The position numbers were made by a program, and so were the translations under genes. Below the pieces are notes generated by a model. The model was not told where the DNA came from and did not search any database. It saw only the letters and a list, made by a program, of their open reading frames with translations. DNA of 36,228 bases from an uncultured Blautia sp. (lineage in GTDB: Bacteria; Bacillota; Clostridia; Lachnospirales; Lachnospiraceae): the NCBI GenBank assembly GCA_946545475.1, contig CAMNNO010000009.1:1-36228 (forward strand). The letters run 5' to 3'. Numbering within the stretch: position 1 is the first letter of the stretch; every line of letters starts with the position of its first letter. Below, in pieces: positions 1 to 36,228 of this stretch.

Positions 1-11
1 GTAGTTGGGAC

Positions 12-320
12 TTAGCTCGGCTGAGCGGGCCCTTGTCCCCCCTGACATGCCATACCCGATGCCGGCCGTCCGGAGAGGCACAAATCTGATATTACCGATC
101 TCTCTTCCGGACAGGCACAAAGCCTAACATGTCGGTTGCTCTTTCGCCTTGCCTCAAAGCTTTCCCTCTTCCCTGCCGCCGATTTCTTTTTCCGCCACAG
201 GATAATGCACGCCAAGAATATAAGCCCTTCGTAAGCATCCTTCTCCTGTATTCCCTTCATCGCGCACAAATCCAGGAATCTCTACATTTCCTCTGTAGAC
301 AGTTCTCTTTCTTCTTCCAT
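12..320 (-). pseudogene. Small hypothetical protein with an in-frame amber codon (possible pseudogene)
   Basis: Minus-strand reading from ATG at 320: MEEERELSTEEM*RFLDLCAMKGIQEKDAYEGLIFLACIILWRKKKS...; TAG (plus CTA at 282-284) interrupts an otherwise open frame downstream of the GNAT gene. Confidence 0.25.
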
Positions 321-342
321 TTTAACCATCCTTTCTCTCATC

Positions 343-876
343 CTACAGCTCCATATATTTTTCCAGCAGCACCAACTCCACGCCCGCTATTCCGTTAAAC
401 GTTGTCGGGACTACTTCAACCTCTTTGTAACCCATCTTCTGATACATCGACCTTGCCACAGTATTTCTGGCATTCGTATCCATCCTGAGCTCCGGAAGGC
501 CATGGCTCTTGGCCCAATTCTCATAATACCGGACAAACGCCTTTCCATAACCTCTTCGCCCAAAGCGCGGCGAAATGACAAGGGTATGGAGGACACAAAC
601 TTTCTCTGTCTCATGTTCCCAGGACGCACTGCCGTAGACATCAACCTGGATCTGGTTGATAATAGCGGCTCCTCGTATTTCTCCATCCTCAAGCACAAAC
701 ATATCGCCCCGGCGGATAGAAGCCTCGGCGCTTCTCCGTGTCGGATATACTCCCCTCATCCAGCCTATGGTCAATAATCCGCTCTCTTCCGCAGAATGAA
801 CATCATCGTAAAGCCGTTCTATAGGATCAAGGTCCAACATGGTTGCTTTTCTGATAAGTATTGTTTCTTTAACCAT
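343..876 (-). CDS. GNAT family N-acetyltransferase
   Basis: 177 aa; acetyl-CoA binding-like VCVLHTLVISPRFGRRGYGKAFVRYYENWAKSHGLPELRMDTNARNTVARSMYQKMGYKEV, typical GNAT motif A/B layout. Confidence 0.85.
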   Translation of the reverse strand: MVKETILIRKATMLDLDPIERLYDDVHSAEESGLLTIGWMRGVYPTRRSAEASIRRGDMFVLEDGEIRGAAIINQIQVDVYGSASWEHETEKVCVLHTLVISPRFGRRGYGKAFVRYYENWAKSHGLPELRMDTNARNTVARSMYQKMGYKEVEVVPTTFNGIAGVELVLLEKYMEL

Positions 877-1082
877 TATTCCATTTTACCTCAAGCAGCT
901 TTCTTTTAATATTAACACAAATGCCTAAAAACTTAAATAGTTTTCAAGCTGATCAACAGCCTTTTTCATAATTGTCCTGCTGAAAAATCGAGGAGGAGGG
1001 GAAACTTCCCCGCCTACTCGCCCGCGGGACGGCGCTCGACGTAAGCCGAGATACTTCCTTGCGCCGCCCCTGCGATAACAGT

Positions 1083-1120
1083 AAACAAGGACAAATGCGT
1101 ATACGCGTTTGTCCCTGTTT
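1083..1120. terminator. Hairpin AAACAAGGACAAA-N12-TTTGTCCCTGTTT (terminator-like), same as the one at 16497-16534
   Basis: Inverted repeat read directly; loop contains the palindrome GCGTATACGC; duplicated at the second esterase locus. Confidence 0.6.
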
Positions 1121-1200
1121 CTTACTCTTCTTCATATGTTTTGCTTATCTTAAGCATAGAGCATGGTGATCCCGGCCCTCCGGGCTGGTCTTTGTCCGCA

Positions 1201-1291
1201 TTACTTCCGCAGCCACTCCGTACACATATAAGCCAGTCCCTGGCGCCAGACGCTCCAGGCGTGAGTGCCGAGCGGCCAGAGCGTTGTTATT
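1201..1291 (-). pseudogene. 3' remnant of an esterase gene, paralogous to 16608-17333
   Basis: Minus strand encodes ITTLWPLGTHAWSVWRQGLAYMCTEWLRK*, nearly identical to the C-terminus of the 16608-17333 protein (ITTLWPLGTHAWSAWRQGLAYMCTEWLWK*). Nucleotide similarity spans ~1079-1291 versus ~16495-16699 and stops abruptly. Confidence 0.85.
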
Positions 1292-2258
1292 GGCCTGTTT
1301 CTATCAGTTCCGGCATCTGCGCAGCTATCATTTTCAGGTTCCTTTTAGACAGATACGCCTGATTAAGCTTCTCCTTTTTGTAATGATATATCGTATTTTC
1401 GCTTTTTTCAATCAGATAAGCCGTATAGAACCTCTCCCAGCTGAGATACGTTTTACTATCAGCGTATTGGTAAGTATGTTCAAGCACATCCTCGTTTACG
1501 TCCAGTATGCCGGATTTCAAAAGGAGAAATTCAAAGGATTCCGGGGCATACAATACACAATCTGTATTGAAACTGCGTATTTTTCGCATAACTTCCTGTA
1601 TGTCAGCCCCAAAGGCGGCACCGTCAACAATTATCAGGATTTTGCCCACTTCTTTTCCGGCTTCGGACATCCACTTCGCCACCTTTGTTTTTCCTCCGGC
1701 AAAGACACATGGGCAGGAGAAGATTGCCTTAAAGCATTCATATCCGGCGTTTGTATCCTCTGTAATCACGAGATCCGGACGGACGGGCCCTGGTTTCATG
1801 AGATTGTAAAGCTTGTAGAGTTCATTATACACTGGCCGGATATTAACATACTTTTGTGAATCTCTTGCTTCCCGTATTCCATATATTTCATCCACACTGT
1901 ACGATAATTGATGCAGGCTATCTCTGTATATCAAGACAAAATAATTGTCCGAATATTGAACGGCTTCCGCGAATCTTTGTGTTTTTACATACGTATTGTT
2001 CTCATCAATAAAAATGATTTTTTCATGTGCCTGTCGAATGTAATTCTCCCAATCCATGACGTTAAGGGCAACACATTCCTTCTCACACAAAAGCGTAACT
2101 CCGGAGCTGGCCCCGGATCTATTATAGTCTGAGATCAGGCGGACAAGCTCTGTCTTTCCAGAAGCGCTGTTGCCCTGTATCACAGTAATATTCCGTTTCA
2201 CTTCAAACTTGTAGGAAATGTGGTTATCATAAACTTCAATCCGATATTTGCCAATCAT
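1287..2258 (-). CDS. P-loop ATPase-like protein with a possible TOPRIM-like C-terminal region, function unknown
   Basis: 323 aa; Walker A GNSASGKTEL, Walker B-like KIIFIDE; later DLVITEDTNAGYE and KILIIVDGAAFGAD suggest a TOPRIM-like acidic pattern. 7 bp downstream of the DUF4869-like gene. Confidence 0.7.
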   Translation of the reverse strand: MIGKYRIEVYDNHISYKFEVKRNITVIQGNSASGKTELVRLISDYNRSGASSGVTLLCEKECVALNVMDWENYIRQAHEKIIFIDENNTYVKTQRFAEAVQYSDNYFVLIYRDSLHQLSYSVDEIYGIREARDSQKYVNIRPVYNELYKLYNLMKPGPVRPDLVITEDTNAGYECFKAIFSCPCVFAGGKTKVAKWMSEAGKEVGKILIIVDGAAFGADIQEVMRKIRSFNTDCVLYAPESFEFLLLKSGILDVNEDVLEHTYQYADSKTYLSWERFYTAYLIEKSENTIYHYKKEKLNQAYLSKRNLKMIAAQMPELIETGQ

Positions 2259-2265
2259 TGCCGAA

Positions 2266-2721
2266 TCACCCTCTCAACAACTCATTGTCTATAACCTCGT
2301 TGTCTAATTCATTAATGTTATGTACAATTTTGCCGGTATTCAGAACGCGGATACAAAATTCATCATACCCAAAGTCCATCAAATATCCGAGGCGTATCGT
2401 CACATCCTTTTCCTTTCCGATTGCCAAAAGCCACTTAGCGCAATTGTCACCGCAAGCGGACGCATTAAAAATGTGTTCTTGATCCTTTGAAATAAGGATC
2501 AGAGTTTTTACTCCTCCCGACAGCCTTTCGGGAGGAATCGGACCCAATACCGGACTGATGATCAGATATTCTCCGGCAACCTCTGAACGGTCAATATCCA
2601 GTATCATTTTTCTTGATAATTCCTCAGTAAGCCATGTACTTTCATACCGATGGTTAAAAAAAGTGTCCGGGTCAAAGATATAATTATCCTTTTCCATTTC
2701 TCCATAATATATATTTAGCAC
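2266..2721 (-). CDS. DUF4869-like protein
   Basis: 151 aa, GTG start with GGGAGG SD; motifs LGPIPPERLSGGVKTLILI and HIFNASACGDNCAKWLLAIGKEKDVTIRLGYLMDFG match my recollection of the DUF4869 family. Confidence 0.7.
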   Translation of the reverse strand: MLNIYYGEMEKDNYIFDPDTFFNHRYESTWLTEELSRKMILDIDRSEVAGEYLIISPVLGPIPPERLSGGVKTLILISKDQEHIFNASACGDNCAKWLLAIGKEKDVTIRLGYLMDFGYDEFCIRVLNTGKIVHNINELDNEVIDNELLRG

Positions 2722-2734
2722 GTCTAATATCCTC

Positions 2735-2751
2735 CCAGAACATTATTCTGG
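2735..2751 (-). promoter_or_regulatory. Inverted repeat CCAGAA-N5-TTCTGG overlapping the Shine-Dalgarno of the DUF4869-like gene
   Basis: Perfect 6-5-6 inverted repeat immediately next to and overlapping GGGAGG. Confidence 0.5.
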
Positions 2752-2783
2752 CTTTAAGAAAAAAGAGCCGTCCATATTTCACA

Positions 2784-3074
2784 TTACAACTTTTTCACAT
2801 ATGCACTTTTCTGGTAAAAGGAAATCCTCTGCCAACAAAGATCCCGGCTTGAGGAAAGCCTGTTGAAAGCAGCCCTGTCCTCTTCGGAAGTCTTAGTGCT
2901 TTCTCTCAGTTCCAGATGCTTCTGGCAAAGATCCGCCAATTCGCCATGGCAGCACACCTCCTTATAACGGCGAGTTATGAAATGAGCCTTCATGATGTCA
3001 GCTTCCGCTTTCTTTGCTATCTCCTGAATTTTACCACAAGGCCGCTTTCCTTTCAATATGTCCCATTTTCTCAT
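2784..3074 (-). pseudogene. Multiply deleted remnant of an AAA-ATPase/PD-(D/E)XK nuclease gene (paralogue of 17352-19016)
   Basis: Contains LADLCQKHLELRESTKTSEEDRAAFNRLSS and C-terminus ISFYQKSAYVKKL of the 554-aa paralogue plus its upstream region; three internal deletions and frame changes. Confidence 0.9.
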
Positions 3075-3195
3075 CTATCCTCTAGGTGATAATGTGCCGT
3101 CCATGCCCCAAATGCCAAACAATCTCTTGTTTTTTTGCTCAATTATGCTATAAATATGTACATACAATCTATACACACAAAAGGAGGCTGATCAC

Positions 3196-3432
3196 ATGGC
3201 AAAGACTCGTGTTTTCCAAAATGGCAACAGCCAGGCACTGCGCATTCCGCAGGAAATGCGGACAGACCGCAAGGAATACAACATCAGCAAGATCGGTGAC
3301 ATTTTCATTGCCTATCCTGCAGACGATCCCTGGGCTCCGGTCCGACAGGTAATCGGTAGTTTTCCAGAGGATTTCATGGCTGACAGAAATCAGCCGGCCA
3401 TAGAGGATCTTCCGGAGCGGGAGGCATTCTGA
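3196..3432 (+). CDS. vapB: VapB-type AbrB/SpoVT-fold antitoxin
   Basis: 78 aa; MAKTRVFQNGNSQALRIPQEMR is a classic VapB N-terminus; AAGGAGG SD; TGATG overlap with the downstream PIN ORF. Confidence 0.85.
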   Translation: MAKTRVFQNGNSQALRIPQEMRTDRKEYNISKIGDIFIAYPADDPWAPVRQVIGSFPEDFMADRNQPAIEDLPEREAF

Positions 3433-3656
3433 TGTATTTGCTGGACACAAACATCTGTATCTGCTTCATGAAAAACACCTATCCGCAGCTTACACAGCGG
3501 CTCCTTTCCCACAGTCCTTCCGAACTTCTGATTTCTTCACTCACTGTTTTAGAATTAGAATACGGTGCAAAAAAAGCAACCGGGGCAGTAAAACAAGGCA
3601 AAAAATGGCCATATTCCTCTTTGATCAATCAGCGGGCGGGCGCTTTGCATACCTGA
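3432..3656 (+). pseudogene. vapC: Truncated VapC (PIN domain) toxin
   Basis: MYLLDTNICICFMKNTYPQLTQRLLSHSPSELLISSLTVLELEYGAKKA is the PIN N-terminal half; the rest of the domain is missing and the ORF runs into a terminator. Confidence 0.85.
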
Positions 3657-3676
3657 TGCCAAGCGCCCGCCTTTTA
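3635..3676 (+). terminator. Rho-independent terminator
   Basis: GGCGGGCGCTTTGCAT-loop-ATGCCAAGCGCCCGCC followed by TTTT. Confidence 0.8.
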
Positions 3677-3801
3677 TTATGGCAGGGCTGAGCAAAAGAA
3701 GAAGTCGCCCTTGGCGACGCGCGGCCCGCCGGGGTAGAGGTCGGGGCGCCTCCCTCTATCCTATTGGGGATCAGATGCCCTCCTTTATCTTATCTATATT
3801 C

Positions 3802-3830
3802 TTGAATTTCCCGGTCTTTTGGAATATAAT
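3802..3830 (+). promoter_or_regulatory. Sigma70/SigA-type promoter of the two-component system
   Basis: TTGAAT-N17-TATAAT upstream of the 3872 start. Confidence 0.7.
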
Positions 3831-3871
3831 CATGGAAGGAAGGATCACAGGGCAAAAAAGGAGGGATCAGT

Positions 3872-4600
3872 GTGTTCCATGTGGCAATCGTAGAGGATAA
3901 TGAAAAAGACGCAGATGTTTTGATTTCTTGTCTGCAGAAATACAGCCATGAGAACAGTGTAGAAATCGAATATACCCATTTCCAGAACGGCCTCCTGTTT
4001 TTGCAGCAATATCACGGCGAGTATGACATTGTATTCATGGACATCGACATGCCTGTGATCAGCGGTATGAACACAGCGCGCAGCCTGCGGGAAATCGACC
4101 CTTATGTTCTGCTGATTTTTGTCACGGCACTGGCCCGTTTCGCGCTGAACGGCTACGAGGTGGGGGCTTTTGATTTTATCGTCAAGCCTGTCCAGTACAA
4201 CTTTTTCACAGCCAAAATGCGTCGCGCGGAAAAAAAGCTGTCATCCGAAAAACGGACGAAGCTGCTCATCAAAACCGGCGAGAAAACCGTAAGCGTCTAT
4301 GAGGATGAGATCCTTTATGTGGACATCTACAACCATGTACTCTCCATTCATACCGAAAACGATATCCTCTCCACGCGGGGCACCATCAAGGATGTGATGA
4401 AGACACTGAACAATGCCGGCTTTGCCCTGTGCAACAAATCCTGTGTGGTCAACTTAAGGTTTGTCCAAATGGTCGACGGCGACGACGTGGTGCTGACGAA
4501 CGGTGAGCGGCAGCAGATCAGCCGCCCCCGGAAAACGGCATTCATGCAGCAGATTGCAGATTACTACGGCAACAAAAAGATTAATCTGGGGAGATTCTGA
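3872..4600 (+). CDS. LytTR-family (AgrA/LytR-like) response regulator
   Basis: 242 aa; receiver domain VAIVEDNEKDADVL...IVFMDIDMPVISGMNTA; C-terminal LytTR domain; GTG start after AGGAGGG. Confidence 0.92.
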   Translation: MFHVAIVEDNEKDADVLISCLQKYSHENSVEIEYTHFQNGLLFLQQYHGEYDIVFMDIDMPVISGMNTARSLREIDPYVLLIFVTALARFALNGYEVGAFDFIVKPVQYNFFTAKMRRAEKKLSSEKRTKLLIKTGEKTVSVYEDEILYVDIYNHVLSIHTENDILSTRGTIKDVMKTLNNAGFALCNKSCVVNLRFVQMVDGDDVVLTNGERQQISRPRKTAFMQQIADYYGNKKINLGRF

Positions 4601-4603
4601 CTA

Positions 4604-5923
4604 ATGGGGTCATTGCTTTTCGATAAGCTTTTTATACTGAAAATCAGCAATCTGACGCGTTATCTTTCGGGGATGCTCGTATTCAGCTGGAAACTGCCAA
4701 AGCGCAAAAATTACTGGGGCCGGGCATTCGCCTGGGCGCTTTTTTGCTGTGTCGTCGTTGCTGCGGTGCCGGTTTTTTCCGAAAATACCACGCTGTACCT
4801 CTCGTCGGTGTTCCTTATGGAATTCCTGCTGAGCCTGTCCGTGATCCGGCTATGCTGCTTCGACGACTGGAAGGTGGTTCTCTACATCGCCAGCGCGGTC
4901 CTTTCCGCAGAACATATCGCCAGTATGGCCGATTCCCTGATTGCGCTCCTTTTCCCGGAAAAACTGAGTTTTGTAGAGGCACAGGCCATTACGGCTCCAA
5001 TCCTGCTGAACTGGTCGCTGAATCTTGCCGCCTGCTACGCGATTGTTTACCTCCTGATGTTCCGGGAAAAGAAAATAGCCAGCGAACATGGACTGCGTTT
5101 TTCCACGATGGCCATGCTGCTGCTGGTTTCTCTGGGCATCAATCTGTATATGAACATGCTGTACAGCGGCCTGGTCAGCGAAAAACCCCTGTGGGTCTGT
5201 GTTTTTGAATTCAGCGTGAACATCCTCCTGTCCGTGTCGCTGCTGTTCGTACAGGCTGGCCTGCTTCGGCAGAGCCAGACGGAAAAAAAGCTGCAGGCCC
5301 TCTCCGTTCTGTGGGAGCAGGCCCGCGAGCAGTACCGGGTGAGCAAGGAGAACATTGAGGCCATCAACATCAAGTGCCACGATCTCAAACATCAGCTCCT
5401 GGCCGTCAAGGATAAGACCGATGAAAAGGAATACTCCAGCCTGATGAATATGATTGACAGCTACGGCGCGGAAATCGAAACCAACAACGAAGTGCTGGAC
5501 GTGGTGTTCCAGGAAAAAAATTTCCAATGCCGGAAACTGGAGATTCTGTTTACCTGTATCATCGACGGCGCCGCGCTGAACTTCATGGAAACCACGGATC
5601 TGTACGTGCTCTTCGGCAACCTGGTCGACAACTGTATCGAGGCGGTTTCCCGGCTGCCGGAAAACGAGGTCCGGAACATCCAGGTCATGGTGCGCCGGGA
5701 AAAAGGCTTTGTGATCGTCACCACGGAAAATGGCTTCCAGGGCGAATTGAAATGGGCGGGAGGACGCCCCCGCACCTCCAAGCCGGATCAGGAAAACCAT
5801 GGCTTCGGCCTCCTGAGCATCGAAAAAATCGTCAATAAATACGGCGGCCGCTATTCCATAAGCACCGACGACCACATTTTTACCATGAGCATCGTTTTTT
5901 CCGTAAAAGTAGCGGAGCGGTAG
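4604..5923 (+). CDS. Membrane sensor histidine kinase, GHKL/AgrC-like
   Basis: 439 aa; N-terminal multi-TM region, H-box NIKCHDLKHQLL, N-box LFGNLVDNCIEAV, G-box GFGLLSIEKIVNKYGG. Confidence 0.92.
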   Translation: MGSLLFDKLFILKISNLTRYLSGMLVFSWKLPKRKNYWGRAFAWALFCCVVVAAVPVFSENTTLYLSSVFLMEFLLSLSVIRLCCFDDWKVVLYIASAVLSAEHIASMADSLIALLFPEKLSFVEAQAITAPILLNWSLNLAACYAIVYLLMFREKKIASEHGLRFSTMAMLLLVSLGINLYMNMLYSGLVSEKPLWVCVFEFSVNILLSVSLLFVQAGLLRQSQTEKKLQALSVLWEQAREQYRVSKENIEAINIKCHDLKHQLLAVKDKTDEKEYSSLMNMIDSYGAEIETNNEVLDVVFQEKNFQCRKLEILFTCIIDGAALNFMETTDLYVLFGNLVDNCIEAVSRLPENEVRNIQVMVRREKGFVIVTTENGFQGELKWAGGRPRTSKPDQENHGFGLLSIEKIVNKYGGRYSISTDDHIFTMSIVFSVKVAER

Positions 5924-5948
5924 GCAGAAAAATCGTCAAGCAGCTATT

Positions 5949-6010
5949 TGCCCGTCAAAAAGTCACAGAAGCAGTAGTCAAAAGTGACTTTTTGGCGGGC
6001 AGATTTTTTT
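5949..6010 (+). terminator. Rho-independent terminator after the two-component operon
   Basis: TGCCCGTCAAAAAGTCAC / GTGACTTTTTGGCGGGCA 18-bp stem (one G-U) then TTTTTTT. Confidence 0.85.
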
Positions 6011-6096
6011 CCGGCACAGGTCTCTGACTTCAATTGTCGATTTTTTGTCCTCTTCTGCCATGGAAGGCCAAAAAACGGCAGATAACGGCATAAGCC

Positions 6097-6125
6097 TTGC
6101 CTGCCCTGTTCCATGCCTTTATAAT
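6097..6125 (+). promoter_or_regulatory. Promoter of the GH3 gene
   Basis: TTGCCT-N17-TATAAT ~105 bp upstream of the ATG; preceded by the direct repeat AACGGCA (6074-6080, 6084-6090). Confidence 0.65.
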
Positions 6126-6230
6126 GAGCGCGTGACCACAGAGCTCCGCATGATTCAAGTCTCTCTGCGAATTGTTCATGAGGCGGTTCTCTGGAACGGG
6201 TAATACGTTTCAAATTCAGGAGGACACAAA

Positions 6231-9200
6231 ATGAAAAAGTTGGTTTCTTTCATGCTTATGCTGGTTATGGCGGCCAGCTCTTTCGCGCTGCCTGTATCAG
6301 CCTACAACCATCCGCAGGCGACAGCGGATGTGACAGAATCGGAAATCGCCAGTGCACAGGTTTCCCTGGAAATCGCCAAGGAAGGCATTGTCCTTCTTGA
6401 GAACAACAACAACGCACTTCCGATCGCGGCGGAGGGCGATGTCGCCCTGTTCGGCCTTGCAATGGTCCAGACGACCAAGGGCGGCACAGGCTCAGGCGCC
6501 GTGGATAACCGTATCGTCTATGCGGACGGCACGATTGTCGAAGGCTCGGGCGTTGCGACTTCCATCTTGGACGGCTTTGTAAATGCCGGATACCATGTCC
6601 TGACCAGTGATTATCTGGATGCCATTGTCCTGGCTACAAGGGAAGTCCGCGGCATGGCCGATGATCCCGCTGTCACGGACTATTTCACCGACGAAGAACT
6701 TGCGGACCTGGCGGCTAAGACCGACACGGCTTTCTACAGCATCCGCAGGAATGCCGGCGAAGGCTCCGACCGCGCTGTTGCGGACGATTACTATCTCTCT
6801 GACAACGAGCTGGCCAACATCAAAAAGCTGGCCGAGGTTTTCGACAAGCTGGTCGTCCTTCTCAACGTGATCAACTGCGACGCCAGCTGGTTCGCAGAGT
6901 CCGGCGCAGACGGCCTGGTTCTCGTCTCCAATCCGGGCGAGCTGGGCGGCGACGCCATCATCTCCGTCCTGAACGGCGAGACCTGCCCCTCCGGAAAGCT
7001 GGTGGATACCTGGGCAAAGAGCTACGAAGCCTGGCCGTCCAGCAAATATTTCAGCAATATCAACCCGGACGATCCCTGGGCCTCCGAGGTGGAATACTAC
7101 TTTGAAGACGTGTTTGTCGGCTACCGCTATTTTGACACCTTCAACGCGGACGCGATTCTGTATGACTTTGGCTACGGCCTGTCCTACACGACGTTTGACA
7201 TTGAAGTGGACGGCGTCAGCGCGGATGCCACGAACGTATCTGTGACCGCGACCGTGACCAATACCGGCAGCGTGTCGGGCAAGGAAGTCGTCGAGATTTA
7301 TTTCTCTGCACCGGAAGGCCGCATCCTCAAGCCCTACCAGGAACTGATCGCTTACGGCAAGACAGATGAGATCGCCCCCGGCGAGAGCCAGACGCTGACC
7401 ATCACCTTCCAGACCGCCGAGATGTCTTCCTATTACGAAGACGCCGCGGCCTATATCATGGAAGCGGGCGAATACATTCTCCGCGTGGGCAACAGCTCCC
7501 GGAACACGATTCCCGCAGCGGTGATCACCCTTGACGCTGACGCGGTGACCGAGCAGCTGGCCAACAAGATGGCCTTGGACCGTTATGGCGTATATCCCGG
7601 CGGTTCCAGCGGCAAGTATGACGATGTGGTGACCCAGGAAGGCAATGTCCGGCAGTGGCAGGAATTCTACGAAGCTTTCCTTGATGAAAACAAGGATGGA
7701 ATGAGCCTGGACGGCAAAGCAGAGGCGCAGTTCGCCCTGAGCCTTGCCGCAGCGGATTTTGTCACGAAAAATCCCTATGCCGAGAAGGGTGTGGATCCCT
7801 CGTCCGAGGATGTTGTGGCTTACATCTCCGCGACAACGGATATCGATGCCATCGGCGAAGCCGGCTATGACTTTGCGCTCGGCAAGGAATACAAAATTGA
7901 CCGCGTTGAGTACAGGGCCGAGGACGGTTCTCTCATCAATTACCGCGTAAAGAGCGGCAGCGAAGAGGATGGCACCGCGGAATACTACACGCTGATCGAT
8001 GTCCAGAAGGGCGACATTACCCTGGACCAGTTTGTCTCCGGCCTTGATCTCACCGAGATGGCGGATATTGTCGAGGGCGGCGAGGGCGCTCAGTTCCAGC
8101 TGCAGTACGGCGAAGTCGAAATCCCCGAAATGGCGGATGTTATCGATTATATCAAGGCAGAGACGGTTAACGGCCAGGCCGGCCAGACGATTGCTCTGTA
8201 TCGCTATACCCGTGCTATCCCGACCATGATTAACGCGGACGGCCCCGCAGGCGTCCGCCTGACCCAGCACTATGTCAACAGCAATGGCGAAGACTGCTAT
8301 CAGTTCTGCACCGCTTATCCGGTCGGCACGATGATTGCCCAGACCTGGAATACGGATCTGGCCTACCTGATGGGCCTCTATGTCGGCAGGGAAATGGTGC
8401 GCTACGGCGTGACGGAATGGCTGGCCCCCGGCATGAATATCCACAGGAACCCGCTCTGCGGCCGCAACTTTGAGTATTATTCGGAAGATCCGCTCATCGC
8501 CGGACTCACCGGCGGCTATGAGACCCTGGGCGTTCAGGAGAGCGCCGGCGTCGGCGTGACACTGAAGCATTTTGCGGGCAATGATCAGGAGAACAGCCGC
8601 GACAGCCAGAATGACGTGGCATCGGAGCGCTCTTTCCGCGAAATCTACCTCAAGCAGTTTGAGATTGCTGTCAAAATTTCCAATCCGATGGGCATCATGA
8701 CCAGCTATGGCCTGGTCAACGGGACGCCGACCGCCAATGACTGGGAACTGACCGAAGACATTCTCCGCACGGAATGGGGCTATGATGGATTTGTCATGAC
8801 CGACTGGCATGGTTCCGGCGGTATGACCGACGCGCTGGCCATGCACGCGGGCAATGAAATGATCATGCCCGGGAACCTTGGCGCATCTGCCATCGTCCCC
8901 TACGTCTCCGACGTTATGCCGGATATCGCGATTGACGAGAACGGAATTGCCACCGACGGCGGCTATCCGTCCACGGTGCCGCTGAGCAGAGTCTTCGGCG
9001 GAGGCGCCTTTGTATGGCGCAACCTGATTACCAACTGGGGAGACTACCGTCCGGATCCGAATGGCACGGAATTTATTGTCGTAACTACCGAGGAAGCGTT
9101 CACCACATCTGTGCGCACAGTCATCGGCGACAATGCGTTTGTGGATAAGACCGTCGAGGAGCTTGTGACGGAGCTTGAGGAGCAGGGCACGGCCTCCTTC

Positions 9201-9530
9201 ACGAAGAACGAGGACGGCACGGTTGCCATTACCTATAAACTGGTGCAGGCTTCCGCGAATGACAACACGCACTATGCGCCGGCCTATAAGGATCACGCCA
9301 TCACGGTAGGTGTCAACATGCTCGGCGAGGCGGATTGCAATCCCCTTTCTCTAGCGGATCTTCAGAAGGCTGTGAAGCGGGTGCTGATCGTTTCCATGCG
9401 CTCACTTCAGTGGCAGGAAGTGCTGGACGAGTATGCCGCACAGAGCGGGGAAGACATGAGCGCCTACGCGGTCGGATCCTTCACCGAGGCTGTGGGGCCG
9501 ACAGCCACTTATGTGACAGTGACGAAGTAA
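6231..9530 (+). CDS. Secreted glycoside hydrolase family 3 protein (beta-glucosidase-like) with permuted domain order
   Basis: 1099 aa; signal peptide MKKLVSFMLMLVMAASSFALPVSA; GH3 C-terminal-type domain and FnIII-like region first, then GH3 N-terminal-type domain with IPTMINADGPAGVR, KHFAGNDQE and nucleophile-type motif GFVMTDWHG. Confidence 0.93.
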   Translation: MKKLVSFMLMLVMAASSFALPVSAYNHPQATADVTESEIASAQVSLEIAKEGIVLLENNNNALPIAAEGDVALFGLAMVQTTKGGTGSGAVDNRIVYADGTIVEGSGVATSILDGFVNAGYHVLTSDYLDAIVLATREVRGMADDPAVTDYFTDEELADLAAKTDTAFYSIRRNAGEGSDRAVADDYYLSDNELANIKKLAEVFDKLVVLLNVINCDASWFAESGADGLVLVSNPGELGGDAIISVLNGETCPSGKLVDTWAKSYEAWPSSKYFSNINPDDPWASEVEYYFEDVFVGYRYFDTFNADAILYDFGYGLSYTTFDIEVDGVSADATNVSVTATVTNTGSVSGKEVVEIYFSAPEGRILKPYQELIAYGKTDEIAPGESQTLTITFQTAEMSSYYEDAAAYIMEAGEYILRVGNSSRNTIPAAVITLDADAVTEQLANKMALDRYGVYPGGSSGKYDDVVTQEGNVRQWQEFYEAFLDENKDGMSLDGKAEAQFALSLAAADFVTKNPYAEKGVDPSSEDVVAYISATTDIDAIGEAGYDFALGKEYKIDRVEYRAEDGSLINYRVKSGSEEDGTAEYYTLIDVQKGDITLDQFVSGLDLTEMADIVEGGEGAQFQLQYGEVEIPEMADVIDYIKAETVNGQAGQTIALYRYTRAIPTMINADGPAGVRLTQHYVNSNGEDCYQFCTAYPVGTMIAQTWNTDLAYLMGLYVGREMVRYGVTEWLAPGMNIHRNPLCGRNFEYYSEDPLIAGLTGGYETLGVQESAGVGVTLKHFAGNDQENSRDSQNDVASERSFREIYLKQFEIAVKISNPMGIMTSYGLVNGTPTANDWELTEDILRTEWGYDGFVMTDWHGSGGMTDALAMHAGNEMIMPGNLGASAIVPYVSDVMPDIAIDENGIATDGGYPSTVPLSRVFGGGAFVWRNLITNWGDYRPDPNGTEFIVVTTEEAFTTSVRTVIGDNAFVDKTVEELVTELEEQGTASFTKNEDGTVAITYKLVQASANDNTHYAPAYKDHAITVGVNMLGEADCNPLSLADLQKAVKRVLIVSMRSLQWQEVLDEYAAQSGEDMSAYAVGSFTEAVGPTATYVTVTK

Positions 9531-9570
9531 GCATTGAACTTCTAGCATAATCTCTATTGCCATCCTAAAC

Positions 9571-9620
9571 AAAAACCCGGTGTTCGTTTTGAAGAGAGAT
9601 AAACGAACACCGGGTTTTTG
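9571..9620. terminator. Bidirectional Rho-independent terminator between convergent genes
   Basis: AAAAACCCGGTGTTCGTTT...AAACGAACACCGGGTTTTT inverted repeat with A/T tracts on both sides. Confidence 0.92.
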
Positions 9621-9653
9621 CGTTGTGTATAGGATATTGCTCCCCTTTTCCCA

Positions 9654-10340
9654 TCAGGCTTTAGCAAAGAAATCCAGCAGCAGGTTCCCCATGATCTCGC
9701 TGCCGTCGATATAGCTCCCATGGTCGGCGCCTTCTACCACCACAAGCCGGGCATTGGGCAGGTTCTCCATGATGGTGCCGGTCTCCGAACGTAAGATCAG
9801 GTCGTTCTCTCCCACCGTGACAAGGACGGGAATGGTGATGGCTTTAAGCGATTCCGGGTCAATATGAGGCTCTTCCAGCATGAGTGTGATGAGCGGATTC
9901 GGGTTCGTTCTGTTCAGCTCCGTAAATTCTTCGACAAAAGACGCCTCTATCCCCTCCGGCGACAGGTTCGTCCCGCTGATCGCCATGACGCCAAGCGTTC
10001 CCGGATGATGGATTTCCAGCAGAAGGCCGATGATGCCGCCGTCGCTGTGGCCGTAAAAGGCCGGCTTTGAAAGGCCGAGGGCCTGTATAAACTGATACAT
10101 ATCCTCCGCCATATCGTCATAGTGGTATTCCGACAGCCGCTCGTTTGCGCCGTGGCCGCGGGAATCCGGGGCGTACACCTTATACCCTGCCCTTGCAAGC
10201 TGTCCGATTTCCGTGTCAAACAGGCTGTGGTCCTCACCGTTTCCATGGACCAGCACCACAGGCCGGCCCTCTCCTATAACGGCATAGTGCAGGGCAACGC
10301 CGTTAACGGTTACAACTTCTGATGCTTCGTATCTCATCAT
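9654..10340 (-). CDS. Alpha/beta hydrolase
   Basis: VVLVHGNGEDHSLFD, PDSRGHGANE, FYGHSDGGIIGLLL (G-H-S-D-G nucleophile elbow), GADHGS. Start placed at ATG after GGAGG rather than at the longest ORF start (10415). Confidence 0.9.
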   Translation of the reverse strand: MMRYEASEVVTVNGVALHYAVIGEGRPVVLVHGNGEDHSLFDTEIGQLARAGYKVYAPDSRGHGANERLSEYHYDDMAEDMYQFIQALGLSKPAFYGHSDGGIIGLLLEIHHPGTLGVMAISGTNLSPEGIEASFVEEFTELNRTNPNPLITLMLEEPHIDPESLKAITIPVLVTVGENDLILRSETGTIMENLPNARLVVVEGADHGSYIDGSEIMGNLLLDFFAKA

Positions 10341-10464
10341 ATTCATCTCCTCCGTCTTTCTCCAATAATATACAAGTTTCCTCCCGTGACTCTTTATCGA
10401 ACAAATCATAATCATTCAATGACCGAAGATTGTGTATGTGATAAAAATACTTCCCCAATTCTTC

Positions 10465-11691
10465 TCAGATCATCCAAATGGGGAGGATAAAAGTCGTTCT
10501 GTCAACAGCTGACAGGTCTTCTCTCAAGCACACAATAGCGCCAGATCCTCTGGGAACCGCCCCTTTGTCCAGCACTTTAAAAGCCGAAGCCAGCTCTGTT
10601 CCCGGGCTTGTGCTTTTTTTAATTTCAAGAGGATGCAATTCTCCGTCCACTTCGATGACCATATCTATTTCATTCGTGTCCTTGTCACGATAATAGTGGA
10701 ACAGGCTTTCCTTTGCGCTGTTCAACCAGGTCTTTCTGATTTCCGCCACCGTATAGTTTTCCAGAATGGCTCCATTGATTGCGCCATTCATGAGAATTTC
10801 AGAGCTTGAATACTTTGTCAGGTACGCCACGAGTCCCGTATCAAAGAAGTACATCTTCGGTGTTTTTACGGTTCGTTTCAGCAAGTTGTTCGAGTACGGC
10901 CGAAGATAAAAAATAACTTCAGACTTTTCAAGTACCTGCAGCCACCTTTTTGCCGTGTCATCCGAAACGCCAACATCTCCCGCAATGTCATGCGTATTCA
11001 GCATCTGCCCCACGCGGCAGGCCGCGGCACGGATAAAATCGGCAAACAGCAGTTTGTCAACTCCGGGAATCACGTCGCTCACATCACGATTGATGTAACT
11101 CTGAATGTAGGAGCTGTAAAACACATCTCTGTCCCTGTATCTCCCACTCCTGTGGCCTGGCATACCACCGTTCCATATCCTCTCATACATCTCAAGCGGG
11201 CTGCATCTGCCAAGATGCTCTTTACGGCGGTTCAGGCTGTCAAGGCTAAGTGACAAGGGGCTGGTCGTCCCGTCTCCATACAACTCCGATTGCGACAACG
11301 CTGACATATGAATAATCGCTGTCCGCCCCGCCAATGATTCCTGCGCCAGTTCCATAAGCTGGAAAGCCTGCGATCCTGTCAGCCAATACGATCCCGGAGC
11401 CGCGCCATTGTCTACTGCAATTTTAATATATGAAAACAATTCCGGTGCATATTGCACTTCATCGATCAACACGGGGGCAGGATGCAGTTCCAGAAAAAGA
11501 GCGGGATCTGACTTTGCCAGACGCCGGGCCTCAATATCATCCAACGTGACTTTCTGCCGCTTCGTCCCCTCCATCAGATGTTCAAGCATGGTTGTCTTCC
11601 CCACCTGCCTCGGCCCGATCAATAGCAGGCAGCTATAATCATCGCTGATGTTTTTTACGCTTTGCTCAAGTGTTCGCTTGATATATGCCAT
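10465..11691 (-). CDS. ATP-binding protein, AAA + DUF4143 family
   Basis: 408 aa; LLIGPRQVGKTTMLEHL, PVLIDEVQYAPELF, YWLTGSQAF, C-terminal restriction-like DKDTNEIDMVIEVDGELHPLEIKKS. Confidence 0.92.
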   Translation of the reverse strand: MAYIKRTLEQSVKNISDDYSCLLLIGPRQVGKTTMLEHLMEGTKRQKVTLDDIEARRLAKSDPALFLELHPAPVLIDEVQYAPELFSYIKIAVDNGAAPGSYWLTGSQAFQLMELAQESLAGRTAIIHMSALSQSELYGDGTTSPLSLSLDSLNRRKEHLGRCSPLEMYERIWNGGMPGHRSGRYRDRDVFYSSYIQSYINRDVSDVIPGVDKLLFADFIRAAACRVGQMLNTHDIAGDVGVSDDTAKRWLQVLEKSEVIFYLRPYSNNLLKRTVKTPKMYFFDTGLVAYLTKYSSSEILMNGAINGAILENYTVAEIRKTWLNSAKESLFHYYRDKDTNEIDMVIEVDGELHPLEIKKSTSPGTELASAFKVLDKGAVPRGSGAIVCLREDLSAVDRTTFILPIWMI

Positions 11692-11988
11692 ACGATCGCC
11701 TCCGTCTCAAATACGATTCTATCTTATTTTAGCCGAAATCAAGTTGAATTGCAAGCCTTTTCTTAGAAGAATATTTGAGAGAACGAAAAAAGAGCCGTGC
11801 CGAACAGGGAACTGAAAAGTATAGAGGTTTTAAAAGTCTCAAAGGCGTGATTCTGTCCTGGGGCAGCTGGGTGGTTTGCCATGCATATACCGCGGCATAA
11901 TCATTCGGTGGCCAAAGAATATGCTCATAAGGAAAAAACCGTCCCCTATTCTCGTGAACAAAACCAACAATTCGCAAATGTAATTCCA

Positions 11989-12017
11989 TTGAAACAAGCG
12001 CCGCTCTATTATATAAT
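11989..12017 (+). promoter_or_regulatory. Promoter of the tandem esterase genes
   Basis: TTGAAA-N17-TATAAT. Confidence 0.7.
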
Positions 12018-12142
12018 ATATCTAACATTTTTATCTGTAAGACACCGCTTTTTGTGCGCAACAAACCAACGCCAGGAATTTGATATGGCGAAATGCACAC
12101 GTCATATGATATCATGTCAACCAAAAACAGGAGGAAAGAGAA

Positions 12143-14038
12143 ATGAAAAAACTGTTTCGTATAATGATGATGACGGCTTTGCTCGTGTGCCTGGTCCATA
12201 CGAGTGCCATGGCGCTGAATTATTCCGGCTGCCAGGACAATGAAGCCACGTTTGAAACCCTGGGCGAAGCCCGCCAAAGCGGCCCAGCCGCAGTGGAAAA
12301 CCTTGAAACCAACGTTGGCAAGGTTTATGTCTCGCATCCGGTTCTGGATGGTTATCCGGAAGATGCCACATTTATTTACCGCTCCCCGAACCTGTTCGGC
12401 GGACGTGCGGCCGCCCGTCTGAACACCAACATCGTCGTGTTTGCCGAGAAAGCTTTTGAAAGCAAGGATGCTGCGTTTGCTTATCTGCAAGATCTGGGCC
12501 TGATCGACATCATCAACGAAGCCATCGGCAGCGTAGTCCTGGTTACGCCTGCGAACGGCGAAGCCTTCACCCAGGCCGACCAGCTGAATTATTACAAACT
12601 GCAGACGGCCATGCTGGCGCAGAAGGCGACAGGCAAGGATGAAGCCGGCGAAGCCGTGTCCTACTGCGATGCCGAGTACTTTGGCGGCTATGGCTACCTG
12701 TATGTCATCGGTATTGAAGGCGGCGCAACCTTCCTGAACAACTTCGTATCCAGCACCTACGATTATGTCAGCCGCATCGCCGGGCTTCTGCTCATCAATG
12801 GCAACATGGACCGCATCCGCAAGGTGGCGGCTCTGGTGCCGGCCTACCTTGTAAACGCCAGCGACGCCGTGGTCGAAAAATATAAAGCGGCTAATGAGAC
12901 CGATTCCTTCATGCGCTACCATGACGTGGACATCTATTTCAACCTGGACCGCCCCCTGCAGAAGGTTGCGGTTGTCGCCGATGAGGAGGCGGACTACGCC
13001 TCTTATATCAAAGACGCCTACTACAACATGTTCATCAAGGCTATGCGCGTGCCGGTCATCTACCGCGGCCTCTACACCGCCGCCACCCCGTACCAGGGCT
13101 ATGGCTTTGACGAAGCCCCCTATTCCCTGTGCGACCGCAACGCGATGATCAACGGGAGGACAGAAGACGGTATCATCATCATCCGCCACGACGAGGATAA
13201 GTTCAGCGATATTCAGACGCCCGAAGGCGACTATATGCAAACCTGGTTTGAGTTCCTGCCCGAGGAAGTGCTGGACGGCACCGCGCCGGCCGGAACGGTT
13301 CCGCTGATCCTGGCAAACCATGGCGGCGGCGACGACCCGCGCCTGTTTGTTGACGAAATCGGCCTGCTGGAACTCATCGGCAAGGAACGCATCGCGATCG
13401 TCGCCGGCGAGCATCAGGGCAAGAGCGCGATCCGCGCGGCCGTATTCCCGAAACTCGTCGAATATATGCTGGAAACCTATCCCGCTCTGGACGCTTCCCG
13501 TGTCTATGTCACCGGTTACTCCATGGGTGGCATGGGAACCATGGCCGCCATCTATGGCAAGCCTGAACTCTTTGCAGCCGCGGTCGGCATGTCCTTCGCG
13601 CCTATCCAGGCGACGGACGAGCAGCTGGCGCACATTGCGGAAGTGGGAATGCCTCTCATGATGACCACCTCTTCCTTCGACGCGGGCGGCGCGTTCGACG
13701 CCGTGAATGACCACATCTCCGAAGCGTATCAGGAGCGCCTGAACCGTTTCGCCACCTACAACGATGTGGAACCCGTCGGGGAATTCGATTTCGAGGCCTA
13801 TCCTCTCAGCGGCTTCAAGGGCGATTGCCTGGTTGTCCGGATGCTGAACAACGAATATAAGAATTATACCTGGTATCTGGAGAACAGCAAGGGTGAACCC
13901 GTGATGGCCCTGAGCGTCACGGAGGACCTGATTCACGCCCTGTATCCGGAATTTGGCAAAATCATGTGGGATTTCGCGAAGCACTTCAGCCGCGATCCTG
14001 AGACGTTCGAAATCACCTATGATCCTTATGTGGACTGA
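12143..14038 (+). CDS. Secreted esterase/alpha-beta hydrolase (polymer-esterase-like), copy 1
   Basis: 631 aa; signal peptide MKKLFRIMMMTALLVCLVHTSAMA; C-terminal hydrolase VPLILANHGGGDDPRLFVDEIG, YVTGYSMGGMGTMAAIYGKPELFAAAVGMS. Confidence 0.85.
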   Translation: MKKLFRIMMMTALLVCLVHTSAMALNYSGCQDNEATFETLGEARQSGPAAVENLETNVGKVYVSHPVLDGYPEDATFIYRSPNLFGGRAAARLNTNIVVFAEKAFESKDAAFAYLQDLGLIDIINEAIGSVVLVTPANGEAFTQADQLNYYKLQTAMLAQKATGKDEAGEAVSYCDAEYFGGYGYLYVIGIEGGATFLNNFVSSTYDYVSRIAGLLLINGNMDRIRKVAALVPAYLVNASDAVVEKYKAANETDSFMRYHDVDIYFNLDRPLQKVAVVADEEADYASYIKDAYYNMFIKAMRVPVIYRGLYTAATPYQGYGFDEAPYSLCDRNAMINGRTEDGIIIIRHDEDKFSDIQTPEGDYMQTWFEFLPEEVLDGTAPAGTVPLILANHGGGDDPRLFVDEIGLLELIGKERIAIVAGEHQGKSAIRAAVFPKLVEYMLETYPALDASRVYVTGYSMGGMGTMAAIYGKPELFAAAVGMSFAPIQATDEQLAHIAEVGMPLMMTTSSFDAGGAFDAVNDHISEAYQERLNRFATYNDVEPVGEFDFEAYPLSGFKGDCLVVRMLNNEYKNYTWYLENSKGEPVMALSVTEDLIHALYPEFGKIMWDFAKHFSRDPETFEITYDPYVD

Positions 14039-14135
14039 CCGTTCCTTTCCACAGCCTGGCCTGCCCCCATCTGCACGGCCAGAGGAATATGACATTTGCC
14101 CCGGATTGTGTGCATCGGGAAAACACATGGCAGAA

Positions 14136-14174
14136 CCTTCTGATGGCTTTCCGTTCCGGAGAACCATCAGAAGG
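14136..14174 (+). repeat. Perfect 11-bp inverted repeat hairpin
   Basis: CCTTCTGATGG-N17-CCATCAGAAGG; not followed by a T tract. Confidence 0.6.
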
Positions 14175-14220
14175 CCGTCTGTGTTCACCTGAATCGCGGG
14201 GAAATGGCTCCACAAAAAGG

Positions 14221-14283
14221 GAGAGCGGTGCTCTATTGCATTCTCTGGCACAATAGGGCACCGCTCTCTGCTGCATCTTTTTT
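14221..14283 (+). terminator. Terminator/attenuator-like hairpin immediately upstream of copy 2 esterase
   Basis: GAGAGCGGTGCTCTATTG-N12-CAATAGGGCACCGCTCTC (18-bp stem with one T-G) then TGCTGCATCTTTTTT, 15 nt before the ATG. Confidence 0.7.
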
Positions 14284-14298
14284 ACAGGAGGGAAAAAC

Positions 14299-16203
14299 AT
14301 GAAGAAAAGATTTTTCAGCCTGATGCTGGCTCTGTCCATGATTCTGAGTCTCACCACAAGCATGGACACGTTTGCGCTGAATTATCAGCAGCGCGCTGTT
14401 AATGAAGCCACGTTTGAGACATTGGAAGATGCCCATGCGAATTCCGAAGCGTTCGCGCTATCAAGCCGCCTGGGCGCGACGCCGACAACGGCCACCTCCT
14501 TCCCGCCGCACCCGGCGCTGGATGATTATCCCGAAGGAACAACCTATGTTTACCGTTCGGAAAACCTTTATGGCCGGACGGAAGCGATCCGTATGAACAC
14601 TAATCTGCTGGTCTATACGGATGAAACCTTCGAGGATAAGGATGCCGCCTACGCCTATCTGGAATCGCTTGGCCTGATTGACATCATTGCCCAGGCAACC
14701 GGCAGCATTACACTGGTGACACCGGTTAACCCGGCAGCCGGATTCGGTGATGCGGACCAGGCCGCTTATTATAAGCTGCAGACGGCCATGTTCAGCTCCG
14801 AGTATGCCGAGTTTGCGTATTTTGGCGGCTTCGGCTTCCGCTATGTCATCGGTATCGGCGAAGGCGCGACGTTCCTGAATAATTACGTGGCCAGCAATGT
14901 GGATTATGTCGGACGTAACGCAGCCATGCTGCTGGTGGGCGGCTCCATGCAGTCCATCCGCGAGGTGGCGGCCCCTGTGCCGGTTTACCTGGTCAATCCC
15001 GGTGCGGTTGCGCGCGAACATTACGGCAAGGCCAACGGCGTGAATGCTTACAAAACCACCGGTGCCCTGGAAGTGGATTTTAACCAGGAACTGCCGGTGC
15101 GTCAGGTCGTCTCACTGTATACAGACGATGTCGATCTGAAGCAGATTGTGCAGGATGCTTATTACGGCCTGTTCATCAAGAGCATGCGCATCCCCTGCCT
15201 GTTCCAGGGACTGTACAGCGCAAGCACGCCTTATAAGGGATACAATTATGACGAGGCTCCCTATTCGCTGTGCGAGCGCCATGCCATCATCGACGGCAAG
15301 ACGGCGGAGGGCATCTATCTCTTTGAACGTCGGGGCGACCAATTCAAGGATTATGTATTCCCACGGAATGATATCGATGAATATATTGATACCTGGTATG
15401 AATTCCTGCCCGAGGAAGTGGTAAACCACACGGCTCCCGCCGGAAGCGTCCCGCTGGTGCTGGCCCTTCACGGCAATGGGGACGACCCGGTGCAATTCGT
15501 GGATAACAATGGCTGGCTGAATATGGCCTGTGAAAACCGCTTTGCGATCGTCGCGCCGTATTTCCAGCTGCTGTTTACAATGACACTGGATCGTATCCCG
15601 CTGTGTAAAGCCGCCTGCGCGGTGGCCCATTATATGCTTGAGGAGTATCCTGAACTGGATCCGTCCCGTGTCTATGTCGCCGGTTATTCAATGGGCGGCT
15701 GCGCGACACTCCACGCCGCGATCGAAGAGCCCGGCCTCTTTGCCGCCGCTGCGCCGATGTCCGCGACGCCCTATGACGGAACCGAGGAGCAGCTTGCGCA
15801 ATTCGAGACGCTGGACCTGCCGTTTATGTTCACAAATTCCACCTTTGACCTTGGCGGCGCCTATAATACACCGGCAGCCATGTATGGCTCCCGTGTGCTC
15901 AGTTTCATCAATCTGTTCCTGGGGTTCAACGAGATGCCGGTTATCGAAGAATTTGACGCCGATAACTATCCGCTCAGCGGCTTCGCCGGAGACCTGTATG
16001 TTCGAAAAACCCTGAACGGCGAATTTGTAAACCACACCTGGTACCTCAACAACGAAGACGGCATCCCGATGGTTGCCATGAGTACTACGGAAGGCCTCGT
16101 CCATATGCTGTATCCGGAATACGGCAAGCTGGGATGGAACTTCGTCAAGCACTATTCCCGCGATCAGGAGACCGGCGAAATCATCTATGATCCGTACGCC
16201 TGA
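14299..16203 (+). CDS. Secreted esterase/alpha-beta hydrolase, copy 2 (tandem paralogue)
   Basis: 634 aa; signal peptide MKKRFFSLMLALSMILSLTTSMDTFA; VPLVLALHGNGDDPVQFVDNNGW, YVAGYSMGGCATLHAAIEEPGLFAAAAPMS; collinear with copy 1. Confidence 0.85.
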   Translation: MKKRFFSLMLALSMILSLTTSMDTFALNYQQRAVNEATFETLEDAHANSEAFALSSRLGATPTTATSFPPHPALDDYPEGTTYVYRSENLYGRTEAIRMNTNLLVYTDETFEDKDAAYAYLESLGLIDIIAQATGSITLVTPVNPAAGFGDADQAAYYKLQTAMFSSEYAEFAYFGGFGFRYVIGIGEGATFLNNYVASNVDYVGRNAAMLLVGGSMQSIREVAAPVPVYLVNPGAVAREHYGKANGVNAYKTTGALEVDFNQELPVRQVVSLYTDDVDLKQIVQDAYYGLFIKSMRIPCLFQGLYSASTPYKGYNYDEAPYSLCERHAIIDGKTAEGIYLFERRGDQFKDYVFPRNDIDEYIDTWYEFLPEEVVNHTAPAGSVPLVLALHGNGDDPVQFVDNNGWLNMACENRFAIVAPYFQLLFTMTLDRIPLCKAACAVAHYMLEEYPELDPSRVYVAGYSMGGCATLHAAIEEPGLFAAAAPMSATPYDGTEEQLAQFETLDLPFMFTNSTFDLGGAYNTPAAMYGSRVLSFINLFLGFNEMPVIEEFDADNYPLSGFAGDLYVRKTLNGEFVNHTWYLNNEDGIPMVAMSTTEGLVHMLYPEYGKLGWNFVKHYSRDQETGEIIYDPYA

Positions 16204-16280
16204 CGCTTTGGCTATTCACTTCCGATAAGTGGCTTAACATATCCCCCAAAATGGGGCCTCCACATCGAACCCCCTTGAAT

Positions 16281-16326
16281 CCGCGACGAGCAGGAAAACA
16301 AAAAGAGTTTTTCCTGCTCGTCGCGG
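16281..16326. terminator. Long stable hairpin downstream of copy 2 esterase (probable terminator)
   Basis: CCGCGACGAGCAGGAAAA-N10-TTTTCCTGCTCGTCGCGG perfect 18-bp stem; weak U tract. Confidence 0.55.
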
Positions 16327-16496
16327 TTATAAGCTGAAAACTCAGAGTAAACCCCCATGCCCTGTTCACTTGGCACCACCATAAATGAAACATAGCAAGT
16401 GGCAATTTTATTGATATTTCTTTAGTCGTTGTATATACTGTTATCAACGGCAAAGATCGCTTTTTATTTGGGCCTGTAGCCCGTAGAGTAAAAAGT

Positions 16497-16534
16497 AAAC
16501 AGGGACAAATACATATACGCGTTTGTCCCTGTTT
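16497..16534. terminator. Hairpin AAACAGGGACAAA-N12-TTTGTCCCTGTTT downstream of the minus-strand esterase
   Basis: Perfect 13-bp inverted repeat; near-identical copy at 1083-1120. Confidence 0.7.
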
Positions 16535-16607
16535 CTGACTCTTCTTCGTATGTTTCGATCATCTCAAGTACAGAGCATGGTGATCCCCGGGCTGGTCTTT
16601 GTCCGCA

Positions 16608-17333
16608 TTACTTCCACAGCCACTCCGTACACATGTAAGCCAGTCCCTGGCGCCAGGCGCTCCAAGCGTGGGTGCCGAGCGGCCAGAGCGTTGTTATTTC
16701 GATGCCATTCTCGCGGAAGCTTGAAAGCATGATGGGGTTTTCATCCATCATCGTTCCCCAGTAGGTCTCAAACATGGCCTGCACGTAAAGGATGTGCTTT
16801 TCTTTTAAGAGAGGGTCCGCGAAGTCCGCGCCTTCGGGAAGCATGCCGGCATTGGCATAGGTGCTCTGCGGAGCGCACCAGCCAAAATTATCCGGATCAA
16901 AGATCGCATAGGTCGAATTCATCCCGCTGGCTGAATAGGACGTGATCGCCCAGTCGGAGGCATCTTCGGAAACGTTGTAGTTTTCCTTCACAAACGGCAC
17001 ATAGACATCCGTGATCGTATCATAGGAGGAATACGGTGTGCAGACGCCAACCACCGGCTCCATCTTTCCCTCGGCGATGGCATTATCAAAAATGTTGCGC
17101 GCCGCGCCAAGGCCGTACCAGGTATTGGTCGGCATATTGGCAGCCAGGTAAATGACCTTATAGCCTTCTTCTCTTGCCTCATCATAGCCATACGGCAGAT
17201 AGACGACCATGTCTGCTGCCTCGTCGGAAACATGCACCTTGACCAGCTCTCCGTTCTCGCCATCCCGCGGCGCTTCAATGGAGAAATCGTCCACCTGCTT
17301 CTCCGGGTCAAAGGGAACGTAGATGGTGCTCAT
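16608..17333 (-). CDS. Esterase (feruloyl/acetyl esterase-like alpha/beta hydrolase)
   Basis: 241 aa; VVYLPYGYDEAREEGYKVIYLAANMP, WAITSYSASGMNS (elbow variant), LWPLGTHAWSAWRQGL (catalytic His region). No signal peptide seen. Confidence 0.75.
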   Translation of the reverse strand: MSTIYVPFDPEKQVDDFSIEAPRDGENGELVKVHVSDEAADMVVYLPYGYDEAREEGYKVIYLAANMPTNTWYGLGAARNIFDNAIAEGKMEPVVGVCTPYSSYDTITDVYVPFVKENYNVSEDASDWAITSYSASGMNSTYAIFDPDNFGWCAPQSTYANAGMLPEGADFADPLLKEKHILYVQAMFETYWGTMMDENPIMLSSFRENGIEITTLWPLGTHAWSAWRQGLAYMCTEWLWK

Positions 17334-17351
17334 CAGATCATCACCATACTT

Positions 17352-19016
17352 TTACAGTTTTTTCACACATGCACTTTTCTGGTAAAAAGAAATCCCATAG
17401 CAGATCACATCATACTCATCCAGGTTTTTTGCGTATTCCTGATCGACGATCTGCCGCAGGGCTTCCTGGCAGTCCTGTTCCATTTCTTCTTTATGGGCGG
17501 ACTTTTTCGCTTCGATGATCAATATACGGCGATTGGCATCATCAATCAGCCTGATATCCGGCCGGCCGAGGCCCCTCTCTTTGTTGCTTTCAACTTCATA
17601 GCCTCTGCCGACAAAGATCCCGGCCAGGAAGGCATGGTAATAATCCTCGTGATAATCCATGTAACTGATGGTCTGCCAGAGCAGCTTTGAGATTGCCCTG
17701 CCTGCCGCTTCTTCATCACCGGACCACAAGGCTTCCATCATGGCCTTCTGTTCGGAATCGTCCACATGATCGGAAAAGTATTTGACGACCGTATCCCGGA
17801 AGATGCCGGCAATTTCTTTGTTGGGGATCTTAAGATCGATAGTGTTTCCCCTCGCCTGCGGATGGGCTTTTGTCAGATAGCCGGTCATCAAAAGCACGCT
17901 CCAGAGATTGTCTTCTGTTTCATGAAGCGTATCATATGTCAGCTCATCCGATATCGTCTGTGTAATGCTTCCCCCATTCAGGAGAATTTCAAATTTTTTC
18001 TTTACCTGAAAGTCCGTCCGTTCGACGAACTCGCGGATGATCCCGTTGCCGCTGGTGTTTTTCCAGTAGTTGTCCGGCTCCTTGTCCGGATCATCCATGG
18101 CATCAGCCACATAGTTGACAACGTCCCAGGGACAGAACACTTTTGTATTCCCGAATACGTAACCGTCATACCAGGAACGTATCAGTTCCATACGGTCTTT
18201 CATATCCGCTGTGGCCAGCAGTTTTTCCACCTCTTCTTCTCCAAAGCCAAAGTATGCTCCAAAGCGCCTGTCCAGGACGGAGTATGATCTGAAATTGTTT
18301 ACTCCGGTAAAAATGCTTTCCTTTGCGATCCGGAGACATCCGGTGACGATACCGAATTTCAGGTAATCGTTGGATTTTAAGGCTGTGCCCAGAATGCCCC
18401 GGATTACCTCAAGCATCTGCGGATAATATCGCTCTTTGCCTTCTCTCTTTTCGTTTGCCTTTGCCAGAGGAACATCATACTCATCCATCAGCAGGATCGC
18501 CGGCCTGCCGTAAACCGCCATCATCATGCGCATCATGATCTTCAGCGAGTTTTTTATATCTCCTCTGTCTGCTCTTCTTGAAGAAAGCCTGTTGAAAGCA
18601 GCCCTGTCCTCTTCGGAAGTCTTAGGGCTTTCTCTCAGTTCCAGATGCCTCTGGCAAAGATCCGCCAATACCACCGTAAGCATCTCATATGCACTGTCAA
18701 AGCTTAAGCCTTCTACGTCCTTAAAGCTTATGGACAATACGGGATACTGGTTCATCCATTCCCGGCAGAACTCTTCATGCCTCATAATGTCCAGGCCGGC
18801 AAACAGCACTTTGCTGTCCTTACGGATGTCAAAGAAGCTTTCGATCATGCTCATCATGAGAGTTTTGCCAAAACGGCGCGGACGGGTAAAAAGAGTGACC
18901 GCATTATTCTCTTCATTCACCAGCTCGTAAAGCAGTTCCGTTTTGTCAACATAATAACAATGAGATTCCCTGAGCCGGTCAAAAAACTCTCCTCCTATCC
19001 CGATCCTGATCGCCAT
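17352..19016 (-). CDS. AAA-ATPase with C-terminal PD-(D/E)XK nuclease-like domain (AAA-ATPase_like/DUF1703 family)
   Basis: 554 aa; YYVDKTELLYELV, TLFTRPRRFGKTLMMSMIESFF, PAILLMDEYDVPLAKA, GFGEEEVEKLL, DYYHAFLAGIFVGRGYEVESNKERGLGRPDIRLID...ILIIEAKKS. Confidence 0.95.
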   Translation of the reverse strand: MAIRIGIGGEFFDRLRESHCYYVDKTELLYELVNEENNAVTLFTRPRRFGKTLMMSMIESFFDIRKDSKVLFAGLDIMRHEEFCREWMNQYPVLSISFKDVEGLSFDSAYEMLTVVLADLCQRHLELRESPKTSEEDRAAFNRLSSRRADRGDIKNSLKIMMRMMMAVYGRPAILLMDEYDVPLAKANEKREGKERYYPQMLEVIRGILGTALKSNDYLKFGIVTGCLRIAKESIFTGVNNFRSYSVLDRRFGAYFGFGEEEVEKLLATADMKDRMELIRSWYDGYVFGNTKVFCPWDVVNYVADAMDDPDKEPDNYWKNTSGNGIIREFVERTDFQVKKKFEILLNGGSITQTISDELTYDTLHETEDNLWSVLLMTGYLTKAHPQARGNTIDLKIPNKEIAGIFRDTVVKYFSDHVDDSEQKAMMEALWSGDEEAAGRAISKLLWQTISYMDYHEDYYHAFLAGIFVGRGYEVESNKERGLGRPDIRLIDDANRRILIIEAKKSAHKEEMEQDCQEALRQIVDQEYAKNLDEYDVICYGISFYQKSACVKKL

Positions 19017-19146
19017 GGCAGCACACCTCCTTATAGCGGCGAGTTATGACATGAGCCTTCATGATGCCAGCTCCCGCTTTCCTTGCTATCTCCTGAATTT
19101 TACCACAAGGCCGCTTTCTTTTCAACATGTCCCCTTTTCTTTCCTG

Positions 19147-20136
19147 TCACATGTTTGTCTTTTCTGTCTCCATCTGCCATGTCAGCCTGTCGGCGTCCTG
19201 ATATCCGGCGGTCAGCGCCAGGTTCTGGATGGCAGCGTTGGCGGCTCTTCTTTCACTCTCCTGGCGTTTCGCGCCAAACCGGCAGCTGTCCTTCATAAAC
19301 TGCCGGATAAATTCATAGCGTTTTAACACCTCAGATGCGTCCCCCTCCTTAATGGGGATAAGGGCATATGCGCGAAGCTTGTCCTGGTTCCGCTTCTCCT
19401 TTACTTCCTCCAAAAGCGTCTCAGCGTCCAGCTTCCCAAGAGAAGCGTCGGCGTAAAGCTGGGCGCGGCGGTGTCCGGCCGGGCCCTGAGAAACATATTT
19501 CGCGTACCGGTAGAGCAGCTGGAAACGCTTTTCTCCAAGTGCCTGCCAGGCTTCAAAGAACCATTTCCTGTCAAAGATTCCGTCGTTAAACTGCTCCGGC
19601 GTAAAAGGCGAGAACCCGGCAGCCTGGACGGCCTTAGCGGCAGAAAACCGTTCGCCCACGTGGGCATGGAAAAACCATACCCCACACTCAAGGCCCGGCC
19701 AGGAAAGCGCGCTTTCCGCAAACCCTGCCCACTGAGGGGCATACATCGCGGCCTCAGCAAGGCGTTCTTCTCTTATCTTCAATTCCCGGAAAAGCGTCCG
19801 GAAGCTCTCGGGCGTATCCGATCTCGCTGGATAACAGCGGCGCAGGAGCCGGCTTAAGACGAATGGCTTCTTCATGCTCTTCGCATATCCGTCATAGCCG
19901 CGGTAAAATTCTTCCTCCCCCAGGGCGGCAATAAGGCGCAAAAAGTGGCACGCTCCTTCAAAACGCTCGATATTAAGGGCCTGGAGAGTCACCTCGGACG
20001 GCAGGTCCCCCCTTTCCTCTTCTACTGTCACGATGCGGTCGACCACTTTCCTGGCCACCTCTTCTGCTCCGGGATGCCGCTGGTAAAAAGCCTTGAGTAC
20101 GCTGGGATTTTTAACAGTTATAATAAATATATACAA
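19147..20136 (-). pseudogene. Internal fragment of a DUF5724/DUF4132-like protein
   Basis: 329 aa (TTG start, stop codon directly upstream); ...FSPFTPEQFNDGIFDRKWFFEAWQALGEKRFQLLYRYAKYVSQGPAGHRRAQLYADASLGKLDAETLLEEVKEKRNQDKLRAYALIPI...ALTAGYQDADRLTWQMETE resembles this family and ends abruptly. Confidence 0.6.
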
Positions 20137-20246
20137 ACATTAATATATACCAATAAATCTTGCCCTGCTCAATCATTATAATCAGATATTTTTCTTGCAC
20201 TTCGAAAAATAAGGCTTTAAAACATGAGATTATTTTTGAGTTTATA

Positions 20247-20275
20247 TTGACCTTTTATAGATAAAATGGTATTAT
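20247..20275 (+). promoter_or_regulatory. Promoter of the Uma2-tnpB unit
   Basis: TTGACC-N17-TATTAT upstream of GGAGG and the 20291 start. Confidence 0.6.
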
Positions 20276-20290
20276 AACAACTGAGAGGAG

Positions 20291-21097
20291 GTGTCAGTTT
20301 TGACTGTTGAAGAAATGAATGAGCGGAAACGAATCCTGGGCTACAGCTATGAGCAGATTTCCCACTTATCCGGCGTTCCGGATAGCACGGTCCGAAAAAT
20401 CCTTGGAGGGGTTACCAGGCGTCCGCGTTATGCCACGCTTACCGCGCTGGCGCAGGTACTCCGGGAGCCTACGCCAGCAGATATTTATGGCGCGGTAAAA
20501 AAACAGGGTCAGTACACGCTGGATGATTATCTTGCCCTGCCGCCGGAAAGGCGGGCAGAGCTGATCGACGGGGCACTCTATGATATGAGCATCCCCACAG
20601 TCTATCACCAGTTGATCGTTGGCCAGCTGTATGCCATGTTCCTTTTCTTTACCCGCGGCAAAAGCGACAGAGGTATGCCTTTTGTCTCTCCTGTGGAGGT
20701 TTTGCTGGATCATGATAACAGAACCGTTGTCCAGCCGGATCTCTTTATCCTGTGTGACTGGAATAAATATACCCCTGACAGGATCATAGGAGCTCCGGAC
20801 TATGTGGCTGAGGTTATCTCAAAGCCGACCCACCACAGGGATGTCTTCATCAAGCTTTCCTGCTACAAAAGTGCAGGCGTTCGGGAATACTGGATCATCG
20901 ATCCGGACAAAAAGTCTGTGATGGTCTGGGATTTCGATAATGACGACCGTGCCGCCGTATATGATTTCCGAAGCCGCATCCCTGTTGGCATCTATGGCGG
21001 AGAACTCATCATTGATTTTGCGGAAATAGACGATCATCTAAGCCAGTGGATGTCACCTGTTCCGGGTCGGGGTTCTGAAGAGCCGTTTTCTGAATAA
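20291..21097 (+). CDS. Uma2 family (DUF820) endonuclease with N-terminal XRE-like HTH
   Basis: 268 aa; HTH NERKRILGYSYEQISHLSGVPDSTVRKILGG; Uma2 motifs AELIDGALYDMS, VVQPDLFILCD, GAPDYVAEVIS, KLSCYKSAGVREYWIIDPDKKSVMVW. Confidence 0.92.
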   Translation: MSVLTVEEMNERKRILGYSYEQISHLSGVPDSTVRKILGGVTRRPRYATLTALAQVLREPTPADIYGAVKKQGQYTLDDYLALPPERRAELIDGALYDMSIPTVYHQLIVGQLYAMFLFFTRGKSDRGMPFVSPVEVLLDHDNRTVVQPDLFILCDWNKYTPDRIIGAPDYVAEVISKPTHHRDVFIKLSCYKSAGVREYWIIDPDKKSVMVWDFDNDDRAAVYDFRSRIPVGIYGGELIIDFAEIDDHLSQWMSPVPGRGSEEPFSE

Positions 21098-21123
21098 AGA
21101 ACGGAAAAATGAGGTAAAGACAG

Positions 21124-22311
21124 ATGCTGTTGGCAAAGAAGATAAAGCTGTGCCCGACGCCTGAGCAGGAAGACCTGTTCAGAAGGAGTGCCGGTACCGC
21201 GAGGTGGGCCTATAATTACTATCTCTCGGAAAACGACCGCCTGTGGAAAGAATACCTGAATAATGGGAAGACAGGAAAAAGGGGAATATCGGAAGGCGAA
21301 GTCAGGAAATATATCAATAACGTTCTGAAAAAGACGACTCATACGTGGCTTAAGGATGTCGGCAGCAATGTCATGAAGCAGGGCGTTAAGGATGCTGCTG
21401 ATGCCATGAAGAGATTCTTAAAGGGGCAGGCCGGAAGGCCGGACTATAAGTCGAAGAAAAGATCAAAGCCGTCATTCTATGTGAATTATGAAAGCCTTTC
21501 CCGGCGAGAAGGGGGCTTCCACGGAGAAAAAATGGGCTTCGTGCGGACATCGGAACCCCTGCCCGTCCTGCCGGAAGGAACGAAGTATTCCAATCCCCGG
21601 ATCTCTTTTGACGGGAAATACTGGTATCTGGCTGTCGCGTATGAAGAGCCCTGCATTCCCGCCTTGCTTACCGGAGAGAGCATCGGGATCGACCTGGGCG
21701 TCAAAAAACTGGCGGTGTGCTCGGATGGGAGCGTTTATGAGAACATCAATCGTTCGCGGACCGTCAGGCGCCTTGAAAAGACCCTTAAGAGGGAGCAGCG
21801 GAAGCTGTCAAGGATGCGCGAAAAGAAGATCACAGGCTATGAAAAAAAGAACGGCAAAGAGGTGCCGGTCTTTGACAGGCCTCTGGATGAGTATAAAAAC
21901 TACCAGAAGCAGAAGGAAAAAATAAAACATCTATACCGGCGTCTTGTGAACATTCGGAACAATCATTTGCACCAGGCGACTGCAAAGATAGTGAAAACCA
22001 AGCCATCCCGCATCGTCATGGAGGATCTGAACGTAAAAGGAATGATGAAAAACCGGCATCTTTCAAAAGCGATCCAGAGCCAGAAGTTTTATGAGTTCAA
22101 GCGCCAGATGATCTACAAATGCCGGAAATATGGTATTGCGTTTGTCGAAGTGCCGAGGTTTTATCCAAGTTCAAAGACCTGCTCATGCTGTGGCCATATT
22201 AAGGAAGACCTGAAGCTTTCCGACCGGATCTACCGCTGTGACAAATGTGGACTTGTCATAGACAGGGATCTTAACGCGAGCCTGAATCTGGCGAACTACC
22301 AATCTGTATGA
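21124..22311 (+). CDS. tnpB: RNA-guided endonuclease TnpB (IS200/IS605 family OrfB)
   Basis: 395 aa; RuvC motifs IGIDLGVKKLAV, IVMEDLNVKGM, DRDLNASLNLANY; zinc finger CSCCG...CDKCG. All three acidic residues present. Confidence 0.96.
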   Translation: MLLAKKIKLCPTPEQEDLFRRSAGTARWAYNYYLSENDRLWKEYLNNGKTGKRGISEGEVRKYINNVLKKTTHTWLKDVGSNVMKQGVKDAADAMKRFLKGQAGRPDYKSKKRSKPSFYVNYESLSRREGGFHGEKMGFVRTSEPLPVLPEGTKYSNPRISFDGKYWYLAVAYEEPCIPALLTGESIGIDLGVKKLAVCSDGSVYENINRSRTVRRLEKTLKREQRKLSRMREKKITGYEKKNGKEVPVFDRPLDEYKNYQKQKEKIKHLYRRLVNIRNNHLHQATAKIVKTKPSRIVMEDLNVKGMMKNRHLSKAIQSQKFYEFKRQMIYKCRKYGIAFVEVPRFYPSSKTCSCCGHIKEDLKLSDRIYRCDKCGLVIDRDLNASLNLANYQSV

Positions 22312-22470
22312 TTTCACCGACAGGAAACTGCAGATGTGTACCCATCGCTACTGGGGAGTTTAAGCCTGTGGAGTGTCAAAGAAAACGGAAGTAGCGGAGG
22401 CGCAGGCCGAAGCAAACCCGGACACCTGAAGCAGGAAGATATTTCGTGAGGAATGTCAATGGTAGATATT
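22312..22470 (+). ncRNA. Candidate omega-RNA (reRNA) of the TnpB element, probably extending upstream into the tnpB 3' end
   Basis: Conserved-looking non-coding 3' region with pairings CGCTAC(22346-22351)/GTAGCG(22391-22396), CCTG(22365-22368)/CAGG(22432-22435), GTGTC(22373-22377)/GACAC(22421-22425), which interleave as a pseudoknot. Confidence 0.6.
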
Positions 22471-22490
22471 TTAAATTTATATAAATTTAA
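22471..22490. repeat. Perfect 20-bp palindrome TTAAATTTATATAAATTTAA
   Basis: Self-complementary sequence read directly, between the tnpB 3' region and the 22497-23588 ORF end. Confidence 0.85.
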
Positions 22491-22496
22491 GTATAT

Positions 22497-23588
22497 TTAT
22501 CGTAGCGGATGATAGCCTCCTCCCGTCAAAAAGAGGATATCTCCCATGGGAAGGTACCCGTCGGGCATCTGCAGCTCTTCCAAAGGCGCCTCTTTCATCA
22601 GATGTGCCATTAGGACATCCACAGGGGCGGCGCCCATCTCTATCGCCCTGAAATAATCGTCCAGACCAAGCCTATCCGTTGTTACGCTTCCGGCCAGCTT
22701 TTCCACGCGGCATTCAAAAGAGAACCACAAGGTAAAGTCCTCATCTGAGAGGGGAAGCGTTTTAATAAGGTGCCGCCAGACGCCAAGCATCCGGTGATTG
22801 ATCACCGCGCCGACATCATGAAATATCTCTGTGCGGCGATAAAACCTTCCCAGGTTTTCCTCGCCCACTATGGCGACCAGTCCTCGGTACAGGCGAAAAG
22901 CCAGGGCAAAGACCTCATGAGTGCCAAACTCCAGCAGTTTCAGGCGGATGATCTGGTGAAACCAGGCTTCTCGCCGTAAATGTTGTTCTTTTATATCCGG
23001 CCGCCAAAACATGGGGGACAGGTTTTTCTCTTCGATAGGGACAAACCAGGGTTCTGTATGGTATTCGCCGTCCGGCGTTAAAGGCCTCCCGTAATCATCT
23101 GTCACGGCATAAAGGCCCGCGATCTCATCGATCCTGCCGGCGTCATCCCCGAACGCTTCCCGGAACTCCCCGGAAAAAGGCAGCATGTCCAGCCTGGCCT
23201 GCTCCTCATGGGCGAAACTGCAGGGACTGCCGGCCGGTAAGGGGAGAAAAGAGTGGAAAGAGGTCCCGAAAAGAACACTTCCGCTCTTCCCGTCAGGACC
23301 GGCCGTTTCGTAGACATAATCTCTGTGGCGTTCAAAAATGTCGGCCATGTTGTGCCAGATGACATCCACAAAAGCTTCTTCCGGAAAGATTTTCCGGATC
23401 TCCTCTTCCGCCATGGGACTGTACGCTCCCTGAATCTCGCCCGCCACAGAAAGGACCCGATAAGACTGTTCCTCAAAGGCGGCCACCTTTTCCGGAGCGT
23501 AAAGGCCAAAGCCGCAGCTTCGTGTAAGGAGACCTGACTCGTCCGGCTCCTTTATCTCCTGTTTGCCTGTTCCAGATTTTTTCACCAT
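22497..23588 (-). pseudogene. Probable N-terminal fragment of the same DUF5724/DUF4132-like protein (or a stand-alone hypothetical)
   Basis: 363 aa; WFHQIIRLKLLEFGTHEVFALAFRLYRGLVAIVGEENLGRFYRRTEIFHD...LPLSDEDFTLWF; ends at insertion boundary; co-oriented with the 19147-20136 fragment. Confidence 0.5.
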
Positions 23589-23610
23589 AAGTTAACCTTT
23601 CTGATTGTCA

Positions 23611-23681
23611 GGACAAGAAAAGGGGACGCTTCTTTTTTCTTGTGATCCGTAAGAAAAAAGAAACGTCCCCTTTTCTTGTCC
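23611..23681. repeat. Very long inverted repeat (31-bp arms, one mismatch, 9-nt loop)
   Basis: GGACAAGAAAAGGGGACGCTTCTTTTTTCTT-GTGATCCGT-AAGAAAAAAGAAACGTCCCCTTTTCTTGTCC. Confidence 0.92.
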
Positions 23682-23691
23682 CCCTCTCTTC

Positions 23692-24744
23692 TCACGCGGC
23701 CGGTTCCAGGGCCTCTTCTTCTGTCTTTACGGCGTTATCCCCGTAGATCGTTGCAAACTCATCCCTCATCGACACGGTCTCAAAGCCCAGGGCTTCGCAT
23801 TTCGCCGCGAAGGACTCTGCCGTTTCAAGGTCGCCGTAATCGCGTTCCAGATCGTCGCACAGAAGCATGTAGGCTTTTCCGCCGTTGCGGACAGCATACT
23901 CGCCCATGGCGAAGTCGCCGGAGCTGTTGCCGAAGGCCAGCACGGGAGCGATGCCGATCTCGTTGAGGATGCTTACGACCTTGTTCATTTTCACGTTCTT
24001 GAAAACCATGTTTCCTTCCATGAGGACGTCATCCTCGGGGCTCAAGGTGTAGTCTCTGGGGGCCTTGTCGCCCTGGTTGGTCGCAGCCAGGGAAAAGGTG
24101 GTGCCGATGATCTGGTACGGGGGGATCCACTCGTCCAGGGTCCCGCGGATCAGCTCCCGGAGGAGGTGACGCTCCGCCCCGCTGACAATATAGACCTGGA
24201 AGTCATGCCCGCTAAGATACTCGACCAGCGATACCATGGGCTTAAAGAAGCCCTCCCCATAGGTGAGGCCTTCAAAGCCGACAGCCGGGTAAGACATAAA
24301 ATCGCGGACATAGGCCTGGTATTCTTCGACCGTGCAGCCCTCGAAGGCTTCCGCGATGATCTGGCCGGAGGACTTTGAGGAATCCGGCTCCGGCTCACCG
24401 GCAAGCAGGGCCGCCTCAAGAGCCTCGCAGTATGCCTTATCCTCCGGGTCCGCCTCTTCATAATTCTCGTCGTGAAGGATGCGGTGCAGCATCATGCACT
24501 GGTCAAAATAGGTGGGAAAGCGCTCGCCGAACAGCGTGCCGTCCAGGTCAAAGACCGCGATGCGCTCGCTTGCCGGCACATATTCCGGCGAAGCTTCATC
24601 TGACACCTCCTCCACAAAAGAGACGATAGAAGCCATGGCCGGGGATGTCTCTTCCCAGTCCGGAATGGCCTCATCCGCCTTTGCGGCAGCCGTAAAAGAG
24701 CACAGAAGCGCAAGACATGAAAATAAAGCAAAACGCTTTTTCAT
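23692..24744 (-). CDS. Secreted HAD-superfamily phosphatase
   Basis: 350 aa; signal peptide MKKRFALFSCLALLCSFTAAAKA; motif I IAVFDLDGTLFGER, motif II-like YIVSGAERHLL, motif IV-like LAFGNSSGDFAM. Confidence 0.88.
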   Translation of the reverse strand: MKKRFALFSCLALLCSFTAAAKADEAIPDWEETSPAMASIVSFVEEVSDEASPEYVPASERIAVFDLDGTLFGERFPTYFDQCMMLHRILHDENYEEADPEDKAYCEALEAALLAGEPEPDSSKSSGQIIAEAFEGCTVEEYQAYVRDFMSYPAVGFEGLTYGEGFFKPMVSLVEYLSGHDFQVYIVSGAERHLLRELIRGTLDEWIPPYQIIGTTFSLAATNQGDKAPRDYTLSPEDDVLMEGNMVFKNVKMNKVVSILNEIGIAPVLAFGNSSGDFAMGEYAVRNGGKAYMLLCDDLERDYGDLETAESFAAKCEALGFETVSMRDEFATIYGDNAVKTEEEALEPAA

Positions 24745-24782
24745 AACAACCTCTCCTTTCGAATACTATGGTAACACCGTTT

Positions 24783-24811
24783 ATCGTACATCAAAATGCC
24801 TGCTTTTTCAA
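24783..24811 (-). promoter_or_regulatory. Promoter of the HAD gene
   Basis: Minus strand TTGAAA-N17-TACGAT. Confidence 0.5.
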
Positions 24812-24841
24812 GATTTGAACAGGAAGAAATGGAGACGGCGG

Positions 24842-26665
24842 TCATTCTACCGTGACGGATTTTGCGAGGTTTTTGGGCTTATCGATATCGCATCCGTTTT
24901 CTTTGGCAACATAGTACGCCAGCAGCTGGAGAGGCACGATTTCGACCGCTGTGGAAAACAGGGCGTCTACATTTGGGATGAAGAGCAGGTCGTCCGCAAC
25001 CGGCAGGATCTTCTGGTTGTCCCGGAAGGTCAGCGCCAGCACCTCGGCGCCCCGGGACTTGACCTCCACGATATTGGACAGGGTTTTCTCCATAATGGAC
25101 GGATTGCAGCACAGCGCAATGACCGGCTGATGGTCATCTATCAGCGCGATCGTTCCGTGCTTGAGCTCTCCGGCCGCATAGGCTTCCGCGTGGAGATAGG
25201 ATATTTCCTTCATTTTCAGCGCTCCCTCCAGGGCCGATGCATAGTCCGTATTGCGGCCGATGAAGAAGAGCGCCTTGCTCTTGTGATATTTCTTCGCCAG
25301 CTCGGGTATTGAAGGGTTCATGTCAATGGCCTGCTGAATGAGGCGGGGCAGGGCCAGAAGCGTATCGAGGCGCTCCTCCTTGTCATTTCCAAGCTGGCAA
25401 AGATGGTCGGCAAAGCAGATGGCCAGCATATACAGAACGGCCACCTGCGTGGTGTAGCCCTTGGTCGTTGCTACGGCAATCTCGGGCCCTGCCCAGGTGT
25501 AAACGGTGTAGTCCGCGCTCTTGGCGACGGAGCTGCCGACCACGTTGACAATGGCAAGAGTTTTTGCCCCCCTGGACTTACACTCCTTGAGCGCCGCGAT
25601 CGTGTCTGCCGTTTCGCCCGACTGCGAGATGACAATAAGCAGGGTATGCTCATCGGTCAACGGATTGGCATAGCGCAGCTCACTTGCCAGGGCGACCTCA
25701 ACCGGGATATGGCAGAGCTGCTCTAAGGCGTATTTCCCGGCGCAGCCCGCGTAATAGGCGGAGCCGCAGGCGGTGATGATGATCTTCCGGATGCCGGGAA
25801 GCTCCGGGAGGAGGGCGCCAAGCTCTTCAAATTCCACCGTCCCGTTTTTGATCCTCGGGGCAATGGTGGCCCTTACGGCGCCTGGCTGCTCCATGATCTC
25901 CTTGAGCATGAAATGCGGATAGCCGCCCTTTTCGGCGGCCTGGACATCCCAAAGGATCCGGGTGGTCTTCTTATGGATCTCCGCTCCGGTACAGTCAAAA
26001 ATCCGGATGGAGCGCTGGGAGAGCTCCGCAAATTCCCCGTCTTCCAGATAGATGACATTGCGCGTATGGGCGACAAGCGCGGTCACGTCGGAGGCGAAGT
26101 AATTGTCATCGATCCCAATGCCGAGGATCAGGGGGCTGGCTTCCCTGACCGCGTAGATCTTTCCGGGCTCTTCGGAGCAGATCACGCCCAGCGCGTAGGA
26201 GCCCCGGAGCCGGTTGGCTGTCTTTAGCAGGGCCTCCCGCACATTTCCCCTGTAATAGCGCTCAAGCAGATGGACAATGACCTCTGTGTCGGTTTCGCTC
26301 TGGAACTGGTAGCCCTCCCGGATAAGCTCGTCGCGGAGGGCCAGATAGTTTTCTATGATCCCGTTATGGACGATGGCGAAGCGGCCGTCATTGGAGAGAT
26401 GGGGATGGGCGTTTTCCTCTGTGGGCGCGCCGTGGGTGGCCCACCTGGTATGCCCGATCCCCGTTGTCCCGGGCACAGATGAGCCGTTATCCGTTTTTTC
26501 GCACAGATTGGCGATGCGCCCCCTTACCTTGTTCACTGAGATCGTTTTTTGGTCCATGACGGCAATGCCGGCTGAGTCATAGCCCCGGTATTCCAGCTTT
26601 TTCAGGCCGTCCAGAAGGATTGGAGCCGCATCCTGCGTTCCGGTAAAACCAACGATTCCGCACAT
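24842..26665 (-). CDS. glmS: Glutamine--fructose-6-phosphate aminotransferase (isomerizing)
   Basis: 607 aa; MCGIVGFTGTQDAAPILLDGLKKLEYRGYDSAG, two SIS domains, C-terminus DKPKNLAKSVTVE. Confidence 0.98.
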   Translation of the reverse strand: MCGIVGFTGTQDAAPILLDGLKKLEYRGYDSAGIAVMDQKTISVNKVRGRIANLCEKTDNGSSVPGTTGIGHTRWATHGAPTEENAHPHLSNDGRFAIVHNGIIENYLALRDELIREGYQFQSETDTEVIVHLLERYYRGNVREALLKTANRLRGSYALGVICSEEPGKIYAVREASPLILGIGIDDNYFASDVTALVAHTRNVIYLEDGEFAELSQRSIRIFDCTGAEIHKKTTRILWDVQAAEKGGYPHFMLKEIMEQPGAVRATIAPRIKNGTVEFEELGALLPELPGIRKIIITACGSAYYAGCAGKYALEQLCHIPVEVALASELRYANPLTDEHTLLIVISQSGETADTIAALKECKSRGAKTLAIVNVVGSSVAKSADYTVYTWAGPEIAVATTKGYTTQVAVLYMLAICFADHLCQLGNDKEERLDTLLALPRLIQQAIDMNPSIPELAKKYHKSKALFFIGRNTDYASALEGALKMKEISYLHAEAYAAGELKHGTIALIDDHQPVIALCCNPSIMEKTLSNIVEVKSRGAEVLALTFRDNQKILPVADDLLFIPNVDALFSTAVEIVPLQLLAYYVAKENGCDIDKPKNLAKSVTVE

Positions 26666-26680
26666 AAAAAACCTCCCATT

Positions 26681-27424
26681 TCATGATTTACAGATCCTGT
26701 GCAGCATCTTCGCATGTGCTGCTGTCTCGAAAGCGTCTTCCAGCGGCAAAAGCTCTTCCTCGCCGTATTTATGATGGATGGCCGTGCTTAATATCCGGTC
26801 GCAGAGGACCGGGTTTTTTGGCAGCACGGGGCCGTGGCTGTAGGTGCCGAAGACGTTTTTATAGCGGACGCCTTCCGTCCCATCCTTCCCGTTATTTCCG
26901 AAGCCTTTAAGGACATGGCCCAGGGGCTTTACGCCCTTTCCGAGGTAAGTGCGGCCGCTATGGTTTTCAAAGCCGACGACGGTTTCCGTCCCGGAGGGCT
27001 CTTCCAGGCGGTAGGCGTAATTTCCTATGAGGCGCTTATCGCCGCCTGTGGTGTACAGGTCGATGGCGCCGAGGAAGCCGCATCGCCGGCCTTCCTTTGT
27101 CTCGTAGTGTGTTCCCAGGATCTGGTAGCCGCCGCAGATGCAAAGGAAGGTTTTCCCGTCCTCTATGGCAGTCCGGATTGACTGGCCGTTTTGGCTGCCA
27201 AGGTCACGCAGCAGAACCTCCTGCTCGAAGTCCTGGCCGCCTCCCATAAAGAAGATGTCGTAGCCTGAAAGGCTCTTGGTTTCCCCGATCTTGAGGCTGT
27301 CTACTTCGCATCTGATGCCCCGCCACAAAAGGCGCTTTTGCATGCACAGGACATTTCCCCTGTCCCCGTACAGATTTAAGGCGTCCGGGTACAGGTGGCA
27401 GATTCGGATAGTCATATGTTTCAT
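26681..27424 (-). CDS. gatD: Lipid II isoglutaminyl synthase, glutamine amidotransferase subunit GatD
   Basis: 247 aa CobB/CobQ-like GATase; LYPDALNLYGDRGNVLCMQKR, FLCICGGYQILG; 4-bp overlap with murT. Confidence 0.92.
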   Translation of the reverse strand: MKHMTIRICHLYPDALNLYGDRGNVLCMQKRLLWRGIRCEVDSLKIGETKSLSGYDIFFMGGGQDFEQEVLLRDLGSQNGQSIRTAIEDGKTFLCICGGYQILGTHYETKEGRRCGFLGAIDLYTTGGDKRLIGNYAYRLEEPSGTETVVGFENHSGRTYLGKGVKPLGHVLKGFGNNGKDGTEGVRYKNVFGTYSHGPVLPKNPVLCDRILSTAIHHKYGEEELLPLEDAFETAAHAKMLHRICKS

Positions 27425-28803
27425 CCTTTCCAGAAAGCCTCCCCTCCCGTCTTTTTGGCCAATACCTGCCGGATCTCCAGCATGGCCGTATAGTTTGGCA
27501 GGATGAAGACCCGTTCTTCTTTATTGGCCATGTCTTCAAGCAGGCGGCCATAGTCCCGCTCAAGGTGTATCTCGTCCTCCCGGGCGCCGGCGTATTTCAG
27601 CCGAAGCTGCATATCCTCGGCCCGGGTGCCCGCTGCCCACAGGGAGCGCCTTTTGGAGTCGCAAACGATCTTTTCGGTATCCGCGTCCCATATCCAGGAA
27701 ATGTCCGTCCCGTCCGCAATTTTATCATTCAGGCAAAAGGCGACGCCGTAAGCCCGGTCCGTTCCTGCGATGTAGGCCATGGCCTGGCTGCAGCCGGCCG
27801 GATTTTTGACAAGGATCACCTGTATCTCGCATTTTCCGACCGTAAAGCTTTCCATCCGGCCGAAGGCGGCCTCCGCCGAGGCGACGGCATCCAGAAAAGG
27901 CTTCTCCGGCATGCCAAGCGCCTTTCCCACGCATACCGCTGCCAGTGCGTTGTACAGGTTGTAGATGGCCGGAAGGCCGACCCTGGCCTTGTGCTCCTGC
28001 TCGCCCAGGCGCATGGTGACATGGAAAGTCCTGCTGCCCTGACTTTCAGGCAGCTCTATGACAGCCACGTCCGGGCGTGGCCGCCTGCGGCCGCATGAGG
28101 GGCAGCGCCAGGCTCCCAGGTGTGCGTAGGTATAGGCGTCATAGACAAGCTCTCCGCCGCAGGACATGCAGTACCTCGCGTCTGAAAGCTCCCTTTCCCC
28201 CTGCTCTCCTGCCGGGACATCGAGCCCGTAATACAGCACAGGGTTCGAAAGCCCCTCCGCCGCCGTCGCTGTCAGGGGGCAGTCCGCGTTAAGGCACAGA
28301 AGGCTTTCCGGCGACAGCCTTATCCCCTCCCGTATCTCTTCCCGCGTGTGCATGACCTCCCCATACCTGTCCAGCTGGTCCCGGAACAGGTTCGTGACTA
28401 TGATGACATCCGGCTTTATCCTCGCCGTGACAAGGTGCAGGGCTCCCTCGTCGCACTCAACAACCGCCCAGTCCGCGCGCGGTTTCCCCATCCGGGAAAG
28501 ATTGCACGCCATCTCCGCCGTGATTCCCGGAAGGAGATTGGCCCCGGAGCGGTTTAAAAGACAAGCCTCCCCGGCAAGGGAAAGCCCCTTTTCGATCATC
28601 CGGCTGGTCGTCGTCTTGCCGTTTGTGCCGGTCACAAGGACAATATGCATGCCGCGGGCCGATGCTGTAAGCACATCTCTGTCAATAGCCATAGCTATCC
28701 GCCCCGGCACCGTCGTCCCGCCACGCCCTGTCAGGTGAAGGACCCTGCGGGCTATTTTGCAGGCACCTGCTGCCAATATCGTTTTTAATACCACTCGTCT
28801 CAC
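27421..28803 (-). CDS. murT: Lipid II isoglutaminyl synthase, Mur-ligase-like subunit MurT
   Basis: 460 aa; VTGTNGKTTTSRMI, VVECDEGALHLV, zinc-ribbon-like CMSCGGEL...CPSCG, C-terminal DUF1727-like region. Confidence 0.94.
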   Translation of the reverse strand: MRRVVLKTILAAGACKIARRVLHLTGRGGTTVPGRIAMAIDRDVLTASARGMHIVLVTGTNGKTTTSRMIEKGLSLAGEACLLNRSGANLLPGITAEMACNLSRMGKPRADWAVVECDEGALHLVTARIKPDVIIVTNLFRDQLDRYGEVMHTREEIREGIRLSPESLLCLNADCPLTATAAEGLSNPVLYYGLDVPAGEQGERELSDARYCMSCGGELVYDAYTYAHLGAWRCPSCGRRRPRPDVAVIELPESQGSRTFHVTMRLGEQEHKARVGLPAIYNLYNALAAVCVGKALGMPEKPFLDAVASAEAAFGRMESFTVGKCEIQVILVKNPAGCSQAMAYIAGTDRAYGVAFCLNDKIADGTDISWIWDADTEKIVCDSKRRSLWAAGTRAEDMQLRLKYAGAREDEIHLERDYGRLLEDMANKEERVFILPNYTAMLEIRQVLAKKTGGEAFWKG

Positions 28804-29396
28804 TCCTCAAGCTCATCCAGTATCCTCTCCGCCGCCTTCCCCCTGGACACCCCATGGTCCATGGCCTGCCTGCCGATGAAGCGGTGGGCTTCATCCTCCG
28901 TCATCTTCTTTTTTTCGATGAGAAGGAACTTTGCCCTGTTTACGAGCCGCAGCTCATTCATCTTTTCTTCTGCCGCCAGAAGCTGCGCTTCCAGCTTATG
29001 CACCCTTTTCCGGGAAGCTATGAGGAAGCGTATGGCCCGCTCCAGCCTTCCCGCGGGAATGGGCTTTGGGATGGCCAGGATGCCATAATCCGTCACGCCA
29101 TCCAGCGCGGAATCGTAGACCTCTCCCGGCACAACCATAAGCACGGAGGCACTCCCCCGGATGGATGCGTCCATGGCAAACTCATGCCCAAATTCATCCG
29201 GCAGCGGGCAGTTTATGACAATGATATCGTACTCCCTTTCAAGGACACAGCGCCTGGCCGCGGCAGCATTTTTCCGGAAATCAAATGAACTCAGCCTCTT
29301 CTTCTGCAGCGCATTTCGGACAGCCATATCAAACCTTTCCGAGCCCGACACGGCCAATACGGCGATGGGCCGCTCTTCCTTTGCCATAGGTGCCAT
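28800..29396 (-). CDS. ANTAR-domain response regulator (putative RNA-binding antiterminator)
   Basis: 198 aa; receiver-like domain, coiled coil, C-terminal ANTAR NRAKFLLIEKKKMTEDEAHRFIGRQAMDHGVSRGKAAERIL. Confidence 0.88.
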   Translation of the reverse strand: MAPMAKEERPIAVLAVSGSERFDMAVRNALQKKRLSSFDFRKNAAAARRCVLEREYDIIVINCPLPDEFGHEFAMDASIRGSASVLMVVPGEVYDSALDGVTDYGILAIPKPIPAGRLERAIRFLIASRKRVHKLEAQLLAAEEKMNELRLVNRAKFLLIEKKKMTEDEAHRFIGRQAMDHGVSRGKAAERILDELEE

Positions 29397-29409
29397 AAGC
29401 TACCTCCCG

Positions 29410-30585
29410 TCAGCTTTTTATGTACTTCCTTATCAGTCCTTCCGGGATGATGCGCCGGACAAATTCACTCTCCATGGCCAGCTTCCCGGCCTCCCGGCGG
29501 GAGCCTGGCAGCGGCAGGCTTTCCCCGGGCGCCTCCCCGGGCAGCGGCATCTTCTGGCGGATGCCTTCCAGTCCCGCATGGATGAGAAGCGCGTACACCA
29601 GGTACGGATTGCTGGAGGCGTCCGGCGAGCGAAGCTCTGCCCTTGTCCGTCCCTGGTATGTCTCCATATACATAAGCTCGGACCCTCCCTGGGAGGACCA
29701 GTTGGCCCGGTCCGGCGCATTCCCGTTTCCGAGCCGGGCGTATGAGGCGTCAGTCGGGTTCAGGAACAGGGTAATGTCCCGCACCCGGTTCAGGATGCCG
29801 GCGGCCGCGTATCGGACGACATCGTTTCCGTCCCTGTCGGTAGCATACATGTTGATGTGGTAGCCGTTTCCCGGCTCCCCGGGCAGCGGCATGGGGGAAA
29901 AGTCGGCCGCCAGGCCATAGCGGTCCGCCAGGGTGCAGACTACCATCTTAAAGGTCGTCATCTGGTCGGCGGCCTTTAAGGGCTTTCCGTAGTGGAAATC
30001 AATCTCGTTCTGCCCCGGTCCCCGCTCGTGGTGCGACCGCTCTGGCCTGAGGCCCATCTGCTCGATGGTCAGGCAGATCTCCCTGCGGATGTTCTCACAC
30101 CTGTCCGCCGGCGCGATATCCATGTAGCCGGCCTGGTCGTAGGGGATCTTTGTGGGGTTGCCCTCCTCGTCCTTTTTAAAGACATAGAACTCCATCTCCG
30201 TGCCGAAGCGAAATTCCACGCCCGCGTCCCTGGCGCGCTGCACGGCCTGCTTCAGAATGACGCGCGTGTCGGAGGCGTATTCCTCGCCCTCAGGCGTCAC
30301 CAGGTCGCAGAACATGCGCAGCACCCGGCCGCTGTCCGGCCTCCAGGGGAGGACCGTTAAGGTGGAGGAATCCGGCTTCAGGTACAGAAGCGCATGCGGG
30401 CAGTCCTCAAAGCCGGCAATGGAGCGGGCGTTTATGGATATCCCGTTCCCAAAGGCCTTTTTGATCTCCCCGGGCATGACGGATATGTTTTTCTGTATGC
30501 CATAGGCATCGCGGAAGGCCAGGCGTATAAATTTTGCGTCCTCATCCTCGATGTATTTCATAACTTCATCTACGGTATATTCCAT
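29410..30585 (-). CDS. glnA: Glutamine synthetase family protein (short, divergent)
   Basis: 391 aa; FRFGTEMEFYVFKKDEEG, RSHHERGPGQNEIDF, AELRSPDASSNPYLVYALLIHAGLEGI are GS hallmarks; shorter than typical GSI. Confidence 0.88.
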   Translation of the reverse strand: MEYTVDEVMKYIEDEDAKFIRLAFRDAYGIQKNISVMPGEIKKAFGNGISINARSIAGFEDCPHALLYLKPDSSTLTVLPWRPDSGRVLRMFCDLVTPEGEEYASDTRVILKQAVQRARDAGVEFRFGTEMEFYVFKKDEEGNPTKIPYDQAGYMDIAPADRCENIRREICLTIEQMGLRPERSHHERGPGQNEIDFHYGKPLKAADQMTTFKMVVCTLADRYGLAADFSPMPLPGEPGNGYHINMYATDRDGNDVVRYAAAGILNRVRDITLFLNPTDASYARLGNGNAPDRANWSSQGGSELMYMETYQGRTRAELRSPDASSNPYLVYALLIHAGLEGIRQKMPLPGEAPGESLPLPGSRREAGKLAMESEFVRRIIPEGLIRKYIKS

Positions 30586-30595
30586 GTTTTTCTCC

Positions 30596-33500
30596 TCAGA
30601 TGGCGGCTATCCCGGGGGTTATGTCCTCCAGGACATCCAGCAGCATTTTTACGGTATCGAGCGACGTGAACATCGTCACGCCATTCATGATAGCACACTG
30701 GCGGATGGCCGCGCCATCCTCATAATGGATCCCTGAAAGAATGGCCCGCGTGTTGATGATGTAGCTGACATACCCCGCGCGGATGGCCCGGAGGATCTCG
30801 TCGCTCCCCTCGCTGATCTTCCCGCGGATACGCGTGCGGATGCCGTGCTCCTTTAAAAACGCGCCCGTGCCGGCCGTCGCCTCAATGTTGAAGCCCAGGG
30901 CGTAGAAGCGCCGCACCAGCGGCAGGGCCTCCTCCTTATCCTCGTCCGCAAGCGTGACGATGACCGTCCCGTACTCCTTCACCCGGACGCCGGAGGCCTT
31001 TAAGGCCTTGTAAAAGGCCCTTTTTAAGCTTTTGTCGTACCCGATGGCCTCGCCCGTCGATTTCATTTCCGGCGAGAGGTAAGCGTCCATGCCGCCAAGC
31101 TTTTCAAACGAGAAGGCCGGGGCCTTGACATACCACATTTCCTTCCGGGGAAGCGGCTTTTTGGCAAAGCCCTGCAAGGCCAGGCTCTCGCCCAGCATCA
31201 CGCGCGTGGCTATGTCGACAAGGGCCACTCCCGCGGACTTTGACAGGAAGGGCACGCTCCGGGACGCCCTTGGGTTAACCTCGATGACAGACACATTTTC
31301 CGACCTGTCCACGATAAACTGGATATTGTAAAGGCCGACAATGCCGATCCCAAGCCCAAGGCGGCGCGTAGCATCCGCAATGGCCGCCTTCACTCTGTCT
31401 GAAAGGGAAAAAGGCGGGTACACGCTGTAGCTGTCCCCGGAATGCACGCCTGTCCGCTCCACCAGCTCCATAATGCCCGGCAGGAAGACATCTTCTCCGT
31501 CGCAGATAGCATCGACCTCCACCTCCTTGCCCACGATGTATTTGTCGATGAGCACCGGGCGGCTCTCGTCCACCTCCACCGCGCTCCTCAGGTACCTTCC
31601 CAGCATCTCCTCGTTGGCGACGATCTCCATGGCCCGGCCGCCCAGCACAAAGGAGGGCCGCACAAGCACCGGATAGCCGATTTTCTTTGCGGCCGCCATG
31701 CCCTCCGGGATGCTCTTCACCGCGATGCCCTCCGGGTGCGGGATGCCTATCTTCCTTATGGCCTCCTCGAAGGCGTCCCGGTCTTCCGCCCGGAACATGG
31801 CCTCCGGGCCGGTGCCAATGATGCGCACGCCCCGCCTGGCAAGGGGCCCGGCCAGGTTCACCGCCGTCTGCCCGCCAAGGGAGGTAATAACGCCCTCCGG
31901 CTTTTCCAGGTCGATGACATTCATGATGTCCTCCACCGTCAGGGGCTCAAAGTACAGCTTGTCGGCGGTGGTATAGTCCGTGGAGACAGTCTCGGGGTTA
32001 TTGTTGATGACAATGGCCTCGTACCCCATGTCATGGATCGTTTTCACCGCATGCACCGTCGAATAGTCGAACTCCACGCCCTGGCCGATGCGGATGGGGC
32101 CGGAGCCGAGCACGAGGATTTTTTTATGTTCAGAAACAACGGACTCGTTTTCCTCCTCGTAGGTGGAATAGAAGTAGGGCACGTAGCTTTTAAATTCGCT
32201 GGCGCAGGTATCGATCATCTTGTAGACCGGATGGAGGCCGTATGAGCGCCTGATCTTCCAGATGTCCTCCTCGCCGGTGCCGGAAAGCTCGGCGATGTAG
32301 GAATCCGAAAAGCCCATGCGCTTCGCTTCATAAAGCACCTCCCGGCTGATAAGGGGATCGCCCTCCTGCCGCCGCAGGGCCTCCTGCTCCAGCCTTTTCT
32401 CGAAATCCACGATCTTTTTGATCTTGTCGAGGAAAAACATGTCGATCTTCGTCCGCGTGTAGATGGCCTGCGGGTCCGCGCCCAGCCACAGAAGCTCCGA
32501 GATGGCGTAGATGCGGTCGTCCGTCCCCTCCTCGATATAGTCAAGAAGCTTTGATGCTGCCTCCTTCCGGTTTTCGGGCGATGGCCTGTCCGAGAGGTTT
32601 TTCACGTCGAATTTTGCCAGATGGATGTGGTTTTTGCCGTCCTCAAGCGAGCGTATCGCCTTCAGGAGGCTCTCCTCCATGGTGCGCCCCACGCTCATGG
32701 CCTCGCCGGTCGCCTTCATCTGGGTGGAGAGGCGGTTGGAGGCCTGGGTGAATTTATCGAACGGGAAGCGCGGCATTTTTGTCACCACGTAATCAAGAGA
32801 CGGCTCAAAGCAGGCCGGCGTGTTGGCGAGAGGGATCTCGTCCAGGGTCATCCCGACTGCGATCTTTGCCGACACCCTTGCGATGGGGTAGCCGCTTGCC
32901 TTGGAGGCCAGGGCGGAGGAGCGCGACACGCGGGGGTTCACCTCGATCACATAGTAGCTAAAGGATTCCGGGTCCAGGGCGAACTGGACATTGCAGCCGC
33001 CCTTGACTTTAAGGGCCCGGATGATCTTAAGGGCGCTGTCCCGCAGCATGTGGTATTCCCTGTTGGTCAGCGTCTGGCTCGGCGCGACCACGATGGAGTC
33101 GCCGGTGTGGATCCCCACGGGGTCCAGGTTTTCCATGTTGCAGACCGTGATGGCGGTGTCATTCGCATCGCGGATGACCTCGTACTCGATCTCCTTATAG
33201 CCCTTGATGCTCTTTTCCACCAGGACCTGGTGCGCGGGGGAGAGGGAGAGGGCATGGGCCATCTTCTCCCGCATCTCCTCCTCGTCATAGGCAAAGCCGC
33301 CCCCGGTCCCGCCGAGGGTGAAGGCCGGCCGCAGGATGACCGGGTATCCTATGGAGACGGCGGCCGCAAGTCCCTCCTCAACGCTCTCGGCGATCGCCGA
33401 CGGCACCACCGGGAGGGAAAGCTCTTCGCACAACTCCTTAAATTTTTCCCGGTCCTCCGCCCGGCGGATGCATTCCGCCTCCGTGCCAAGGAGCTCTATT

Positions 33501-33835
33501 TCGCACTCGGACAAAACGCCCTTGTCGTAAAGCTGCAGCGAGAGGTTAAGCCCTGTCTGGCCGCCGAGCCCGGGAATGATGGCGTCCGGCCTCTCGTACC
33601 GGCAGATCCGGGCCAGGTATTCCAGCGTCAGCGGCTCCATGTAGACCTTGTCCGCGATGGCGTGGTCCGTCATGATGGTCGCCGGGTTGGAGTTAGCCAG
33701 TATGACCTCGTAACCCTCCTCTTTCAGGGCAAGGGCGCCCTGCGTCCCGGCGTAGTCGAACTCCGCCGCCTGCCCGATCACGATAGGCCCGGAGCCGATC
33801 ACAAGCACTTTTCTGATATCCGTCCGTTTCGGCAT
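30596..33835 (-). CDS. carB: Carbamoyl-phosphate synthase large subunit
   Basis: 1079 aa; MPKRTDIRKVLVIGSGPIVIGQAAEFDYAGTQ, duplicated ATP-grasp halves, MGS domain at C-terminus. Confidence 0.98.
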   Translation of the reverse strand: MPKRTDIRKVLVIGSGPIVIGQAAEFDYAGTQGALALKEEGYEVILANSNPATIMTDHAIADKVYMEPLTLEYLARICRYERPDAIIPGLGGQTGLNLSLQLYDKGVLSECEIELLGTEAECIRRAEDREKFKELCEELSLPVVPSAIAESVEEGLAAAVSIGYPVILRPAFTLGGTGGGFAYDEEEMREKMAHALSLSPAHQVLVEKSIKGYKEIEYEVIRDANDTAITVCNMENLDPVGIHTGDSIVVAPSQTLTNREYHMLRDSALKIIRALKVKGGCNVQFALDPESFSYYVIEVNPRVSRSSALASKASGYPIARVSAKIAVGMTLDEIPLANTPACFEPSLDYVVTKMPRFPFDKFTQASNRLSTQMKATGEAMSVGRTMEESLLKAIRSLEDGKNHIHLAKFDVKNLSDRPSPENRKEAASKLLDYIEEGTDDRIYAISELLWLGADPQAIYTRTKIDMFFLDKIKKIVDFEKRLEQEALRRQEGDPLISREVLYEAKRMGFSDSYIAELSGTGEEDIWKIRRSYGLHPVYKMIDTCASEFKSYVPYFYSTYEEENESVVSEHKKILVLGSGPIRIGQGVEFDYSTVHAVKTIHDMGYEAIVINNNPETVSTDYTTADKLYFEPLTVEDIMNVIDLEKPEGVITSLGGQTAVNLAGPLARRGVRIIGTGPEAMFRAEDRDAFEEAIRKIGIPHPEGIAVKSIPEGMAAAKKIGYPVLVRPSFVLGGRAMEIVANEEMLGRYLRSAVEVDESRPVLIDKYIVGKEVEVDAICDGEDVFLPGIMELVERTGVHSGDSYSVYPPFSLSDRVKAAIADATRRLGLGIGIVGLYNIQFIVDRSENVSVIEVNPRASRSVPFLSKSAGVALVDIATRVMLGESLALQGFAKKPLPRKEMWYVKAPAFSFEKLGGMDAYLSPEMKSTGEAIGYDKSLKRAFYKALKASGVRVKEYGTVIVTLADEDKEEALPLVRRFYALGFNIEATAGTGAFLKEHGIRTRIRGKISEGSDEILRAIRAGYVSYIINTRAILSGIHYEDGAAIRQCAIMNGVTMFTSLDTVKMLLDVLEDITPGIAAI

Positions 33836-33838
33836 CCT

Positions 33839-34936
33839 CTATCCTCTTTTCATCATCTCTGTAAACTGTAAAAACAGATGGACGCTCTCCTGGGGGCCCG
33901 GCGCGCTTTCTGGATGGTACTGCACCGAAAAGGCCCTCTCCTCCTCGCAGCTAAGCCCCTCCACCGTATTGTCCAGAAGGTTGATATGCGTGACGGAAAG
34001 TCCCGTCCCCGCAAGGCTCGCCTCATCCACCGCGTAGCTGTGGTTCTGGCTGGTGATCTCGATCTTCCCTGTCCGTATATCCTTTACCGGGTGGTTTCCT
34101 CCTCTGTGTCCGAATTTAAGCTTATAGGTTTTGGCCCCGAAAGCGAGGGCGAGCATCTGGTGCCCCAGGCAGATGCCGAAGAGCGGCACCCGCCCCCGCA
34201 GGCGCTTAAGGGTTTCGATGACCTCCGGCACATCCTCCGGGTCGCCCGGGCCGTTGGAGATGAGCACGCCGTCCGGCGAGAGGGAAAGGATCTCCTCCCA
34301 GGCGGCATCGTAGGGCACCACCGTGACATTGCATTTGTTCTGGTTCAGCATCCGGACGATGTTGGCCTTCATGCCGCAGTCGATGACCGCCACATGGAAC
34401 CTGGGGTTTGAGGTGCGGCTGTACCACTTTTTCGCACAGCTCCGGCGCTTCACCGCGTCATGAGGAACGGGCGTGTCCCGGATGATGGACAGTCCTGTAT
34501 CGAGAGGCGTCGATATGTCTGTCAGAAGGGCCCGCCGGGAGCCCAGCTCCCGTATGCTCCGGACGATCATCCGGGTATCGGCCCCGCAGAGCCCCGGGAT
34601 GCCCCTCTCTTCCAGGAGCTCCGGCACGGTCAGGACAGAGCGGAAGTTTGAGGGGGCCTCATTGATATCCCGGACGATAAGCGCCGATGGCGCGATGACG
34701 CGGCTCTCATAGTCCTCCTGTGTGATCCCGTAGTTGCCGATCAGCGGGTAGGACATGACGACCCCCTGATCCGTGTAGGACGGGTCCGATAGGATCTCCT
34801 GGTAGCCCGCCATCGAGGTATTGAACACGAGCTCGCACACCGTATCCGTCCGGGCGCCGAAGCCTGTGCCGATATACTCGCTCCCGTCGTCCAGGATTAG
34901 CTTTCTGTCCCGTTTCATCTTCATTCCCCCTGTCAC
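33839..34936 (-). CDS. carA: Carbamoyl-phosphate synthase small subunit
   Basis: 365 aa; [68 protein letters not shown]. Confidence 0.98.
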
Positions 34937-36156
34937 AGAATGCCGGCGTCCTTTATCCGCTCTACGGCCTCGATAGTGTCCTCCCGCCTTCCGAAGGCGG
35001 TCAGGCGCAGGTACGCCTCCCCGCTCGGGCCGAAGCCGGCCCCGGGGGTGCCCACCACGTTCGCCCGGGAAAGGAGATGCTCAAAAAATTCCCAGCTGGT
35101 CATCCCGCGCGGCGTTTTCAGCCATATGTATGGGGCGTTCACGCCGCCGTACACATGGTAGCCGGCCGCCTTAAGCCCGTCGTAGATGTATCCGGCGTTC
35201 TCCATGTAGTAAGCGATCTGCTCCCTGACCTGCTGCCGGCCCTCCTCCGAGTAGACGGCCTCGCCGGCCCTCTGGACGATGTAGGGCGCTCCGTTGTATT
35301 TGGTCCCGTGGCGCCGGGCCCAGAGGGGCCACAGGGGCACGCCCTGAACTTCAAGGCTCCTCGGGACCACGGTGAAGCCGAGCCGCAGCCCTGTAAAGCC
35401 GGCTGTCTTCGAGAAGGAGCGAAATTCGATGGCGCACCGCCTGGCTCCCCGGCATTCGTAGATGCTGTGCGGGATATCCGGGTCCGAGATATAGGCCTCG
35501 TAGGCGGCATCATACAGGATCACGCAGCCGTAATCATTGGCGTAGTCCACCCACTTCTGGAGCTTCTGCTTTGAGATCACCGCGCCTGTCGGGTTATTCG
35601 GAAAGCACAGGTAAATGAGGTCCGGCACCTCCCCGGGAATGTCCGGGACAAAGCCGTTTTCCTGTGTGCAGGGCATGTAGATGACGCCCTCATACCGGCC
35701 GGTCTTCTCATCGTACTTCCCTGTCCGGCCAGCCATGACATTTGAGTCGACATAGACGGGATAGACCGGGTCGCATACCGCCACGCGGTTATCCTTCCCG
35801 AAGATCTCCTGGATGTTGCCGCAGTCGCACTTGGCCCCGTCCGAGATGAAGATCTCATCCTCCGAGATATCGCAGCCCCGCTTTACATAGTCGTTTTCGG
35901 CTATGGCCTTCCGGAGAAATGCGTACCCAAGGTCGGGGGCGTAGCCGCGGAATGTCTGTGCCTCCCCCATCTCCTCCACCGCCCTGTGCAGGGCATCTAT
36001 GACCGCCGGGACGAGCGGCTGCGTGACATCGCCGATCCCGAGGCGTATCACTCGTTTTTCGGGGTGCGCCTCTTCATACGCCCGCACCCTCTTTCCAATG
36101 GCGGAAAACAGGTAGCTTCCGGGGAGCTTTAAATAGTCTTGGTTAATGTTTGCCAT
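34933..36156 (-). CDS. dapL: LL-diaminopimelate aminotransferase
   Basis: [78 protein letters not shown]; start set at MANIN after GAAGGAG rather than the longest ORF start (36177). Confidence 0.95.
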
Positions 36157-36228
36157 ATTTTTCTCCTTCGTATGCAAAAACAGTAAACTTTTCTTTGTAG
36201 CTCATTCTGATTTTCGTTTCCCTACCGG

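What the first reader, a model, noticed from the sequence alone, without database searches (positions are those of the whole stretch)
20140..22490. Co-transcribed HTH-Uma2 endonuclease and TnpB, with no TnpA
Two predicted nucleases, HTH + PD-(D/E)XK Uma2 and an intact RuvC TnpB, are on the same strand 26 bp apart behind one promoter (TTGACC-N17-TATTAT). They sit where tnpA would normally precede tnpB, and together they appear to interrupt one gene. They could be one mobile unit in which Uma2 contributes to mobility, maintenance or regulation, or two successive insertions. I know of no described Uma2-TnpB partnership.
Basis: partly seen in the sequence, partly recalled or inferred. Interest (0 to 1): 0.64.

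Follow-up and report, generated by a model that had tools for sequence, protein, structure and literature searches.

The report
Jumping element carrying a stray nuclease
A small bacterial jumping element with an RNA-guided DNA cutter has lost its own transposase gene and carries an unrelated, common nuclease gene in that slot; the pairing was found only once, so it looks like an accidental passenger rather than a new two-nuclease system.

Summary
HTH-Uma2 (20300-21097) and an intact TnpB (21124-22311) lie head to tail inside a split DUF5724 gene. They lie inside one IS607-family element, 20107-22506, bounded by GG cores. The left end matches that of a second element in the same genome (contig C159), which carries a normal IS607 serine-recombinase tnpA in the Uma2 slot. 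The right end (TTTATCGTAGC|GG) and a RAGATH-18 guide-RNA scaffold are shared with TnpB elements of many Firmicutes. Joining the flanks at GG restores one open DUF5724 frame. So Uma2 is inside the element and replaces tnpA, with about 15 bp of the tnpA 3' end left. Its promoter resembles those of stand-alone HTH-Uma2 genes, so gene and promoter probably came together. HTH-Uma2 is common in the host family (80 of 397 genomes), but none of the 77 other such loci examined has tnpB next to it, and no other TnpB locus held has HTH-Uma2 in the slot. Best reading: a tnpA-less, RNA-guided IS607-type element with an accidental Uma2 passenger, movable, if at all, by a TnpA acting in trans. A functional Uma2-TnpB partnership is not excluded but has no support.

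The parts
19147..20106 (-). 3' (C-terminal) part of the interrupted DUF5724 gene, up to the left GG core
   Evidence: Pfam DUF5724 1.9e-125; the joined flanks give a 680-codon frame with no internal stop
20103..20106 (+). TGGG at the left junction: target core GG (20105-20106) and probable TAM
   Evidence: [A/C]TGGG precedes the left end in the C159 copy and in L083, L084, L094, L098
20107..20145 (+). left end of the IS607-type element (ATTTTTAACAGTTATAATAAATATATACAAA...)
   Evidence: 91% match over 43 bp (query 4-46) to the left end of the C159 element
20247..20275 (+). sigma-70-like promoter of the Uma2 module (TTGACC-N17-TATTAT)
   Evidence: consensus scan; the same TTGAC...ATGGTATTAT block lies upstream of stand-alone HTH-Uma2 genes L053 and L304
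20300..21097 (+). HTH-Uma2 (XRE-like HTH + PD-(D/E)XK), TTG start; GTG 20291 is an alternative
   Evidence: Pfam; PDB 9y1l 7.6e-24 and 6okh 4.1e-21; candidate catalytic residues D147, E171, K185 invariant in the alignment
21109..21123 (+). remnant of the tnpA 3' end (tnpA overlaps the tnpB start in the paralogue)
   Evidence: 89% DNA match to C159 begins here (query 1010)
21124..22311 (+). tnpB, 395 aa, RuvC motifs and CxxC zinc motifs present
   Evidence: NCBIfam guided_TnpB 9.4e-92; 8iaz (ISFba1 TnpB) 8.6e-71
22312..22506 (+). guide-RNA (reRNA) scaffold region, with RAGATH-18 at 22365-22437
   Evidence: Rfam RF03064 above gathering score; the same position behind tnpB in the relatives scanned; alignment
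22496..22508 (+). right end TTTATCGTAGC plus GG core
   Evidence: identical in the 10 relatives of alignment A1, flanks differing; retained in C159 as ATCGTAGC|GG
22509..22528 (+). predicted guide, taken from the host flank
   Evidence: inferred from position, by analogy with ISFba1 (20-nt guide, PMC11061315)
22509..23588 (-). 5' (N-terminal) part of the interrupted DUF5724 gene
   Evidence: Pfam DUF5724 4.6e-14; its frame continues through the joined junction

Best explanation
This is one IS607-family insertion of about 2.4 kb (20107-22506 plus one GG core) in a DUF5724 gene. It encodes an RNA-guided TnpB nuclease with a RAGATH-18-type guide RNA. Its serine-recombinase gene tnpA has been replaced by a stand-alone HTH-Uma2 gene that brought its own promoter. 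Shown: the ends, the GG target, the restored host frame, the tnpA remnant, and the paralogue with tnpA in the slot. Inferred: TnpB with its guide RNA recognises the re-sealed site (TGGG followed by ATGATAGCCTCCTCCCGTCA) and cuts it, so that repair from an occupied copy keeps the element in place. The element can excise only if a TnpA acts in trans; the intact TnpA of the C159 element, whose ends match, is the obvious candidate. Uma2 is a passenger, transcribed ahead of tnpB, and acts independently, probably as a self-regulated nuclease as in its many stand-alone homologues.
For: The C159 paralogue has the same left end, then MerR-HTH + resolvase TnpA (Pfam Resolvase 1.6e-18, MerR 7.9e-10), then tnpB 89% identical over its surviving part, then the same right end. 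Right end and RAGATH-18 are conserved across relatives. TGGG precedes five other left ends. The frame across the joined flanks is open. TnpB is closest to ISFba1 TnpB (PDB 8IAZ), a proven guide-RNA nuclease (PMC11061315). HTH-Uma2 relatives are common in the family (80 of 397 genomes at E<=1e-40), and none of the 77 other HTH-Uma2 loci examined has a neighbouring tnpB. No TnpB locus held has HTH-Uma2 in the slot. The Uma2 promoter resembles those of its stand-alone relatives. All 64 genus genomes were searched and no second copy was found outside this genome.
Against: No second copy of the Uma2-TnpB arrangement exists in the data held, so it cannot be shown that the composite ever moved as a unit; Uma2 could have replaced tnpA after the insertion. 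No close empty-site allele was found: the N-part query found nothing in 60 relatives, and the nearest intact DUF5724 is 59% identical over the C-part and has a gap at the insertion point. The TGGG TAM is read from flanks only; published TAMs of relatives are AGGAG and GAGGG. The AT-rich inverted repeat of IS607 ends is clear in relatives but not significant in this copy.
Confidence: 0.78

Rival explanations
1. Uma2 is selected cargo: for example a single-gene anti-phage or anti-plasmid nuclease that the element carries and that benefits host and element, without touching transposition.
For: The Uma2 domain matches PADLOC candidate defence family PDC-S03 (1.6e-35); the gene, promoter and candidate catalytic residues are intact.
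Against: Only one instance; PDC-S03 is a candidate family, and its function is not tested here. HTH-Uma2 genes are multicopy and stand-alone in the family, so capture by chance is easy.
Confidence: 0.12
2. Uma2 takes over a TnpA-like or regulatory role: its nuclease domain nicks or cuts the element ends, or its HTH represses the shared promoter so that Uma2 controls TnpB and guide-RNA levels.
For: It sits exactly in the tnpA slot, upstream of and probably co-transcribed with tnpB; its HTH could repress the promoter they share.
Against: No recurrence among relatives. Uma2 homologues have no link to IS607 ends. A PD-(D/E)XK nuclease has no known way to do serine-recombinase strand exchange. The promoter belongs to the Uma2 type, so any autoregulation predates the pairing.
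Confidence: 0.05
3. Two successive insertions at one place: Uma2 came in by its own mobile unit next to, or into, a tnpB element.
For: The stretch of roughly 100 bp between the left end and the Uma2 promoter has no convincing match among the loci held; Uma2 and its promoter look like a transplanted module.
Against: The IS607 left end lies upstream of Uma2 and the tnpA 3' remnant downstream, so Uma2 is inside the element, not beside it. No independent ends were seen around Uma2.
Confidence: 0.05

Closest known systems
IS607 TnpB - RAGATH-18 reRNA nucleases (ISFba1 TnpB, PDB 8IAZ; PMC11061315)
   Same: TnpB of about 390 aa, RAGATH-18 RNA just downstream, guide taken past the right end, homologous over 387 residues (8.6e-71)
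   Different: Probable TAM TGGG here versus AGGAG or GAGGG; tnpA replaced by HTH-Uma2. No Uma2 is mentioned in that paper.
Group B IStrons / ISBth15-type IS607 elements (PMC4227781)
   Same: IS607 ends with GG-containing target, tnpB present, tnpA often lost; relatives L084 and L094 look like such elements
   Different: No group I intron in the window copy; Uma2 in the tnpA slot.
The C159 element of the same genome (L023:2348-3704)
   Same: Same left and right ends, tnpB 89% identical over the part that survives
   Different: Carries tnpA; its own tnpB is frameshifted and its 3' part with the guide RNA is deleted between ATCGT repeats.
Stand-alone HTH-Uma2 genes of the same bacterial family (e.g. 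L053, L303)
   Same: Same HTH + Uma2 architecture (51-60% identity for the closest), same promoter block in L053 and L304
   Different: None has tnpB next to it.

Membership tests
IS607 family insertion sequence | insertion at GG with a single core at each junction | tested here: met
   GG at 20105-20106 and 22507-22508; frame open after joining; GG targets reported for IS607 (PMC4227781)
IS607 family insertion sequence | serine-recombinase TnpA encoded in the element | tested here: not met
   only a 15-bp remnant of its 3' end; present in the C159 paralogue. The window copy is therefore a tnpA-less derivative, not an autonomous IS607
IS607 family insertion sequence | ends shared with an IS607 element that has tnpA | tested here: met
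   left 91% over 43 bp, right ATCGTAGC|GG
IS607 family insertion sequence | imperfect AT-rich inverted repeats at the ends | tested here: inconclusive
   significant in L083, L084, L094; not in the window copy
RAGATH-18-guided IS607 TnpB nuclease | TnpB with RuvC and zinc motifs | tested here: met
RAGATH-18-guided IS607 TnpB nuclease | RAGATH-18 RNA between tnpB and the right end | tested here: met
RAGATH-18-guided IS607 TnpB nuclease | guide-dependent DNA cleavage | not testable with these tools
   needs biochemistry
IStron | group I intron at the left side | tested here: not met
   no Rfam intron hit in the window
Uma2 (PF05685) PD-(D/E)XK protein | Uma2 domain above curated cut-off with active-site residues | tested here: met
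   88.2 bits against a cut-off of 27; invariant D147, E171, K185
Conserved Uma2-TnpB system | recurrence of the adjacency in independent genomes | tested here: not met
   absent from 77 other HTH-Uma2 loci, from all TnpB loci held, and from all 64 genus genomes

The most novel reading that the evidence does not exclude
A composite mobile unit in which an HTH-Uma2 nuclease has functionally replaced the serine recombinase of an IS607-type element, or controls its TnpB and guide RNA, so that two nucleases jointly maintain or move it.
Probability: 0.05. Interest if true: 0.7.

Novelty: new variant of a known kind. Interest (0 to 1): 0.27.

Why it matters
It is a clean example of how a tnpA-less TnpB element can pick up an unrelated gene in the transposase slot while keeping the ends, guide-RNA scaffold and nuclease. 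The same genome also holds the complementary element (tnpA intact, tnpB broken), so mobilisation in trans and RNA-guided retention could be tested with natural parts. It does not establish a new nuclease partnership.

Tried and rejected
Searched for a second Uma2-TnpB pair: own genome, 397 family genomes by DNA, Uma2 and TnpB, all 64 genus genomes, genome contigs with TnpB (305 relatives of the query, best 80 kept), viral contigs, plasmids and phages with Uma2. None found. L091 and L288 hold a Uma2 and a TnpA/TnpB in the same locus but more than 1 kb apart and in opposite orientation: rejected as coincidence. Searched the own genome for further right ends: only the window has an exact match, and the 13 matches in all (with up to 3 mismatches) are close to the 8 of the reversed-pattern control; the C63 match lies in repetitive, probably coding sequence. 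An intact DUF5724 empty allele close enough to prove the exact empty site was not found. A group I intron in the window element (IStron) was considered and rejected. Misassembly considered: the shared stretches with C159 are 89-91% identical, not identical, so a repeat-induced join is unlikely. One paper search failed on term length.

Full report
What is there. On the + strand lie an HTH-Uma2 ORF (20300-21097, or from GTG 20291) and an intact tnpB (21124-22311), 26 bp apart. Uma2 matches Pfam PF05685 at 5.6e-25 with weaker HTH_3/HTH_31 matches; TnpB matches OrfB_IS605, Cas12f1-like_TNB and HTH_OrfB_IS605 above cut-off and NCBIfam guided_TnpB at 9.4e-92. Both flanking minus-strand ORFs belong to DUF5724, the two parts covering profile 589-889 and 912-1214. 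A RAGATH-18 RNA lies behind tnpB at 22365-22437.

Element ends. The same genome holds a second copy on contig C159 (L023). It shares 43 bp of left end (91%) and then, from window 21109 on, 89% of the sequence into tnpB. Its right end reads ATCGTAGC|GG. Between left end and tnpB it encodes a 213-aa protein with MerR HTH and resolvase domains, that is an IS607-type TnpA, which overlaps the tnpB start. The window has HTH-Uma2 in that place and keeps about 15 bp of the tnpA 3' end (21109-21123). The right end TTTATCGTAGC|GG is identical in the ten relatives aligned, with unrelated DNA after it. The left end is preceded by TGGG in the window, C159, L083, L084, L094 and L098. If the flanks are joined at GG, the DUF5724 halves form one 680-codon frame with no internal stop. 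The element is therefore 20107-22506 plus one GG, and Uma2 lies inside it. IS607 elements and group B IStrons are reported to use GG-containing targets (PMC4227781).

TnpB and guide RNA. The closest solved relative is 8IAZ, ISFba1 TnpB (8.6e-71), from the paper that showed IS607 TnpBs to be nucleases guided by RAGATH-18-derived RNAs (PMC11061315). All 16 relatives scanned carry RAGATH-18 behind tnpB. The window RNA is intact enough to pass the Rfam threshold, with a longer variable hairpin. I infer that the guide is ATGATAGCCTCCTCCCGTCA (22509-22528) and the TAM TGGG; neither was tested.

Uma2. Close relatives with the same HTH + Uma2 architecture occur in 80 of 397 genomes of the family, and the nearest are 51-60% identical. 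The candidate active-site residues D147, E171 and K185 are invariant in the alignment, and solved Uma2-type proteins match (9y1l, 6okh, 3ot2). The promoter block of the window (TTGAC...ATGGTATTAT) occurs upstream of L053 and L304, so I infer that the Uma2 gene arrived with its promoter.

Is the pairing conserved? No. In 77 other HTH-Uma2 loci none has TnpB beside it, and in the TnpB loci held none has HTH-Uma2 in the slot. In the slot, the close relatives have full tnpA, a tnpA fragment, no ORF, or a neighbouring host gene that lies outside the element where the left end is visible. All 64 genomes of the genus were searched and only this genome has the element. The survey has limits: the family was sampled, one search kept only the 80 best loci, the genome search scores a limited number of candidates per genome, and metagenomes could not be scanned.

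Mechanism. Shown: structure and ends. Inferred: TnpB and its guide RNA retain the element by cutting the empty site; movement, if any, needs TnpA in trans. The C159 element has an intact-looking tnpA but a frameshifted tnpB with its 3' part and guide RNA deleted between two ATCGT repeats, while the window copy has tnpB and guide RNA but no tnpA, so the two are complementary. Uma2 is best read as a passenger. Its match to the PADLOC candidate family PDC-S03 leaves room for a defence role. A direct role in transposition has no support.

Verdict. Interest is modest.

Noticed in passing
L023 (G000:C159) 2348-3704: Second IS607-type element of the genome: tnpA intact, tnpB frameshifted, and its 3' half plus guide RNA deleted between two ATCGT repeats, with both ends kept. 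It complements the window element.
   Followed up: partly
upstream of HTH-Uma2 genes in 76 loci (e.g. L053, L056, L063, L075): Repeated half-sites such as TGGATA, TGGTTGA, CGGTTGA around the promoter: 151 found against about 26 in mononucleotide shuffles. This suggests a conserved operator and autoregulation of HTH-Uma2 genes; the pattern was chosen after looking, and the window copy has only one site.
   Followed up: partly
window 23612-23685; also L023 about 2125-2185: Long palindrome (GGGGACGcTTCTTTTTTCTT...AAGAAAAAAGAAaCGTCCCC) repeated on another contig: a dispersed REP-like palindrome.
   Followed up: no
L084, L094: Close TnpB relatives in uncultured Clostridia whose left part looks like group I intron sequence: apparent IStrons with tnpA nearly gone and RAGATH-18 behind tnpB. 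The intron was recognised by eye; Rfam did not report it at its gathering score.
   Followed up: no
window 12143-14038 and 14299-16203: Two neighbouring paralogous secreted hydrolase-like genes (631 and 634 aa) on the + strand.
   Followed up: no
window 22509-23588: The N-part of the DUF5724 gene lacks the first ~590 profile positions although family members have ORFs of about 1700 codons; the host gene may be a short or already truncated form.
   Followed up: no
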